Of a DNA stretch of 64,000 nt, positions 1 to 64,000 are shown piece by piece. The stretch covers positions 620,001 through 684,000 of the forward strand of contig NZ_FQYR01000003.1 of NCBI RefSeq assembly GCF_900141815.1, written 5' to 3'. Position numbers and translations under genes: made by a program. Position 1 is the stretch's first letter. Each line of letters opens with the position of its first letter. The notes under the pieces were generated by a model. That model was not told the DNA's origin. It saw only the letters and a list, made by a program, of their open reading frames with translations, and searched no databases. Source of the stretch: Rubritalea squalenifaciens DSM 18772. Its GTDB lineage: Bacteria > Verrucomicrobiota > Verrucomicrobiia > Verrucomicrobiales > Akkermansiaceae.

Positions 1-201
1 GGGCTTATTCAGCATGATATAGACAGGCTTTTTGTCCTGAAGGCACTCTCCGTTCACCACTACCTTAGTGAACTGCTTTACTTCGTGACGGGTATTCATT
101 TGAACCTCGTCATCAACGAGCACGGATCCTGCCGCCAGAAGTCTCTGGACCTCTTTGCGGCTCAATCTAGTACGTGCTGTCAGGAAGCGATCTAGTCTCA
201 T
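1..201 (-). CDS. RsuA-family pseudouridine synthase, N-terminal part
   Basis: The first 67 codons of a gene read leftwards out of the window. The start MRLDRFLTART, followed by LSRKEVQRLLAAGSV, is a typical S4 RNA-binding domain. It leads into VYIMLNKP, the entry to the RsuA/RluB/RluE catalytic domain, where the family has KPxG. These enzymes convert specific uridines of rRNA to pseudouridine in the cytoplasm. The catalytic Asp region lies outside the window, so RsuA (16S) cannot be separated from RluB or RluE. The start is the ATG at 199-201, divergent from the next gene with only 36 bp between the start codons, so the promoters must be compact or overlap coding sequence. Confidence 0.85.
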   Translation of the reverse strand, partial: MRLDRFLTARTRLSRKEVQRLLAAGSVLVDDEVQMNTRHEVKQFTKVVVNGECLQDKKPVYIMLNKP

Positions 202-237
202 TAACGGAGAGCATAGTTTTTTGGGAACGATGCACAA

Positions 238-1749
238 GTGTCTTGCAAATGTTTGGTGACTGTTTATGCATCAGCCCCGTTGCGTAATTTAATTACAGAC
301 CCAGCCTGGACCTATGAGGATCTAGGCGCACCCCTTCCAGATGACCGTCATGCCGTATCTGTCTGCCTGCCAACGTGGGATTCAGTGGTAGACTATGAGG
401 AAGGGCGTGACAAAGTAGTGAAGCGTCTCCGTTGCGGATATCCTCGATTTTTCAGGCATCCCGCTGTGGGGAGGCTCTTTGCGGCTGCCTCTGAGCAGCT
501 TGCTGTGGACTCCGAACGTGTGGTTCTGTTCCCGCACCGTGCGGCAGCTCAACGAGCCCTTCGTTTTGTTGAAAAACGAACTGGGGCGGCGGCTAGAGTG
601 GTGTCCTACGATGGCTTGCAGGCCTTGATTGTTCCTGAAGCTGTGTATGCCGTTGCGATGGAATACTGGCGCTATACTGGTGAAGTGGTCTCCAGTAGGC
701 AAGCGTTGGATGTTCTAGAGGGGGGCGGGCTCTGGAAGTATGATTCCAGTGAGCTGAGGCAAAGAGTCGCTGGGTTTGGTGATTATGATGCAGAGGATGT
801 CTTTCTCTATGAAAGTGGCATGTCTGGTGTGTTTTCGGTATTCCGTGCGGTAACTAGTCTTCTGCCTGGCCGTAAAACGCTTCAACTGGATTTTCCCTAT
901 GTGGATGTGCTCAAGATTCAGAACCATTTTGGTACTGGGGCAGTGTTCTTGAATGACGCCACAGGTGAGTCGTTCGATGAAGCTCTAAAGCGTATTCGTG
1001 ATGGTGAGTTTGCGGTCGTCTTCTGTGAGGTGCCCAGCAATCCATTGCTGAGAACAGTTGATCTGGCCAGAGTAAGCGCGGCCTGTAAGGAGGGGGGCGT
1101 GCCCTTGGCTGTGGATGATACCATCTGCAGCGTGCTCAATGTGGATGTAGCTCAATATGCCGACATTGTGACGACCAGCCTGACGAAATGGATCTCCGGT
1201 AAAGGCGATGTCATGGCAGGCGGTGTCCAGCTGGTGAAAACTAGCCGGTTTTATGGGGATCTGCGGGCGTTTTTTGATGACGATTGCCCGGAAGGGTGTC
1301 GACTCTATGCTGCTGATGCAGCAGTGCTTGATGAGAACTCGAAAGGTTTCAGGGAGCGCATGCAGCCAGTGAACGAGGCTGGAGAGGCGATTGCTGATTT
1401 TCTAGTCAGTCATCCAGCTGTCGATCAGGTCTGGTACCCCAAGCTCTCGACCACGGAGAATTACGAAGTCTTGCGCCGCGAGAATGGTGGCTTCGGGGGG
1501 CTGATATCCTTTACGATCAAAAATTCTAAGCGCTCAGCCAAGGTGTTTGATAGCTTGCAGTTGTCGAAGGGGCCGAGTCTGGGGACAGAATTCAGCCTGG
1601 CCTGTCCTTATACGCTTTTGGCTCACTATGATGAGCTGGACTGGGCGGGTGGATGTGGGGTTCCTAGTCACTTGATTCGCCTCTCAGTGGGTACTGAGGG
1701 TAGTGAGATTTTGATTTCGAAGCTCGAGGAAGCTCTCTCTGAGGCTTAA
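238..1749 (+). CDS. Cys/Met metabolism PLP-dependent enzyme (cystathionine gamma-synthase-like)
   Basis: This 503-residue protein belongs to the trans-sulfuration family of fold-type I PLP enzymes. The PLP lysine is expected at K317 in VTTSLTKWISG. Upstream are the glycine-rich YESGMSGVFSVFRAV segment and a VDDT Asp that should contact the cofactor nitrogen. The usual bacterial MetB/MetC is about 380-400 residues; this long form has about 150 extra N-terminal residues and resembles the long cystathionine gamma-synthases better known from fungi and some bacteria. The likely role is cystathionine formation or another gamma/beta substitution in methionine-cysteine metabolism; the exact substrate cannot be told. 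The start is GTG at 238; the ATG at 230 is out of frame and hits a stop after nine codons. Family assignment is firm, reaction is not. Confidence 0.85.
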   Translation: MSCKCLVTVYASAPLRNLITDPAWTYEDLGAPLPDDRHAVSVCLPTWDSVVDYEEGRDKVVKRLRCGYPRFFRHPAVGRLFAAASEQLAVDSERVVLFPHRAAAQRALRFVEKRTGAAARVVSYDGLQALIVPEAVYAVAMEYWRYTGEVVSSRQALDVLEGGGLWKYDSSELRQRVAGFGDYDAEDVFLYESGMSGVFSVFRAVTSLLPGRKTLQLDFPYVDVLKIQNHFGTGAVFLNDATGESFDEALKRIRDGEFAVVFCEVPSNPLLRTVDLARVSAACKEGGVPLAVDDTICSVLNVDVAQYADIVTTSLTKWISGKGDVMAGGVQLVKTSRFYGDLRAFFDDDCPEGCRLYAADAAVLDENSKGFRERMQPVNEAGEAIADFLVSHPAVDQVWYPKLSTTENYEVLRRENGGFGGLISFTIKNSKRSAKVFDSLQLSKGPSLGTEFSLACPYTLLAHYDELDWAGGCGVPSHLIRLSVGTEGSEILISKLEEALSEA

Positions 1750-1824
1750 TCGGCTGTTTTTGTTGATATTCACTTGATTTCGGGCGCTTCTGGCGCCAGC
1801 AATACAGCGTAACAAATTTGATTT

Positions 1825-2535
1825 ATGGGACGCGCATTTGAATACAGAAGAGCCTCAAAGGAGAAACGTTGGGATAAAATGTCCAAGTTGTTCCCTAAGT
1901 TGGCTCGAGCCATTACCATGGCAGCTAAAGAGGGGGGGGATGATCCGGATACGAACGCTAAGCTTCGTGCAGCCATTGCTACAGCCAAGGCTGAGAATAT
2001 GCCCAAAGATAACATCGATAAGGCGATTACCCGGGCAGCAGGTAAGGATGCGGATACATTTACCGAAGTGAACTACGAAGGTAAAGGGCCGCACGGTGTT
2101 CTTCTTTATGTCGAATGCGCCACTGATAACAATACGCGAACCTTTTCTAACATTCGTACGATCTTCAATAAATCTGGTGGCCAGCTGATGAATAGTGGTG
2201 GGCTGGATTTCCTCTTTTCCAGAAAGGCTGTGATTGAGTTCAAGAAGCCTGAAGGTATGGAGCTAGACGAGGTGGAGCTGGAGCTCATCGATCATGGTCT
2301 CGAAGAATTGGATGCAGAGGGAAATGAATGCACAGTCTATGGTGATTTCACTGACTTTGGCAGACTTTCCAAGGCGTGCGAGGATCTCGGACTTGAGGTG
2401 ACCAAGGCTAACCTCCAGAGGATACCTAACAATCCTACTGAATTTTCCGAAGAGCAAATCGCTGAAATTGAAGAAGTCATTGATAAGCTGGAAGATGACG
2501 ACGACGTGCAAAGCGTCTACACTAATATTGCCTAA
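1825..2535 (+). CDS. yebC: YebC/PmpR family protein
   Basis: A 236-residue YebC/TACO1 family protein of normal length (about 240). The N-terminus [19 protein letters not shown], the [20 protein letters not shown] segment and the [12 protein letters not shown]-like region are family hallmarks. Members were described as DNA-binding transcriptional regulators (PmpR) and more recently as ribosome-associated factors that help translate difficult proline stretches; the sequence does not choose between these. It lies 75 bp downstream of the Cys/Met enzyme on the same strand with no visible terminator between them. The start is the ATG at 1825. Confidence 0.93.
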
Positions 2536-2673
2536 CACGACCAGGCTATTGCAGGGGCTGGGTAGAGAATCTGCCCAGCAATCACGATGTTGCATTGTGA
2601 TTTCCTGATCTATCGCTTAGAGTGCAGAAATAGCTGGTTCAGGAAAAACTCAATCAGCGGTAGTTGGATCTCA

Positions 2674-4014
2674 ATGAAGAAGGTACAAAGTCCAAAAGCA
2701 GCGGAAGCATCCAAAATTTTGTTGGTGCTTGCTAGTGCTGTTCTAGTGGTGGCTGGAATGAAGGCTGCGGCAGACTTCATTGTGCCTGTGTTGTTGGCAT
2801 TTTTCATTGCCACGGTCAGTTTTCCTATCACCAATTGGCTGCGAGAGCATGGTTTCCCTCGATTTCTAGCAGTCGTGGTCACTGTGCTGGTGGACTTTGC
2901 CTTTCTGGCTGGGGTTGTGGTCGTTGGGATTATTTTGGTTAGTGAGCTGCAGACCAAGTGGAGTAATAAGTATCAGTTCATTACCCGCGACCGTATTACG
3001 GTGATGGCTGAATCCACTAGCAGTTTGATGGATAGGTGGGGGATCAAGGAGGCTGAGGGGGCGAGCAGCCCAGCAGAGGCTAGCGGTGCTGATGAAGCCC
3101 TGGATGACAGTCTACCCAGTGGGGGGGCTCCTATTCCTGTACCTGCAGACGCCGACAATAGTCCAGTGAGCGGGGATGTTGTGGCAGGAGATCTGCATTC
3201 ACCGATTGGTCCCCAGACTGATGGAGTGGATATGCTTTTTAATCAGCTGCTCAAGAGTCTCAGTGTGGGCACTGTCTGGGCCTTGGGGACTGACTTCTTG
3301 TGGAAGATGATCAGTTTTCTAGGGACCTCCTTTGTGGTGCTTCTCCTGACTGTTTTTATGCTGAGCGAGGCGAGGATGTTTGGCCGGCGATTTAATGCGA
3401 TTTGTGAGGCGCAGGGGCCCAATCTGCAAAGAATGCTCAGCGCCACCAAAGACATCCAGCGTTATCTGGGTATCAAGACCATGATTAGTCTAATGACTGG
3501 TTTCCTGGCGGGAATGCTCTGCTGGGGGATGGGTTTGGATTTGCCGTTACTGTGGGGGATTTTAGCCTTCGCTCTGAATTTTATACCTGCTGTGGGTTCT
3601 GTGATCGCTGGTATTCCTCCTGTGCTGTTGTCCTTGTTGCTGACGGGAGATTGGAAGCAGGCCACGATGGTGGGACTAGGCTATCTTCTTATCAATGGAT
3701 TCCTTGGAAACTTTCTTGAGCCCATGCTTCTTGGGAGGAGATTTGGTATTTCTACCCTAGTTGTCGTTATCTCTGTAATTTTCTGGGGCTGGATATGGGG
3801 ACCCGTGGGTATGCTCCTTGCGGTCCCATTGACCATGCTACTCAAGGTGGCTATGGACAATAGCTCCGATTTTCGTTGGATCGCAGTGGCGATTAGCAAG
3901 GAGAATAAGGGCTTCGGTGTTCACGATGAGAAGCTCATCAAGGAAGCTGTTCAGACGGCTGCGGAGTCCAAGCGTAAAAAACTGGCGCAGCAAGACGGGC
4001 ATTTGGAGGCCTAG
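2674..4014 (+). CDS. AI-2E family transporter (YdiK/PerM-like permease)
   Basis: A 446-residue inner-membrane protein of the AI-2E transporter (UPF0118) family. Hydrophobic segments near residues 13-50 and 60-85 are followed by a soluble stretch, then C-terminal membrane segments with family features such as LLWGILAFALNFIPAVGSVIAG and a GNFLEPMLLGRRFGI motif close to the family's N-x-hydrophobic-EP signature. Residues about 125-195 form an unusual acidic, Ser/Pro/Ala/Asp-rich insertion between membrane segments that looks disordered. The family includes exporters and Na+/H+ antiporters; substrate unknown. An in-frame extension to 2587 is open but hydrophilic and atypical, so the ATG at 2674 (MKKVQSPKAAEA) is preferred. 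Confidence 0.87.
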   Translation: MKKVQSPKAAEASKILLVLASAVLVVAGMKAAADFIVPVLLAFFIATVSFPITNWLREHGFPRFLAVVVTVLVDFAFLAGVVVVGIILVSELQTKWSNKYQFITRDRITVMAESTSSLMDRWGIKEAEGASSPAEASGADEALDDSLPSGGAPIPVPADADNSPVSGDVVAGDLHSPIGPQTDGVDMLFNQLLKSLSVGTVWALGTDFLWKMISFLGTSFVVLLLTVFMLSEARMFGRRFNAICEAQGPNLQRMLSATKDIQRYLGIKTMISLMTGFLAGMLCWGMGLDLPLLWGILAFALNFIPAVGSVIAGIPPVLLSLLLTGDWKQATMVGLGYLLINGFLGNFLEPMLLGRRFGISTLVVVISVIFWGWIWGPVGMLLAVPLTMLLKVAMDNSSDFRWIAVAISKENKGFGVHDEKLIKEAVQTAAESKRKKLAQQDGHLEA

Positions 4015-4067
4015 GTTTGCTTGTGTACTGCCAGAGGCATTATGGCGCCTCAATGCTGGTTACTGAT

Positions 4068-4742
4068 TTACCGGTTCAGTGTGATCCAGAGTCTGTCAAA
4101 CTCAACCTGAAATCGCTCTAGTATGGAGGGGTGGTTGGTGACTGTGATGTTTTCGTTATTCTCGGTGCTGGCGGCACGTGTCCAGTTGTAGCTCCCGTTT
4201 AGTAGCTTGATCCCGTCTGAAATGGCGAATTTATGGTGCATGTGGGCTGACGTACGGTCATAGACGCACTCAATGCCATACTTGGAGAGGTGTTCGAGGT
4301 CTGAGCCTAGGTCTTCAGATTTATCGTCATCTGAAATAACGCGGATTTTTACTCCACGTTGGTGGGCTTGCTCGAGGCGCTCTACAATACGGTTGTCCGT
4401 AATGGTGAAGACGCAGATGTCTAGTGTGCGTTGGCTTTCAGCAATGAATCGGCGGATCCTGTGAAGGCAATCTTCTCCGGGGCTAAAGTAGGCGTCGGAT
4501 TTGATTTCATTCTCCGAAGCGTAGAGAAGTTTGATGACACCCTCCAGCCATTCCATGGAGGCAGGTTCACCGATTTCACCAATGACTTTGGTGGCTAGCC
4601 GGTAGGCAAGTTTGCGAACAATGGCCTGTTCAGCCGTATTCCCTTGGATGGCTTGGAGCAGAGCCTTGAGCTCCTTGCGCTCACTGCGTGAAATAGCAAA
4701 ATCTTCCAGTGAGGCTTCGAGAGCTCTTTGAATCTCCTCCAT
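4068..4742 (-). CDS. Phospholipase D-fold protein with single HKD motif
   Basis: This 224-residue protein has a helical N-terminal part (about residues 1-75, not recognised) and a C-terminal PLD domain with one HxKx4D motif, HHKFAISD, followed by GSYNWT. It also has FTITDNRIVERLEQAHQRGVKIRVISDD, as in the Nuc/MitoPLD/Zucchini group. Single-HKD members work as dimers and are usually nucleases or phosphodiesterases. There is no signal peptide, so it is probably cytoplasmic. It starts 24 bp after the lepA stop on the same strand and is probably cotranscribed with it. Fold and catalytic motif are clear; the substrate is not. Confidence 0.85.
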   Translation of the reverse strand: MEEIQRALEASLEDFAISRSERKELKALLQAIQGNTAEQAIVRKLAYRLATKVIGEIGEPASMEWLEGVIKLLYASENEIKSDAYFSPGEDCLHRIRRFIAESQRTLDICVFTITDNRIVERLEQAHQRGVKIRVISDDDKSEDLGSDLEHLSKYGIECVYDRTSAHMHHKFAISDGIKLLNGSYNWTRAASTENNENITVTNHPSILERFQVEFDRLWITLNR

Positions 4743-4766
4743 GGGATAAGGTGAAGAAGGTAAAGA

Positions 4767-6563
4767 TTAGTCGTTCTTGAGAACGCGGATGAAGGCATCC
4801 TGTGGGATGTTGACCTTGCCGATTGCTTTCATCTTTGCCTTACCTTTCTTCTGCTTCTCCAGAAGCTTGCGCTTACGGGAAATGTCACCACCGTAACACT
4901 TAGCGGTTACGTTCTTACGCATGGCTGAGATGGATTCACGGGCGATGATCTTTCCTCCGATGGCGGCCTGAATGGCAACCACGAAAAGCTGTTGTGGAAT
5001 GACCTCCTTAAGGCGTGTTGCCAGTTTGCGGCCGTAGGATTCTGCCTTGTCACGGTGAACAATGGTGGCAAAGGCGTCTACTGGTTCGCCGGCAATGAGC
5101 ATGTCCATTTTGACCATCTTGGCTGCGCGATATCCGTTGTGCTCATAGTCCATGGAGCCATAACCGCGGGTCATGGATTTGAGGCGGTCATTGAAATCAA
5201 CGAGGATCTCGGAAAGAGGAAGGTTGCAGGTGAGCATCACTCGTAGATCATCGATGGTCTCGGTGTTCTCCATTTCACCACGTTTGTCCATGACGAGTTT
5301 CATGAGGTCACCGATGTAGTCGCCTGGAGTCATGATGTAGACGCGCACCATCGGTTCGCGGATTTCTTGGATGGCTTGTGAGTCAGGGAGCATGCATGGG
5401 TTGTCCACGATGATTTCTTCTCCGTTGGTGAGGCTTACCTCATAGATAACGGATGGATAGGTGGAGATGATGTCCATGTTGAACTCACGGCGAAGGCGCT
5501 CCTGGATAATCTCCATGTGGAGCAAGCCAAGGAATCCGCAGCGGAAACCAAAGCCGAGTGCGGCAGAGGATTCGGCCATGAAGGAGAAGGCTGCGTCGTT
5601 AATTTGTAGTTTGGCTACCGCGGCCTTGAGGGCTTCGAAGTCTGAGGTGTCCACCGGGTAGATGCCTGCGAATACCATAGGCTGGATCTCTTTGAATCCC
5701 GGCAAAGGATCTGAACAAGGATTAGAAGACTCGGTCATGGTGTCACCAATCTTGACGTCACTGGCTGACTTCATGTTGGCAATGACATAGCCAACATCGC
5801 CCGCGACGAGTTCGTCACGTTTGGTCATAGCCGGGGTGAAAACACCGACTTCCTTGATCTCGTAGTTGTTCGGGGTGTGGAAGAACTTGATCTTGGTGCC
5901 GCGGCGCATGCTGCCGGAGATAACTCGTACGTAGGATACGACACCTCGGAAGTTGTCGTACACGGAGTCGAAAACGGATGCGCGGAGCTTGTTGTCTTCG
6001 GGTTGCACGGGTGCGGGAATGCGCTCTACGATGGCTTCAAGAATATCCTCGATACCGATGCCATTTTTCGCGGATGCGGGAATGGCTTCTTCGGCGGGAA
6101 TGCAGACGATGTCTTCAAGCTGCTTGTGAACCTTTGGGAGATCGGCGGAGGGGAGGTCGATCTTATTGATGACCGGGATGATCGTTAGCTCTTGTTCGTT
6201 TGCGAGGTGCAGGTTGGCCAGTGTCTGGGCTTCTACACCTTGGGCGGCATCTACAATGAGTAGGGCGCCTTCGCAGGCTGCAAGTGAGCGAGATACTTCG
6301 TAGGAGAAGTCAACGTGACCGGGAGTGTCCAGCAGGTTGAGCTGATATGTTTTCCCGTCTTTCGCCGGATAGTACATGGAAACCGGGTGAGACTTAATGG
6401 TGATGCCACGCTCACGCTCAAGATCCATGGCATCAAGAAGTTGGTCCTGCTTCTCGCGCTCTGAAATCGTCTGGGTGAATTCCAGTAGACGGTCAGACAG
6501 GGTAGTCTTGCCGTGGTCGATGTGTGCGATGATGGAAAAGTTTCTGGTGAGCTCTAGTGACAT
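4767..6563 (-). CDS. lepA: Elongation factor 4 (LepA)
   Basis: A 598-residue translational GTPase of standard LepA length. The G1 loop AHIDHGKTT lies at residues 13-21, followed by RERGITIKS (G2), DTPGHVDF (G3) and NKIDLP (G4). The C-terminus carries the LepA-specific tail with KKGKAKMKAIGKVNIPQDAF. The protein binds ribosomes and promotes back-translocation or helps ribosome biogenesis under stress. It is the first gene of a probable two-gene unit with the PLD-fold gene. No good Shine-Dalgarno is seen before the ATG at 6561-6563. Confidence 0.97.
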   Translation of the reverse strand: MSLELTRNFSIIAHIDHGKTTLSDRLLEFTQTISEREKQDQLLDAMDLERERGITIKSHPVSMYYPAKDGKTYQLNLLDTPGHVDFSYEVSRSLAACEGALLIVDAAQGVEAQTLANLHLANEQELTIIPVINKIDLPSADLPKVHKQLEDIVCIPAEEAIPASAKNGIGIEDILEAIVERIPAPVQPEDNKLRASVFDSVYDNFRGVVSYVRVISGSMRRGTKIKFFHTPNNYEIKEVGVFTPAMTKRDELVAGDVGYVIANMKSASDVKIGDTMTESSNPCSDPLPGFKEIQPMVFAGIYPVDTSDFEALKAAVAKLQINDAAFSFMAESSAALGFGFRCGFLGLLHMEIIQERLRREFNMDIISTYPSVIYEVSLTNGEEIIVDNPCMLPDSQAIQEIREPMVRVYIMTPGDYIGDLMKLVMDKRGEMENTETIDDLRVMLTCNLPLSEILVDFNDRLKSMTRGYGSMDYEHNGYRAAKMVKMDMLIAGEPVDAFATIVHRDKAESYGRKLATRLKEVIPQQLFVVAIQAAIGGKIIARESISAMRKNVTAKCYGGDISRKRKLLEKQKKGKAKMKAIGKVNIPQDAFIRVLKND

Positions 6564-6652
6564 AGATCAGTCTTCTGTAATCGGTGCGGGAACAAACCCC
6601 AAAGTAATAGGAATTTACAGTAAAAAATGACTTCGGGATAAGGAAATACCTC

Positions 6653-6685
6653 GAAAAATACGGGTAGTCACCTTCAACTACCCGT
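6653..6685 (-). terminator. Rho-independent terminator after the OmpA-like gene
   Basis: A perfect 9-bp stem, ACGGGTAGT (6660-6668) with ACTACCCGT (6677-6685), has an 8-nt loop. Read on the minus strand it is followed at once by ATTTTT (6660 down to 6655). It sits 15 bp beyond the stop of the OmpA-like gene and about 90 bp before the lepA start, so it should separate the two units. Confidence 0.85.
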
Positions 6686-6699
6686 TCGAAGACAATCAC

Positions 6700-7902
6700 T
6701 TACTTGCGGATTTCCCAGATCTCACAGATTTGGTTCTCGCCTGCAGTAGCAGAAAATCTACCAGTTTGACCTAAATACACCGCGTGAACATTGCCTTTTT
6801 GCTCCAAGAGGTGGTGAACCACGGAGGCTGTTGTAGCTGATCGGCGAGCGGAGAGTTCACGGTTCTGGTCTTCATCGCCAGTTTTAGAGGCGTAGCCAAC
6901 AATGAGAATGTCAGCGTCTGGGTTGATATCCGCCAGTCTGTCTCTGATGTCGGCTTGGTCTGCAAAGCCCACGGTAGATTTCCCGGTTTCAAATTGAACG
7001 CTCTTTACGACGCGGGCCTTGAGCTGCTCCCCGATACGAGTGTAGGCAGACTTGAGCTGATCTTCATTCAGGTCATCCAGCTTTTCCAGCTCACGATAGA
7101 GTTTGGCTGCTGCTGGAAGTAGCTTATCAGCTGACTGCACGTAGAGTCGCTCTCTGTCAATTTCGGCCCGTAGCTGTTGTAAGGTCAACTTGAGAGTCTC
7201 GTTCTCCGGCTTGAGTTTAGCGAGCTGGTCCTTAAGGGACTGGACTTCACTCGGGCTGATCATGGTGTTCTTCAGGGCTGTCAGCTCGGCGACTTTGGTC
7301 TCCAAGTCTTTATTGCGGAGTAGGGCGTTATTGAGTTCTTTGCTAATCTCCGTGAATTGGGAATCTTCGGGTCTGGAGCCGAGTTCGGCGATTTGTTGGT
7401 CTTTATGTGCAAGCTGGGCGCTAAGATCGCTGATTTGCTGTTTGAGGAAAGTCACCTGGCCCTGCTGAGATTGTACCTGAGAGAGTTGGTTGCGTAGTTT
7501 GGTGGACTCTGCACCGTGCCTCTCGTTGATCGTGATGCTGGCTTCAAGCTCTGCTCTTAGCTGGCGTAACTCACGGTCCTTATCGCTCAATGATTTTTGT
7601 AAGTTGTAGGCGGATTCCTTGAGGGTGAGAGCGTCTTTACTGATCTTGTCAGCCAGTTCGTCGAGGGATTCGTGGTTCTCGGGGATATTGTAGCCCTGTT
7701 CTCTCATTTCACGTTCCTGTTCTTCCACTCTTTGCTTGAGTGCGCTCAATTTATCGTCTGCGCTTCCTGGTTGGGATTGGTCGTTGATATTGAGAATAAC
7801 GAGAATTCCAACAAGAATCAGGAGCGCGAGTAGCACGATGACAATCGTGTTTTGCCCGCCAGATGTTGTCTGGGTGGGTGTATTGGGTTTGGTATCAGCC
7901 AT
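6700..7902 (-). CDS. Membrane-anchored coiled-coil protein with OmpA-like domain
   Basis: This 400-residue protein has a short Thr/Pro-rich cytoplasmic start, one membrane segment at about residues 21-41 and a long charged coiled coil from about 50 to 270. The C-terminal domain (about 290-400) has the OmpA/MotB pattern ILIVGYASKTGDEDQNRELSARRS, which in that family binds peptidoglycan. The topology suggests an inner-membrane anchor spanning the periplasm to the cell wall. No beta-barrel is present. It follows the tsaD-HAD pair by 70 bp and ends at a clear terminator. Specific function unknown. Confidence 0.83.
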   Translation of the reverse strand: MADTKPNTPTQTTSGGQNTIVIVLLALLILVGILVILNINDQSQPGSADDKLSALKQRVEEQEREMREQGYNIPENHESLDELADKISKDALTLKESAYNLQKSLSDKDRELRQLRAELEASITINERHGAESTKLRNQLSQVQSQQGQVTFLKQQISDLSAQLAHKDQQIAELGSRPEDSQFTEISKELNNALLRNKDLETKVAELTALKNTMISPSEVQSLKDQLAKLKPENETLKLTLQQLRAEIDRERLYVQSADKLLPAAAKLYRELEKLDDLNEDQLKSAYTRIGEQLKARVVKSVQFETGKSTVGFADQADIRDRLADINPDADILIVGYASKTGDEDQNRELSARRSATTASVVHHLLEQKGNVHAVYLGQTGRFSATAGENQICEIWEIRK

Positions 7903-7972
7903 AATGGATCTAAGTAGGTGTGCTGCTACTTAAAGTTTTCTGCTGCATCAGGCAAGAAGAGAGAGTGCAAGA

Positions 7973-8623
7973 TCACAGAAGACTGTTCCGATAATCGTGG
8001 ATTGCCGTGATTAGTTCGGCTGGGTCATCAATGAGGTAGTCCGGGGCTGAACTGGCTAGAACTTGTTTAGCATTAAATCCCCATGATACAGAGATGATGG
8101 GGACTCCTGCACGCTTGCAGGCTTTGATGTCGCGGACTTCATCGCCTACGTAAAGAAGGTGCTCAGGCTGGCAAGAAAAAGTCCGGCAAATGGAGCGTAA
8201 GTGTTTTGCTTTGCCTGTTAACTTGGATGTGGAGCTCACAAAGCTGAAGTGTTCTTCGAGTCCATGTGATTTGAGGAAGAGATTGACGTTTTCCTCACTA
8301 TTTGAAGTGAGGATCCCGCAGTGGATCTCTTGCTCCCGCAGGAGGGGGAGGATATCTCCAATGCCTTCAATTAAGGGAAGAGACGCTATACGCTCTTTCA
8401 GGAGTCGAGTGCCTTTGGAGATGAGAATAGGGACAAGCAGCTTGCTGATACCCAAATGCTTGAGCAGCTCATTGAGCTGCATTTCTCGAAGCGATGGAAT
8501 GTGTTCCTTCTCTACCTCCTTGAATCCATATTCCGATGACAGATGGTTGAGGATGTTGCGGCCCTCTTCCATGGTATCTGCAATGGTGCCGTCAAAATCA
8601 AAAACAATGGTGCGAAGGGGCAT
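7973..8623 (-). CDS. HAD-superfamily phosphatase (phosphoglycolate phosphatase-like)
   Basis: A 216-residue HAD hydrolase. Motif I is FDFDGTIADT with nucleophile D9 and acid/base D11; ILTSNSEENV supplies motif II; LYVGDEVRDIKACKRAGV supplies motif IV, in which VGDEVRD is typical of the Gph/PpaX group. Helical cap residues lie at about 20-85. The probable reaction is hydrolysis of a small phosphate ester such as 2-phosphoglycolate, but substrates of this group cannot be predicted from motifs. The ATG is 4 bp after the tsaD stop, indicating a shared transcript. Confidence 0.85.
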   Translation of the reverse strand: MPLRTIVFDFDGTIADTMEEGRNILNHLSSEYGFKEVEKEHIPSLREMQLNELLKHLGISKLLVPILISKGTRLLKERIASLPLIEGIGDILPLLREQEIHCGILTSNSEENVNLFLKSHGLEEHFSFVSSTSKLTGKAKHLRSICRTFSCQPEHLLYVGDEVRDIKACKRAGVPIISVSWGFNAKQVLASSAPDYLIDDPAELITAIHDYRNSLL

Positions 8624-8627
8624 GTGT

Positions 8628-9677
8628 CTATTTTCTGAGAACTAAAGTATTTAGGCGCATGTTGGGATCCACGTCGCAAGAAAATGGGGAGTGTTCGCCG
8701 TTGAGGTGTTTGTGGAGCGCCACATAAGCAATCATTGCAGCGTTATCTGTGGTGAAGGCTGGCGAGCACACTTTTAATTTAATGCCATTTTTGACACATG
8801 CTTCCTCGAAGGCGTTTTTTAGTGCCCCATTGCAGGATACCCCTCCAGAGAGTGTAATGAACTTCGAGTTCTGTTGCTTGGCTGCTTTGATAGTCTTCTT
8901 GACCAAAACCTCGATGACAGCGGCTTGAAAAGAGGCGCAGATGTCAGGGATGGCTTCTTCTGGAGGTCTGCCATCCACGGGGTTCAGCTCAGAAAGGGTA
9001 TACAGTACAGCAGTCTTAAGCCCCGAAAAGGAGAAGTCCAGATGAGGTTTCTTGAGCATAGAGCGCGGAAAGTCATATGCGTCAGGGCTGCCGGATTGAG
9101 CCTGTTTCTCGATATGTGGGCCTCCTGGGTAGGGGAGTCCGATCATTTTTGCTACTTTGTCGAAGGCTTCCCCAGCGGCATCGTCTAAAGTTTTGCCCAA
9201 AAGGGCGTAGTTGCCGTAGCCATGAGTTTGAATGATCATGGTGTGGCCGCCCGAAACCACCAGAGAGGTGTTTTCCTGAATGCCTTGCTTGCTGTCGATG
9301 AAGGGAGACAAGAGGTGTCCCTCCATGTGATTGATCGAGAGGAATGGCTTCTTGCTGGCGACTGCCATGGCTTTGGCTGCTGTGTGCCCGATGAGGAGTG
9401 AAGAGGCTAAGCCTGGGCCAGCGGTTGCAGCAAAGGCGTCAATCGACTCAAGTCCAATGCCAGCTTGAGCGAGGGCTTTGTCGACGAGAGGGCGTAGTGC
9501 CAGAGAGTGGTTACGAGACGCGAGCTCAGGGACGACGCCACCGTATTCCTGGTGAATATCAATTTGAGAGCTGATCTCTGAACTGAGAATTTCAGCTTCT
9601 AGGCGGTTTCCTCTCAGGATGGCGACTGCGGTCTCATCGCAGCTGGATTCGATGGCTAATATGGTGGCGTGACTCAT
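8628..9677 (-). CDS. tsaD: tRNA N6-adenosine threonylcarbamoyltransferase TsaD
   Basis: A 349-residue member of the Kae1/TsaD family at its usual length. It begins ILAIESSCDETAVAIL. The metal-binding HxxxH pair is H117 and H121 in NHMEGH, and the nucleotide-binding LSGGVSCNGAL and TDNAAMIAY segments follow. With TsaB, TsaC and TsaE it transfers threonylcarbamoyl to A37 of ANN-decoding tRNAs; the partners are not in this window. It is the first gene of a minus-strand unit with the HAD phosphatase and is divergent from valS across about 130 bp. Confidence 0.97.
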   Translation of the reverse strand: MSHATILAIESSCDETAVAILRGNRLEAEILSSEISSQIDIHQEYGGVVPELASRNHSLALRPLVDKALAQAGIGLESIDAFAATAGPGLASSLLIGHTAAKAMAVASKKPFLSINHMEGHLLSPFIDSKQGIQENTSLVVSGGHTMIIQTHGYGNYALLGKTLDDAAGEAFDKVAKMIGLPYPGGPHIEKQAQSGSPDAYDFPRSMLKKPHLDFSFSGLKTAVLYTLSELNPVDGRPPEEAIPDICASFQAAVIEVLVKKTIKAAKQQNSKFITLSGGVSCNGALKNAFEEACVKNGIKLKVCSPAFTTDNAAMIAYVALHKHLNGEHSPFSCDVDPNMRLNTLVLRK

Positions 9678-9808
9678 TCTCTGGAGAAGCCAAGGTAGTA
9701 TAGTTCACCACCAGAAAGCAACTGCTCATAGGTAAATGCTGGAACTAATGAGGAACAAGGCATCCTTGTCTTTACAATTAGGGCAGGGTCTGGCATTTGC
9801 AGCCCGTC

Positions 9809-12478
9809 ATGTCAGAGCTTCCAAAAGCATACGAACCGCAAGAGGTTGAGATTAATTGGTATCAAAAATGGTTGGAGAACAAATGTTTCTCCGCAGACGT
9901 GAATTCCTCAAAGGAAGCGTACTCCATCGTGATTCCGCCACCAAACGTCACTGGTATTCTCCATCTTGGCCACGTCTTGAATAACTCTATTCAGGATATT
10001 TTGGCGCGTCGTGCTCGTCAGCAGGGCAAAGAAGTTCTCTGGCTCCCGGGTACAGACCACGCAGGTATTGCTACCCAGACCAAGGTTGAAAAGAAAGTGC
10101 GTGAAGAGGAGAATACGACTCGCCGTGAACTTGGTCGCGAGGAATTTCTCAAGCGTGTCTGGGATTGGAAAGACAAGCATGGTGGCATCATTATCAAGCA
10201 GCTCAAGCGTCTCGGCTGTAGTTGTGATTGGGATCGTGAGCGTTTCACCATGGATGAAGATTACTCCGAGTGGGTATCCAAAGTATTTGTAGATCTATTC
10301 AATGAAGGTCTTATTTATCGTGGTAAGCGCATGGTGAACTGGTGCCCAGTATCATTGACCGCGCTTTCTGATGAAGAGGTCATCCCTAAGCCGCAGCGCT
10401 CCAAACTCTACTTCATGAAGTATGAGTTGGTGGACAGCCCGGGTGAATTTCTCGAGATTTCAACCACCCGTCCTGAGACCCTCATGGGGGACATCGCAGT
10501 GGCGGTGAATCCTAAGGATGAACGCTTTGCCAAGTATGTCGGGAAGAATGTACGCCGTCCATTCCCGGAAGCAGAAATCCCCGTGATTGCAGACGACCAC
10601 GTAGACATCGAATTTGGTACTGGTGCGCTCAAGATTACTCCTGCGCACGACAAGGCTGACTTTGAGATCGGTGAACGACACAACCTCGAAATCATCGACA
10701 TCCTTCATCCGGATGGCCGCATCAATTGCCCTGAGGTTCCTGAGCTAGATGGCCTCGACCGTTTCGTGGCTCGTAAGAAAGCCGCAGCTAAGCTGGAGGA
10801 AATGGGGCTGCTCATCAAGGTGGAGGAACACGAAAATAACGTGGGCTACTCCGAGCGCGCTGATGTGCCGATCGAGCCACGTATTTCCATGCAGTGGTTC
10901 CTTAAGTATCCTGCGGTGCAAGAGGCTACCGACGCTGTTGCCAATGGTGACATCACTTTCCGTCCTGAGCGCTGGAATAAGATCTACGCTCACTGGATGA
11001 ACAATCTCCAGGACTGGTGTATCAGCCGCCAGCTTTGGTGGGGTCATCAGATTCCGGTATGGTACCGCAAGGACAAAGCTTTTGATCTCAAGGAGGCTGA
11101 ATCTCTCGACGTCAAGGACACTGAATCCGGTGATATCTATGTAGGCACCGAGCCGCCGGCTGATGGCGATAACTGGGTACGCGATGAAGATGTGATGGAC
11201 ACTTGGTTTAGCTCCTGGCTCTGGCCTTTCGCCACCATGGACGAGCAGACTCGCGCCAAGTTCTACCCGACCACTGACCTCGTTACTGGTCCGGACATTA
11301 TTTTCTTCTGGGTAGCTCGCATGATCATGGCTGGCTATCGTTTCGAAGGAGAGCTTCCGTTCAAGAATGTGTTCTTCACTTCTATTATCCGAGATATCCA
11401 GGGGCGCAAGATGTCCAAGTCTCTGGGTAATTCCCCAGATCCGATTGATCTGATGGAGAAGTACGGTGCAGACGGCCTTCGTTTCGGTCTAATGCGCATC
11501 GCTCCGATTGGCTCTGATGTGAAGTTCGATGAGACGATGATTGAAGAAGGGCGTAATTTCGCCAACAAGCTCTACAACGCCTGTCGCTTCCGTCAAATGC
11601 AGGGCGGGGAAGCCGCTGATCTCGTTATCGACGAAAGTCTGCCAGTTTATCACCTCGATATTCTTGCCAAGCTCGATGAGCTCGATGAGAAACTTGAGAA
11701 GGCCTATGCGAGCTATCGCTTCAATGATGTGACTCAGCATCTCTATGAGTTCTTCTGGACCGAGTACTGCGACAAGTTCCTTGAGTCTGCTAAGTTTGAT
11801 TTCCGTTCCGGTGATGACGCCGCGAAGCAAAAGACTCTGGGTGTCATTGATCTCGTGCTTTCCAAGTATCTTGCTCATCTGCATCCGTTCATGCCTCATA
11901 TTACGGAAGAGCTTTCGGCCAAGATGGGCTACGTGGCTGAAGGGGAGTTCCTGATGACTAAGGCTTTGGATCACAGTAATGTTCTTGATGGAGTCTCCGC
12001 CGAGGCGATCACACGCGCCAAGGAAATTACTGCTGCAGTTCATGAAACAGCTGGCCGCCTCCGTAATCTCAAGGCCGAGTATCAGCTCGCGGCGAGCAAG
12101 GACGTAGTATTTGTCATTAAGCCTGTGGCAGACTGGGTGGCCGCTGAGTGCGATACGCTCGCTTTACTTGTAGGTGCCAAGGAAATGCAACTTCAGGCTG
12201 ATTTCGATGCGCCAAAGGGTACACCTGCATCAGTAACACCAATCGGTGAGGTGTATATGCCTCTCGAAGGTTTGATCGATATGGACGCTGAGAAGGCTCG
12301 CCTTGACAAGGAAATCGATAAGATTGCCAAAGAGGTTGAGAAGTCATCCAAAAAGCTTTCTAACGAAAACTTTGTAGCCCGTGCCAAGCCTGAGGTGGTT
12401 GCTGTCGAAAGAGAGCGACTTCAGGAGTGGGAGGCTAAGTTGGCTCAGCTCAAGGAGATGCGTTTAGCCCTTGCTTAA
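9809..12478 (+). CDS. valS: Valine--tRNA ligase
   Basis: This 889-residue class I aminoacyl-tRNA synthetase carries the HIGH-type signature HLGH at residues 52-55 after PPPNVTG, and KMSKS at 534-538. The editing domain lies between them, with TTRPETLMGD and the DHVDIEFGTGALKITPAHD segment typical of ValS. The C-terminal coiled-coil arm (about 830-889) is rich in Lys and Glu. It charges tRNA-Val and hydrolyses Thr-tRNA-Val. The ATG at 9809 (MSELPKAYEP) is chosen over an in-frame TTG at 9797. No T-box is seen in the short leader. Confidence 0.97.
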   Translation: MSELPKAYEPQEVEINWYQKWLENKCFSADVNSSKEAYSIVIPPPNVTGILHLGHVLNNSIQDILARRARQQGKEVLWLPGTDHAGIATQTKVEKKVREEENTTRRELGREEFLKRVWDWKDKHGGIIIKQLKRLGCSCDWDRERFTMDEDYSEWVSKVFVDLFNEGLIYRGKRMVNWCPVSLTALSDEEVIPKPQRSKLYFMKYELVDSPGEFLEISTTRPETLMGDIAVAVNPKDERFAKYVGKNVRRPFPEAEIPVIADDHVDIEFGTGALKITPAHDKADFEIGERHNLEIIDILHPDGRINCPEVPELDGLDRFVARKKAAAKLEEMGLLIKVEEHENNVGYSERADVPIEPRISMQWFLKYPAVQEATDAVANGDITFRPERWNKIYAHWMNNLQDWCISRQLWWGHQIPVWYRKDKAFDLKEAESLDVKDTESGDIYVGTEPPADGDNWVRDEDVMDTWFSSWLWPFATMDEQTRAKFYPTTDLVTGPDIIFFWVARMIMAGYRFEGELPFKNVFFTSIIRDIQGRKMSKSLGNSPDPIDLMEKYGADGLRFGLMRIAPIGSDVKFDETMIEEGRNFANKLYNACRFRQMQGGEAADLVIDESLPVYHLDILAKLDELDEKLEKAYASYRFNDVTQHLYEFFWTEYCDKFLESAKFDFRSGDDAAKQKTLGVIDLVLSKYLAHLHPFMPHITEELSAKMGYVAEGEFLMTKALDHSNVLDGVSAEAITRAKEITAAVHETAGRLRNLKAEYQLAASKDVVFVIKPVADWVAAECDTLALLVGAKEMQLQADFDAPKGTPASVTPIGEVYMPLEGLIDMDAEKARLDKEIDKIAKEVEKSSKKLSNENFVARAKPEVVAVERERLQEWEAKLAQLKEMRLALA

Positions 12479-12508
12479 GTGGTTTGATCTCCATGCTTTT
12501 CATGCTTG

Positions 12509-12562
12509 CGGTGCTGATTCGAGGACTTTAATGATGTTTAAATTTTAGTTTTCTCAGCACCG
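12509..12562 (+). promoter_or_regulatory. Inverted repeat just before the start of the 343-aa gene
   Basis: CGGTGCTG (12509-12516) and CAGCACCG (12555-12562) are perfect 8-bp inverted copies separated by 38 nt of AT-rich sequence. The second arm ends 4 nt before the ATG at 12567, exactly where a ribosome would bind. If both arms are transcribed, the stem could hide the initiation region; it could equally be a protein-binding site. There is no T-tract, so it is not a terminator. Confidence 0.4.
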
Positions 12563-12566
12563 GTAC

Positions 12567-13598
12567 ATGAAAAAATTCAGTGATATCCAAGACATTACTC
12601 CCGAAGAACTCGAGCTTCTGGAGGCTGCTGGTTATACTGAATTAAATGCCCTGCAGGGAATATCCATTGGCGATTTCGAGAAGGAGATCACGCGAGCAAA
12701 TGATATGCTCAATATTGCCAGCGAGACGCCGACTAGAGAGAAGCTTGCTGCTTGGTATGCTATCGCTGAGGTTGAGTTGCCAGAAGCTCCACAAAAGCCG
12801 GCCTATGGTTCTCCCCCTGAACCTCAGGCCAAAGTGCCGGAGTTCGGAGAGGCGGTTGAGACCCCTGTGGCGGTATCTATTTCACAGGAGTTTATTGAAG
12901 CAAAGCAGATTGATTTGTCTGGTTTGCCTACGGTTGGCGATTCATTGGGGATGTCCAGTGGTTTGAATCCAGTCAAGGAGAGGGGGGTTCAGAAGCAAGA
13001 GGCAGATGCGCCAATTGCCCAGTATCGGGTACAGGCTACTAGTGAAAGCAAGACTGATCACGAAAAAGTGATTAAGCAGCTTGAGAAAGACAAGGTGCTC
13101 TCGATGGATGAGTTTCGTGTCAAAGGGGGCAAGGTTGCTCCGTTGGAGCGAGCTTCTGGCACGGATATTACAAAGACGACCCTTGAAGAGACCAACCGCG
13201 GCATTGACCCCAAGTCCAGAAGGTATATCCGAGGGGTGCTACACCGTGAACCCGCCAAGGTTACCTTGGCTTCTATCGCGCTACTTTTTTCTCAACTACT
13301 GGTGATTCTGAGTGTCTTGCCCTTGCCGCTGATCTTTATCGATAGGGACAAATATATCTGGGCTGCGTTCTGTCCATTGCTAGCTATCGTGGCACTCTTT
13401 GTTTGGTTTTTTGTGGCACGAAAAGCCCAGTGTCCTGTCTGCCGGCAACATCAATATGTACCTAAGGCGTGCCTCAAGCACAACAAAGCGCATAGACTGC
13501 CACTGATTGGGCATATGGCCTCTACGGCCATTCACGTTTTGATGTTCAAGTGGTTCCGTTGCATTTTCTGCGGTACATCCATTCGTCTTAAAGAGTAA
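12567..13598 (+). CDS. Membrane protein with HhH-like N-terminus and C-terminal zinc-ribbon-like cysteines
   Basis: A 343-residue protein of no family I can name. Residues about 8-70 (TPEELELLEAAGYTELNALQ onwards) resemble the helix-hairpin-helix-like DUF4332 fold. A low-complexity Pro/Glu-rich linker occupies about 75-220. Two hydrophobic helices lie near 225-255 and 258-280. The C-terminus carries two CxxC pairs, CPVC and CIFC, about 40 residues apart and probably binding zinc. The layout suggests an integral membrane protein with both soluble parts in the cytoplasm. It is the first gene of a plus-strand group of three uncharacterised genes. Confidence 0.78.
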   Translation: MKKFSDIQDITPEELELLEAAGYTELNALQGISIGDFEKEITRANDMLNIASETPTREKLAAWYAIAEVELPEAPQKPAYGSPPEPQAKVPEFGEAVETPVAVSISQEFIEAKQIDLSGLPTVGDSLGMSSGLNPVKERGVQKQEADAPIAQYRVQATSESKTDHEKVIKQLEKDKVLSMDEFRVKGGKVAPLERASGTDITKTTLEETNRGIDPKSRRYIRGVLHREPAKVTLASIALLFSQLLVILSVLPLPLIFIDRDKYIWAAFCPLLAIVALFVWFFVARKAQCPVCRQHQYVPKACLKHNKAHRLPLIGHMASTAIHVLMFKWFRCIFCGTSIRLKE

Positions 13599-13657
13599 AT
13601 GAACCAGATTCTCCACCTAGCTTGCAATGTGGAAAGACTCTGATATAGCTATCAATC

Positions 13658-14362
13658 ATGTCTAAGAGCAAATTCAGCTTTTTTCGTTTTCTAGTCGCCT
13701 TGTTAGTAATCGCAGCAAACGTGGCGATGGGGGCATTTGTCTATTTTGCGTGGCAGCCCAGAGATTTGAGTGATGTCGATGGTCGAGATTCGAAGGTAAA
13801 AACTGCTGAAGTGGTCGATATTCTCGAAAAAATCCAGGCGGCTAAGAATGGTCTCTATGAAGTGACTATCACCGAAGAAGACTTGAACCTTTATCTGGCT
13901 TCTAAGCTTAAGCTCGCACAGAGTGGCGTTATTGATGAGTATGTTGATGTGAAAGGTGTCTACGTGGACCTCAAGCCAGATACGATGGAGATCATCATTG
14001 AGCGTGAGATTAATTATGTGGATCCATCCGCAGAAAAAGGGGATGACAAAGAGGCTGCCTCAACAATCCCGTTTCTTCCCATGGATAATACCGTATCCAT
14101 GAAGCTAAAGATCTTCACAACTGTGAATGAAAAAGGGGAGACGGTGCGTGTTGTTGAATTTCCCGGAGGCTCCTTTGGCAAGGCTCCTGCACCAGGCCAG
14201 TTCGTTTTGGCTGTGAAGGATAGCTTTGACCAAATCGCTAAGCATTTTTCCAAGGAGGTCGATCTCGCTTATAACCAAATGGTACGTCTGGAGATTGGAG
14301 ATGGCTTCATCACCTTGGACCCAAGGCGTGAGGTTAAAGAGGCTGCAGCTCCAGCACAATAA
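13658..14362 (+). CDS. Single-pass membrane protein of unknown function
   Basis: A 234-residue protein with a short basic start, one N-terminal membrane helix (about residues 8-30, ending in FAWQP) and a periplasmic part with alternating beta-like segments (VKGVYVDLKPDTMEIIIERE). It could be a non-cleaved signal anchor. I do not recognise a family. The TAA stop overlaps the ATG of the next gene (TAATG at 14360-14364), so translation of the two is probably coupled and their products may act together. Confidence 0.75.
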   Translation: MSKSKFSFFRFLVALLVIAANVAMGAFVYFAWQPRDLSDVDGRDSKVKTAEVVDILEKIQAAKNGLYEVTITEEDLNLYLASKLKLAQSGVIDEYVDVKGVYVDLKPDTMEIIIEREINYVDPSAEKGDDKEAASTIPFLPMDNTVSMKLKIFTTVNEKGETVRVVEFPGGSFGKAPAPGQFVLAVKDSFDQIAKHFSKEVDLAYNQMVRLEIGDGFITLDPRREVKEAAAPAQ

Positions 14363-15768
14363 TGCTCACTCACTGCTCTGTTGCGATGAGTCGTCACTCG
14401 CTAGTTGTACTGGCTTCTATGTCTGCGCTCATGCAGCCATTGCTGCATGGTCAAGAGTCGGCTGACGATAAGGCCCGGGTAGTGCCAAAGGAAAAGTCGA
14501 TTAGTTTCAATCGACAGCTCATTGTGGAGGGGCGCAATGATCGATTAAGGACAGCTATTGCTGATGTTGTCGATGATACAGCCTATGATCTATACAAGGC
14601 ATTGGGAGTGGCTCCTGATCATGAGAATGCGCTGCCTATCAATATTGATATGTATGAAGCTGGCAATGCCAGCCGAGGGCTGAAAGTGCGTCCTAGTATC
14701 ATTCCATTGGCGGGCGGTAAGTATCGGATCGAGTTGCTGGTGGATACGCGTGCCGGTGTCGAGAGGGAGGTATTGCAACGGGGGCTGATCGAGGTCTTGA
14801 TTTATGAGCTAGGTGTCAGAAGTAATAAAGATCAGCTGGCTCCAGAGAAACAGGTGGTTGTTCCACCGTGGCTTGTATATGGTCTGTTTGAGTATATTCA
14901 ATGGAAGTCAGGAGATAGTGAGCGTAGGCTCTATGATATCTTGAAAGAGAGGCCAGAGCTTTATTCCATAGATCAGGCGTTTAGGACGAATGGTAGAGAT
15001 GTTCGTCAGTTTGATGATACCAAAGAGGCGTTGTTCAGGGCTTCCTCTTGCGCTTTTGTTAGTTCGCTTCTCAGGCAGAAGAATGGGGGACAGGCGATGA
15101 TTTCCTTTTTGAAGGAGGTATCGCTCCATGAGGGGGAAATGGAAAACTTACTGCGCAAGCATTTCCCGGGGCTCAATGTTGGAGCCAAAGGTCTGCAGAA
15201 GATGTGGAGTCTGCAGGTAGCTGATATGGCTTCAGCCAGATTGCAGGATGTTCTGAGCATTGGTGATACAGACAGGCGCTTGTCTGAAGCTCTATTCTTG
15301 ACGCTGACGGATGGCGAGGGGGTAAGCAGGCAGCTCCCCATTGATCAATTCAAGGAGCTGGAAGGGGCTAGCAGGGAAACACGCTTAAATGCGGTGAATG
15401 TCTCCAGAAATGAAATCATGCAGCTCAGTTACCGTTGCTTTCCAGCATACAGGCCACTTTTGTATGGCTATATCAAAGTGCTCGAGGATGTGGCCCTTGG
15501 AAACATGGAAGATGTCCAGCTGCGCTTGGTCAATCTGTATGAGGAGAGAAGGTTGATGAGGCTCTCCAGTGAGCGGGTCAGAGATTATTTGGATTGGTAT
15601 CAATTGACTCAAGCCCGCGATATTAAGGGTGATTTTTCCGGTTATATGAAGCTCAAGGATAGGTTGGCGCAGGAGCGAGAAGTGAAAAAGGATCCAGTGA
15701 TCGACAAGTATCTTGATGAGGTTCAGGCGCTCTATCAAAAAATGGAGCAGTCTGAGAGAGAGGAGTGA
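14362..15768 (+). CDS. Secreted protein of unknown function, coupled to the upstream gene
   Basis: A 468-residue protein with a signal peptide ending near residue 30 (LMQPLLHGQES), so exported. The mature part is mainly helical and charged, with a PPWLVYGLFEYIQWKSGD segment and AFVSSLLRQKNGGQAMISFLKEV. This order, a family-like 'PxWLxxGL' followed by a helical bundle, recalls gluzincin-like peptidase-fold proteins, but the HExxH zinc motif is absent, so catalytic activity is not supported. The ATG overlaps the upstream stop by one base; an in-frame ATG at 14386 is the alternative. A bidirectional terminator follows. Confidence 0.75.
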   Translation: MLTHCSVAMSRHSLVVLASMSALMQPLLHGQESADDKARVVPKEKSISFNRQLIVEGRNDRLRTAIADVVDDTAYDLYKALGVAPDHENALPINIDMYEAGNASRGLKVRPSIIPLAGGKYRIELLVDTRAGVEREVLQRGLIEVLIYELGVRSNKDQLAPEKQVVVPPWLVYGLFEYIQWKSGDSERRLYDILKERPELYSIDQAFRTNGRDVRQFDDTKEALFRASSCAFVSSLLRQKNGGQAMISFLKEVSLHEGEMENLLRKHFPGLNVGAKGLQKMWSLQVADMASARLQDVLSIGDTDRRLSEALFLTLTDGEGVSRQLPIDQFKELEGASRETRLNAVNVSRNEIMQLSYRCFPAYRPLLYGYIKVLEDVALGNMEDVQLRLVNLYEERRLMRLSSERVRDYLDWYQLTQARDIKGDFSGYMKLKDRLAQEREVKKDPVIDKYLDEVQALYQKMEQSEREE

Positions 15769-15790
15769 TGATTAGCAGTTCTGAGATAAC

Positions 15791-15823
15791 AAAAAACCCA
15801 AGGTGAGTTGCCTTAGGTTTTTT
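15791..15823. terminator. Bidirectional terminator between the 468-aa gene and lysS
   Basis: The sequence AAAAAACCCAAGG, a 7-nt loop and CCTTAGGTTTTTT form a stem flanked by six A on the left and six T on the right, with one C-A mismatch. It can end transcription of the plus-strand gene group (stop at 15768) and of lysS on the minus strand (stop at 15856). Confidence 0.85.
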
Positions 15824-15855
15824 GGTTGAGAAAAAGTTAATCAGCGGTGCGGATC

Positions 15856-17331
15856 TCAGTCCTTGCGCTTGAGTTGTGGGAAGAGGACAACGTCACGGAT
15901 AGTCGGTGCACCAGTGAGCATCATGATGAGGCGGTCGATACCGATGCCTATACCGCCAGCTGGTGGCATGCCTGATTCCATGGTCTCAACAAAGTCATGG
16001 TCAACCTTTTGAGCTTCGCCGCCAGCCTGCTCTTCAAAGCGCTGACGCTGGAGGATTGGGTCGTTTAGTTCGGAGTAACCGGGTGAAATTTCTTGGCCGT
16101 TGATGATGAGCTCGTAGACGTCAATCACTTCTGGATTCTCTGGGTTGAGTTTGGCGAGAGGGATGAGCTCTTTGGCAACGTGAGTCACAAAGCATGGGTT
16201 GAAGGTGTGTTCTTCAATGAGCTTTTCAAAAACTTGCTGAGTGACTTCGTAGTCTTCCATGTTGGCAGAAATCTCCACTCCCAAGTCGGCACATTTAGCT
16301 CTGCGCTCATCAGGGGTGAGGTTGAACCAGTCATCTCCTGCAGCTTCCTTGATTAGGTCGTGGTATGAAGCGCGCTTCCAAGGGCGTGAAAGGTCGATTG
16401 TTCGGGTGGTCTCGCCTTCTTCGTTTTTGTGTTCGATCTGAAGGCTGCCGCAGAACTTCTCTGCCAGGTGGCATGTCATTTCTTCTACCAAGTCCGCCAT
16501 TTGCTCGAAGTCTGAGAATGCCCAGTAGGCTTCAAGCATGGTGAATTCCGGATTATGGCGTCTGGAGATGCCTTCGTTACGGAAGTTACGGTTGAGTTCA
16601 AAGATTTTGGTGAAACCGCCGCAGAGTAGGCGTTTGAGGTGCAGCTCTGGAGCAATGCGCAGAGTGAGGGGCATGTCCAATGCGTTGTGGTGGGTGTTGA
16701 AGGGGCGAGCTGCTGCACCGCCTGCCACATCGTGTAGCATAGGTGTCTCCACTTCAAGGAAGCCACGCTGGCTGAGGAATGCGCGGATTTCCGCGATCAT
16801 CAGGGAGCGTTTCACAAAAAGATCAGCACTAGCCTGATTGGACATGAGGTCCAGATGGCGCTTACGGTATTTGGTTTCACGGTCTGAAACACCGTGCCAT
16901 TTGTCTGGCATGGGTCGCAGAGCTTTGGAAAGGACAGTGAGCTTCACTACTTTGACGGAAGGTTCACCTTTACCCGTAGTGAAAGTTTCACCCTCAATCC
17001 CGATCCAGTCACCCATATCCATGAGCTTCCAAGCGGCCCATTCGGACTCGGAGATTCCCTTTTGGTTGAGATAAATCTGAATGCGTCCGTGGACATCGCC
17101 GATCGTGGCGAATACGGATTTACCCATGTCTCGGATGGCAAGCAAGCGACCAGCGATTTTCACCGGTTTATCATTCTCGAAATTCTCTTTGAGTTCACCA
17201 GGAGTGGTGGATACTTCATATTTGCTGCCGAATGGGTCAATGCCCAGTTCACGGAGCTTTTCGAGTTTCTCACGGCGTACAGCGATGAGTTCTGCTTCGG
17301 TGGATTGTGGCTGAGTTGTCTGCTCGCTCAT
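15856..17331 (-). CDS. lysS: Lysine--tRNA ligase, class II
   Basis: A 491-residue class II LysRS of standard length. An N-terminal OB-fold anticodon-binding domain (about 60-150, VKIAGRLLAIRDMGKSVFATI) is followed by the catalytic domain with motif 2 around FRNEGISRRHNPEFTMLEAY and motif 3 GIGIGIDRLIMMLTG near the C-terminus. It charges tRNA-Lys in the cytoplasm. The frame is open upstream to 17448 but that stretch is Pro-rich and unlike LysRS; the ATG at 17329-17331 (MSEQTTQPQ) is chosen. Confidence 0.96.
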   Translation of the reverse strand: MSEQTTQPQSTEAELIAVRREKLEKLRELGIDPFGSKYEVSTTPGELKENFENDKPVKIAGRLLAIRDMGKSVFATIGDVHGRIQIYLNQKGISESEWAAWKLMDMGDWIGIEGETFTTGKGEPSVKVVKLTVLSKALRPMPDKWHGVSDRETKYRKRHLDLMSNQASADLFVKRSLMIAEIRAFLSQRGFLEVETPMLHDVAGGAAARPFNTHHNALDMPLTLRIAPELHLKRLLCGGFTKIFELNRNFRNEGISRRHNPEFTMLEAYWAFSDFEQMADLVEEMTCHLAEKFCGSLQIEHKNEEGETTRTIDLSRPWKRASYHDLIKEAAGDDWFNLTPDERRAKCADLGVEISANMEDYEVTQQVFEKLIEEHTFNPCFVTHVAKELIPLAKLNPENPEVIDVYELIINGQEISPGYSELNDPILQRQRFEEQAGGEAQKVDHDFVETMESGMPPAGGIGIGIDRLIMMLTGAPTIRDVVLFPQLKRKD

Positions 17332-17513
17332 AGGGTGGCGGAGGATAGGGGGCGAGACGGGATTTGCAATGCGGATTTTCCCTAAATTGCAAGTATTCGT
17401 AAGGTGGGGAGGGCTTTCCTGACTTGGAAGATCACAATATGATTCCAAGGCTCTGCTTCTAGGATGATTTTACTCTTGCTGAGATGGATATGAATGTGTC
17501 TAATTCGCCTCAT

Positions 17514-17580
17514 GAGCGCATTATTGCGCTCGGGGGGATATCCTCGTTGGCGCTATTGCATCAACGAGGATATATTTTTA
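17514..17580 (+). other. Two tandem hairpins, possible 3' end of a plus-strand RNA
   Basis: Hairpin 1 is GAGCGCA (17514-17520), TTAT loop, TGCGCTC (17525-17531). After six G comes hairpin 2, a perfect 12-bp stem ATATCCTCGTTG (17538-17549) with CAACGAGGATAT (17562-17573) and a 12-nt loop, then ATTTTTA on the plus strand. The second stem plus T-tract looks like a plus-strand terminator, although no plus-strand protein gene lies upstream. On the minus strand the same stem lies just after the YbjN-like gene stop (17578) but is followed by six C, not T. Confidence 0.5.
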
Positions 17581-18093
17581 GATGGGCATCTCTTCATCGC
17601 CCGGGACGGGCGGAAGGAGATCCTGACGAAGAAGAAGACGTTCGATGTTCAAGTCATCCAAGAGGTCGTCTGGTGTTTGTGCGATGACACTGCAGTAAGG
17701 GGTAATTCTGTCTACTTCTGCGATCGTGCAGTGAACCATGGTGGAGACAATATCTGCATCGTACTTCTCACGTTCAAAAATGTTGGTGATACGGAATACA
17801 ACACGTCTCCTGTCCAGATCGTACTCTAAGCCACCGAGATTCATTTGCTTATTGGCACGGTGCAAGAGTTCAAGAAGCAATGGCTGACGCAGCTCGTCGA
17901 TATCCATGGAGGTTTCACCCACGACGCTGAGTGCGTTGAGCTGGGTAAACACCTGGGCAAACAGATGAACCCTAGTGTGGTGGGCTTCAAAAGCTGTGGT
18001 GATCACTTCTCTTCCGGCAACTTGTTCGTGGTGCCAGCCTTGCTCGTTGAAGGCATCTGATACGGAGGTGAGCTGTAGTGATGGTGGCTTCAT
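17578..18093 (-). CDS. YbjN-like protein
   Basis: A 171-residue soluble protein without signal peptide. The pattern of an N-terminal helix (SVSDAFNEQGWHHEQV), a beta-rich centre (THTR-like VHLFAQVFTQLNALSVVGE) and RANKQMNLGGLEYDLDRRRVVFRI fits the YbjN domain (PF10722), which has a type III secretion chaperone-like fold. Function in the family is vague; E. coli YbjN affects motility and stress responses. The gene lies 26 bp after the membrane-protein gene at 18120 on the same strand. Family call is moderate. Confidence 0.72.
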   Translation of the reverse strand: MKPPSLQLTSVSDAFNEQGWHHEQVAGREVITTAFEAHHTRVHLFAQVFTQLNALSVVGETSMDIDELRQPLLLELLHRANKQMNLGGLEYDLDRRRVVFRITNIFEREKYDADIVSTMVHCTIAEVDRITPYCSVIAQTPDDLLDDLNIERLLLRQDLLPPVPGDEEMPI

Positions 18094-18119
18094 AAGTGTG
18101 TGCTTTAAACTGTCCGAGG

Positions 18120-18614
18120 CTAGTTGGCTAGTCTTGAGGTGACCGCTTTTTTGAGTAGTGGGATTTTTGTCTCTGAAATGGGGTTTAAGGTCACCACGAC
18201 ACCGGCTGTTTTTTCTTGGTTGCTGTGTAAGATGAGATTGTTGTCTTCTATTTCCGCAGAATCGATGTCTTGCCAGAAGATGACTTGAAGGTCGGCCTGT
18301 GGTTTGAAGAAGGGGAAAATCTCAATACCTAGAGGGGTGAGAATGATGTAGGCGTGTCTGATGCATCTGAAGGCTACACGTAGACAGATGAATGCTGGAA
18401 TGAGGAAAAGGAAGCTAAGCCACCAGTTCTTTTGGAAGTAGTAATCATTCCAGCCAAGGTTGAGAAAGCCGCAAAACAAAGTACCAATCGTGAGCATGAA
18501 GAAAACAGCGGCGGCGAAAAAGAAGCCTGTGGCTTGTCTGGCTCTTGTGAAACGAAGCTCTTTCTCCGGCTCTGCAATGCTTTTGGTACCTGAGCCAATC
18601 AGCTTGGAAATCAT
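18120..18614 (-). CDS. Two-helix membrane protein with PH-like C-terminal domain
   Basis: A 164-residue protein. Two membrane helices (about 30-53 and 64-83) are followed by a short beta-rich domain beginning HAYIILTPLGIEIFPFF and DLQVIFWQDIDSAEIEDNNL, the pattern of bacterial PH-like domains in YdbT-type membrane proteins. Function unknown. The ATG at 18612-18614 is preferred; an in-frame TTG at 18701 would add 29 hydrophilic residues. It is probably cotranscribed with the YbjN-like gene. Confidence 0.65.
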   Translation of the reverse strand: MISKLIGSGTKSIAEPEKELRFTRARQATGFFFAAAVFFMLTIGTLFCGFLNLGWNDYYFQKNWWLSFLFLIPAFICLRVAFRCIRHAYIILTPLGIEIFPFFKPQADLQVIFWQDIDSAEIEDNNLILHSNQEKTAGVVVTLNPISETKIPLLKKAVTSRLAN

Positions 18615-18787
18615 CTTCTTGCTAGTTTGTTCTGAGGTCTTGTTGGACACTTGGTTCTTGTGTGCGTGCTTGTCTCTCAGTTCAATATCAAATTGAATCA
18701 AGAATTGAAAAGGATAAGGCGTGACTGCTTTGCAGAGTATGGCAAGAAAACTGTTTGTGGAATGGGTGTTTTTAGCGTCCAGTAGTA

Positions 18788-19552
18788 ATGATGAAATTCA
18801 AATTATTACTCACTACTTTATTGTGTGGCGTGTTTTGTAGTTCTCTCTCTGCTGAAGACGGTAAGGAAAAGGATGCAAAAGAGGAGGGCTGGATCCAGCT
18901 CTTCAACGGAAAGGATCTCACTGGATGGACTCCTAAGTTCAAGGGTCACAAGCTTGGTGAAAACTACAAGAACACCTTCAAAGTCGAAGATGGCAAGCTC
19001 ATCGTCGATTATAGCAACTGGGAAAAGTGGGATGGTTCCTTTGGGCATCTTTTCTACAATAAAGAATTCGGCCACTACATTCTGCGTGCTGAGTATCGAT
19101 TTGTAGGCACACAGGTCAAAGGTGGACCTGGTTGGGCGAACCGAAACAATGGTTTCATGATTCATGGCCAATCCGCTGAATCTATGAAACTCGAGCAGGA
19201 TTTCCCAGATTCTATCGAGGTTCAGCTGCTAGGTGGTTTTGGAAAAGGAAATCGCGGCACTTTGAATATTTGTACTCCAGGGACTCATCTTGAAAAGGAT
19301 GGCAAATTGGTCAAAGGGCATGTGATCAATGCCAATGGACCAACTTTCCATGGAGATCAGTGGGTAACTGTAGAGATTGAAGTACACGGTAGTGAAGTGA
19401 TTCGCCACAAGTGCGACGGCAAGGTTGTGATCGAGTATAACAAGCCTCAATTAAATGACGGCACTCTCCTAGAGAAAGGTACGATCTCTATCCAAGCTGA
19501 AACGGCGCCTATCGAGTTCAGGAAGATTGAGCTCAAGCCTCTCAAAAAATAG
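18788..19552 (+). CDS. Secreted DUF1080 (3-keto-disaccharide hydrolase-type) protein
   Basis: A 254-residue exported protein. A signal peptide (residues 1-22, ending SSLSAED) is followed by the DUF1080 jelly-roll domain with its standard opening WIQLFNGKDLTGWTPK and then NGFMIHGQ, SIEVQLLGG and WVTVEIEVHGSEVIRHKCDGK. The domain is abundant in Planctomycetes and Verrucomicrobia and related to LamG/glucanase folds; some members hydrolyse 3-keto-disaccharides. The gene stands alone, ends at a strong terminator and probably serves polysaccharide use outside the cell or in the periplasm. Confidence 0.92.
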   Translation: MMKFKLLLTTLLCGVFCSSLSAEDGKEKDAKEEGWIQLFNGKDLTGWTPKFKGHKLGENYKNTFKVEDGKLIVDYSNWEKWDGSFGHLFYNKEFGHYILRAEYRFVGTQVKGGPGWANRNNGFMIHGQSAESMKLEQDFPDSIEVQLLGGFGKGNRGTLNICTPGTHLEKDGKLVKGHVINANGPTFHGDQWVTVEIEVHGSEVIRHKCDGKVVIEYNKPQLNDGTLLEKGTISIQAETAPIEFRKIELKPLKK

Positions 19553-19583
19553 ACTGTTTTAATAACATAGTCACTAAATGTTT

Positions 19584-19616
19584 AACCTTCCTCGGCATGG
19601 CCGAGGGAGGTTTTTT
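19584..19616 (+). terminator. Rho-independent terminator after the DUF1080 gene
   Basis: The left arm AACCTTCCTCGGC (19584-19596), an ATG loop and the right arm GCCGAGGGAGGTT (19600-19612) form a 13-bp stem with one G-T pair, running directly into TTTTTT. It lies 32 bp after the stop of the DUF1080 gene. Confidence 0.93.
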
Positions 19617-19693
19617 ATGAAATGTAGGGATGGAAAGTATCTGTGCTTGGTATCTGTGTGTAGTTTGTTAAGCACGCCCTGTAGTTCAACTGG

Positions 19694-21481
19694 ATGCCCA
19701 AAGGGAAGTTAGTAGCGGAATGGCTCAGGAATCGCTTAGATGATAAGCAACGATTCTTGGTTTTATGTATACTTATCGGGCTGGCATGTGGTATTTCCGC
19801 GGTTTTATTCCATTGGTCAATTCATCACCTCTTCGAAAGCCTATGGAGGTTTGCTACTTCGCTTGGCGGCTGGAAATTCTATGCCGTGATGGTGGGCGCA
19901 CCAGGGCTTGCAGGACTCGTTGTCGGTTTGGTGGTTAAGTTTTGCTGTAGTGATGCAGCAGGTAGTGGTATCCCGCAGACTAAGTTAGCCTATTATAACC
20001 GCGGTGGTCACATCAGCAGTATGACTGGCTTCTGGAGATTTGTACTGAGTAGCATCTATTGCGGATTAGGGAACAGTCTTGGACGGGAAGGACCCACAGT
20101 TCATATGTCCTCAGCCATTTCATCACGTCTTGGGAGATGGATGTTCAATGATAAGAATCGAGTGCGGTCCGCATTGCCTGTGGGGATGGCGGCTGGTATT
20201 GCGGCAGCTTTTAATGCTCCTTTGTCCGCGATTACCTTCGTGTTTGAGGAGCTTCTGGATAACTTCTCGATGAAGGCTCTTGGGGGCATTGTTGTGGCTG
20301 TGGTTATTGCTGCGGCTGTGAGTAGGACTTTGCTTGGTGAAGACCCGATTCTGGATAGCCATTTTATCAATGAAGAGTTTATTACCTCACCATGGATGGT
20401 CGTAGGTATTCCGATGGGAGTGATTGCAGGTTTGTTAGGTCATGTCTTTGTCAGTTCTGTGCTAGGAGTCAGAGGGCTCTGTAAGAACCGTTTTGCAAAA
20501 TGGTCTTGGCTTACGCCAGCAGTCGGTGGTGTTTGTTGTGGCTTGGTTGGTTTGTTGGCATTACAGCTGACAAGTGGTTATGGTGATCCCCATAACTCAG
20601 TATTCAGTATTGGATATGAGAGTTTAGAGAGAGCGTTTGAAGATAAGCTCGTATGGCAGGTGATCATTATCTTGCTGGTCTGTAAATTTGTGGCGGTAGT
20701 TCTAAACTATGGTACCGGAGGGTCCGGAGGTCTATTTTCGCCGACGCTCTATTTGGGGGGGATGTTGGGAGGCCTTGTGGGATTATTGGTCGTGTTGTCG
20801 AATGGCTTTTTTGATTTCCCGGACTGGCCTGGAGCGCACCAAGTGATCGGTGGTTGTGTCTTGTTGGGGATGGGGGCCATGTTCAGCGCAGTCGTGAGAT
20901 GCCCATTTACCTCGCTTATTATCATCTTTGAAATGACGAGAAACTACTCGCTTATCCTGCCTTTGATGGCTGGGAATATGCTGGCTTGGTCAATTTCAAG
21001 GAAGCTCAGGCCGGTAGCTATTTATGATGCTTTGTTGGTTCAAGATGGTGTAAATTTAAAAACCTTTGCAGCTTACCGCGGTTCTCAGGATTACCGTAAA
21101 TTGCCGGTATCCACCATCATGACCTACGATGTGACCACCCTTGATGTCTCCAAGACAGTGGAGGAGACAGTGAGGGATTTTGGAGCCCAAGGCTTGATAT
21201 ACCACTCTTACCCTATTCTCAATGAAGAGGGGGAGCTTGAGGGGATCGTGACTCGGCATGAAATTGAGGAGGCAGATGCAGAAACCTTGATTGGTTGGCT
21301 TATCACAGATCAGGAACTCTTGACGGTTCCGCCAGAGTGTTCGATTCGTGATGCGGCTCAGTTGATGATCTCCAAGAATTACCAGCAGGTGCCAGTGGTC
21401 TCTCTAGCTCAACCTAAGAAACTATTGGGTGTGATCACCCTGAATGATATCGCTAGGCAGCAGAATGCATCCGTTTTGTAG
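19694..21481 (+). CDS. ClC chloride channel/antiporter with C-terminal CBS pair
   Basis: A 595-residue membrane protein. The three anion-selectivity motifs are present: GSGIPQ, GREGP (with the gating glutamate) and GGSGGLFSP. About 430 residues of membrane domain are followed by two CBS domains (about 470-530 and 540-595), first around STIMTYDVTTLDV and second around VPPECSIRDAAQLMISKNY; such pairs often bind adenine nucleotides. The protein moves chloride or another anion across the inner membrane. I cannot tell channel from Cl-/H+ exchanger. No fluoride riboswitch-like sequence is seen upstream. Confidence 0.93.
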   Translation: MPKGKLVAEWLRNRLDDKQRFLVLCILIGLACGISAVLFHWSIHHLFESLWRFATSLGGWKFYAVMVGAPGLAGLVVGLVVKFCCSDAAGSGIPQTKLAYYNRGGHISSMTGFWRFVLSSIYCGLGNSLGREGPTVHMSSAISSRLGRWMFNDKNRVRSALPVGMAAGIAAAFNAPLSAITFVFEELLDNFSMKALGGIVVAVVIAAAVSRTLLGEDPILDSHFINEEFITSPWMVVGIPMGVIAGLLGHVFVSSVLGVRGLCKNRFAKWSWLTPAVGGVCCGLVGLLALQLTSGYGDPHNSVFSIGYESLERAFEDKLVWQVIIILLVCKFVAVVLNYGTGGSGGLFSPTLYLGGMLGGLVGLLVVLSNGFFDFPDWPGAHQVIGGCVLLGMGAMFSAVVRCPFTSLIIIFEMTRNYSLILPLMAGNMLAWSISRKLRPVAIYDALLVQDGVNLKTFAAYRGSQDYRKLPVSTIMTYDVTTLDVSKTVEETVRDFGAQGLIYHSYPILNEEGELEGIVTRHEIEEADAETLIGWLITDQELLTVPPECSIRDAAQLMISKNYQQVPVVSLAQPKKLLGVITLNDIARQQNASVL

Positions 21482-21536
21482 GGGAGTCTGCTAATTATTG
21501 ATTGCCGTCTACGAGAGTTAGGGGGATGGTTGTTCT

Positions 21537-22682
21537 ATGAGACAATCTGTGCGTGACATGCTCCATGGCGGAGTGGATCACTCTAGGCTGGAGGCTAAGT
21601 ATTCCAGCCTTCTGAATGAGAAGAGAACATCCATAGGCTATCCTGTGAATCAGGACTGGGATTTCAGTGAATTGTTTAAATTTCTGGAAGTCCCAGTGAA
21701 TAACGTAGGTGATCCCTTTCAGCATTCAAATTACAAACTGAACACGCTGGAGTTTGAACAAGAGGTCATAGATGCCTTCGCGCATTTCACCCAAGCGCCA
21801 GATGATCAATGTTGGGGTTACGTAACTAGTGGTGGAACGGAAGGTAATATGTATGGACTCTATTTGGCCCGTGAACTTTACCCAAAAGGAATGGTGTATT
21901 TCTCGGAGGAAACCCACTACAGCGTTGCAAAGATTTTGAGACTCCAGCATACGCCGAGCATCATGCTTCGCGCCCAGGAGAACGGGGAAATGGATTATGA
22001 GGATTTAAGGGAATCTCTTCGGATCAACAGACACCTGCCACCCATTCTCTTTGTTAACATCGGTACAACCATGAAGGGGGCGATTGATAACCTGGATAAG
22101 ATCAAGGAGATCCTCAATGACTTGGCGATTCGGGATTATTACATCCACTGTGATGGAGCCTTGCATGGCATGGCCATGTCTTTCATAGACAATCCTCCCG
22201 CCTGGAACTTTGCGGATGGGGCCGATAGCATTTCTATTTCTGGTCACAAATGGCTGGGTGCTCCCATTCCTTGTGGCGTGGCCTTAGCGAAAAACTCTCA
22301 TGTTGAGCGGATATCAAGGGCAGTGGAGTATGTAGGGGTTATGGATACTACGATCACTGGCTCACGAAGCGGGTTTAGCCCGTTGATGCTCTGGTATGCT
22401 CTTCGGAGGCACGGAGAGGCAGGTCTGAGAGATATGGTGAGAAAAAGCATTGAGTTGGCCAGCTATGCCGTGGAGAGATTTCAGAATGATGGTGTCGAAG
22501 CGTGGCGAAATAGTAATTCACCAATCGTCGTCTTTCCTAGACCTGGTAAAAAAATCATTGAAAAATGGGCCATCGCGCCGAGTGGTGGCATCGGGCATAT
22601 CGTCTGTCTTCCTCACATGGATAGGGCGGTCGTTGATGAATTCATCGAAGATTATCTAAGCGAGAAACAATCAAAAGCATGA
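21537..22682 (+). CDS. PLP-dependent amino acid decarboxylase, histidine decarboxylase type
   Basis: A 381-residue group II decarboxylase close in length and pattern to PLP-type histidine decarboxylase of enterobacteria (about 378 residues). Recognisable parts are NVGDPFQHSNYKLNTLEFE, VTSGGTEGNMYGLYLARE, the PLP-stacking His in SEETHYSVAKILRL, IHCDGALHGMA, and the PLP lysine K238 in SISGHKWLGAPIPCGV. Plant serine decarboxylases belong to the same group, so the substrate may be histidine, serine or another amino acid. AGGGGG lies about 12 nt before the ATG. The stop overlaps the next gene by ATGA, tying it to a tandem-ACT protein. Confidence 0.85.
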   Translation: MRQSVRDMLHGGVDHSRLEAKYSSLLNEKRTSIGYPVNQDWDFSELFKFLEVPVNNVGDPFQHSNYKLNTLEFEQEVIDAFAHFTQAPDDQCWGYVTSGGTEGNMYGLYLARELYPKGMVYFSEETHYSVAKILRLQHTPSIMLRAQENGEMDYEDLRESLRINRHLPPILFVNIGTTMKGAIDNLDKIKEILNDLAIRDYYIHCDGALHGMAMSFIDNPPAWNFADGADSISISGHKWLGAPIPCGVALAKNSHVERISRAVEYVGVMDTTITGSRSGFSPLMLWYALRRHGEAGLRDMVRKSIELASYAVERFQNDGVEAWRNSNSPIVVFPRPGKKIIEKWAIAPSGGIGHIVCLPHMDRAVVDEFIEDYLSEKQSKA

Positions 22683-23071
22683 AGCAAATTATCATACCTA
22701 CAGAAGGGCATGTCGGCGAGTTGGCCGATGTCATGGAAGCTCTGGGTGACATTAACCTTCTTGATATCGATGCCAAGGAGGATGACGATCATGGCTTTAT
22801 TCTCATTAGTGTAGATCGCTATGATGATGCTCTCAGGCGTCTGCGTGCTGTAGGCTATCGCCCGGTGACGGAGGATGCCCTAGTAATCAGGCTCAAGGAT
22901 GAACCTGGAGCGTTGGCTGCCGTGGCAAAGCGCTTCAAGGAGGCGGAGATCAATTTGAGAAGTATACATATTCTCAGACGCCGCAAAGAATATGTGGATG
23001 TCAGTCTGGTAACAGATTGTAATGAGGCCGCTGTAGCAGTTGTAGAGGATTTGGTTGTTAGGAAGAGTTAG
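22679..23071 (+). CDS. Tandem ACT-domain protein
   Basis: This 130-residue protein consists almost entirely of two ACT-like units. The C-terminal one (about 66-130) is textbook: [20 protein letters not shown] followed by [18 protein letters not shown]. The N-terminal half (1-64) has the same beta-alpha-beta-beta-alpha-beta order, weaker in sequence, with [17 protein letters not shown]. Such stand-alone double-ACT proteins bind amino acids. The ATG overlaps the decarboxylase stop (ATGA at 22679-22682), so the pair is translationally coupled, and it may sense the substrate or product of the decarboxylase. uvrB starts 5 bp after the stop. Confidence 0.85.
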
Positions 23072-23076
23072 TCTAT

Positions 23077-25242
23077 ATGTTTAAGTTGGAGAGTAAATAT
23101 TCACCTCAAGGTGATCAGAGTCAGGCTATTGCTAAACTGGTGAAGTCTTTGCGATCTGGAAATAGGCACCAAACGTTGCAGGGTGTAACAGGCTCTGGGA
23201 AGACATTCACCATGGCGAATATCATCAAGGAGGTGAACAAGCCAACCTTGATTATGAGTCACAATAAGACTCTAGCAGCTCAGCTGTATTCTGAGTTTAA
23301 GACCTTCTTCCCCAGCAACGCGGTTGAATATTTTGTAAGTTACTTCGATTATTATCAACCTGAGGCTTACATCCCGAGAACAGACACCTACATCGAAAAA
23401 GACAGTTCGATCAATGATGAGATCGAGCGTCTGCGTCTCAGTACAATGGGTAGCCTGATCACGAGGCAAGATGTTATCGTTATTGCTTCAGTCAGTTGTA
23501 TTTATGGTTTGGGGTCTCCTGAGGATTATCAGGACATGATGTTGCCCATGCGCGTAGGGCAGGAAATTGGGCGTGATGAGTTTTTAGCCAAACTGGTAGA
23601 TCTACTCTTTGAGAGAAATGACATCAGCTTTCAACGAGGGCAATTTCGCGTTAGGGGAGATGTAGTAGAAATTCGTCCTGCTTATCTGGAGGATACTGCC
23701 ATTCGTGTTGAGTTCTTCGGGGATGAAATTGACAGGATCTCTGAGATAGATGCGATCTCTGGCAGCAAGAGGGGGGATATGGGGAGTTATACTTTCTTCC
23801 CGGCCAAGCAGTTCGTTACCACTGGTGAGAGAATGAAGAAGGCGATCGTGGCCATCCGCAAGGAGATGAAGGAGCGGGTGGCTTGGTTTGAAAAAGAGGG
23901 GAAGCTTATCGAAGCGCAGCGTCTGAGGATGCGGACGGAATACGACATCGAGATGATGCAGGAAATGGGGTTCTGTCAGGGGATTGAGAATTATTCACGC
24001 CACATTACGGCCAGAGAGCCAGGGGCTACGCCATACACCTTGCTGGACTTTTTCCCTGACGACTATCTGTTGCTGGTGGATGAGAGTCATGTGACCATAC
24101 CACAGGTTGGGGGCATGTTTGAGGGTGATAAGAGTCGCAAGACGGTTCTAGTGGAGCACGGCTTCCGCTTACCCAGTGCTCTTGATAACCGGCCTTTGAG
24201 ATTCGAGGAGTTTATGAAGCATACCAACCAGCGAGTCTATGTTTCAGCCACTCCGGGCCCATTTGAAATGATCAATTCACGGCCTGAAAATAAGCGCTTC
24301 ATTCCATGGAAGCGTGGTGAGCAGTCTGCTAACATGGCGATTAAGCAAATTCGTGGACAGGTGACTGCCAGTCCTTCTGCCGAGACTTTGGATGAGTTTG
24401 AGGTTTCCAAGCGTGGTACATCACTGATTGTTGAGCAGATTATTCGTCCGACTGGCCTGCTGGATCCAATATTAACTTTAAAGCCGTTGAAGGGGCAGAT
24501 TGATGAAACCATCGAACTTTGCCGGGACAGGGTTGAGAAGGGGGAGAGAGTTTTGGTGACAACGCTCACCAAAAAGACGGCGGAGGACCTCACAGATTAC
24601 CTTCACGGGGTTGGGTTGAAGGTGAGGTATATCCATGCTGATATTGATGCTATTGAGAGGGTCGAGATCTTGAGAGCCTTGCGAGCAGCAGAGTTTGATG
24701 TGCTCGTGGGCATTAACTTGCTCAGGGAGGGCTTGGACCTTCCGGAGGTCTCTCTCGTTTGCATACTGGATGCAGACAAGGAGGGGTTCTTGCGTAATGA
24801 AACTAGTTTGATCCAGACCGCGGGACGTGCCGCAAGACATGTCCATGGTGAGTGTGTTCTGTTTTGTGACAAGATTACAGACTCTATCCAGCAGCTGTTG
24901 GATGTGACCGAGTACAGGCGAAACCGCCAAATCGAGCATAACAAGGAGCACGGGATTACGCCCCAGAGTGTCGTGCGGGCCGTTCAGCAAAGCCTGCACA
25001 TGCATTCAGAACAGCAAAAGGAAGCAGCCGGTCTTAATCAGTCAATCGTTGCTGAAGATGAAGCTAGCTATAATGCGCTTCAGGTTCTCTCCGAGTTAGA
25101 GGAAGAGATGAGAGATGCTGCGAGTAAGTTGGAGTTTGAGAGGGCGGCGCACTTGAGGGACCAAATTTCCGAACTAAAAAGGCGCGCTGGAAATTCCAGC
25201 AGCGCCTCTGATAAAAAGAAAGTGGATTACCGAAACCCTTAA
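23077..25242 (+). CDS. uvrB: Excinuclease ABC subunit B
   Basis: A 721-residue UvrB, slightly longer than the usual 670. The P-loop GVTGSGKT is at residues 36-43. The beta-hairpin region [20 protein letters not shown], the DEXH-type VDESHVT box, the helicase motif QTAGRAARH and a C-terminal UVR domain ([14 protein letters not shown]) are all present. It verifies DNA damage in nucleotide excision repair together with UvrA and UvrC. It starts 5 bp after the ACT gene and may share that transcript. The last codons contain a hairpin that serves the opposite strand. Confidence 0.97.
25176..25207 (-). terminator. Terminator of the TPR gene, lying inside the end of uvrB
   Basis: Within the last codons of uvrB, AGGCGC-GCTGGA (25180-25191) pairs with TCCAGC-A-GCGCCT (25195-25207), a 12-bp stem with one bulged A and an AAT loop. 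On the minus strand it is followed directly by TTTTT (25180 to 25176), so it is a good terminator for the minus-strand TPR gene, whose stop is 42 bp away. On the plus strand no T-tract follows. Confidence 0.8.
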
Positions 25243-25248
25243 TAGCTT

Positions 25249-26073
25249 CTATTTGTCCTCTGCGGCTTCCTCGTCACCGAAGTAACTTTTGATGTAGCCA
25301 AACTCTACGAGGGTGTCTTCCCAGGATGCGATATGCGCTGGTGACAATTGGTAGACGCGACGACCTTTGGCGAGCCACTGGTCAGCAGCAGAGACGTCTC
25401 CCTTGTAGTAATTGTAGGCAGCATTCGCATAGTAATAGTATGGGGAGTCATCCATGAATCCCTGCTGGTTAGCCAGCTCCGCAATGACTTGTTCATGCTT
25501 CTTCTTCTCATCCTCGTTCTCTGCTTTGTCTGCAAGACGGATGTGGCAGAGCATGATCTTGAAATCCACGAGTCTCTTCATCCCGATGTCTCTATCCGGG
25601 ATGTCAGGTTTGATGGTTTCGAAGAGTTTAAGTGCATCGCTCCATTTATTGGTAACGAAGTCAATTTCGGCCAAGTTGAAGAGAATATTGTATTTGGGAC
25701 CGACTACTTTAACAGCCTGGTCAAAGCTCTCGCGGGCAGAAGCAAAATCACGGATCTCTACATAACAGGCGCCCTTGAGTACGAGAGCCTGAGGATCATT
25801 TTTGAAGATCTCATCCATTTTACGTACCAGATCGAGAGTTTCAAAGATACGCTTGTTCTGGAACAGTTTGGCGGCTTCATTGCGCATCTTGAGGTACTTG
25901 ATGCGTTCTTCCTTCGGGAGGTTCTCAAAGCTTTTGCTAATTTCTTTAAGGAGGTTATCCGCCTCAGCTTTATTCATGTTGGGTTTGGCCTCAGCCTTCT
26001 TATTATCCACAGCCTGTGCAAAGGCTGAGCATGAGAAGACTAGAGATAGCGTTATGAGGGAGCCGATTTTCAT
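25249..26073 (-). CDS. Secreted TPR-repeat protein
   Basis: A 274-residue protein with a signal peptide (residues 1-22, SCSAFAQA) followed by charged helical sequence containing at least two TPR-like units, for example QALVLKGACYVEIRDFASARESFDQA and ILFNLAEIDFVTNKWSDALKLFE. It is likely a periplasmic scaffold; no enzyme motif is seen. It converges with uvrB across only 6 bp and its terminator lies within uvrB. Its specific role is unknown. Confidence 0.85.
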   Translation of the reverse strand: MKIGSLITLSLVFSCSAFAQAVDNKKAEAKPNMNKAEADNLLKEISKSFENLPKEERIKYLKMRNEAAKLFQNKRIFETLDLVRKMDEIFKNDPQALVLKGACYVEIRDFASARESFDQAVKVVGPKYNILFNLAEIDFVTNKWSDALKLFETIKPDIPDRDIGMKRLVDFKIMLCHIRLADKAENEDEKKKHEQVIAELANQQGFMDDSPYYYYANAAYNYYKGDVSAADQWLAKGRRVYQLSPAHIASWEDTLVEFGYIKSYFGDEEAAEDK

Positions 26074-26128
26074 GATGCTGGGTATTTATGGTTTCTGGTA
26101 GGTAATAAAATCTGAATATGATGATTTA

Positions 26129-26719
26129 TCAAGGAGGGTCTGCACTGTAGAGCTTATTTTTTAGAATATACTGCTGAACGGCCGGATTCAACCACGCGAT
26201 GCTACTTGCCGACTTTGGATGATTCCGAATCGCAGTGGCTGAGGCAGGGTGAATGCCCTGTAAAAGAGTGCACTGGTATTGCTCGTATTCTTGCGGTTTG
26301 TCTTGATTGCGGGTGTACACAATAAATTTGACCAGTGAGGCAAAGTGGTCAGGCCTGTTCCAGCGTGGCAGAGAGTTCCATTGGTCGGTTCCCATCAGCC
26401 AGTATAACTCAGCAGCCGGGTAAAGGGTTTTGAAGTGTTCCGCTGTTCTCCAGGAGTATGAAGGAGGTGGTGAGCATAAGTCGAAATCGTCTACCTCTGC
26501 CCATTCGAAGCCCTGGGTGGCTAGTTGGCACATGGCTAGTCTGTGTGCATCTGCTGTGGGAGACCCACCCATTTTATGAGGCGACTGCTTGCAGGGGAGA
26601 AAGATGACTTTGTCTAGGCTACATCTTCTCTTGGCTTCTGCTGCAATGTAGGTGTGTCCGAGATGAATCGGATCAAATGTCCCTCCAATAAGGCATATTT
26701 TAGTTTTCTGAACGGGCAT
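26129..26719 (-). CDS. nadD: Nicotinate-nucleotide adenylyltransferase
   Basis: A 196-residue nucleotidyltransferase of NadD length. GGTFDPIHLGH carries the HxGH catalytic pair; LMGTDQWNSLPRWNRPDHF is the characteristic NadD segment; the C-terminal SATAIRNHP corresponds to the ISSTxIR nucleotide-binding motif. It joins ATP to nicotinate mononucleotide in NAD synthesis. An in-frame start at 26773 exists but runs into chrA; the ATG at 26717-26719, just before the Rossmann strand, is chosen. The gene is divergent from chrA with only 13 bp between starts. Confidence 0.92.
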   Translation of the reverse strand: MPVQKTKICLIGGTFDPIHLGHTYIAAEAKRRCSLDKVIFLPCKQSPHKMGGSPTADAHRLAMCQLATQGFEWAEVDDFDLCSPPPSYSWRTAEHFKTLYPAAELYWLMGTDQWNSLPRWNRPDHFASLVKFIVYTRNQDKPQEYEQYQCTLLQGIHPASATAIRNHPKSASSIAWLNPAVQQYILKNKLYSADPP

Positions 26720-26732
26720 CAGCAGGTAGGAA

Positions 26733-27905
26733 GTGGGCGTGAATTTTTTAGAATGTTTCTGGGTAGCACTCAAGTTAGGTCTGACTTCGTTTGGTGGTCC
26801 AGTTGCTCATTTAGCTTATTTCAGAGAGGAGTATGTTATCAAACGCAAATGGGTGAATGAAGAGAGATTTGCTGAGTTGATAGCTGTTTGCCAGTTTCTT
26901 CCAGGACCTGCAAGTAGCCAATTGGGGGCTGCTGTAGGATATGAGAGAGCTGGCTGGTTAGGTGGTTTCTTTGCTTGGCTGGGATTCACGTTGCCATCGG
27001 CTCTATTAATGACGGCCTTGGCAGTTGGGTTGTCTTCGGTTGAGGAACTGGTAGGTAATGGCTGGGTGCATGGTTTGAAGGTGGCTGCTGTAGCTGTGGT
27101 GGCTGTGGCAATATTTGGCATGAAGCGAAAGTTGTGCCCGACCTGGCCGAAGAAAGGGGTGGCTGTTGCTGCCCTGTTGGTTCTGATGGTTGTTGAACAG
27201 GCTTGGATGCAGCCATTGGTGATCTTGGGTGGATGTGTGGTCGGTGCTATATGGTTCTCCAAGTATGCGAGAAAGACCGAAAGGTTGGAGAATGCACGCA
27301 AACCCTATTTGGCAATCGGGACCATTTTAGTCATGGTCATGGTATTGGTTTTATTGCCTTACTTCATAGGTGACTCAGAGGGGGGCAAAGCTTTTGCTGG
27401 AATCGTAAGGTCTGGAGCACTGGTCTTTGGTGGAGGTCATGTCGTATTGCCATTGCTGGAGGCAGAGATGGTCTCTACGGGGTACATGGCAAGAGATACG
27501 TTTCTAGCTGGGTATGGAGCGGCTCAGGCCGTTCCTGGGCCTATGTTTAGTCTGGGGGCTTACTTGGGTGGGGTCTTGTCGCTTGGTGGTAATCCATGGT
27601 TGGGTGGGGTTCTGGGAACCTTAGCTATTTTTGGTCCGGGACTAATTCTGCTGTCAGCAGGTTTGCCTCTATGGAATAGAATCAAGCATATACCGCGAGC
27701 GCAGGGGGCGGTTGTCGGTGCCAATGCTGTTGTTGTAGGGTTGTTAGGAGCGGCTCTCCTTCACATGATAATGGGAGGTGTTCTACATGGTTGGGTCGAT
27801 TATCTCCTTGCGGTAGTCTACTTTGTCATTATTGGAACGAGAAAGCTGCCTATATGGCTGGTGATTGTCATCGCAGCTGTATTAGGAGGTGTTATTTGGG
27901 GATGA
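26733..27905 (+). CDS. chrA: Chromate efflux transporter ChrA
   Basis: A 390-residue long-form CHR protein with two homologous halves. The N-terminal half has KLGLTSFGGPVAHLAYFREEYV, the C-terminal half SGALVFGGGHVVLPLLEAEMV; both are the family's signature repeats. ChrA exports chromate from the cytoplasm, though many homologues have no proven substrate. The start is GTG at 26733 (or GTG 26739), only 13 bp from the nadD start. The stop overlaps the following helicase gene by ATGA. No chrB regulator is present. Confidence 0.93.
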   Translation: MGVNFLECFWVALKLGLTSFGGPVAHLAYFREEYVIKRKWVNEERFAELIAVCQFLPGPASSQLGAAVGYERAGWLGGFFAWLGFTLPSALLMTALAVGLSSVEELVGNGWVHGLKVAAVAVVAVAIFGMKRKLCPTWPKKGVAVAALLVLMVVEQAWMQPLVILGGCVVGAIWFSKYARKTERLENARKPYLAIGTILVMVMVLVLLPYFIGDSEGGKAFAGIVRSGALVFGGGHVVLPLLEAEMVSTGYMARDTFLAGYGAAQAVPGPMFSLGAYLGGVLSLGGNPWLGGVLGTLAIFGPGLILLSAGLPLWNRIKHIPRAQGAVVGANAVVVGLLGAALLHMIMGGVLHGWVDYLLAVVYFVIIGTRKLPIWLVIVIAAVLGGVIWG

Positions 27906-30631
27906 GTATCCGTTCATTAGTAGCTTGGCTGCGAGAATGTTATCGCGAAGACAGGAGTCGTGCGGGTGTACGTGATTTTTATGGCAGCGATGTGATGCAT
28001 CGCAGGATGACCCGTGATGAGGAAAAGCTACTCAATGATCTGTTGGAATCGGAGCATTTGCCGCCGCGCTATGCCGAGAAGGCTAGTGCTTATGCTCAAC
28101 TTCACAGTAAAGAACGAGATCTGATATATGGGGCTCTGCTTGTATGCGGAAAATCCATGGGGAGGGTTTATCGAGCTCCATTAATCATAGTAGAAGCTGA
28201 ATTTCTACATGAGGATAGCTCAACTGGATTCTCTTTGAAATCAGGTACATGGAGGTTGAACCCCTGTGCGATGGAGCTACTGGATGGCAATGATGGTTTA
28301 GAAGCTGAATTGCTTCAGGTCTTGTCGAGCGAGTGTCTGAGCCATGAGGTTGTCGGGGATATACGTCGTTCGATAGAGGTGCATTGCACAGGGGTAGAAA
28401 CGAGGAACTTGTTAGATTGGCCCTATTTGTTGAAGTCAAAGCAGGTAGAGGATGCTGGTCGCGACTCAAGCATTACAGTATTGCCTGCCTGTGGACTAGC
28501 CAATGTGACCAAGTCGGTATCTGCCCGAGGGGTTTTGAATGAGTTGGGGAGTATGACTACCTATACCGATCAAGCTTTTTCGCGGCCGCTCAGAGCTCTC
28601 TATAGTGGTGAGCAATTTAAGAACAAAGTGGATGATACGAATGCTCTTATGGTGCCTACTACCTTGAGCATACCGCAAGAGCGCATACTGAGATCCGTCA
28701 GGTCGAATGCTTTGACTGTTTGCTATGGACCTCCAGGAACTGGAAAATCCTTCACTTTAGCAGCAATAGCCTTGGACCATGTAGCAAGGGGGGAGAGGGT
28801 ATTGGTAGTCTCAAGAGGGGACCACGCAGTCGATGTCCTGCATCACAAAATAGATAGCATGCTGGAAGCTGGTGAGGCAACTGTGCGAGCTGGGAGAAAG
28901 CATTATCTACGAGAGTTAAAAAGTTATTTGGAACTCTGCCTGTCCGGAAGGACCGTGGACGGAATTGAATTGGTGAACTTGGGACAAAGGGAGTTAGAGA
29001 TTGAAGAACAGATCGCTCGAATTCAAAAGGTGGAGCGTGATCTAGAACGTGAGTTTGCAGCTTCTATTTCTCGTGGAGCCGTCATGGCTAAACCTGATAA
29101 GGGATGGTTTGATGATCTGCGTAATTATTTGTCAAAACGTTCTGTAAGTAAAAGGCCGCTGCTGGCTGAGATGATGATGTATCTTGAGCAATTACATGCA
29201 GAGCGAGAAAAGATGGTCAGGGAGTATGGTCGTCTCGAGCGTCAGTGCCGGCTCGTAAAGATTCTGGACTCTCCAGGATCACGCAAGGATCTGAAAGCCT
29301 TGCTGGAGGGAATGCGGAAACTCCAAGGTCACAGGCAAGAGGAGATTTTTAAAACAATAGATTTCAGTCTCATTTACGAAGCTTTGCCTATTTGGCTGAC
29401 CAAGTGCGACGACCTGCATCGTGTGCTACCCTTAACCAGAGAGCAATTCGATGTAGTCATTATTGATGAAGCAAGCCAATGTGATTTAGCTAGCGTCATG
29501 CCTGCTTTACAACGCGCAAAAAGAGCTGTTATTGCAGGTGATACTAAACAGCTGAGGCATGTCAGTTTTGTCTCTGAGAACCTGTTACGACAGCATGCGA
29601 TGAAATCATCCATAGATGCCGAGACGCTGGAGTCCTATCATTACAGGAAGAGAAGTCTGATGGATGTGGCTTGCGATCAAGTTTATGCTGCAGATCAAAC
29701 AGGTTTTCTTGATGAACATTTTCGCAGTCATCCTTCGATTATATCATTCAGTAATAAGCGTTTTTACCATGATTCTTTAAAGCTGATGAGAGAACAGCCT
29801 TGGGTGAGTTCTCAGGATCAACTGTTTGGTCACCGTTGCAGAGGTGTTAGGGGTGGAGATGGAGTCAATCAGGCAGAGGTGCACGCTATAGTCAAGGAGC
29901 TGAGGAAAATAGCACAAAAGGAGATCATGCTGCCAGTGCATGCATGTTGTAAAGTGGGAGTGCTGTCTCCCTTCAGAGCCCAAGTGGATGCCATTATGCA
30001 GGCTGTCCAAGAGGAGCTGTCCAGTAAGGAGCTTGATCGATTAATGAGGGGGCATCAGCTGGCGATAGGTACAGCTCATCAATTTCAGGGGGAAGAGCGA
30101 GATGTGATGCTCATCTCGCTATGCCTTACTTCAGCTTGTAGTCAGCAGACACGCCGCTTCCTGGAGCGTGAAGACGTATTCAATGTATCAATAACGAGAG
30201 CCAAGCTGTTACAGCGTGTGTATTACTCGATTGATTCATCGTCTCTCCCGTTAGATAGCTTGTTGGGGGATTATTTGAGGCATGTCAGTGAAGGTTCTAA
30301 CAATTATTTTTCTAGCGGTTCTGAGGCTATGGATGCTTTTGCCAATGAGGTGGCGATGAGGCTCCAGAAACTAGGTGCTCAAGTCATTCAAGAGGGGGTA
30401 GTAGCTGGAATGGATGTGGATCTTGTGTTGATCCATAGATCCAAAGTTCTAGGAATTGATTTGGTAGGGTTTCCGGGAGCTATGTTAGGCGCTATAGCGC
30501 AAAGAAAAGCCCAGCTGTTAGGACGGACTGGCTTGCGGATGTTACCTCTTGGCTACGTGGAGTGGCAGAGTAGAACAGAGGATTGCCTGCGTTTGATTAG
30601 TGGTCAGCTAGGACTTAAGCTTATTTCTTGA
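27902..30631 (+). CDS. SF1 (DNA2/UPF1-like) helicase with C-terminal nuclease-like region
   Basis: This 909-residue protein has Walker A GPPGTGKS at 276-283, Walker B IIDEASQCDL, motif III VIAGDTKQLRHV, and C-terminal motifs AHQFQGEERDVM and NVSITRAK, typical of the AAA_11/AAA_12 (UPF1-like SF1B) group. A coiled-coil insertion lies between motifs I and II (about 330-480). The tail (about 800-900), with MDVDLVLIHRSKVLGIDLVG, resembles a Vsr/DUF559-type endonuclease core, but the usual acidic-lysine residues are not all evident. The ATG at 27902 overlaps the chrA stop. The last 11 bp overlap the convergent AraC-type gene. A role in DNA or RNA metabolism or defence is possible. Confidence 0.87.
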   Translation: MSIRSLVAWLRECYREDRSRAGVRDFYGSDVMHRRMTRDEEKLLNDLLESEHLPPRYAEKASAYAQLHSKERDLIYGALLVCGKSMGRVYRAPLIIVEAEFLHEDSSTGFSLKSGTWRLNPCAMELLDGNDGLEAELLQVLSSECLSHEVVGDIRRSIEVHCTGVETRNLLDWPYLLKSKQVEDAGRDSSITVLPACGLANVTKSVSARGVLNELGSMTTYTDQAFSRPLRALYSGEQFKNKVDDTNALMVPTTLSIPQERILRSVRSNALTVCYGPPGTGKSFTLAAIALDHVARGERVLVVSRGDHAVDVLHHKIDSMLEAGEATVRAGRKHYLRELKSYLELCLSGRTVDGIELVNLGQRELEIEEQIARIQKVERDLEREFAASISRGAVMAKPDKGWFDDLRNYLSKRSVSKRPLLAEMMMYLEQLHAEREKMVREYGRLERQCRLVKILDSPGSRKDLKALLEGMRKLQGHRQEEIFKTIDFSLIYEALPIWLTKCDDLHRVLPLTREQFDVVIIDEASQCDLASVMPALQRAKRAVIAGDTKQLRHVSFVSENLLRQHAMKSSIDAETLESYHYRKRSLMDVACDQVYAADQTGFLDEHFRSHPSIISFSNKRFYHDSLKLMREQPWVSSQDQLFGHRCRGVRGGDGVNQAEVHAIVKELRKIAQKEIMLPVHACCKVGVLSPFRAQVDAIMQAVQEELSSKELDRLMRGHQLAIGTAHQFQGEERDVMLISLCLTSACSQQTRRFLEREDVFNVSITRAKLLQRVYYSIDSSSLPLDSLLGDYLRHVSEGSNNYFSSGSEAMDAFANEVAMRLQKLGAQVIQEGVVAGMDVDLVLIHRSKVLGIDLVGFPGAMLGAIAQRKAQLLGRTGLRMLPLGYVEWQSRTEDCLRLISGQLGLKLIS

Positions 30632-31385
30632 TCTTACTCGTGCTGGCCGAGGAGGATGAAGTTCTGTAGGCACCAGGGGCTAGACCTACTGTAGCATGAA
30701 ATTGTCGTGTGAATGCAGACTGATCGCTATAGCCGCATTCTTGTGCAACTTGAGCGATGGGCTTTTTTGAAGTCGTAAGCAAACGTGCTGCGGCTTCCAG
30801 TCTAGTTTTACGAATGAACTGAGAAGTGGTTAACTTGAAGACCTTGCGCATGCGTCTGTCCAGCTGTGTAACGGAGAGGTTTATCTTCGCGGCCATTTCA
30901 GCGATCTTCAGGTCGTCGGAGTAATGTTTGTGAATATACTCCACTGTTCTGAAGAGGCCTGCGAATTTGAGGTCTTCGTCACAGGGAGTCTGCAGGTCAC
31001 GTGAAATGGATGCGATGCCAATGATATTGCCATCTTTGCCTTCCAGAGGGAACTTGCTGGCTAGGTACCAACCGATTCCGCCTTTGCTATTCGTGACGAG
31101 TTCCACGCGGTCAATGATATCATTTCCCGTCTCATAGACGATATTGTCCTGGTCGCGGTAAATATCTGCCAAGTGCTTCGGAAACAGGTCATAGGCGGTC
31201 TTGCCAATGATATCATTCACAGATTTGAGGTTGAGCCGGTCTGCGAAGGCCCTATTTGCCGCAATGTAGCGATGATCTCTATTTTTTATACAGAACAGAA
31301 TATCAGGAACTTGTGCAAATAGTCTTTCTCCGATGATGGGAGTGGCTAGTTGGGATAGGAACTCTTCTCTGTATTTATTCGGCAT
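30621..31385 (-). CDS. PAS-AraC family transcriptional regulator
   Basis: A 254-residue regulator. An N-terminal PAS domain (about 15-125, DILFCIKNRDHRYIAANRAFADRL and GKTAYDLFPKHLADIYRDQD) is joined to a C-terminal AraC-type double helix-turn-helix (about 150-245) with IAQVAQECGYSDQSAFTRQFHATVG-type sequence. The frame is open to 31556, but the ATG at 31383-31385 gives a start just before PAS. It is divergent from putA, which lacks its own DNA-binding domain, so regulation of proline degradation is a reasonable inference. A direct repeat lies between the two genes. Confidence 0.9.
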   Translation of the reverse strand: MPNKYREEFLSQLATPIIGERLFAQVPDILFCIKNRDHRYIAANRAFADRLNLKSVNDIIGKTAYDLFPKHLADIYRDQDNIVYETGNDIIDRVELVTNSKGGIGWYLASKFPLEGKDGNIIGIASISRDLQTPCDEDLKFAGLFRTVEYIHKHYSDDLKIAEMAAKINLSVTQLDRRMRKVFKLTTSQFIRKTRLEAAARLLTTSKKPIAQVAQECGYSDQSAFTRQFHATVGLAPGAYRTSSSSASTSKIKK

Positions 31386-31439
31386 GGACGTGAGGTAATA
31401 GGATGAGTCACTAAAAGTGCAATTTGAGAGTATGGCGAC

Positions 31440-31486
31440 CCTTTTTTGGTCCGAAAATGATATTCTATGCCATTTTTGCTCCAAAA
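31440..31486. promoter_or_regulatory. Direct repeat, candidate AraC-type operator
   Basis: CCTTTTTTGGTCCGAAA (31440-31456) and CCATTTTTGCTCCAAAA (31470-31486) match at 14 of 17 positions with a 30-bp offset, about three turns of the helix. They lie in the 152-bp gap between the PAS-AraC gene and putA. AraC-family proteins bind direct repeats of about this length on one face of DNA, so this is a candidate operator for control of putA. Confidence 0.5.
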
Positions 31487-31537
31487 CCTGAAATGAAATG
31501 ACAATACGATTTCTTGTAAAAGAAGTAGCTTCCCGAC

Positions 31538-34500
31538 ATGACGATTTCTTCTGCAAGTGTAATGTTGGAAGGTGCTGAGCAAGAAATGCTTAGCAATGTT
31601 GACGTGGCAAAATCTATCGATAAGGTGGATAGTGCTCATATGTCTATTTCTTCCGTAAGCGAGCTTCTGGAAACAGTGAAGCAAGGCCAACCTAATGATA
31701 ATGAAATGGCTAATGCTGCTGTACAGCTTGCAGAGCTTATTTTGAAGAATGCCAATAAACGTCAAAAGCTTTCTGAGAAGTATCAGGCCTGGAAAATGGC
31801 GCGTATGATGAATGACCCACGTGGTAAGGCTTTGACCTTGGCCATGGCTGATCAGGTGTTCCGTCCTGCGAATCATGCCCGTTCTGCCAACCAGATGCGC
31901 TATCTTATCGAGGAATATGGTATTCCAGAGTATTTGCCTATCCATGAGCAGATCGCTATGCGTATTGGCGCCACCGTGTCACAGGTGGCTCCTGATATCG
32001 TGATGCCTGCCGTCACCACTAAAATGCGTGCAGAGAGTGATCAGGTGATTCTTCCCAGTGAAGATGCCAAGCTGAAGCCACACTTGGCGAAGCGCAAGAA
32101 GCAGTCGACTCGTATGAATATCAACCAGCTCGGTGAAGCTATTCTTGGTGAAGAGGAGGCGGCCCATCGCATGCAGCAAGTCATCGATCGACTTAAGAGT
32201 CCTGATTGCGAGTACATTTCTGTCAAAATTTCTGCGATCTTCTCACAGATCAATCTCGTAGCCTATGACTACACACTTGAGGAAATCAAGAAGCGCCTGA
32301 GAGAGCTTTACCGTGTGGCTAAAGAGCACACCTTTGTGCGTGAAGATGGTTCTGAGTCACCAAAGTTTGTGAACCTCGATATGGAAGAATATCGTGACCT
32401 TCGGCTTACATGTGATGCCTTCTGCCAAGTACTCGATGAAGAGGAATTCCAGCAGATACGTGCAGGTATTGTGCTACAGGCCTATCTTCCGGATTCTTTT
32501 AAAGTTCAGCAGAGCCTCACTGAGTGGGCGAAGAAGCGTGTCAGTGAAGGCATGGCATCCATCAAGGTACGTATCGTTAAGGGAGCTAACCTGGCGATGG
32601 AAACTGTGGACGCCAGTGTTCATGACTGGCCACTTGCCACCTACTACAGCAAGAAAGAGGTGGATGCGAACTTCAAGCGCATGGTGCACTATGGATGTGA
32701 GCCGGAAAACGCCAAGGCCGTACAGCTTGGTATTGCATCTCATAATCTATTTGAAGTTTCCTACTCCATGCTGGTTCGCGCCAAGATGGGTGTAGAGGAA
32801 TATGTGGAGTTTGAAATGCTCGAGGGCATGGCGAACCATCAGGCGCGTGCTGTCCAGGATTTCGCAGGAGGCCTACTTCGCTATGCTCCAGTCGTGAAGA
32901 AGGAAGATTTCCACTCAGCGATTTCCTATCTCGTACGTCGACTTGATGAAAACACACACGAGGAAAACTTCCTTCACGATATCTTTGGAATGACTCCTGG
33001 TGGCCAGAAGTGGAATAAGCAGAAGAAAATGTTCCTTGATGCACACGCCATCAAGGACGAGGTGAAAGATACTCCAAACCGTGTTCAGGACAGGAACTCA
33101 GAGACATTCGAGGTTGATTACGAAGCTGAATTCGAAAACAGCCCAGATACTGACTGGTCCCTGCTGCACAATCAACGCTGGATCATGGCCAAGATTGATG
33201 AAGTCAAAGCCAAGAAGATCGCGACCATTCCTCTGCAGATCGGTGGTGAGGAGGTACTGCGCGACACTGTAGGTATCGGTGTTGATCCATCCAAGAACGA
33301 AAAACTTTACGAATACTCATTGGCTGATGCTGATGATGTTCAGAAGGCACTTGATGTTGCAGAGCAAGCCCAGCCCGCTTGGGAGGCTCGCAGTATCGAA
33401 GAGCGTGCGAAGATTCTCAAAGATGTGGCTGTTGAAATCGGTAAATGCCGCGGTGAATCCATTGCCATCATGGTGATGGAGGCAGGCAAGGCAGCTCCGG
33501 AAGGTGATGCCGAAGTCAGTGAGGCGATCGACTTCGCCACCTACTATGCAGACAGCCTCAGCTGGGATGGCATGTTCGACGGTACTCAGATCAAAGCTCT
33601 TGGTACAGTAGTCATCACACCACCATGGAATTTCCCTTATGCGATCCCTTGCGGTGGTGTACTGGCCGCTCTCATGGCTGGTAATACTGTCATCATGAAG
33701 CCCGCTCCTGAGTCCACTCTCACTGCTTGGGTGATGGTTCAGCAACTCTGGAGAGCTGGTGTTCCTCGTGACGTGCTGCAGTTCCTGCCATGCCCGGACA
33801 ATGAGATTGGACGAAGCCTGGTGTCGAGTGATCGTGTGGGGGCAGTTGTCCTCACCGGTGCCTATGAAACTGGACGCCTGTTCCAGGGGTGGAAGCCAAA
33901 GATGAGATTGTATGCCGAGACTTCTGGTAAGAACTCACTCATCATTACGAATGCTGCCGATCCAGACCAAGCTATTAAGGATCTGGTGAAGAGCGCTTTT
34001 AACCATTCTGGGCAGAAGTGCTCTGCGGCCTCACTAGCAATCATCGAGGCAGATGTTTACGACAATCCTGCATTCATTCGACAACTGCGTGACGCAGCCG
34101 CCAGCTTGAGAGTAGGGCAGTCGTGGGATCCTTCATCTATTGTTACACCAGTGATGGTCGAGCCGGAGACTAGCCTCTACAAAGCACTAACCACGCTGGA
34201 GGAGGGTGAAGAGTGGTTACTTGAGCCCGTTAACCTTGAAGGCAATCCTCGTCTCTGGAGTCCAGGTATCAAACTAGGTGTTAAGCCTGGAAGCTGGTAT
34301 CATCGCACAGAGTGCTTCGGGCCGGTTCTCGGGTTGATCAGAGCCAAGAACCTCGAAGATGCAATCCGTATCCAGAATGATTCAAGTTTCGGCCTTACAG
34401 GTGGAATACACACACTGGATGACCGTGAGATCAAGATCTGGCGTGAGCGTGTGGAAGTCGGCAATGCTTATATCAACCGCCCGATTACGGGAGCCATTGT

Positions 34501-35209
34501 GCGTCGTCAGCCGTTTGGTGGTTGGAAGAATTCTTGCTTTGGTCCTGGCGCCAAGGCTGGTGGTCCTAACTACGTATCCATCTTCGGTACCTGGACTCAG
34601 GAGGAAGTTCCTACTCAGCTTGCTAAGCCGAGCTCCGAGGTAGCATCATTGCTGGTTCAGCTCAGTAACGAATTCTCCACAGAGAAAGGCTTGCTGGAGA
34701 GTGCCGCAGGTAGCTTCGCAAAATGGTGGAATGAAGAATATTCCATCGAGCATGATCCTACCGGCCTCCATGGAGAGACAAACCACTTCCGTTACGTGCC
34801 TCTGACTCGTGCTCTTCTGCGTGCAGACAAGATGAGTGATATTGAGATCGCTATCGCCATGCTGGCAGCTAAAACAGCAGGTGTAGAGATGGATATCTCA
34901 CTGAATGAGTCAAAGGGCTGGGTAAGCCAGTTCGCCGCGGGTACTGTCACAGTGGAAAGCGAGGATCAACTGATCAATCGTCTACCCGCAAGTGTGAAGG
35001 TGGATGGTGAGATCTATTACAGTAGCCTTCGCGCACCAGGAGCTAGTGAAGAGCTCTACCGTGCAGCCAATGACACAGCCTTACAGCTGATTGATTGGGA
35101 TGTTTTGGCCAATGGTCGAGTGGAGCTGATGCACTTCTTCAGAGAGCAGTCGATTTCTGAGTGTACACATCGCTATGGAAACATCATACCTAAAGCTGAC
35201 AGTTTCTAA
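31538..35209 (+). CDS. putA: Bifunctional proline dehydrogenase / glutamate semialdehyde dehydrogenase
   Basis: A 1223-residue PutA. The proline dehydrogenase barrel (about 90-480) carries KGANLAMETVDASVHDWPLA and related FAD-domain segments. The aldehyde dehydrogenase domain (about 560-1030) has the catalytic C828 in SGQKCSAASLAI and TPPWNFPYAIPCGG. About 170 further C-terminal residues form an extra domain. The enzyme oxidises proline to glutamate in two steps with channelling of the intermediate. The N-terminus lacks the ribbon-helix-helix domain of trifunctional PutA, so it does not repress itself; the divergent PAS-AraC gene may do so. Confidence 0.96.
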   Translation: MTISSASVMLEGAEQEMLSNVDVAKSIDKVDSAHMSISSVSELLETVKQGQPNDNEMANAAVQLAELILKNANKRQKLSEKYQAWKMARMMNDPRGKALTLAMADQVFRPANHARSANQMRYLIEEYGIPEYLPIHEQIAMRIGATVSQVAPDIVMPAVTTKMRAESDQVILPSEDAKLKPHLAKRKKQSTRMNINQLGEAILGEEEAAHRMQQVIDRLKSPDCEYISVKISAIFSQINLVAYDYTLEEIKKRLRELYRVAKEHTFVREDGSESPKFVNLDMEEYRDLRLTCDAFCQVLDEEEFQQIRAGIVLQAYLPDSFKVQQSLTEWAKKRVSEGMASIKVRIVKGANLAMETVDASVHDWPLATYYSKKEVDANFKRMVHYGCEPENAKAVQLGIASHNLFEVSYSMLVRAKMGVEEYVEFEMLEGMANHQARAVQDFAGGLLRYAPVVKKEDFHSAISYLVRRLDENTHEENFLHDIFGMTPGGQKWNKQKKMFLDAHAIKDEVKDTPNRVQDRNSETFEVDYEAEFENSPDTDWSLLHNQRWIMAKIDEVKAKKIATIPLQIGGEEVLRDTVGIGVDPSKNEKLYEYSLADADDVQKALDVAEQAQPAWEARSIEERAKILKDVAVEIGKCRGESIAIMVMEAGKAAPEGDAEVSEAIDFATYYADSLSWDGMFDGTQIKALGTVVITPPWNFPYAIPCGGVLAALMAGNTVIMKPAPESTLTAWVMVQQLWRAGVPRDVLQFLPCPDNEIGRSLVSSDRVGAVVLTGAYETGRLFQGWKPKMRLYAETSGKNSLIITNAADPDQAIKDLVKSAFNHSGQKCSAASLAIIEADVYDNPAFIRQLRDAAASLRVGQSWDPSSIVTPVMVEPETSLYKALTTLEEGEEWLLEPVNLEGNPRLWSPGIKLGVKPGSWYHRTECFGPVLGLIRAKNLEDAIRIQNDSSFGLTGGIHTLDDREIKIWRERVEVGNAYINRPITGAIVRRQPFGGWKNSCFGPGAKAGGPNYVSIFGTWTQEEVPTQLAKPSSEVASLLVQLSNEFSTEKGLLESAAGSFAKWWNEEYSIEHDPTGLHGETNHFRYVPLTRALLRADKMSDIEIAIAMLAAKTAGVEMDISLNESKGWVSQFAAGTVTVESEDQLINRLPASVKVDGEIYYSSLRAPGASEELYRAANDTALQLIDWDVLANGRVELMHFFREQSISECTHRYGNIIPKADSF

Positions 35210-35235
35210 GCGACCTGTTGACTTTTAAATAATCA

Positions 35236-35275
35236 ATGAGGCCCACCTCCAGACTGGAGGTGGGCCTCATTTTTA
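35236..35275 (+). terminator. Rho-independent terminator after putA
   Basis: A perfect 15-bp stem, ATGAGGCCCACCTCC (35236-35250) with GGAGGTGGGCCTCAT (35256-35270), has a 5-nt loop and is followed by TTTTT overlapping the last stem base. It lies 27 bp after the putA stop. The minus-strand gene starting at 36211 ends only 16 bp to the right and may use the same stem, though without a T-tract. Confidence 0.93.
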
Positions 35276-35290
35276 ATGATTGATGTTATA

Positions 35291-36211
35291 CTAATAGCCT
35301 GGCGTGACGTTTTGATTATCCCTGTCCATACTGCTAATTGGTTTTGAGTAGCCGTCGGTGATTGTGGAATTACTGTCACTTGTGGGTGCAATCTTTCTGT
35401 ATGTGGGGTTTTTAGCATCCTTAGTGAGATCCTTTAACTCATAGACTGGGGACTCTTTAGGGTGAGGCTGTGAGTTATTCCACTGCAGCGTCAAAATAGC
35501 TGCAATGACTACGATAGCCGCAGCAGCGATCGTGGAAAGCCTGTTGACTGGATCAGAAAAGAAATTTGTTTTTTTCTGCATGGAGACAAGCTCGTCATCT
35601 CTACTATCTTCACCGGTAGCTTCTAGAAGAGAGTGATGGATTGTTTCATTAGGCAGGATGGCCATCATGAAGGTAAATAGAATGCTTTGAAGTCTTGATG
35701 TGGGAACTCCTAAAATAATGGATAGAGCTTGGTCCAGACGTACGGCTGGGCACTCCTCATTCTCTAGGCCCCATTCTATAAACATTTTTTGACGTCCTTC
35801 ATCTTCGTACAAGCGATACGACTCTATTCCCTTACGTGGATCAGGAACTCTGAAGTTACTCAAGACCGACTTGGCATCCGGGTGGATTTGGTCGCTGGCC
35901 AAGGCCTGTTGCATTCTGATCCATCCTTGTAGGAGGTGATAGACTTCATCTTCAGGGATTTCCTGGTAGCTGGTGAGGCTGCGCGGTGGTTCTATCGGGT
36001 CTTCATGATAATCAGAGAGCTCCAGTTGATAGTGTATATTATCCTTGTCGATGATGACGGTGGGAAAGAGGTCGGAAAAAAAACGCGACAATTCGTCGTG
36101 CACCAGATCAGATGTCTGTTGTCTGGGGCAGTGTTTCAATGGCTTAATGAGTGGTGAATACGTTTCACCTTCACTGCCATCAACCGCTGGTGGAGGGGGG
36201 GATGCGATCAT
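35291..36211 (-). CDS. Single-pass membrane protein of unknown function
   Basis: A 306-residue protein I do not recognise. Residues 1-225 are soluble, acidic and probably cytoplasmic. One membrane helix follows at about 229-246 (STIAAAAIVVIAAILTL). The remaining 60 residues are polar, Ser/Asp/Asn-rich and probably disordered in the periplasm. The tail-proximal helix and soluble N-terminus recall anti-sigma-like membrane proteins, but no conserved motif supports that and no sigma gene is adjacent. It is a full-length frame with a convincing start (CAT at 36209-36211). Confidence 0.72.
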   Translation of the reverse strand: MIASPPPPAVDGSEGETYSPLIKPLKHCPRQQTSDLVHDELSRFFSDLFPTVIIDKDNIHYQLELSDYHEDPIEPPRSLTSYQEIPEDEVYHLLQGWIRMQQALASDQIHPDAKSVLSNFRVPDPRKGIESYRLYEDEGRQKMFIEWGLENEECPAVRLDQALSIILGVPTSRLQSILFTFMMAILPNETIHHSLLEATGEDSRDDELVSMQKKTNFFSDPVNRLSTIAAAAIVVIAAILTLQWNNSQPHPKESPVYELKDLTKDAKNPTYRKIAPTSDSNSTITDGYSKPISSMDRDNQNVTPGY

Positions 36212-36552
36212 TACAGTGTTGCTGTATTAAAATTAATTTGAATGGGAGTTCAAACTATCGGCGATGCATCCCTTGCTGTCAAACTGCTGTTTATCTCGCC
36301 ACTGAAAATCACAAGGTGCTCAAAAGGATTAAATTACTAATAAGCCGATGTGTGTGACAGCGGGTAGTGGCGCCATGACCCATACCTAAGGTATACAGGG
36401 CAAATAAGTCAGTATTAACTGATTCGACAAATTGCACAATATATATGCTTAAGATGCATATACTACTAACTAAAGGCAAATATGTGACTGACTTTAGTGA
36501 TGTGCAAATAGTCGTAAAGCTGCGTCAAAAAACGCCCGATTTGGCCACTCGG
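36212..36552. other. Intergenic region with small palindromes
   Basis: These 341 bp lie between the starts of the 306-aa gene and the end of ysxC, both on the minus strand, and hold no convincing gene. Visible structures are the palindrome ATACCTAAGGTAT (36382-36394) and an inverted repeat TATATGC / GCATATA (36442-36448 and 36456-36462). Close to ysxC, GCCCGA and TCGGC around 36533-36552 can form a short imperfect stem followed on the minus strand by six T, a weak candidate terminator for ysxC. The palindromes may be operators for the 306-aa gene. Confidence 0.4.
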
Positions 36553-37155
36553 CTACTGGATGCTGGTGACAGCTTGATGAATGAAGTTCAACAGGTCTTT
36601 GCGACCAAGTTGGCTATTGGCAGAGGTGACAAAAGTTCTGGGAAGTCCAGTGCACCACTCAGACATCTCTTCGAGAAATGCATCCATATGTCTCTGAACA
36701 GCTCCAGGTTTCATCTTGTCCGCTTTAGTAAATACGAGGACAAAAGGAATGCCTGAATCTAATAGCCATCGCGTGAACTCAAGGTCGATCTGTTGTGGTG
36801 TGTGTCTGGAGTCAATCAGACAAAACACGCAGGCGAGACTCTCACGATTCAGCAGATAATCTGAGACGAACTCATTAAATTTTTCCTTTTTCTTACCAGA
36901 AACTTTGGCGTAGCCGTAACCAGGAAGGTCCACGAGATTCCATTTCTTGTTCATCTGAAAGAAATTGATCAATTGGGTCCGTCCCGGTCTTTTGGAAACT
37001 TCCGCAATGTTCTTGCGCTGGTTGGCTAGAGCATTGATGAGGGAGGACTTGCCAACGTTAGAACGGCCAATGAATGCAAATTCGGGGAAATCTGGCTCAG
37101 GGCAGGTAGAGAGGCTGGATGCGCTGGTGGTGAATGTTGCAGACTGGATGTTCAT
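36553..37155 (-). CDS. ysxC: Ribosome biogenesis GTPase YsxC/EngB
   Basis: A 200-residue GTPase of YihA/YsxC type and length. The P-loop GRSNVGKSS is at residues 30-38. The effector region RPGRTQLINFF, the G3 motif DLPGYGYAKV and the G4 motif TKADK are all present. The protein assists assembly of the large ribosomal subunit and is usually essential. It is transcribed alone and divergently from the M29 aminopeptidase gene. Confidence 0.96.
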   Translation of the reverse strand: MNIQSATFTTSASSLSTCPEPDFPEFAFIGRSNVGKSSLINALANQRKNIAEVSKRPGRTQLINFFQMNKKWNLVDLPGYGYAKVSGKKKEKFNEFVSDYLLNRESLACVFCLIDSRHTPQQIDLEFTRWLLDSGIPFVLVFTKADKMKPGAVQRHMDAFLEEMSEWCTGLPRTFVTSANSQLGRKDLLNFIHQAVTSIQ

Positions 37156-37273
37156 AGTAAATTACAAGGGCATGCAATGAAACAGAGGCATAGCATGATG
37201 CTTAATATGAGATGTGACAAGCGCTATCCCATAGGTTTTGACAGCTACTATTGGTGATGTAGCCTCTCGAATC

Positions 37274-38512
37274 ATGACCGAGCAAATTTACCGTCAATAT
37301 GCCAATTTGGTACTCAAGTCAGGGGTCAATCTTCAGAGGGGTCAGAAGTTGTTCGTCCAACTTGAGGCTTGTCATTGGGACTTTGGTAGAGTGCTCGTAG
37401 ACGAAGCCTATAAGCTAGGTGCGGGATATGTGCTTATGGAGGCAGGTGATCCCGCAGAACTTAAGGCTCGTGTCACCCACGGTGCAGAAGAATCTCTGAG
37501 CTATGTTCCGAGCTGGATTAGTCAGAGGAATAAAACGATGGTGGAAGAAAAATGGGCACGATTGTGCTTTTTCGGCTCACGTGATCCTGATCTGGCAGGG
37601 AGCCTAGATAGCGATAGATTAGGGATAGTTCAGAAGCATGGTCGCTTGGCGACCCATGCTATTGCAAAAGCATGTGGCGCTGGTGAAATTTCTTGGGCTG
37701 GCGCCGCTCTGCCGACACCTGAGTGGGCTGTTAAAGTGTTCCCAGGTCATGAGCCTGAGAAGTCATGTTCACTACTATGGAAGGAACTCATTAAAATATT
37801 AAAGCTAGATTCCGATGATCCTGTCAGGGAGTGGTCAAAGATTAGTCAGGTGACTTCACGTCGCGCAGGCCAGCTTACAGCAATGAAATTTGAAAGTCTT
37901 CGATTTCAGACCGAGGAGACGGATCTGACGGTTTATTGTCACCCTAACAGTATGTGGATTGGTGGTGGTAGTGAAACCGTGGATGGAGTAATGACCATTC
38001 CAAACTTGCCAACGTTTGAAACATTTACAACCCCTGATTACCGCAGGACAAGTGGAGTTGTGAAGGTGACGTATCCAGTCGAAGTGCTAGGTCTGAGTGT
38101 CGAGGGGGCATGGTTTGAATTCAAAAAAGGAAAGGTCGTCAGCTATGGAGCATCAAAATATCAAGATGCACTGGACAGGCTATTTGAGCTTTGTCCACAG
38201 GCTAGATTTCTTGGGGAGGTAGCTCTTGTCGACAGCAGTTCACCCATTTACCAAAGCAAGCGGGTTTTCCATAGTATTCTCTTCGATGAGAATGCGACTA
38301 GTCATATTGCGCTTGGTAACGGTTATGTCAGTGCCCTGAGTGATGTTCAAAGCACCGAAAAAGAGTACCTGTTAGGTGAGGGGGTTAATGTGAGTCTAGT
38401 GCATCACGACTTCATGATTGGAAACGATCAGTTGGATGTCACAGGAACTACTTTTGCGGGAGAAACGGTTCCGATCATGCGCAATGGACAGTTTTCCCAG
38501 GGCTTTAGATAA
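37274..38512 (+). CDS. M29-family aminopeptidase
   Basis: A 412-residue aminopeptidase of the thermophilic metalloprotease family M29 (AmpS/PepS/aminopeptidase T). The C-terminal part shows the co-catalytic metal site pattern: an EGAWFEFKKGKV segment, LGEVALVDSSSPI, the His in NATSHIALGNGY and the His/Asp of VHHDFMIGNDQLDV. It removes N-terminal residues from peptides in the cytoplasm; specificity is not visible. A TTG at 37238 is in frame, but the ATG at 37274 (MTEQIYRQYANLV) matches the family start. It converges with the sulfatase gene, 37 bp apart. Confidence 0.92.
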   Translation: MTEQIYRQYANLVLKSGVNLQRGQKLFVQLEACHWDFGRVLVDEAYKLGAGYVLMEAGDPAELKARVTHGAEESLSYVPSWISQRNKTMVEEKWARLCFFGSRDPDLAGSLDSDRLGIVQKHGRLATHAIAKACGAGEISWAGAALPTPEWAVKVFPGHEPEKSCSLLWKELIKILKLDSDDPVREWSKISQVTSRRAGQLTAMKFESLRFQTEETDLTVYCHPNSMWIGGGSETVDGVMTIPNLPTFETFTTPDYRRTSGVVKVTYPVEVLGLSVEGAWFEFKKGKVVSYGASKYQDALDRLFELCPQARFLGEVALVDSSSPIYQSKRVFHSILFDENATSHIALGNGYVSALSDVQSTEKEYLLGEGVNVSLVHHDFMIGNDQLDVTGTTFAGETVPIMRNGQFSQGFR

Positions 38513-38549
38513 TCTCTCTCTGCTGACTCAGTAGTAGAGGGGTATTCGG

Positions 38550-41270
38550 CTATTCGATCTCAATCTTGTAAAACTGAGTAGGGGAGATGAGTTCACCCAA
38601 ATCGTAAATCGTTTCTGATAAGGTGGGGTGAGCTGGTATGTTCGACTGCACTGTGGTCCAACTTGCCTCGAGCAGAGTAGTTGATGATTTGATTATATAG
38701 GTAGCGCCTGGCTTGGATGGCCATGATAGGGTGAAGTGACCTGTCGATTGGTCGAGAATTGGGCGTGCCTTGAAAGTCGATTTGGCGCTCAGTGGATCCG
38801 TGCCTGTTTTAAACTCTGTCCCGTCATCGCTGCCGTCGCCGTCAGAGTCTATTAAATCGGGGTTGGTTTCACCTGCATCAACAAGGCCGTTGTTGTTAGG
38901 GTCTTCAGCGTTGTCGTCTAGTTGGTCATTATCTAAGTCTACACCTGGAAGGATAGGCATGAAGAAGGGGTCATCCGCATTGTTTGATTCAAAAGTAGGC
39001 CACTGTGCGCCTGCTTCATTAAGGCTTATAGCCATCTTTCTGGCCATTTCCATGACGCGTTCAGGCTCTGATGATGAGAGGTCAGTGGATTCTGAAATGT
39101 CATCAATAAGATTATATAGTTCGTAGTTGTTAGAAGCGTAATTGTAGATCAGCTTCCATTCATTCTCACGATATATGGTAAAGTAATCCGACCGGTGGTC
39201 GTGGGGGAAATGAATCAGTAGTTGCTGCGGCCTGTGAGTTCCTGAATCTCCTTTGAAGTACCCTGTTAGATCAAATCCATCGACATGGTTCTGGACAGAG
39301 GTTTTCGCAAGTGCAGCAAAGGTAGGGTAGAGGTCAAACACGGCAATCAAGTCGTCTTCTTTGGCTCCTAGAGGTATAGGTGTAACTTGCTGGTGTTCAT
39401 TTTCTGAATCAGGGTTGCACCATGCTACGATGAAAGGTTCGCGTATTCCACCCTCATATTTTGATCCTTTTTTGTGTCTCAGAGGAGCGTTTGAATTATT
39501 GACGTCACCCAGTGGTGCATCTCCACCATTGTCGGACATGAATACAATAATGGTGTCTTCGGCGACTCCCAGTTGCTCTAGTTTGGCCATGATGTCACCT
39601 AGTGACTTGTCCATTCCTTCGATCAAGGTTGCGTAGGCTAGTTCTCCGCCTGTGAGGGTGGGGTAATTCGCGGTAAAGCGGGAATCTGCCTGGAATGGAG
39701 CATGTACAGCATAGTGCGCCATGTAGGCAAAAAATGGAGTGCCGTCATTGACTGATTGCTCTATGGCCTTGTTCATTTCAAGAGTGAGGGCCTCAGAGAG
39801 GTGAGTACCTGTGTTGTGGTATTCATCTAGTCCGGGTACTGCATGGCTTCCTCCAGCACCGTAGGTGCCTGTATAGGAACCGGGGTGACCGATCTGGTTA
39901 CCAGCGATGTTGACATCAAAGCCTATATTGAGAGGTTCGCGAGCATAGGCTGATGAACCGAAGTGCGCTTTACCCGCGTGAATGGTCCGATAGCCCGCCG
40001 ATTGTAGGAGGCTGGGCAGAGTGAGGTAGGTGGATGACAAACCGCTTCTCTCCCAATTGCTGGGTGAATTGTGTGTAGTAGTTGTATTATTACCTGTTTC
40101 TCCACCACTTGGGCTGGTCCAGTTCGTGACGTGATGTCGTACTGAATTTTGGCCGGTTATCCAGCAGTTTCGAGTTGGTGTACAAACAGGCATCGCATAG
40201 GCATTGGTAAATTTCATGCCTCGGTCCGCCAATATCTCCATATTGGGGGTGCGGTATCTCTGGTTGAGTGCGGTGATGACTTCATTGCCACTGGAATCGT
40301 AGAGGAATGGTTCAGAGGTGTCCTGCCATCCCATATCATCAACCAAGAAGAAGATGATATTAGGTCTGGATGGGCCTGCCCCAACTCGGATATTTTGAGT
40401 AGAGGAGCCAGCGGCGTTCGTTGCTGTAAGGGTGTATGTCGTGGTTGTTGACGGTGTGATAACAGTGGTTCCTTCAATGTCTGTCGTAGATAGTACGATG
40501 TTTTCGTTTTGGTCTTTGATCGTGACGGAACTGGGTGCACCACCGCATTTCCAACTTACGGTTGCGTTGGTGTCACTGGGATCAAGATAATAGTCTGATG
40601 AGCTGAAGCTATCAATGAAGGGACGTTGAGGGTGGTTGTTAGAGATAATTTGTATCCCGCAAATAGCTGAACGGGTGTCGCCACTACCTGGGTTGCCGGT
40701 GAGAGTGAAGCTGGATCCGCTCAATCCGGAAAACGATGTCTGGTTGACTCCTTCCTGGATCGAACCTCCGAATGTACCATTGTCTTGGATCGTTTTGGTA
40801 ACTGCATCAATGGTGTAGTTCATCGTTCTAGAGTTACTATTGGAATCACCGAAGATAACCACTCTATATCCTTCGGTAGTGAAAGCCGTAGGCAGATTGT
40901 TAATCACCAGATTTTCTGTGCTGCGAATTCCGTACCAGCCCTCATACATGACGTGGTCATCTGAACCAGAGATCCATCCATTGCTGTTGGTGCCAGCATA
41001 GCCTGAAGTAACCGAGAGTGTGGCTCCTGAACTGGCGCCATCTCCCTTCAAGATGGATTCATTTGTAAAGCTGAGTCCCTGAGCATTCGTACCTGTGCTC
41101 TTAAAGTTATTCCAATATTCACTTCCATTCGTGCCAGCTGAGACAACGGATCCGTCGGGCCTAGTGTTGAAGCCTGACACAGTTGTATCATTTGCATGGA
41201 AGCTGATATTAATGATGTCTGCGTGTGCGATGATCTGCAGACAGAGAACAAGTGTGAGGCTGAGTTTCAT
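38550..41270 (-). CDS. Large multidomain secreted sulfatase
   Basis: This 906-residue protein has a signal peptide (MKLSLTLVLCLQIIAHA), a beta-rich N-terminal domain (about 20-215), an Ig-like domain (about 220-300, ending TYTLTATNAAGSS), the sulfatase domain (about 310-760) and a tail with DxDxDGxxD-type calcium-binding repeats (SDGDGSDDGTEFKTGTDP) and a final beta domain. The sulfatase opens with PNIIFFLVDDMGWQD and carries C363 in CTPTR, the residue expected to become formylglycine. It cleaves sulfate esters, probably on sulfated polysaccharides outside the cytoplasm. It is third in a unit with a sigma factor and FecR/LamG protein. The start is the ATG at 41268-41270. Confidence 0.9.
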   Translation of the reverse strand: MKLSLTLVLCLQIIAHADIINISFHANDTTVSGFNTRPDGSVVSAGTNGSEYWNNFKSTGTNAQGLSFTNESILKGDGASSGATLSVTSGYAGTNSNGWISGSDDHVMYEGWYGIRSTENLVINNLPTAFTTEGYRVVIFGDSNSNSRTMNYTIDAVTKTIQDNGTFGGSIQEGVNQTSFSGLSGSSFTLTGNPGSGDTRSAICGIQIISNNHPQRPFIDSFSSSDYYLDPSDTNATVSWKCGGAPSSVTIKDQNENIVLSTTDIEGTTVITPSTTTTYTLTATNAAGSSTQNIRVGAGPSRPNIIFFLVDDMGWQDTSEPFLYDSSGNEVITALNQRYRTPNMEILADRGMKFTNAYAMPVCTPTRNCWITGQNSVRHHVTNWTSPSGGETGNNTTTTHNSPSNWERSGLSSTYLTLPSLLQSAGYRTIHAGKAHFGSSAYAREPLNIGFDVNIAGNQIGHPGSYTGTYGAGGSHAVPGLDEYHNTGTHLSEALTLEMNKAIEQSVNDGTPFFAYMAHYAVHAPFQADSRFTANYPTLTGGELAYATLIEGMDKSLGDIMAKLEQLGVAEDTIIVFMSDNGGDAPLGDVNNSNAPLRHKKGSKYEGGIREPFIVAWCNPDSENEHQQVTPIPLGAKEDDLIAVFDLYPTFAALAKTSVQNHVDGFDLTGYFKGDSGTHRPQQLLIHFPHDHRSDYFTIYRENEWKLIYNYASNNYELYNLIDDISESTDLSSSEPERVMEMARKMAISLNEAGAQWPTFESNNADDPFFMPILPGVDLDNDQLDDNAEDPNNNGLVDAGETNPDLIDSDGDGSDDGTEFKTGTDPLSAKSTFKARPILDQSTGHFTLSWPSKPGATYIIKSSTTLLEASWTTVQSNIPAHPTLSETIYDLGELISPTQFYKIEIE

Positions 41271-41297
41271 GTCGTGTGTTGTGTATGCGTGAATGAT

Positions 41298-41318
41298 GTG
41301 ATTCCCATAAGGAATCAC
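41298..41318 (-). promoter_or_regulatory. Hairpin in the sulfatase leader
   Basis: GTGATTCC (41298-41305) and GGAATCAC (41311-41318) form a perfect 8-bp stem with a 5-nt loop, 28 bp before the sulfatase ATG and inside the 98-bp gap after the FecR/LamG gene. No T-tract follows. It may be an RNA-processing or stability element between genes, or a protein site. Confidence 0.45.
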
Positions 41319-41329
41319 GCATCCGCCAT

Positions 41330-41340
41330 AAACGTTAACA
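41330..41340 (-). promoter_or_regulatory. AAACGTTAACA motif, copy 1 (before sulfatase)
   Basis: An 11-base word identical to the one at 43471-43481 upstream of the sigma factor gene. It contains the palindromes AACGTT and GTTAAC. It is 60 bp before the sulfatase start. As the two copies flank genes of one unit, it may be part of a promoter recognised by the neighbouring sigma factor. The sequence following the two copies is only loosely alike. Confidence 0.35.
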
Positions 41341-41368
41341 CACAGAAGATAATACTCAAAAGATTGGC

Positions 41369-42898
41369 TTAGCGATTCATACAATCACGAACGGATTTTT
41401 GGTCTAGGACTCCTTCAAATATATAGAGTTCATCAATGGCTTGCAGGCTATTAGGGTAGGCATCGTGTTCACCACCACCTACTTGGAGTGGCTCTCTTTC
41501 AATGGTGTCGACCAATAGCTTTTTACCTGAAACCCTGCTGGCCATGCTCCATGGTATTTCTTGACCATCCACATAGATGTTTACTTCAGGCTCGCCTTGG
41601 TCATTAGAGCCGCCTGTGAAGGTGACTGCCAAATGGTGCCATTTGCCTGGGCTTAGGGCATAGTCACTGTTCAGCCATGTAGAACCGAGGGATACCCTGA
41701 TTTTCTTTTGATCTGGCGGACCGACAAGTCCAAGTTTCCACTTTTTATTGCCGGGTGCTGCTGGGGAACCCCAGAGAATAATTGGGGTAGGCGAAGTGAC
41801 TTCAGGAATATCAAGCCCCTTGCGCAGCTTTACCCACATCATCACGGTTCGTGGTCGATTACTGGGGATACCTTTCCATGTAGAGATCATGAAATCTCTC
41901 TGATGAGTGAATTGCACAGCTTCATTTTTAATGCCGTCTATCAATCGGGGATTTTCGTTTCTTTTGCTCAGATAATTCATTTGAGCAGAGGCGAGGATAC
42001 CTTCAGAGTGGAGGGTTTTTCCGCCAGTAAGGCTGTCTCGGTCAAAGGAGTAGTGAATGTACGGGATCTCCTCGGGTAATTCAGTCAAGTAGGCGTCTCC
42101 CGAATAATCGATCTTTTCGAAACCGCCCAGAGAGTTGCTGATCAGTGATTCCAGATCATGGAGTTCACGGGTTTGTCTGAGGCTTGATGCTCCTAGGTAG
42201 GATTCCACTCTGACCTTGCCAGAAATGACATGGACTTCATCCGCCTCTTCCTCAAGTGAGGTAACTCCGAAAACCGTACCCAAGTCAGTCACCTTCATTT
42301 CAGGCGTGTTGACGATGAAGCCAGGTTCTGTGGTTTCGACCCAAATCTTACCGTAACTCATGTTTACTGTATTTTCTGAGGTGAGGGTGAAGTCGGCAGG
42401 AGCTTGTACAATGGCACGGTGGTTTTTCGGAAACTTCACTTCTACGCAGCCTTGCTCAACGACTAACCGGTCGCCTGGCTGTATGCTGGAATTGGGAGAT
42501 CTTTGTGTCGAATCGTGATCCCCAGGAATCAATTGATAAATGGTTCCATGCGAGGAAGCTAATCCAAAATTCTGCTCACTCTCGACTGTGATGAAGTAGA
42601 AAATAGCGCCCAAGAGTAATGAGGCAGCAATACCGATCGCGGATGATAGGAGAAACGCCATTTTTCTCTGACGTCTGATGATTTGGTCGACAGAAGCAGG
42701 CTCCGTCTCAAAAGCGATGATTTTATTCGTGCTCTCGTGAGCGTCCGCCAAGAGAGTATCAATCTCAGCATAGCGCATATAAAGACTCCTTGCCTGTGGA
42801 TCTTCGAGGAGTGTGTTCACGAGAGCTTCCTCCTGCTCAGCTGGCAAAGTACCGTCTAAGTAGGACTGGATGTTCTTATGCAGTTCAGGACAGGTCAT
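41369..42898 (-). CDS. Membrane FecR-domain protein with C-terminal LamG domain
   Basis: A 509-residue protein. The N-terminal cytoplasmic segment (1-75), with LHKNIQSYLDGTLPAEQEEA, resembles the anti-sigma region of FecR-type proteins. A membrane helix lies at about 80-100 (LLSSAIGIAASLLLGAIFYF), a FecR beta-domain at about 125-235 (VKFPKNHRAIVQAPADFTL, VNTPEMKVTDLGTVFGV), and a LamG/concanavalin-like domain at about 290-505 (KWHHLAVTFTGGS, EVNIYVDGQEIPW). The LamG part could sense extracellular glycan and the N-terminus hold the sigma factor. The ATG overlaps the sigma gene stop (ATGA). Confidence 0.88.
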   Translation of the reverse strand: MTCPELHKNIQSYLDGTLPAEQEEALVNTLLEDPQARSLYMRYAEIDTLLADAHESTNKIIAFETEPASVDQIIRRQRKMAFLLSSAIGIAASLLLGAIFYFITVESEQNFGLASSHGTIYQLIPGDHDSTQRSPNSSIQPGDRLVVEQGCVEVKFPKNHRAIVQAPADFTLTSENTVNMSYGKIWVETTEPGFIVNTPEMKVTDLGTVFGVTSLEEEADEVHVISGKVRVESYLGASSLRQTRELHDLESLISNSLGGFEKIDYSGDAYLTELPEEIPYIHYSFDRDSLTGGKTLHSEGILASAQMNYLSKRNENPRLIDGIKNEAVQFTHQRDFMISTWKGIPSNRPRTVMMWVKLRKGLDIPEVTSPTPIILWGSPAAPGNKKWKLGLVGPPDQKKIRVSLGSTWLNSDYALSPGKWHHLAVTFTGGSNDQGEPEVNIYVDGQEIPWSMASRVSGKKLLVDTIEREPLQVGGGEHDAYPNSLQAIDELYIFEGVLDQKSVRDCMNR

Positions 42899-43443
42899 GG
42901 TTTGAAATCTTGAGGCATTCGGTTCTCGATGCACTTGCGAAGAGAGTTTCGAAGTCTGTGAAGAGTGACACGCAGTGAGGATTCGGAGCGTTTGGTTCGG
43001 GAGGAGTGTTGAGCCAGTGAATCGCCTTGTTCATACCGGGCTCGTACTATTTCTCGATTCTTCTTACTCAGTTTGGAAAGACAATGTTCTAGAGCTTTTG
43101 ATTTGAGCTCCAAGGAATCAGTTGAGCTGGAAGATTTCTCGATAAGGAGATCAGTTAACTCGGCTTTCTGCAGCAGTGTAGAACGTCGGTTCGTCTTCTG
43201 CATATGCTGTAAGACCTTGTTTCTGGCAATGGCAAAGGCCCACGCCTTAAAGTTTGTGCCCGGGATGAATTCAGAGCGTTTTTGCCAAGTGATCAAGTTG
43301 GTCTCTTGAAGGATGTCAGGGACATCTGCGCCGTAGCCGGGCATCAGGGATCGGATGAAGCATTTCAGGTCGAGCTGGTGCTTGGTCAGCTCCACGACAA
43401 AATGGTCATCTGATTGGCCAGAACTATGGTGTTTGAGTGCCAT
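42895..43443 (-). CDS. ECF-type sigma-70 factor, Rhodopirellula/Verrucomicrobium type
   Basis: A 182-residue sigma factor. Region 2 (about 25-90) includes DVPDILQETNLITWQKRSEF and FKAWAFAIARNKVLQHM; region 4 (about 120-175) has LSKKNREIVRARYEQGDSLAQH and a basic helix-turn-helix tail. It recruits RNA polymerase to a specific promoter set. The gene overlaps the FecR/LamG gene by 4 nt, the usual arrangement of a sigma factor and its membrane regulator. The start is the ATG at 43441-43443; a GTG lies one codon upstream. AAACGTTAACA stands 28 bp before it. Confidence 0.9.
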   Translation of the reverse strand: MALKHHSSGQSDDHFVVELTKHQLDLKCFIRSLMPGYGADVPDILQETNLITWQKRSEFIPGTNFKAWAFAIARNKVLQHMQKTNRRSTLLQKAELTDLLIEKSSSSTDSLELKSKALEHCLSKLSKKNREIVRARYEQGDSLAQHSSRTKRSESSLRVTLHRLRNSLRKCIENRMPQDFKP

Positions 43444-43470
43444 CACTACCAGTGTATCTCACAATTTTCG

Positions 43471-43481
43471 AAACGTTAACA
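43471..43481 (-). promoter_or_regulatory. AAACGTTAACA motif, copy 2 (before sigma factor)
   Basis: The second copy of the 11-base word, 28 bp before the sigma factor ATG, in the 135-bp gap shared with the divergent mscS-type gene. If it were a -35-like element read on the minus strand, the transcript would begin only a few bases before the ATG, which is tight but possible. Confidence 0.35.
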
Positions 43482-43578
43482 AGAAGCTGCGCGATTTGTG
43501 GTAGAAAATCATCAATAATTTCAAATAGTCAGTAAAGATTGCTTTTCTTTTGCTAAATGTTTTGTTACTAAGAGTTAC

Positions 43579-45129
43579 ATGTCAAAGTGTGTCTTTGTTT
43601 TCCCCCGATTGATGGCATTGCTATTGATGTTATTGCAGATCTCTGTGAGTTCAGCAGATGAAGCCACTCTGAGCATTTGGCAACGGGATATCACTACGTT
43701 TCGAGTTAATATTGCCGGAGTAACTGCACAGGAGAGGGTGGACTATGCGCTCTCCAGAATAGAATCCACGCCTCCTATCGAGCTTCATAAGGGGCCTAGA
43801 TCTGTATATAAGACTCAAGATGATGAGGCGTCGGTTGGCTTCTATTTCGGAGATCATTTCATATTTTATCTCCGAGAAGGAGATTTGGCGCCTGGTCAGA
43901 GTCTTAAAGAGGAGGAGGAAAAGATTTTAACCAAGCTGACGGCTTATGCCGAAGCCCAGGCGCGACAGCGTGAGCCTAGGAGGATCTTGATAGGCATTGT
44001 GGCTTTCCTGGTATTCACAGTGATCTTTGTTCTCTGCATGGTGATTCTTGCTTTTTATCGGAGGTGGATTGAGCGCCTTTTCTCAAAGGAAAAAATTGTC
44101 GATAAGAAAATTGTCATCCTTGGAGTCGATTTCAGCAGTCATATTGCAGAAATGATCAAAAGGGGACTTTTGACCTTGAGTTGGGTATGTCTGGCCGTTC
44201 TCAGCTACATTTATGTCGTGCTACTACTGCGGGCATTTCCCTACACGGAGGTATGGGGACAAAAGCTGGGGCGTAAAGTGATCGGTTTGATAGGTGATTT
44301 ACTTCTTGGTGTTCTCAGGAGTATTCCAGACTTGTTCACCCTATTGGTTATTTACGTGATCATTCGTTCACTCATCAATTTGGTGAAATATACCTTTGAA
44401 GGCATGGAGGGATCCAAGCGCAGAGGACGCTGGATGGACGAGGATACGAGGAAAGCGACCAAGCGCGTCCTTATCATTCTTATCTGGGTTTTTGGTGTTG
44501 TCGTGGCGTATCCCTATATTCCGGGGTCAGACAGTGAGGCCTTCAAGGGAATCAGTGTGCTTTTGGGGCTTATGGTATCCTTGGGTTCCACGGGACTTGT
44601 AAACCAGATCATGGCAGGCTTTGTTGTGCTTTACTCTGGGGCTATGAGGAGTGGGGAGTACGTACACATGGGCGATGTGGAAGGGACTTTAACAGAAGTT
44701 GGGCTTCTTTCATGCAAGGTGCTTACACCTAGGGGTGAGTATGTATCGATACCTAATGCGGTCATCATGAATGGGAAAACGGTAAACTATTCGAGGCTGG
44801 CAAAAAAGGATGGAGCTGTTTTTGCCACTTCCATCACTATTGGATACGACACGCCATGGAAGACGGTTCACAGGTTGATGCAAGATGCTGCCTCTAACAC
44901 GACGCAAATCAAAGACAGTCCTAAGCCTCGCATTATTCAGGAAGAGCTTGGGGATTTTGCGGTTAAGTATACTCTTGTGTTTAATGTCGATGATCCGCAA
45001 AGAAAGCCAGCCATTCTGACAGAGGTTCACACGAAGATCCAAGACGGCTTTGCGCGGGAGGGAATCCAGATCATGTCTCCACATTTCAATATGCAGCCGG
45101 AGGATCCTGTTTTACCCCCAAGAGACTAA
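43579..45129 (+). CDS. Mechanosensitive ion channel of the MscS family
   Basis: A 516-residue protein with a signal peptide (about 1-26), a periplasmic N-terminal domain (27-130), membrane segments near 137-160, 200-225 and 235-285, and the MscS core. In the core SLGSTGLVNQIMAGFVVLYS corresponds to the pore helix region and YVSIPNAVIMNGKTVNYSR to the beta domain. It opens on membrane tension to release solutes during osmotic downshock. The extra periplasmic domain places it with the larger MscS relatives. It is divergent from the sigma factor; the PH-domain gene follows after 67 bp. Confidence 0.92.
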   Translation: MSKCVFVFPRLMALLLMLLQISVSSADEATLSIWQRDITTFRVNIAGVTAQERVDYALSRIESTPPIELHKGPRSVYKTQDDEASVGFYFGDHFIFYLREGDLAPGQSLKEEEEKILTKLTAYAEAQARQREPRRILIGIVAFLVFTVIFVLCMVILAFYRRWIERLFSKEKIVDKKIVILGVDFSSHIAEMIKRGLLTLSWVCLAVLSYIYVVLLLRAFPYTEVWGQKLGRKVIGLIGDLLLGVLRSIPDLFTLLVIYVIIRSLINLVKYTFEGMEGSKRRGRWMDEDTRKATKRVLIILIWVFGVVVAYPYIPGSDSEAFKGISVLLGLMVSLGSTGLVNQIMAGFVVLYSGAMRSGEYVHMGDVEGTLTEVGLLSCKVLTPRGEYVSIPNAVIMNGKTVNYSRLAKKDGAVFATSITIGYDTPWKTVHRLMQDAASNTTQIKDSPKPRIIQEELGDFAVKYTLVFNVDDPQRKPAILTEVHTKIQDGFAREGIQIMSPHFNMQPEDPVLPPRD

Positions 45130-45196
45130 CTAGTAGGGATAGAATCCAACAAAAATTATAATAGTAAGCAAGCAGTACTGCAGTTAGATTATAGCT

Positions 45197-45706
45197 ATGA
45201 GTGAGAATGCTATTTGGAAAGGCCGGCCATCACAGTGGGTGAATTTTATGGTGTTTGCCATTTGTGGGCTGGTAGTTGTGGGGGCTGCTATATGCGCTGT
45301 TTGGCTGTGGTCATGGCTTTGGCTGCTCATTCTCCCGGCTGTCTCTTGGGCAAGTTGGAAGTACCTGGAGGTCCGGTTTCGTGTCTACGAGCTAACTAGT
45401 GAACGACTGCGAATTTATGAGGGTGTGCTTAACCAGACAATCGATGAATTGGAGTTATATCGGGTAAAGGACATGACTATCGAAAGGCCATTTTGGCTGC
45501 GTATAGTAGGGCTGGGTACGCTGGTTCTGATCACCTCAGACAGGTCGCATCCAGAATTGCACATAGCAGCTATCAATGATGCCATGGGGCTCAGGGATCA
45601 GATGAGAACTTTGGTAGAGGGTCTCAGGGATCGCAAGAGAGTCCGTGAAATGGATTTTAGCTCAGATGGTGAGGGTGGAGAATTTGAGGAATTTGACTTT
45701 GAGTAG
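45197..45706 (+). CDS. Bacterial PH-domain membrane protein
   Basis: A 169-residue protein with two membrane helices (about 14-38 and 40-58) followed by a bPH_2 domain (about 60-145): VYELTSERLRIYEGVLNQTIDELELYRVKDM and LGTLVLITSDRSHPELHI are typical of the YdbS/YdbT-like family. The C-terminus is acidic. Function unknown. It may be cotranscribed with the MscS gene. It converges with the ribbon-helix-helix gene, 3 bp apart. Confidence 0.85.
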   Translation: MSENAIWKGRPSQWVNFMVFAICGLVVVGAAICAVWLWSWLWLLILPAVSWASWKYLEVRFRVYELTSERLRIYEGVLNQTIDELELYRVKDMTIERPFWLRIVGLGTLVLITSDRSHPELHIAAINDAMGLRDQMRTLVEGLRDRKRVREMDFSSDGEGGEFEEFDFE

Positions 45707-45709
45707 AAT

Positions 45710-45934
45710 TTAACTATAAAAATCTACGCGATTGGCCTCCTCTTGTGGAGTGGTAAGTTTCAGGATTTTGTTTACGGGGAGTCTCGCTAGTCGAGTGTCT
45801 CCCATGCGGCTCAGAAGTATTTTTTGAAGGTACTCCTCTAACGATTGTCTATTCTCGCTGGCTTGATTTTTCCAGATTGTGCAAACCTTTTTGGGGATTT
45901 GAATCCGTAATGTCTCATAGTTTTGCTTTTCCAT
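45710..45934 (-). CDS. Small ribbon-helix-helix-like protein
   Basis: A 74-residue protein. ETLRIQIPKKVCTIWKNQAS followed by RQSLEEYLQKILLSRM fits a ribbon-helix-helix DNA-binding fold (one strand, two helices), as found in antitoxins and small repressors. The C-terminal tail (about 48-74) would be the toxin-binding part in an antitoxin, but no toxin gene is adjacent: the neighbours are the PH-domain gene (convergent) and purL (upstream). It may be a stand-alone regulator or a remnant of a toxin-antitoxin pair. Confidence 0.65.
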   Translation of the reverse strand: MEKQNYETLRIQIPKKVCTIWKNQASENRQSLEEYLQKILLSRMGDTRLARLPVNKILKLTTPQEEANRVDFYS

Positions 45935-45982
45935 GAGACATAGAATGACATCGCTCTATGAAATGCGTGTGAAACAAAGATG

Positions 45983-46018
45983 AAAAAAACGCTTACCCGA
46001 AAAAGCTCAGGTAAGCGT
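45983..46018 (-). terminator. Rho-independent terminator after purL
   Basis: ACGCTTACC (45989-45997) and GGTAAGCGT (46010-46018) form a 9-bp stem; on the minus strand it is followed by a run of seven T (45989 to 45983). It lies 31 bp after the purL stop and before the ribbon-helix-helix gene. Confidence 0.88.
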
Positions 46019-46049
46019 CTAAAGTGATCGTGTGAGACTTCGTCGTTTA

Positions 46050-49000
46050 TTAGAGGAAGTACTCTACACCAGCGCGGAAGAGCGGCTGGTGCTTGTTACC
46101 CGGAACGTTCTTGGCGATATTTTCGCCGCGGCGCTCTGTGTGTCCCATTTTACCAAGTACTCGGCCACAAGGGCTGGTAATTCCCTCAATTGCGTAGAGA
46201 GATCCATTCGGGTTGAAGCGGATATCCATGGAGGGGTTGCCCTCTAAGTCAGTATACTGGGTAGCAATTTGTCCGTTGGCAGCAAGTGCTTTGATTTCTT
46301 CCTCTGTGGCGTAGAATTTGCCTTCACCGTGTGAGAAGGGGATGTTGTGGACATCGCCTACTTCTGTATTCGCGAGCCAAGGTGACTTGTTGGAAGCGAT
46401 TCTTGTGGTTGCGTAGCAAGCGATGTGGCGGCCAATATCGTTAAAGGTGAGGGTCGGTGCACCCGGTTGTGGGTCACGGATTTCGCCGTAAGGTACGAGA
46501 CCAGTTTTCACTAGTGCTTGGAAGCCGTTACAAATACCCAGTACAAGTCCGTCTCGCTTGTGAATCAGATCGTGAACTGCGTCTTTCACCTGTGGGTTGC
46601 GCAGAACGGTAGCGATGAACTTTCCGGAGCCGTCAGGTTCATCACCGGCAGAGAAACCACCAGGCAGCATGAGAATTTGAGATTCCCTGATTTGCTGGGC
46701 GAATGCTGCGAGTGATTCCTCCACAGCTTGCGATGTCAGGTTGCGGAACACGAGGATGCTAGAGTCTGCACCTGCTTGTTCAAATGCCTTAGCTGAGTCG
46801 TATTCACAGTTGGTTCCAGGGAAGGCTGGCACGATCACACGCGGCTTGGCTGCTCCTGTGATCAAATTGACAGACTTGCGAGGGGAGAGTTCGCCTGCAT
46901 AGTTGAAGGTCTCCAACTCTGAGTGCGCAGCTTTGACGTTACTAGGGTAGGTTGACTCCAGAGTTCCGGTCCAAGCCGCTGCCATTTCTTTAACAGGCAT
47001 GAGGACATCGCCAACTTTGATGGAGCCACAGTCACAGGTGTGACCGATCTTGACCGCATCGAGTGCTTCAGGGAGAACCTCACCTTGGGCTACTTCTATG
47101 ATGAAGTGGAAATAGCGCTCACGGAAGAGCTCTTCGCTATCGATGGTCAATTCAGCGCCGATGCCATTACCAAATGCCATTTTTGAGATACCCACTGCAA
47201 TGCCTCCTTCAGCGAGGGAATGCATGGCTCGTACTTTGCCGTCAGCATTGAGCGCATAGAGGATGTCAGCGTATTCCTTGAGCTTCTCAAAGTCAGGGAG
47301 GTAGTGTTCGTCACGAGGAGTGCTTACGAGGAAGATCTCGCTGTCTGTAGATTTAAACTCAGGTGAAACCGCTAGAGTGGTTTTACCTGGAGCTACAGCA
47401 AAAGAGACGAGGGTAGGTGGAACATCGATTTCGTTGAATGATCCAGACATGGAGTCCTTGCCACCAATGGCGCCAAGGCGAAGTTCGTTCTGAGCGGTGA
47501 AAGCTCCTAGCAATGCGGCAAACGGTTTGCCCCATCGTGCTGGATCTGTACCGAGCTTTTCGAAGTATTCCTGCAGGGTCAGTCGAATATCACTGAGATG
47601 TGCACCTGCAGCCACGATACGGCAGACAGACTCAGTGACCGCGTAGAGAGCACCATGGTATGGAGACCAGGTTGCGATATTCGGATTGAAGCCCCATGAC
47701 ATGAAGGAGCATGTCGTGGTGTCCCCGCTGATAAGGGGAAGCTTGGCAACCATCGCGTCAACAGGAGTCAGCTGGTGCTTGCCTCCAAATGGGCTGAGCA
47801 CGGTGCCAGCACCGATGGAGGAGTCGAACTGTTCGCCGAGGCCTTTTTGGCCACAGGAATTGAGGTCACTGAGAGCGGTTTTGAATTTTTCCTCTGTGGA
47901 GCCAGCAGCTTCAACGGGTGGGATGGCTTTCTCAAGTGGGCTTTCAGGGCTTGGAGCCGTGACAGTGACATCTGCATCCATAGTGACACCGTTCGTGTCT
48001 AGGAATGCTCGTGAGAAGTTAACGATGGTCTTGCCGCGCCAGTTGATGACGAGTCGTCCAGTGTCAGTGACGTCAGCCACCTTGGAGCATTCCAGGTTTT
48101 CCTTGTCACACTCAGCCATGAAGTAGTCGATCTCGGAAGGGTCGACACAGATGGCCATGCGTTCCTGCGATTCAGAAATAGCGAGCTCAGTGCCGTCGAG
48201 GCCGTCGTACTTTTTCTTAACGGCATCAAGATTGATCTCAAGGGAGGGAGCAATTTCACCGATCGCAACTGAAACACCACCTGCACCAAAGTCGTTACAG
48301 ACCTTGATTTTCTGAGCCAGTTCAGATTTGCGGAAGAGTCGCTGAATCTTGCGTTCAGTAGGAGCATCACCTTTTTGGACTTCAGCTGAATTTTCGAGAG
48401 CGGTATCAGTGTGCTCTTTGGAGGAGCCTGTAGCTCCGCCTACACCGTCACGGCCTGTACGTCCACCGATCAGGAGAATAACATCACCAGCAGATGGGCT
48501 TCCGCGGAAGACATTCTTCTTGGGAGCTGCCGCTACTACTGCACCGATCTCCATGCGCTTGGCAACGTAGTTCGGGTGATAGACCTCTGAAACCTGTCCT
48601 GTGGCGAGGCCGATCTGGTTACCGTAGGAGGAGTAACCGTCTGCAGCGCCTTTACAAATCTTGCGTTGTGGAAGCTTGCCAGGAATGGTCTCTGCGAATG
48701 GAGTGCGTGGGTCTGCGGCGCCGGTCACACGCATGGCTTGGAACACGTAGGAACGACCAGAAAGCGGGTCACGGATACAGCCGCCGAGGCATGTCGCAGC
48801 ACCACCAAAGGGTTCGATTTCTGTTGGGTGGTTATGCGTCTCATTCTTGAACATGAGAAGCCACTCTTGTTCTTCATCATCCACATCGACAGGAATGACA
48901 ATGGAGGCCGCATTGATCTCTTCAGAAACTTCCACATTGTCGAGTTCGCCAGTTTTGCGAAGCACTTTCATCCCCATGAGCGCGATATCCATGAGAGTCT

Positions 49001-49802
49001 CTGGGCGAGTCTCGATCTTGTCGCCATAGACGTCTTCACGTGTCTCTTGGTAGCGGACGTAAGCCTTCTGTACGTATTCTGCGCCATTCTCGAACTCAAC
49101 CTTGTTGAGTCGTGTAGCGAAGGTGGTGTGACGGCAGTGATCAGACCAGTAGGTGTCGAGCATTTTGATTTCGGTGATGCTCGGGTTACGCTTCTCTTGA
49201 TCACGGAAATAACTCTGGGTGAAGACCATGTCAGCGAGGGACATGGCGAGTCCCATTTCAGAGCGCTTGACTGAGAGTTCCTCTTCAGTCGCGTCGATAA
49301 ACCAGTCAAGGATCTCTACATCAGCAGGAACATCAACTTTGAGAGCGAGGGACTCAGGAAGCTCCATAGAAGCTTCACGCGAGTCTACGGCGTTGATGAC
49401 GTATTCTTTGACTGCTTCAAGTTGCTCTGCTGAGAGTTCCCCTTTGAGAACGATGACTCTTGCCGACGCAACGAGTGGGCGCTCGTTGTGTGTAAGGATC
49501 TGAACGCACTGTGCTGCGGAGTCAGCGCGCTGATCAAATTGGCCAGGGAGATATTCCACCGCAAAAGCTATTTCATCGGAGCCGGTTTCCAGTGTTGGTG
49601 AGGCGGTTTCCACCTGTGGCTCAGAGAGAATGAGTTGCTTGGCGTTTTCAAATTCCTCATCGGAGAGGCCGTCGACATCGTAGCGCTGGATGACGCGTAC
49701 GGATTTCAAAGCTGTGAGAGCTAGGTTCTCACGAAGGTCGTGTAGGAGTTCTTTAGCTGGGGTATTGAACTCGTTTTGTTTTTCGACAAAAACGCGGTGC
49801 AT
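46050..49802 (-). CDS. purL: Phosphoribosylformylglycinamidine synthase, single-chain form
   Basis: A 1250-residue large PurL, as in Proteobacteria, rather than the split PurS/PurL/PurQ form. The synthase part has SDHCRHTTF near residue 235 and the ATP-binding HNHPTEIEPFGGAATCLGGCIRD segment. The C-terminal glutamine amidotransferase domain (about 990-1250) begins PRVIVPAFPGTNCEYDSA and carries the nucleophilic Cys in LGICNGFQALVKTG and the His of SHGEGKFY. It makes FGAM from FGAR, glutamine and ATP in purine synthesis. It is transcribed alone, flanked by terminators on both sides. Confidence 0.97.
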   Translation of the reverse strand: MHRVFVEKQNEFNTPAKELLHDLRENLALTALKSVRVIQRYDVDGLSDEEFENAKQLILSEPQVETASPTLETGSDEIAFAVEYLPGQFDQRADSAAQCVQILTHNERPLVASARVIVLKGELSAEQLEAVKEYVINAVDSREASMELPESLALKVDVPADVEILDWFIDATEEELSVKRSEMGLAMSLADMVFTQSYFRDQEKRNPSITEIKMLDTYWSDHCRHTTFATRLNKVEFENGAEYVQKAYVRYQETREDVYGDKIETRPETLMDIALMGMKVLRKTGELDNVEVSEEINAASIVIPVDVDDEEQEWLLMFKNETHNHPTEIEPFGGAATCLGGCIRDPLSGRSYVFQAMRVTGAADPRTPFAETIPGKLPQRKICKGAADGYSSYGNQIGLATGQVSEVYHPNYVAKRMEIGAVVAAAPKKNVFRGSPSAGDVILLIGGRTGRDGVGGATGSSKEHTDTALENSAEVQKGDAPTERKIQRLFRKSELAQKIKVCNDFGAGGVSVAIGEIAPSLEINLDAVKKKYDGLDGTELAISESQERMAICVDPSEIDYFMAECDKENLECSKVADVTDTGRLVINWRGKTIVNFSRAFLDTNGVTMDADVTVTAPSPESPLEKAIPPVEAAGSTEEKFKTALSDLNSCGQKGLGEQFDSSIGAGTVLSPFGGKHQLTPVDAMVAKLPLISGDTTTCSFMSWGFNPNIATWSPYHGALYAVTESVCRIVAAGAHLSDIRLTLQEYFEKLGTDPARWGKPFAALLGAFTAQNELRLGAIGGKDSMSGSFNEIDVPPTLVSFAVAPGKTTLAVSPEFKSTDSEIFLVSTPRDEHYLPDFEKLKEYADILYALNADGKVRAMHSLAEGGIAVGISKMAFGNGIGAELTIDSEELFRERYFHFIIEVAQGEVLPEALDAVKIGHTCDCGSIKVGDVLMPVKEMAAAWTGTLESTYPSNVKAAHSELETFNYAGELSPRKSVNLITGAAKPRVIVPAFPGTNCEYDSAKAFEQAGADSSILVFRNLTSQAVEESLAAFAQQIRESQILMLPGGFSAGDEPDGSGKFIATVLRNPQVKDAVHDLIHKRDGLVLGICNGFQALVKTGLVPYGEIRDPQPGAPTLTFNDIGRHIACYATTRIASNKSPWLANTEVGDVHNIPFSHGEGKFYATEEEIKALAANGQIATQYTDLEGNPSMDIRFNPNGSLYAIEGITSPCGRVLGKMGHTERRGENIAKNVPGNKHQPLFRAGVEYFL

Positions 49803-49915
49803 CTTGAAGTGAAATTGTTGGGATGATCAGAAAAGGGCGTAAGGGAGTGAGTAGGCGATGATTGGGGGAAGGGCAAGTGGGATTTTGTCTAATCGGGCAC
49901 TTAGATGGAGGGAAT

Positions 49916-49945
49916 GAAAAAGCCCCCACCTTAGAGGTGAGGGCT
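49916..49945 (-). terminator. Rho-independent terminator after the pilT pair
   Basis: AGCCC-C-CACCT (49921-49931) pairs with AGGTG-A-GGGCT (49935-49945) with one internal mismatch and a TAG loop; on the minus strand five T follow. It lies 30 bp beyond the stop of the PilT-family gene at 49975 and before purL. Confidence 0.85.
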
Positions 49946-49974
49946 AGTGATTGTCATTGGTTTGCGGGGTACTT

Positions 49975-51084
49975 CTAGTGCTCCATAGGGTTTTCACCAG
50001 AAGCATCACCCAGGTGAGCGCTTTCGGCTGGCAAGAAGCGCTTGAAGCGGGTCTTGTCGATTGCCTTCATGTAGGCCTCCTCTGGGCTGACGATGCCTTC
50101 ACGGAGTTTGTCCCAGATAGCTTCATCCATGAACTGCATGCCATCAGCTTTACCCTGAGTAATCACGTCATAAAGCTTCTGGGTCTTACCTTCACGAATG
50201 ATGGAAGATACAGCAGGAGTGGAGAACATGATTTCGTTAACCGCCACTCGACCAGGCTTGTCGACTCGTTTCATGAGCAGCTGGGCAAGAACGCCCTCTA
50301 GGGATGCGGCCAGCATGGTGCGCACCTGTGACTGCTGGTCAGCAGGGAAGACGTCAATAATACGGTCAACTGTCTTACGGGCATTGTTGGTGTGCAATGT
50401 GCCAAAGACTAGAAGTCCAGTCTCAGCAGCAGTAAGCGCCAATGAAATGGTTTCAAGGTCACGCATCTCACCAACGAGCACAATATCAGCATCTTCACGA
50501 AGTGATGCACGAAGCCCGTCAGAGAAGGTGGGGCACTGCATAGGGACCTCGCGCTGAGTGATGATGGATTTCTTGTTTCCATGAACGAACTCAATTGGTT
50601 CCTCTACGGTAATGATGTGCCTGTTGTAGTTGGTATTAATGTAATCGAGGAGTGCTGCCAGGGTTGTAGATTTACCTGAGCCTGTCGGGCCTGTGACAAG
50701 GACGAGGCCTGAACGGATGGTGGCAAAGCGTTTCACAACCTCTGGGATGCCGAGTTGCTCAAGAGAGGCAATCTTGGTTGGGATGAGACGGAAAACTGCT
50801 CCTAGCCCATTCTTCTGCTTTAGGTAGTTACAGCGGAATCGGGACTGCTCGTCCATTTCGTAGGCAAAGTCGAGGTCGCCGCCATTCAGGTAGTCTTCAA
50901 ATGGTCCAGGCTCGCAAATTTCAGCGAGCATTTGGCGGAAAGATTCGCCCTCGAGGACGGGTTCGTCGGGAATGGCGGAGACGCCGCCATGAATACGGAG
51001 TTTTGGTGGAGAGCCTTCTGAAAGGTGCAAGTCAGAGCCACCATGTTCTACAAGGTACTTAAAATATTTGTCGATAATTGCCAT
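49975..51084 (-). CDS. PilT-family type IV pilus retraction ATPase (1)
   Basis: A 369-residue secretion ATPase. An N-terminal PAS-like domain (1-105, GGSDLHLSEGSPPKLRIHG) is followed by the RecA-like domain with Walker A GPTGSGKST at 132-140, ITVEEPIEF (Asp box), Walker B VGEMRDLETISLAL and the His box GTLHTNNA. The VSSIIREGK segment matches the AIRNLIRE motif of PilT, supporting a retraction role. It powers pilus depolymerisation at the cytoplasmic face. It follows the other pilT-type gene by 30 bp. Confidence 0.93.
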   Translation of the reverse strand: MAIIDKYFKYLVEHGGSDLHLSEGSPPKLRIHGGVSAIPDEPVLEGESFRQMLAEICEPGPFEDYLNGGDLDFAYEMDEQSRFRCNYLKQKNGLGAVFRLIPTKIASLEQLGIPEVVKRFATIRSGLVLVTGPTGSGKSTTLAALLDYINTNYNRHIITVEEPIEFVHGNKKSIITQREVPMQCPTFSDGLRASLREDADIVLVGEMRDLETISLALTAAETGLLVFGTLHTNNARKTVDRIIDVFPADQQSQVRTMLAASLEGVLAQLLMKRVDKPGRVAVNEIMFSTPAVSSIIREGKTQKLYDVITQGKADGMQFMDEAIWDKLREGIVSPEEAYMKAIDKTRFKRFLPAESAHLGDASGENPMEH

Positions 51085-51114
51085 ATGATTACAGCGGTAA
51101 AAATTTAAAAATGA

Positions 51115-52197
51115 TTAAGATTGGAAGTAAGACTGCATGAGCGCTTTGTCTTCACATCTGAAGAGAGCTTCTTCCTGTGTGATGAGACCTTTCGCGTACA
51201 GATTCTTAAGTGACTCATCCATAGTCACCATGCCAACATTTTTACCTGTTTGCATGATGCCTGGCAGCATGAAGGTCTTGCCGTCACGAATAGTCGCTGC
51301 AGTAGCTGCAGTGTTCACCAGAAGCTCCAGGGCGAGCTCACGGCCAGTTCCATCAGCACGAGGTACAAGCTGCTGGGAAATGATGCCTCTCAGTGATTCA
51401 GCCACCATGATGCGGATTTGCTCCCTTTGGTCGGTCGGGAAAACATCCAAAATACGGTCCAGTGTGCGAGGTGCATTACCAGTGTGTAGTGTCGCTAGAA
51501 CCAAGTGTCCAGTTTCCGCAGCGGTAAGGGCAAGGGAGATGGTCTCCAGATCGCGCATTTCACCAACCATGATAATATCAGGATCTTCTCGAAGTGCGCC
51601 TCTCAAGGCTCTTGGATAAGACTCGGTGTGCGTGTGAACTTCACGCTGGTTGATATGGCAACCTTTGGATTCGAAAACATACTCAATCGGATCTTCAAGG
51701 GTGAGAATGTGATCTTGCCTGTCCTTGTTAATGAAATCGACCAATGCCGCCAATGTGGTAGATTTACCGGAACCCACAGATCCTGTTACGAGAATCAATC
51801 CGTTGTGATAACGCGTCAATGGGACAAGGTGTTCCATGGGTAGCTGGAGCTCCTCCATACTGCGGATACGCGTGTTGATGATACGAAAAACGATGTCGTA
51901 TCCGAGGCGCTGTCTAACTACGGATGCACGGAAGCGGCCAAAGTCATTCTGATAGGCAAAGTCAACATCACCGACTGCCTCGAGACGCTCCATTTGCTCT
52001 CTTGTAAGGAATGAGCGCATGAGTGTTTCGGTCTGTTCTGCCGTCAGTGGTGGAGCATCTTCCCAGACTGGTTGGAGTTTGCCATAACGCCTCCATGCTG
52101 GTGGGAACATTGTGGCAAGGTGAATGTCCGAGCATTCGTATTCGACGCCGATCTGGAGATAGGTGTCTACGTGGTTATATACAGGAATATCTGACAT
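51115..52197 (-). CDS. PilT-family type IV pilus ATPase (2)
   Basis: A 360-residue paralogue of the next gene. Walker A GSVGSGKST lies at 139-147, with LTLEDPIEYVFE, GEMRDLETISLALTAAETGH and TLHTGNAPRTLDRI following. The C-terminal motif reads ATIRDGKTFMLPG, so it is a PilT/PilU-type motor rather than PilB. Having two retraction ATPases side by side is common (PilT plus PilU). It is the first gene of the minus-strand pair and divergent from the secretin gene, with a 703-bp gap. Confidence 0.92.
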   Translation of the reverse strand: MSDIPVYNHVDTYLQIGVEYECSDIHLATMFPPAWRRYGKLQPVWEDAPPLTAEQTETLMRSFLTREQMERLEAVGDVDFAYQNDFGRFRASVVRQRLGYDIVFRIINTRIRSMEELQLPMEHLVPLTRYHNGLILVTGSVGSGKSTTLAALVDFINKDRQDHILTLEDPIEYVFESKGCHINQREVHTHTESYPRALRGALREDPDIIMVGEMRDLETISLALTAAETGHLVLATLHTGNAPRTLDRILDVFPTDQREQIRIMVAESLRGIISQQLVPRADGTGRELALELLVNTAATAATIRDGKTFMLPGIMQTGKNVGMVTMDESLKNLYAKGLITQEEALFRCEDKALMQSYFQS

Positions 52198-52299
52198 ATG
52201 AGTTTTTGAGTAATTCGGTAATTGGGCTATAAACTCAGTTTGGGTTCGGTGATTTGATGAATTGGCTGTGATTCCGGTATGGTGGTTTTATTGGAGTAG

Positions 52300-52351
52300 T
52301 CCGCGCGGCCAATTCTTGATGTGTAGTCAAGATGTTGGTGCTTTGCGCGGA
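52300..52351. other. Nested stem structure in pilT leader region
   Basis: Three stems nest: TCCGCGC (52300-52306) with GCGCGGA (52345-52351); CCAA (52309-52312) with TTGG (52335-52338); TCTTGA (52314-52319) with TCAAGA (52327-52332), closing a 7-nt loop. It is 103 bp before the pilT-type start on the minus strand. No T-tract follows on either strand, so it is not a simple terminator. It may be part of a leader RNA, a small RNA or a DNA-level site. Confidence 0.45.
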
Positions 52352-52584
52352 GGAATGTTATCTCTTCATTTCATCACACATGGTATAGAGTGCACTTAAG
52401 AAAACAGGGAAATAGAATATGACACGCAAAAAATGACCCAAATAGGTGAAGTTTTTTTGGATGTTTACATAGGCATCTGGTTTTCAGGTGGTCTGGATGA
52501 GATGTGCGTGGAGCTTATGGCAGCATGCTTGAGGTGTGAATAATTAATGTTGACGTATAATTTAGATGTATTAAATGTGTACCC

Positions 52585-52755
52585 ATGAACACGTTTAGTG
52601 CTTATGTTATGTCCCAAGTGGAAAAATTACTTCGTTTTCTGGCCTCGATGAAGTCCAGGCGTAGCATGAATCAAGTGGCTGAGCAGTTAGAGTTGCCTTT
52701 TGGGGTGAAGAGTCATTTTCAGGTTAATTCGAGTGTGCGACGCAAGCATCGCTGA
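52585..52755 (+). CDS. Possible small basic protein (56 aa)
   Basis: An open frame from ATG 52585 to TGA 52753-52755. The product is basic, with VEKLLRFLASMKSRR and MNQVAEQLELPFGVKSHF, which could form short helices like part of a helix-turn-helix, and a tail ending SSVRRKHR. No Shine-Dalgarno is visible. It lies upstream of the secretin gene on the same strand. Short length and no known family make this tentative. Confidence 0.35.
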   Translation: MNTFSAYVMSQVEKLLRFLASMKSRRSMNQVAEQLELPFGVKSHFQVNSSVRRKHR

Positions 52756-52900
52756 ATAGAGGGGTAATTTTGGCATTGTGAACTAAATCTCACCAATACC
52801 TATTTAGGCTTTGAATTCATCGAGCCAAACGTAGTAGATAAATTTTCACATTTTCCGCTTAGTGTACGGACCCTATCTGTGTATAAGCACCATCAAAACC

Positions 52901-55312
52901 ATGGAAAAACCTTTATCATCTATTAATCCGGGTATGCGCTGGAGTGCCCGTAATGCAATCGCTGCTTGTGCAGTGGGGTGCATGTTTTACAGCGCGTCCA
53001 TTACTGGTGGGTACTCACAAGAGTCTGATAATTCTTTGGTGCAGAGGGAGGTTGCAAAGAGGTCGAAGAATTTAGCCCAAGCAAAGCAGCACCTTTTGTC
53101 AGGGGACGGTCATTACAAGAAGCAAGAGTATGCTGAGGCTGTCTCTGAGTATTCTAAGGCCTTCGATGTTGTGCCTAGCGCAGGGCTCGCAAACGATGTG
53201 CGCTTTGTTGTGGCGGATAGATATGCTCAGGCGGCAACTGAGTACGCCAGGGGTCTCGCCAAGAATGGCCAATACGACCAAGCGCGTGCACTGCTCGACA
53301 AGGTTTTACAAGATGATGTAGCTCCTGGTCACGTTGGAGCGATGACACTTCTCGCACAAGTCGATGACCCAATCCGCTATAACACCGCCCTCACCCCAGA
53401 GCATGTTCAGCAAATTGAGAAGGTGGCTCATGGCTTAAGAAGGGCAGAAGGGTATTTCATGTTAGGTCAATATGACCTTGCTTTGGTTACCTACGAGGAA
53501 GTTCTGCAACTGGATAAATACAATAAGGCTGCAAGACGCGGCATGGAGAAAGTAGCGAAGACTATCTCCGACTATTCCGTATCCGCCTCAGATCATACGC
53601 GTGCTGAATTCCTTAAAAAAGTAGATGAAGCTTGGGAGACTAAAGTGAACCCCAAGATTGATTTAAGTGGGATCAATACTCCGGGAGGACTCAGCACTGA
53701 TGTGGTCAATGCGCAGAGAATCCGGGGGAGTAAGTTTAAGCAGATGGTAATTCCTGTTGTCGATTTTCAGGATATCGACATTCAGGAGGCCTTGGATGTT
53801 CTTCGTCATTGGTCCAGGCAGTATGATACTACTGAGCTAGATCCAGATAAAAAAGGGTTTAACTTTATCCTGCGTGCAGGTGATCCAGGCTCTGATGTGC
53901 ACAAGGGTATCTTCAGTAAGAAAATTTCCCTGCAATTGCGTAATGTTCCTATGGACAAGGTCTTGGACTATGTCACCAGGGCTACAGACACTCAGTGGCG
54001 AGTTGAGGACTACGCCGTAGTGTTGACGCCAGGTGGTATGCTGGATTCACAGCTTGTACAGCGGAGCTTCACAGTGCCGCCTAGCTTTATGCAGGATGCT
54101 GTATCTGGTGAAGGTGCTGCAGAGGACGACCCTTTCTCTGCGGAGACGAGTTCAAGTGTTCTTAGGCCTCAACTCTCAGCTCAAGAGTATTTGAAGCGTC
54201 TTGGTGTATCATTTCCGGAAGGAGCTACAGCCAGTTATGTTCGTGGCACAAACCAACTTAGTGTGCGTAACACGGAGACTAATCTAAACCTTATTGAGGA
54301 TTACATCAGAAGCATCCGCCAAAGCGAGAGCGTACAGGTGATTGTTAATTTTACGATTCTTGATATCACCCAAGAAAACCTTCAGGAGCTCGGTTATGAC
54401 TGGCTACTTGGGCAGCAAAATCTGAAAAGTAACAATTATTTCCTCGGAGGGGGAACTACTGGCAATGGTAGTCAATTTTCTCCTGTTGGTAATTTCGATG
54501 GACTTGACCCTGTCACAGCAGGGAATCGCAGTGGAGAGACGATGTTTAATAACAATGCCATTGATGAGCTGATTGGTGGATACAAGGTTCCTGGTACAGT
54601 GCCATCGAGGGCGCCGGGAGCACTACAAGTCACAGGCTTCATCAATAACTCGACTTTCCAGATGATCATGCGTGGCTTGGACCAGAAGAAGGATGAGTCC
54701 CGCATGTTCAACCCATCGGTGATTGTTCGCCCAGGAGAGCGTGCACGCCTCTTCTCTGGTAACCAGTTAGTCTATCCTACTGAATACGAGCCACCAGAGC
54801 TTCCCAACCAAGTAGGGGGCGGGAACGGTGCCTTCCCGGTAACTCCAAGTACGCCTACAGCGTTTGAAACAGTCGACCTAGGTTTTGATTTCGAGGTAGA
54901 GCCCACGGTAGGTGAAGATCGGAACTACATAGAACTTAGACTTAATCCAGTCTATACGCAGTTAGATGGCTTTATTGATTACGGAAGTCCAATCAGTAGC
55001 ATTATTACTGATCCGATTACAGGATTGCCTATGAGCTACAATCTTACGGGTAACAATATCCTCATGCCGGTCTTTAGCAAAATCAGGCTCAATACCTCGG
55101 TTACCCTGAGAGACGGAGTAACGATGGTCGTGGGTGGTTTGCATCAATCGCGCATTGATAAGGTGGAGGACAAGGTGCCTGTGTTGGGCGACATTCCATT
55201 CATCGGCCGATTCTTCCAATCCTCAGGATACAGGCCTACTAAGCGGGCTCTGGTGATGTTTGTGCATGCCAAACTTGTCGATCCTACGGGGAAGGCATGG
55301 GCTGACCGCTAA
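52901..55312 (+). CDS. TPR-containing secretin (type II/III secretion or type IV pilus family)
   Basis: An 803-residue outer-membrane secretin. A signal region (about 15-45) is followed by TPR-like repeats (about 60-210), a short N-domain (IDIQEALDVLRHWSRQYD), and the secretin core (about 480-800) with VQVIVNFTILDITQENLQEL, LRDGVTMVVGGLHQSR and VPVLGDIPFIGRFFQSSG. It forms a ring through which a pilus or secreted protein passes. With PilT-type ATPases next door, a type IV pilus secretin is the best guess; TPR-secretins of this design are known from Akkermansia. The ATG at 52901 is preferred over the GTG at 52862. Confidence 0.9.
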   Translation: MEKPLSSINPGMRWSARNAIAACAVGCMFYSASITGGYSQESDNSLVQREVAKRSKNLAQAKQHLLSGDGHYKKQEYAEAVSEYSKAFDVVPSAGLANDVRFVVADRYAQAATEYARGLAKNGQYDQARALLDKVLQDDVAPGHVGAMTLLAQVDDPIRYNTALTPEHVQQIEKVAHGLRRAEGYFMLGQYDLALVTYEEVLQLDKYNKAARRGMEKVAKTISDYSVSASDHTRAEFLKKVDEAWETKVNPKIDLSGINTPGGLSTDVVNAQRIRGSKFKQMVIPVVDFQDIDIQEALDVLRHWSRQYDTTELDPDKKGFNFILRAGDPGSDVHKGIFSKKISLQLRNVPMDKVLDYVTRATDTQWRVEDYAVVLTPGGMLDSQLVQRSFTVPPSFMQDAVSGEGAAEDDPFSAETSSSVLRPQLSAQEYLKRLGVSFPEGATASYVRGTNQLSVRNTETNLNLIEDYIRSIRQSESVQVIVNFTILDITQENLQELGYDWLLGQQNLKSNNYFLGGGTTGNGSQFSPVGNFDGLDPVTAGNRSGETMFNNNAIDELIGGYKVPGTVPSRAPGALQVTGFINNSTFQMIMRGLDQKKDESRMFNPSVIVRPGERARLFSGNQLVYPTEYEPPELPNQVGGGNGAFPVTPSTPTAFETVDLGFDFEVEPTVGEDRNYIELRLNPVYTQLDGFIDYGSPISSIITDPITGLPMSYNLTGNNILMPVFSKIRLNTSVTLRDGVTMVVGGLHQSRIDKVEDKVPVLGDIPFIGRFFQSSGYRPTKRALVMFVHAKLVDPTGKAWADR

Positions 55313-55332
55313 TGTGGCTTTTGGTCTGGATA

Positions 55333-55368
55333 TAAAGAGACTTTGGAGTTATTGCTAAAGTCTCTTTA
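55333..55368 (+). terminator. Hairpin between secretin and AsmA-like genes
   Basis: TAAAGAGACTTT (55333-55344) and AAAGTCTCTTTA (55357-55368) form a perfect 12-bp stem with a 12-nt loop, 20 bp after the secretin stop and 24 bp before the next start. No clean T-run follows (the right arm itself ends CTTTA), so it is a weak or partial terminator, or an RNA-stability element that sets different levels of secretin and downstream genes. Confidence 0.5.
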
Positions 55369-55392
55369 GTCGCAATTTAATTATATATCAAG

Positions 55393-56913
55393 GTGTCAAA
55401 GAAAACGCGAAAACCTACTCTGGAAGAGATGGTGGAGGACTTGCAGCGTAGCAGCAAGAACCGAAGGGACGAGGAAGAAAAGCCCAAGCTAGTGGTACGC
55501 GCTGATGGGAGTGAGATGCTTAAGGTCCGTAAGCGGAAGAGGCGTAGTCATCAACCGCGTAAAGAGGCGGCTAAGCGTAAACGAAAGCAACGTTTTATCC
55601 TAATCGCTTCTGCGATGATGCTGTTCTTTGCGGTGGCATTATCTATTGCCGTTTCTTTGGGATACCATAATAGCCAAGGCTTTCACGATAAAGTGAAGCA
55701 GCTAGTTCAGGGTAAGACAGGAGCGTCTGTGGAGATGGGGCTCTTAACTGTTGGTCCCGGGGCGGCTGAAATGGATGAGGTGAGCTTGGTGTGGAAAGAG
55801 GGTGAGGGAGCGATCAAGAGTCTCGAACTGAAGAAACTGAACACGAATTATGGTCTCAGTGGATTCTGGGGCGGTAAATGGAAAATGCGTGGCATCAATT
55901 CCTCGGAAGGTAGATTGATTCTGCAAGATTCCCAGAGCGCCTCAGATGATATGGTGGCAGATTCTCAGATCAAGTTCGAGTACGATTACATTCGCTGCTC
56001 AAACTTGAACATTCATTTCGGGGAGCTGACCAAGACACCTGCTATTGAAGGGTCTGATGTAGTTTTGAAGCAGTCTGAAAATGAATCCACTCAGATTAGT
56101 TTCAACGGGGGTAAACTGAACTTTCCCTCTTTGGAAGGCCTGCAGATAGAGAATGCTCTAATTCAGCTTCATGACGGGAGAAAAGACATCAATGTCCGTC
56201 TAACAGATGAGAAGAAATTTGGCTCAATCACACTTGAGGGGAATACGCCTTTTACATCATCTGGCACCACTCAACTAGATGCCCAGTTAGAGGAATTCCC
56301 CATCTCGAAGATACTGCCTCAGCATGCCCAGCGCTTTTTCGAGGGTAGAATCAACTCAGAGGAAGCTAAGCTCGTGATGGCACCTGGAAAATTGTCTCAA
56401 TTGGAATTTGAGTCTTCATTTCAAGGTGCTGTACTAAGGATGCATGGGTTTCCGTTTTTCAAAGACCTTGGAAACTTATTAGGGCACAAGTGGTATGAGC
56501 GCCCTCGTTTTAACCGTAATATCCAAGGTGACATCCATCGCAAAGGGAATACGCTCTACGTTACTAACTTTACGGCTGAAAGTTCTAAGCATCTTAAGCT
56601 TAAAGGTGAATTTATGATCGATGAGCACGGCAAAGTCTCTGGACAATTTAAAGTGGGTATTCCCGCGGAATTGGCTAATCCATTCAGAGACAGGCTTCCA
56701 AAGGAGATGTTCTCCAAGGCTGTTGATGGTTTCATGTTCACTGATATCCAATTGAGTGGCGATGTGCACGAGGTGAAGGATGATTTTAAGTCTCGTGTGG
56801 ATGCTATGGTGAAAGAAGCAGGAGCAAAAGTTCCTGAGAGTCAGAAGACAGCACCTCAAGGCGACGATTCCAAGAAAGAGTCCAGTATTGAAAACGAATA
56901 CTTTGGAGAGTGA
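55393..56913 (+). CDS. AsmA-like inner-membrane protein
   Basis: A 506-residue protein. A highly basic cytoplasmic N-terminus (about 43-67, Lys/Arg-rich) precedes one membrane helix (about 68-91). The rest is periplasmic and beta-rich: LEMKKLNTNYGLSGFWGGKW-like and GINSSEGRLIL segments, then LSQLEFESSFQGAVLRMHGF and GNTLYVTNFTAESSKHLKLKGEF, as in AsmA/DUF3971-type proteins that shape or move lipids in the envelope. The tail (about 470-506) is disordered. The start is GTG at 55393. It overlaps the next gene by GTGA. Confidence 0.68.
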   Translation: MSKKTRKPTLEEMVEDLQRSSKNRRDEEEKPKLVVRADGSEMLKVRKRKRRSHQPRKEAAKRKRKQRFILIASAMMLFFAVALSIAVSLGYHNSQGFHDKVKQLVQGKTGASVEMGLLTVGPGAAEMDEVSLVWKEGEGAIKSLELKKLNTNYGLSGFWGGKWKMRGINSSEGRLILQDSQSASDDMVADSQIKFEYDYIRCSNLNIHFGELTKTPAIEGSDVVLKQSENESTQISFNGGKLNFPSLEGLQIENALIQLHDGRKDINVRLTDEKKFGSITLEGNTPFTSSGTTQLDAQLEEFPISKILPQHAQRFFEGRINSEEAKLVMAPGKLSQLEFESSFQGAVLRMHGFPFFKDLGNLLGHKWYERPRFNRNIQGDIHRKGNTLYVTNFTAESSKHLKLKGEFMIDEHGKVSGQFKVGIPAELANPFRDRLPKEMFSKAVDGFMFTDIQLSGDVHEVKDDFKSRVDAMVKEAGAKVPESQKTAPQGDDSKKESSIENEYFGE

Positions 56914-58898
56914 GAATTGGTAATCTAATAAGTAGTAGGATTTCGCAACTCATCGCTGTGTTGTTGTGCAGCGTCACACTATATACAGTGCTAGATGCGG
57001 CTGAAGCAGCCCCCAGCAATTCAGACGTCAACACGCTCATAGATAGACTCAAGTTCCAGGAGAATCTAGACTGGAATGATTTTTTGATAACGGATCATCT
57101 TCCAGAGATACAGCGGGATGAACTTAATAAGAAGATCCAGTCTCAGATAAGGAACAAGATTCGGAAGGAATATCACTTTGAGGTTCTCGATAAGAAGGTT
57201 CTTCGTGATGTGTGTGCATTTATTATCTGTGCCACTGACGAGAGGAATCCAATTTTTTCTGAGATCAGCGGACTCACTTTCTGTAAAGTCAAAGATCAAT
57301 GGAAGCTGACCCCATTGATGGGGAGTTTTCGTCACACAGGCTTCAATCTCTATCAGTTAGAGGCTGAAGCAAGGCAGCGTGAACTTGAGAAATGGGTGTT
57401 CAAGCAACAGGCGGTTTACAAATCGAAAGTCCAAGGACAACAGGAGAATAAACTCTTGAATAAAATTAGTGAGTTTAGCTCGGAGTCCGCTTTTCAAGCG
57501 AAGGAGCCTTCTGCTCTGGTGTTGTATTTCTTGAGTATGGTTAAGCAGGCCAATTTTCATGCTATAGCAGCTTGTCTGGGGGTTGATCTCGCAGAGTCAT
57601 TTGGTGATGATGAGCTACAAGCAATATATTCGCTTGTGGAGGGTTTGAGTGGTGGAAGACAAGTGGGCGATTGGGCCAAACTACAGGAGCAACCATATAT
57701 AGCAACCGTTCTGGAAGATGACGATAATGAGATGGTTTCTGTAGCCATGTTTTTTCCTGAGCTTGAGCCTAAGGAGCAAATTCTTGAATTCTCTGTAAAG
57801 AAGATGGGTAGTAGATGGGTGCTCGAGTTACCCGATAATATGAGCTTGGATGATGAGGGTAAATTTTCTGATGCAGATTTTCGCGGTTGGAAACTCAAGC
57901 GTGAAAACCGAAGTCGCCTAGATGAAGTATCACCTTTGATTATCAGTTCATTAAAACCTGTGTCAGCTGATTCTTCCGGCGTGCTTTTGGAGCGGCTTCT
58001 TAAAGCATTAAGTGAAGGTGATTTTGCGACATGGTGCTCCTGTATCAAATTCATGGATGAGGCAGACAAGGCAGTGAGACGTGATGAGTTAATTGCTGCG
58101 GCTGAGTCATGGTCAGAAATCAAGAAAAAGAGCCTGATGGCTTTCAAGTTGGTCTCTGTTCGTGAAGCTGAGAATGTTGCCGTTGCCAAAGTTCTTGCTG
58201 TATCTAAACAAAGGCCGAATGACTACGTGATTGATTATCTAGTGCTGTGTAAAGCTAATCAGCAGTGGCATATGGTAATGGAGAAGAGTTTTGAAGGTGA
58301 TGATGCGGAAGGGTTACGTGCCGCTCGTGATAAGCTCATTAAAGAGATTAAAGATGAGGGTGATGTGGATGTGGCCCCGCTTCTCCTTGGAGAGTGTCAT
58401 GTGATAAGCCTTGCTAATTTCGCTGATTGTACGGGAGTCGATCAATCTGCAGTAAAAGAGAGTTATCTCAGATACGATGATTCACTGATGAAGGAGGATT
58501 ATGCCAATGCTCTCAAAGTTGCGGCGGCAATTAAAGGCACGGAACTCCAAACTCTAGCTGCGCTCGGGGCTGACCTCAGAGGCAGGCAAGACAAGGACTC
58601 GAAGTATGAGTTTATTGTCGCCCATAAAGCAGCCCAAATGTGTGCCGCTACGATCCGTCTCACGAATCGTCGGTCTAGTGATGTAGAGTATCTTTTATAC
58701 TTTTACTGTAAGGATGGAGAGCAAGTATTGGTGCTGCCCTACCTTCAATATCGATATGAGCAAAGTCGTGGCGCCAGATTGTTTAATGCCAAAGTTCTGG
58801 AGTTCGTAGAAGGTCTCAAAGATCAAGGAATAAAAGATTCATTTATGAGCTTAATTAATAAGCACAACGAGCTGGTTAACGAAATGCGGAATGAGTAG
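56910..58898 (+). CDS. Secreted protein with apparent NTF2-like repeats
   Basis: A 662-residue exported protein: signal peptide about 1-31 (VTLYTVLDAAEA). I see four similar units at about 35-130, 210-315, 355-470 and 525-640. Each opens with a helical stretch and ends with a beta strand carrying a conserved tryptophan or similar (CKVKDQWKL, KKMGSRWVLEL, CKANQQWHMV), as in NTF2/SnoaL-like domains. The fourth is weaker. No catalytic residues are obvious. The GTG start overlaps the upstream stop, and the stop overlaps the GTG before the MoxR gene, so it is made as part of a tight operon. Confidence 0.75.
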   Translation: MRIGNLISSRISQLIAVLLCSVTLYTVLDAAEAAPSNSDVNTLIDRLKFQENLDWNDFLITDHLPEIQRDELNKKIQSQIRNKIRKEYHFEVLDKKVLRDVCAFIICATDERNPIFSEISGLTFCKVKDQWKLTPLMGSFRHTGFNLYQLEAEARQRELEKWVFKQQAVYKSKVQGQQENKLLNKISEFSSESAFQAKEPSALVLYFLSMVKQANFHAIAACLGVDLAESFGDDELQAIYSLVEGLSGGRQVGDWAKLQEQPYIATVLEDDDNEMVSVAMFFPELEPKEQILEFSVKKMGSRWVLELPDNMSLDDEGKFSDADFRGWKLKRENRSRLDEVSPLIISSLKPVSADSSGVLLERLLKALSEGDFATWCSCIKFMDEADKAVRRDELIAAAESWSEIKKKSLMAFKLVSVREAENVAVAKVLAVSKQRPNDYVIDYLVLCKANQQWHMVMEKSFEGDDAEGLRAARDKLIKEIKDEGDVDVAPLLLGECHVISLANFADCTGVDQSAVKESYLRYDDSLMKEDYANALKVAAAIKGTELQTLAALGADLRGRQDKDSKYEFIVAHKAAQMCAATIRLTNRRSSDVEYLLYFYCKDGEQVLVLPYLQYRYEQSRGARLFNAKVLEFVEGLKDQGIKDSFMSLINKHNELVNEMRNE

Positions 58899-58903
58899 TG
58901 TAT

Positions 58904-59854
58904 ATGGATAGGGTCACAGATGTATTGTCGATAGGTCACCGAATTGAGGATGCAATCAAGACTGTCATCAAAGGTCAGGATGGACTCATCCGTAAAGTCC
59001 TCTGTTGTCTTGGGGCCGGTGGTCATATGCTTCTTGAAGACTATCCTGGTACAGGCAAGACGACATTAGCCAAAGCGGTTGCAAGATCCATGGGGGAGGA
59101 TGGTTTCCAGCGCATCCAGTTTACGCCGGACCTCCTGCCATCGGACATTCTTGGTGTGTCCGTGCTCGATCCTCGCTCTGGGGATTTTAAATTTCATAAG
59201 GGTCCAGTATTCGCAAATGTTCTGTTAGCAGACGAAATCAATAGAGCCTCACCTCGCACCCAGAGTGCTCTGCTGGAGGTGATGTCTGAAAAGCAGGCCA
59301 CAATCGAAGGAAGACGTTATCAGTTTGACGGTGTATTTTTTGTCATCGCAACTCAGAATCCTGTGGAATTTAGGGGAACATATCCTATTCCTGAGGCGCA
59401 GATGGATCGCTTTGCTATGCAGTGTACTATGGGCTATGTTGATATGGATCACGAGGTTGAGATTTTGAGTGATCAGCAAGGAAGCTCACACCCTTTGAAT
59501 GCACTGAACCAAGTCGTATCTGTGGATGATGTTGTGGCTTGGCAGCAGTCAGTCTCAGCAGTACGTATCAGTGATGAGCTAAAGCACTATATTGTACGAT
59601 TAGTGGGAGCTACGCGTCAGCATAAGGACGTACGTCTGCCAGCTAGTCCTCGTGCCTCACTGTCTCTGATGAAAGTGTCTCAAGCGATGAGTGTCATGAA
59701 TGGATCAGACTTTGTCTCTCCGGAGGTTATTCAAGAGGTTGCAGCGGATGTAATCGGTCATCGTCTGGTGATTGATTCAGAGGCCAAGTTTGCTGGAATT
59801 AGTGGCCGCAGCATTGTGGATGCTCTGTTAGGCGAAGTGGCTGTCCCTTGTTGA
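58904..59854 (+). CDS. MoxR-family AAA+ ATPase
   Basis: A 316-residue MoxR ATPase. Walker A is at residues 45-53 within LLEDYPGTGKTT; Walker B and sensor regions are LADEINRASPRTQSALLEVM and FFVIATQNPVEFRGTYPIPEAQ. MoxR proteins act as chaperone-like motors that mature or activate partner proteins, often with a DUF58 or VWA-domain partner; the next gene is exactly a DUF58 protein. Start: ATG 58904, or GTG 58898 overlapping the upstream stop. Confidence 0.94.
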   Translation: MDRVTDVLSIGHRIEDAIKTVIKGQDGLIRKVLCCLGAGGHMLLEDYPGTGKTTLAKAVARSMGEDGFQRIQFTPDLLPSDILGVSVLDPRSGDFKFHKGPVFANVLLADEINRASPRTQSALLEVMSEKQATIEGRRYQFDGVFFVIATQNPVEFRGTYPIPEAQMDRFAMQCTMGYVDMDHEVEILSDQQGSSHPLNALNQVVSVDDVVAWQQSVSAVRISDELKHYIVRLVGATRQHKDVRLPASPRASLSLMKVSQAMSVMNGSDFVSPEVIQEVAADVIGHRLVIDSEAKFAGISGRSIVDALLGEVAVPC

Positions 59855-59880
59855 GTAACTGAGAACTAGGGGAGAGTGCC

Positions 59881-61236
59881 TTGAAAAAACTTCTGCAAGC
59901 TCGTTTATATCACCTCTATAAGCTGGGAGGTAGCGTGCAGAACAGTGCTCGTAAGCGGGTGACGCCCATAGGTTATCTGGTGCTGCTGGCTTTCCCTTGT
60001 GCCAGTTCCTTTGCTGTGGTCTATGCCAGAGCATCATTGATACAGATGATGAGTGTATTTGGGGCAGTCTTGGTGATTGCTTTTTTTCTTACTTGGTTGA
60101 GAAATTCTCGAATCCGAATAAGTCGCGACTTGCCTCGTTTGGCCAGCGTTGGCGAGGATTTGGTTTATACTGTCCATTACGAGAACCTCAGGTCAGGTAA
60201 GCTTGCTAATTTTCTTCTGGAAGAACTGCCTCCCGATCCAAGTCCTAGTAAGGAGCTGTTTTTGGGATCAACTGAACCGGGTGAGGAACAGCGGAATGCA
60301 TTTGACCGTACCTTTATTGCTTACCGCTGGATGTGGCTGGTTAAGCAGCGTATTTTTTTTGATAGTAAGGCTACGGTTTGTGAGTCTGTTAGAAAAGGGG
60401 AGTCAAAGCATTGCCTGATGCAGATCACTCCTAAGCGGAGAGGGGTGATCAAGCTTTCGAATATGAGGGCTTTGCTTCCAGATCCTTTAGGAGTATTCCA
60501 GCGGATACAGCAGGTCGAGCAAAGCACAGACCATCTCATTGTTCTGCCGAAGCGTTATCGTGTAGGTGACCTTCATTTGAGTGGGAGTTCCCGTAATCAA
60601 ATTGGAGGTGAAGCGCTCTCGTCGATCAGTGGGCATGCAGGTGAATTTGTGGGGCTTCGTGAATATCGGCCTGGAGATCCGCTCCGGCATATTCATTGGC
60701 CAAGCTGGGGGAAATCCGGGAAGCCCATTGTCAAAGAGTATGAGGATGTCTTCTTTCCTCGCTATGGGTTGTTTCTGGATACCGTAGTTTCTGCTGAAAA
60801 AGCGAACCTGTTTGAGGAGGGGGTATCCTTGGCTGCGTCCTTTGCCTGTGCAGTAGATACGCGGGAGTGCTTGCTGGATCTGATATTCATGCAGCAAGGG
60901 GCGAAGGTGCTTACAGTTGGCCGTGGAGTGGCGAAGGTGGAGAATATGTTGGAGACACTGGCCGGCGTGGAAATTGACCTAAAGCCTAACTGGCAGGAAC
61001 TCGAGAAGATGATTCTTCAGCATACCGAGAATCTCACGGCCTGTATCGCTATATTTTGTGATTGGTCAGAAGACCGCCTCAAGATGGTCCAGAAGTGGGA
61101 GGCAGCAGGCTTAAGCCTCTTGCTCTTTTATGTGTGTGATGATGAGAAGCTAGCTCGTGAACAGTTGAAGGGGATGGCCAAGCGTTTCAAAATAGCACCT
61201 GTGGATAAGATCCAGCAGGTGCTATACAGTCTTTAA
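59881..61236 (+). CDS. DUF58-domain membrane protein
   Basis: A 451-residue protein. Two membrane helices near 30-48 and 50-72 are followed by a beta-rich segment and the DUF58 core with the signature GLREYRPGDPLRHIHWPSWGKSGKPIVKEYED (about 257-288). The C-terminal half has a von Willebrand A-like pattern (LFLDTVVSAEKANLFEEGVS). It is the usual partner of MoxR. The TTG at 59881 is chosen with GGGGAG just upstream. The transglutaminase or VWA genes that often follow are absent: a convergent sulfatase gene begins 22 bp away. Confidence 0.9.
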   Translation: MKKLLQARLYHLYKLGGSVQNSARKRVTPIGYLVLLAFPCASSFAVVYARASLIQMMSVFGAVLVIAFFLTWLRNSRIRISRDLPRLASVGEDLVYTVHYENLRSGKLANFLLEELPPDPSPSKELFLGSTEPGEEQRNAFDRTFIAYRWMWLVKQRIFFDSKATVCESVRKGESKHCLMQITPKRRGVIKLSNMRALLPDPLGVFQRIQQVEQSTDHLIVLPKRYRVGDLHLSGSSRNQIGGEALSSISGHAGEFVGLREYRPGDPLRHIHWPSWGKSGKPIVKEYEDVFFPRYGLFLDTVVSAEKANLFEEGVSLAASFACAVDTRECLLDLIFMQQGAKVLTVGRGVAKVENMLETLAGVEIDLKPNWQELEKMILQHTENLTACIAIFCDWSEDRLKMVQKWEAAGLSLLLFYVCDDEKLAREQLKGMAKRFKIAPVDKIQQVLYSL

Positions 61237-61258
61237 AATATCTTTAGAGAAGTGGTGG

Positions 61259-62689
61259 TTATTTGATGACACCCGTCTTCTCAATCTCAGATCTCTTGTC
61301 TCTGAGCTTTTTGAGTAGCCTCTCTACAATCTCAGGCTGTTCGCTAGCCCGATCAATACGCTCGCCAAGATCTTCTTCTACGTTGAAAAGAAGCGGCTGT
61401 TTCTCCGAGGCTTTGAAATTGTAATTATTACCAGTCTGAGAACCGATCCGGATATGTAGCTTCCAGGGCCCTACACGAATAGCGGACGGTTTGTTGTCAA
61501 AATAGCTGTAGATAAACTCAAAGTCGTCGACCTTCTGGGAGTCAGAGCCCAATAGATACGGGCTGATGTTTCTCCCATCTAGTTTCCGGTCATCTGGCAG
61601 TTTTGCTCCTGTGATAGTAAGTACGGTTGGCAGGACATCAAGTGTGCTGACCGGGGCTAGAAGGCGTTGAGGCTTGATGACTCCGGGCCAATAGAAGATT
61701 CCTGGAACTCTGTGACCGCCTTCCCAGGTAGAGCCTTTACCGTCTCTGAATGGCTGGGCATAACCTACATGAGTTCTGGCTTCGCCGTATTTGGGGTGAT
61801 TCTTGAACTTCAAATCACGGAAGAGAATCCATGGGCCATTATCTGAGGAGAATACGACTAAGGTGTTTTTGTCGATTCCTTCATCCTTGAGAGTTTGAAG
61901 AATGCGCCCAACGGAGTCGTCGACCTCAGCCATGACGTCGCCTAGAAGACCGCGCTTGGATTTACCTTTGAATTTTTCGCTGACGTATAAGCCCAGGTGC
62001 GGCTGGTTATGGGCTACATAGGCGAAGAATGGTTTGTCTTTGTTCTGTTTGATGAAGGATACTGCGGCATCGGTGTAGAGTCCGGTGAGGGAAGTGGATG
62101 CTTCATCATCGGACGGAAGGTTTTTAGCGACTTCACTGTAGCCCTTGACGGGCTTGTTTCCCGATGGATCAGATTTTAAGAGCTTGGCGTTATCGTAGTC
62201 GTGGGAGACATTGGTGCCAACCCAGGTGTCAAAGCCATGAGCGAGAGGGAGGGCTTCAGTACTCATTTGATTGCCCTTGTTTGGATTGCCTAGATGCCAC
62301 TTGCCAAACATGCCAGTCTTGTAGCCATTGGCTTTGAGTCCCTCAGCGATGGTGATCTCAGCACTTCGGAGGTGAGGCTTCGATCCAGGTCCAATTACCC
62401 AGGTTCCAAAGCCTGAGCGGCCAGGGTAGCGCCCTGTGAGTAGTGAGTAGCGGGAGGCACTGCAGGCGGGGGAACTTACGTAGAATTGGGTGCAGTTCAA
62501 TCCATTATGTGCCAGTCTGGAGATGTTCGGGGTCTCGATGACGGGGTTGCCATTGTAGGAAAAATCACCGTATCCGGAATCATCCAAATAGATGATGATG
62601 ACATTCGGCTTGTCCATGACTTCTCTGGCTTGTGCCAGAGGGAGCGAGCAAGCGCAGGCTAGACTGAATAGAGTGGGAAAAATTTTCAT
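61259..62689 (-). CDS. Secreted sulfatase (arylsulfatase family S1)
   Basis: A 476-residue exported enzyme: signal peptide about 1-22, then KPNVIIIYLDDSGYGDFSYN (metal-binding Asp pair). C76 lies in CSASR, the site converted to formylglycine, with Ala at the third place instead of the usual Pro. GKWHLGNPNKGNQ, VVFSSDNGPW and GGHRVPGIFYWPG segments are standard for the family. It removes sulfate from sulfated carbohydrates. The frame is open to 62821, but the ATG at 62687-62689 begins the signal peptide. The leader just before it is CA-rich rather than purine-rich. Confidence 0.92.
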   Translation of the reverse strand: MKIFPTLFSLACACSLPLAQAREVMDKPNVIIIYLDDSGYGDFSYNGNPVIETPNISRLAHNGLNCTQFYVSSPACSASRYSLLTGRYPGRSGFGTWVIGPGSKPHLRSAEITIAEGLKANGYKTGMFGKWHLGNPNKGNQMSTEALPLAHGFDTWVGTNVSHDYDNAKLLKSDPSGNKPVKGYSEVAKNLPSDDEASTSLTGLYTDAAVSFIKQNKDKPFFAYVAHNQPHLGLYVSEKFKGKSKRGLLGDVMAEVDDSVGRILQTLKDEGIDKNTLVVFSSDNGPWILFRDLKFKNHPKYGEARTHVGYAQPFRDGKGSTWEGGHRVPGIFYWPGVIKPQRLLAPVSTLDVLPTVLTITGAKLPDDRKLDGRNISPYLLGSDSQKVDDFEFIYSYFDNKPSAIRVGPWKLHIRIGSQTGNNYNFKASEKQPLLFNVEEDLGERIDRASEQPEIVERLLKKLRDKRSEIEKTGVIK

Positions 62690-62815
62690 GGTGTCTGTGT
62701 GAGTGTGAATCTGCATACGCAGGATGGGGGATGAGATTTTCATTTCAATAGAAGATCTCAAGAAGAGAAGAGATTTCATTTTACTGAGCCATGTGTGGAG
62801 TGTTTGATCCACGTA

Positions 62816-64000
62816 TGGCACGTGAGTACCAGCTTAAGAAGACCGTCACCGAAAACGCATCCGGTATCGACTATGCAGCTGAATTGAATGAACAGCAGTA
62901 TGCTGCGGTGTCTTCACGTCCTGGGGCCTCTCTGGTGATTGCTGGTGCAGGCAGTGGAAAGACACGGACTCTGACATACCGGGTGGCCTATCTGCTCGAC
63001 AGAGGGGTTGACCCGCGAAACATTCTTTTGCTGACCTTCACAAATAAGGCATCACGGGAAATGCTTGAGAGGGTACGTGAATTGATCTCTCAGGATATCT
63101 CGGATTTGTGGGGAGGTACCTTCCACTCTATTTGTAACCGTATTCTGAGGCGCCACGCTGACGAACTGGGCTTCACCCGAAGTTTTTCCATTCTAGATCG
63201 AGACGATCAGAAAGCCTTGCTCAATGCCGTCATAGCGGACTGCAAAATTGATACACAGAGTAGAAGGTTCCCGAAGCCCGATGTTCTGGCTTCAATCTTC
63301 AGCTTGATGGAAAATACCAAGGAGAGTCTGGAGGATATCCTGGAGGTTCGTTATCCATATTTTGAGGAATGGCTGGACGATATCAAGCGTGTACAGAAGG
63401 GCTATGTTCAGAAGAAGCTGGATGTAAACTCAATGGATTTTGATGATCTGCTGGTCCTTACCCTGAAGTTGCTCAAGAAGGATGAAGATCTCAGAGAGCT
63501 ATATCAGAAGAAGTTCAAACACGTATTGGTGGACGAGTATCAAGACACGAACATCATCCAATGTGAGCTGATTGATTTATTAGTAGCCAAGAATAAAAGC
63601 CTCATGGTTGTGGGTGATGACGCTCAGTCGATCTATTCCTGGCGTGGCGCGAATATGAAGAACATCCTTCGCTTCCAAGATCGATATCCGGGAGCCGCAG
63701 TCTACAAGATTGAGACCAACTACCGCAGTTGCCCTGAGATCCTAGAACTCTCCAATGCCGCCATTAAGGCGAACACGGAACAAATCCCCAAGGAACTACG
63801 TGCTCATAGGGTTGGGGGCAGTATGGTGCCGGCCCTGATTCCTCTGAACGACCCCCGCACCCAAGCGGAGTTCGTTACCCAGCGCATCCTAGAGTTGCGT
63901 GATGAAGGGGTGGAGCTTGAGGAGATGGCCATCCTGTACCGGGCTCATTATCAGAGCATGGAAATCCAGATGGAAATGACCACGCGAGACATCCCGTTCC
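62816..64000 (+). CDS. UvrD/PcrA-type DNA helicase, N-terminal part
   Basis: The first 395 codons of a superfamily 1A helicase, cut by the window end. It shows LNEQQYAAVSSRPGASLVIA leading into Walker A AGAGSGKT, motif Ia LLLTFTNKASREM, GTFHSICNRILR, motif II VDEYQDTN, motif III VVGDDAQSIYSWRGA and motif IV ETNYRSCPEIL. It unwinds DNA in repair or replication restart. The start is ATG 62816 (MAREYQLKK), divergent from the sulfatase across 126 bp. PcrA, UvrD and Rep cannot be told apart here. Confidence 0.93.

Follow-up and report, generated by a model that had tools for sequence, protein, structure and literature searches.

A sigma factor and FecR-LamG pair as a candidate switch for sulfatases and PEP-CTERM surface proteins in Rubritalea squalenifaciens

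What might a sigma factor sense and control when its gene is followed by genes for a membrane protein with a LamG domain and for a secreted sulfatase? Such a locus lies in the window, a stretch of 64,000 nucleotides from Rubritalea squalenifaciens DSM 18772, with all three genes on the minus strand. An earlier note had read it as a compact sense-and-degrade system for sulfated glycans. Open reading frames and profiles bear out the three-gene module, its outer coordinates (38550-43443) and the overlap between the sigma and membrane protein genes. The features of the module are as follows.

42895-43443, minus strand: ECF-type sigma factor, 182 aa (TIGR02989, Rhodopirellula/Verrucomicrobium family)
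41369-42898, minus strand: FecR-LamG membrane protein, putative anti-sigma factor, 509 aa (ORF, profiles and hydropathy)
42700-42898, minus strand: putative sigma-binding cytoplasmic N-terminal helical domain, boundary approximate (model helices, weak profile matches, distance correlation)
42584-42640, minus strand: predicted transmembrane segment (hydropathy; helix of low confidence in the structure model)
42209-42385, minus strand: FecR domain PF04773, ORF residues 184-242 (2.4e-06, above cut-off)
41390-41860, minus strand: Laminin_G_3 domain PF13385, ORF residues 359-515 (1.9e-10, above cut-off)
38550-41270, minus strand: secreted S1-type sulfatase, 906 aa, without PEP-CTERM (PF00884, CTPTR)
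40632-41219, minus strand: predicted N-terminal malectin/CBM-like domain, sulfatase residues 18-213 (fold model; homology to C5:290430-291131)
39306-40364, minus strand: sulfatase catalytic domain PF00884, residues 303-655, with CTPTR at 363-367 (profile and motif)

The sigma ORF spans 42895-43446, with an ATG at 43443. Its product belongs to NCBIfam TIGR02989, which it matches with 141.9 bits (cut-off 124.55) over residues 15-173 and profile positions 2-158; the Pfam matches are Sigma70_r2 (1.3e-10) and r4_2 (8.9e-06). The ORF of the second gene (41369-42934, 521 aa) probably starts at the ATG at 42898, which makes for a 4-nt overlap with the sigma stop; the GTG at 42934 would make it 40 nt.

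As in FecI/FecR/FecA systems, the FecR domain lies behind a transmembrane segment and the gene adjoins that of an ECF sigma factor. The top hydrophobic stretch in a hydropathy scan of the first 220 residues begins near residue 99 of the ORF. The part before it is modeled as helices, with block pLDDT values of 63-85 for residues 1-50 and lower values thereafter. As an anti-sigma domain it is weakly recognized: zf-HC2 is matched below the cut-off (E 0.22), and the NCBIfam anti-sigma family LIMLP_03685 at 3.2e-06, yet with a sub-threshold 26.5 of 200 bits. Across 49 pairs, distances between sigma factors correlate with distances between the FecR N-termini (r 0.65, reached by 0 of 2000 permutations), and less so with those between the periplasmic parts of the second proteins (0.52). 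The N-terminus is thus a putative sigma-binding domain; promoter use and ligand are treated as predictions below. The structure model as a whole has a mean pLDDT of 46.7, its LamG part is too low in confidence for use, and no PDB sequence matches the protein at E<=0.1. Nor did we find a close ortholog in 142 genomes (its own included): among the matches listed, the best outside its own genome is 36% identical.

The sulfatase was taken to start at the ATG at 41270 and not at the TTG of its ORF (41384), which gives the length of 906 aa. The CxPxR motif marks maturation of S1 sulfatases. Here it is present as C-T-P-T-R within a PF00884 match above the gathering score (5.2e-41, 141.3 bits), which places the enzyme among the S1 sulfatases. 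The nearest solved structure for the catalytic domain is 7oz9, deposited as N-acetylgalactosamine-6-sulfatase (E 5.6e-143), and the fifth-nearest is 9fo1, deposited as S1_16 kappa-carrageenan sulfatase (E 2.9e-58). Both align over the whole catalytic domain, but the window enzyme carries two further parts, a predicted malectin/CBM-like domain at the N-terminus and an Asp-rich repeat region at the C-terminus. It ends in ...TQFYKIEIE, and the genome scan found no PEP-CTERM match there. The N-terminal domain (residues 18-213) has no Pfam match above cut-off. Its model (pLDDT 70.3) most resembles the C-terminal region of a beta-glucuronidase (Z 10.7, rmsd 3.7, 148 aligned), followed by human malectin (Z 9.4) and CBM35 (Z about 7.6); Foldseek matches have low TM-scores and reach E 6e-04 in the best case. 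The same domain is 48% identical, over 185 aligned columns, to part of a remote PEP-CTERM protein (C5:290430-291131).

The window pair is one of many. The genome encodes 25 sigma paralogs with at least 111 bits, each followed by a second gene on the same strand; twelve weaker TIGR02989 matches (<90 bits) are excluded from the counts. The second gene has a FecR match in 18 of these pairs and a LamG_3 match in only 15 (E<=0.001). In 18 of the 25 the third gene encodes a PEP-CTERM (exosortase-type) protein, and the sulfatase module is therefore a minority variant; it has no adjoining PEP-CTERM gene. Nor is there a significant enrichment of sulfatases around the pairs: one lies within 5 kb of 4 of the 25 (2.5 by chance) and within 10 kb of 7 (4.6 by chance), in a genome with dozens of sulfatases (58 hit segments). 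The earlier note's view of the sulfatase as the defining part of the module is therefore not supported. Its proposal that the pair works without a TonB receptor fared better. The genome has seven matches to the TonB Plug domain (PF07715). The window contains none of them, and 24 of the 25 pairs have none at a distance of up to 10 kb. Without a Plug match, the window also lacks the TonB/SusC receptor that stands beside the enzymes in a SusC/SusD-type locus. The only pair with a Plug match inside 10 kb is C5:481321, whose second gene has neither a FecR nor a LamG match.

One could argue that such a switch senses the cell's own surface state or its exosortase cargo. A PEP-CTERM partner would then hold or release FecR-LamG, and the sulfatase would edit the cell's own sulfated exopolymer and not food. 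PEP-CTERM proteins are indeed the commonest partner, both in this genome and among relatives (17 of 25 pairs), and the genome holds 119 PEP-CTERM matches above cut-off and two exosortase matches. Haft et al. connect PEP-CTERM with exopolysaccharide (PMC1569441). We nevertheless consider this explanation unlikely, for the following reasons. First, the window module itself has no PEP-CTERM neighbor. Second, the solved structures nearest to the sulfatase were deposited under the names of carbohydrate sulfatases. Third, a sulfatase is among the next five same-strand ORFs in 11 of the 25 relatives' pairs, a raw count without a background.

What, then, links the sulfatase to the sigma factor beyond adjacency? 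The bipartite element GTTAACGTTT-N12/13-GATWC occurs at four sites in 4.32 Mb: two in the window module, one in C2 and one in C5. The first base of each lies 34-76 nt from a start codon. The sites in the module are the following.

43454-43480, minus strand: predicted sigma-dependent promoter of the sigma gene, GTTAACGTTT-N12-GATAC (genome-wide repeat; 7 nt to the GTG, 10 nt to the ATG)
41312-41339, minus strand: predicted sigma-dependent promoter of the sulfatase gene, GTTAACGTTT-N13-GATTC (genome-wide repeat; first base 69 nt from the ATG)

Both remote sites are just upstream of PEP-CTERM genes (C5:290430-291131 and C2:525254-526015), whose products have a C-terminal PEP motif, a hydrophobic stretch and a basic tail. 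The element was worked out from the two module sites and from the C2 site, which an 11-mer search had yielded and which contributed to the definition of GATWC; the C5 site turned up only after that. An order-3 Markov model predicts 0.006 sites with spacers of 12-13 nt, or 0.011 over the range searched (11-14 nt). The expectation rises to about 0.05 if the six observed copies of the 10-mer are taken as given. TGTTAACGTTT occurs four times in 4.32 Mb, two of them in the window module. The bare 10-mer GTTAACGTTT does not clearly exceed its reversed control (six occurrences versus three); GATWC follows 12-13 nt on in four of the six and is missing from the other two. If two mismatches are allowed the element is at chance level: the reversed control gives 9 hits and the element 7 in all. 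Of the four two-mismatch sites, three fall inside ORFs. One such weaker site is found 75 nt upstream of a second sulfatase gene (C2:590872-592302).

We also asked how far sigma upstream regions share words with the upstream regions of their own third genes. Over the 25 pairs the mean was 9.24 versus 8.85 (permutation p 0.10). The window pair ranks fourth of 25, and 1 of 24 foreign third-gene regions shares an equally long word with the window sigma upstream region; the single pairs that stand out are C9:50632 with a 15-mer and the window pair with an 11-mer. Since this test is weak even for the window pair, the case for its promoter rests on genome-wide rarity and position. An EM motif found in the sigma upstream regions was rejected as purine-rich or start-region words at scattered sites; its best score was 53.6 (400 starts) versus 46.2-49.8 on eight shuffled sets, an uneven comparison with 120 starts each. 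A second EM search, run without a control, likewise gave no convincing common motif. Of 117 regions upstream of PEP-CTERM genes, 115 were scored and showed no universal motif; the set leaves out two of the 119 matches, which have very short frames. GTTAACGTTT is present in 2 of the 115. Separately, AATTCC occurs in 14 of these 115 regions in sense and 1 in antisense orientation, at scattered distances.

Could all of this be coincidence, with the sulfatase a chance neighbor and the element another regulator's site or a chance repeat? Sulfatases are common and show no significant enrichment around the pairs, and the general sharing test is not significant. But four sites were found where 0.006-0.05 are expected, all shortly upstream of gene starts. 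The gene order also recurs in another family, where a 53%-identical sulfatase stands third behind a sigma/FecR pair in genome G091, and the sulfatase shares its N-terminal domain with the C5 PEP-CTERM protein. We regard pure coincidence as very unlikely. Given the order in G091, the four-site element, the shared domain and the weaker site before the second sulfatase, it is unlikely that the link between the sulfatase and the window pair is accidental. The G091 genome has a different element, ACGTTT-N11/12-GACGT, which lies 37 nt before a first sigma gene, 155 nt before a PEP-CTERM gene and 37 nt before a second sigma gene. There is no element in the 33-nt gap before the orthologous sulfatase.

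The earlier note's link between the three genes is thus supported, through the element before sigma and sulfatase genes and the order kept in G091, whereas its picture of a compact, sulfatase-defined unit is not: the regulon predicted here extends to three more loci elsewhere in the genome. In a self-contained unit LamG would bind a sulfated glycan and the adjoining sulfatase would be the only real output. Adjacency and order, the promoter-like site of the sulfatase and the conserved arrangement in G091 would all fit. It is an improbable explanation nonetheless, because two exact sites precede remote PEP-CTERM genes, one with a product that shares the sulfatase's N-domain, and because PEP-CTERM is the usual third gene.

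On balance, we think it somewhat probable that the sigma factor of the window pair is autoregulated and controls a scattered set of sulfatase and surface protein genes, and that its anti-sigma factor is the FecR-LamG protein, which would hold it without a TonB receptor. In the resting state, the membrane-anchored FecR-LamG protein would hold the sigma factor via its cytoplasmic N-terminus. A periplasmic signal may then release it; LamG would probably meet this signal in the form of a glycan or of a protein that bears one, which is the weakest step. The freed sigma factor would recognize GTTAACGTTT-N12/13-GATWC and switch on its own gene pair and, through a separate promoter, the adjoining sulfatase gene. 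The dispersed targets would be the PEP-CTERM protein with the sulfatase's malectin/CBM-like domain, a LamG-type PEP-CTERM protein and perhaps the second sulfatase. Because the proposed targets combine sulfatases with PEP-CTERM proteins, the switch would yield desulfating enzymes and exosortase-type surface proteins in a coordinated way, all directed at one sulfated glycan.

More tentatively, and as a possibility that falls short of probable, sigma/FecR(-LamG) pairs could be the missing PEP-CTERM regulators outside Proteobacteria. A genome would then carry about 25 parallel switches, and each would act through a promoter word of its own on a few scattered genes. The window switch would join glycan-binding PEP-CTERM proteins with sulfatases, with LamG as the sensor and no transducer in the outer membrane. 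If so, binding and desulfation of one glycan would be turned on together, by a FecR-type signaling route that does without the usual transducer encoded nearby. No paper connecting PEP-CTERM genes with pairs of this kind came up in a literature search that did not cover the published ECF group classification. If one rule ties surface cargo and sulfatases to a sigma switch, and its promoter sites can be named as here, the open question of PEP-CTERM regulators becomes testable at a handful of promoters.

How does this system compare with known ones? In the polysaccharide utilization loci of Bacteroides, ECF sigma and anti-sigma factors control glycan-degrading enzymes, but the window has no TonB/SusC-type receptor and its predicted targets are dispersed. 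FecI/FecR/FecA of E. coli likewise joins an ECF sigma factor to an adjoining membrane-anchored FecR-domain protein with a cytoplasmic N-terminus; that FecR is assigned to AS243 (PMC7406223). Pairs of the window type differ in having no TonB plug match within 10 kb in 24 of 25 cases, in the LamG domain at the periplasmic end and in their many parallel copies per genome. Another sigma factor with a FecR-like protein is LIC12757/LIC12756 of Leptospira interrogans, from another phylum. According to the abstract, the FecR-like N-terminal domain binds the sigma factor, and the author proposes that the outer part senses the signal; the abstract mentions no LamG, sulfatase or PEP-CTERM partner (PMC13118517). 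For Proteobacterial PEP-CTERM genes, Haft et al. (2006) proposed PrsK/PrsR/sigma-54 with a common site that precedes the start by 71 nt on average, and expected additional regulators and motifs to be discovered in and beyond Proteobacteria (PMC1569441). The window system resembles theirs in its proposed dedicated regulator and its repeated site upstream of PEP-CTERM genes. In place of a two-component system, it has an ECF sigma factor with a membrane partner, in many parallel pairs.

In the 4.32 Mb genome of Rubritalea squalenifaciens (G000; 17 contigs, numbered C), the window spans C3:620001-684000. The module consists of three genes:

ATG 43443 to 42895, minus strand, sigma factor (TIGR02989, 141.9 bits; cut-off 124.55)
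ATG 42898 to 41369, minus strand, FecR-LamG protein (FecR and Laminin_G_3 domains, both above cut-off)
ATG 41270 to 38550, minus strand, secreted sulfatase (C-T-P-T-R present)

A scan of the first 220 residues of the FecR-LamG protein places a strong hydrophobic stretch at about residue 99. The closest solved structure to the sulfatase is 7oz9, deposited as an N-acetylgalactosamine-6-sulfatase, followed in the ranking by three deposited sulfatases and then by the S1_16 kappa-carrageenan sulfatase 9fo1. The window holds an additional sulfatase at 61259-62821, which is 25% identical to that of the module.

Our results point to a promoter-like element that the sigma gene shares with the sulfatase and with remote genes. 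The longest word common to the region upstream of the window sigma gene and the region past the FecR stop is TGTTAACGTTT; 1 of 24 foreign third-gene regions has an equally long word in common with the sigma upstream region. TGTTAACGTTT occurs four times in the genome. Two of these occurrences are the module sites, the third precedes C2:525254-526015, a PEP-CTERM gene that also has a LamG match, and the fourth has no called gene after it. GTTAACGTTT occurs six times, against three for its reversed control. From the first three sites we read a GATWC at 12-13 nt downstream, and the resulting pattern, GTTAAC-N15/18-GATWC, has five genomic matches, four of them with the full 10-mer:

before the sigma gene, full 10-mer site, spacer 12
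before the sulfatase gene, full 10-mer site, spacer 13
C2:526025-526052, full 10-mer site, spacer 13
C5:291180-291207, full 10-mer site, spacer 13

Trained on 517 kb of the genome, an order-3 Markov model predicts 0.006 such sites for spacers of 12-13 and 0.011 for spacers of 11-14; given the six 10-mers, the expectation is about 0.05. The C5 site was unseen when the pattern was chosen. Its first base lies 76 nt upstream of the ATG of a PEP-CTERM gene, and the product of this gene shares 48% identity, across 185 columns, with the N-terminal domain of the window sulfatase. The neighbours of the remote targets are apparently unrelated genes, except for one sulfatase gene (C5:287355-288914) on the same strand, 1.5 kb past the C5 PEP-CTERM gene with ORFs in between. 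When two mismatches are allowed at spacer 13, four further sites appear, three of them within ORFs; the fourth begins 75 nt upstream of a second sulfatase gene, C2:590872-592302. Because the reversed control gave 9 matches, it is position only that marks this second sulfatase as a fifth predicted target.

Other upstream words are shared elsewhere in the genome. At L069 (G000:C9:38000-53000), CATTTTTTTGTTAAG is common to the sigma gene at C9:50632 and the region just before the first PEP-CTERM gene that follows, and TGTTAAGG recurs upstream of the second. As far as these words indicate, L069 is another case of an upstream word common to sigma and cargo. At L065 (G000:C5:545000-559800), TGTCACACTCAC lies upstream of both PEP-CTERM genes after the sigma gene at C5:557906, a sharing that could stem from tandem duplication. 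Across PEP-CTERM upstream regions (L227-L343), AATTCC is found in 14 of 115 in sense orientation and in 1 of 115 in antisense, and its distances are scattered.

The N-terminal domain that links the sulfatase to the C5 product (residues 18-213) has no Pfam match. Its model, built from six sequences, has a pLDDT of 70.3 and abundant beta strands. Foldseek gave a best E of 6e-04 with low TM-scores; a second-look aligner scored human malectin at Z 9.4 and CBM35 modules at about 7.6, behind the C-terminal portion of a beta-glucuronidase from Bacteroides at 10.7. We read the modelled domain as malectin/CBM-like, with putative carbohydrate binding. Five named loci contain relatives of it: three are from Akkermansia, one is from Kiritimatiellae and one from Rubritalea. 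A 304-aa protein at L052:8400-9314 (G000:C4:13299-14213) carries the domain and the region following it (36% identity over 245 aa) and has neither a sulfatase domain nor a PEP-CTERM end. A profile search of 80 loci from named genomes, chosen as the best sulfatase relatives, found the domain or a FecR relative in six; many of the remaining loci are Bacteroidota sulfatases by title.

How general is the arrangement? The genome has 37 TIGR02989 matches, 20 above cut-off, of which we analysed the 25 with at least 111 bits, leaving out 12 weaker ones. All 25 sigma genes are followed by a second gene on the same strand. By coordinate comparison, 18 of these second genes have a FecR match, which accounts for all 18 FecR matches of the genome, and 15 have a LamG_3 match. 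The third gene encodes a PEP-CTERM protein on the same strand in 18 cases, a sulfatase in one (the window) and something else in six. There are 119 PEP-CTERM matches above cut-off and two exosortase matches, the main one at C2:728641 and a weaker one at C7:25363-26100. Of the 25 pairs, 4 have a sulfatase within 5 kb, where chance would give 2.5, and 7 have one within 10 kb, where chance would give 4.6. Hence, the sulfatase pointed out in the earlier note is not the family rule.

From relatives we took 25 sigma/FecR pairs, selected for resemblance to the window FecR. The gene after the pair encodes a PEP-CTERM protein in 17 of them and a sulfatase carrying the N-terminal domain in one; it is another gene in four, on the opposite strand in two and missing in one; one of the four (L143), with a basic tail at its end, may be a missed PEP-CTERM protein. 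A genome from a different family of the same taxonomic order (G091) has this gene arrangement too, with a sigma and a FecR-type gene before a sulfatase that is 53% identical to the window sulfatase over its full length. The locus continues with a PEP-CTERM gene and another sulfatase gene, then a second sigma gene (identified by eye in translation) and its FecR partner, followed by sulfatase gene number three. Here ACGTTT-N11/12-GACGT lies 37 nt upstream of each sigma gene and 155 nt upstream of the PEP-CTERM gene, with a fourth match antisense inside the second sigma gene (30 kb scanned). The sites at the first sigma gene and the PEP-CTERM gene were spotted by eye, and the scan added the one at the second sigma gene; we regard the element as supporting evidence that falls short of proof. 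The two loci have FecR proteins of only about 30% identity; therefore, either FecR diverges fast or sulfatases swap partners. A 70 kb stretch of another genome (G058:C2:205000-275000, L129-L132) contains seven pairs of the sigma/FecR type. A PEP-CTERM gene comes after each, and about eight ORFs for sulfatases are interspersed among them; by gene content, this is a large cluster of parallel switches.

The FecR family is the basis for the roles we assign to the two ends of the FecR-LamG protein. By analogy, the N-terminus would hold the sigma factor and the periplasmic end would receive the signal. PMC7406223 discusses the N-terminus of E. coli FecR, and PMC13118517 a FecR-like protein of Leptospira, LIC12756. 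Across 49 pairs, sigma distances correlate with FecR N-terminus distances at r 0.65 (0 of 2000 permutations as high) and with periplasmic-part distances at 0.52, below the N-terminus value; both correlations owe part to the common descent of the pairs. For 24 of the 25 pairs, the surrounding 10 kb contain no TonB plug match, so the classical transducer is not encoded nearby. One could guess, from its fold and the targets, that LamG is the receiver of a glycan. The signal could instead be the cell's own surface or the cargo, a serious rival to a LamG-bound glycan because PEP-CTERM proteins are the commonest partner of the sigma-pair family.

In the literature searched, with partial coverage (including PMC1569441, PMC8857213, PMC2754498 and PMC8999054), we found no description of sigma/FecR-LamG pairs tied to sulfatases or PEP-CTERM genes; a term search of PMC8857213 returned no mention of sigma, FecR or PEP-CTERM. 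Since the link is undescribed in this literature, we consider with moderate confidence that the window module represents FecR-type sigma signalling in a new form.
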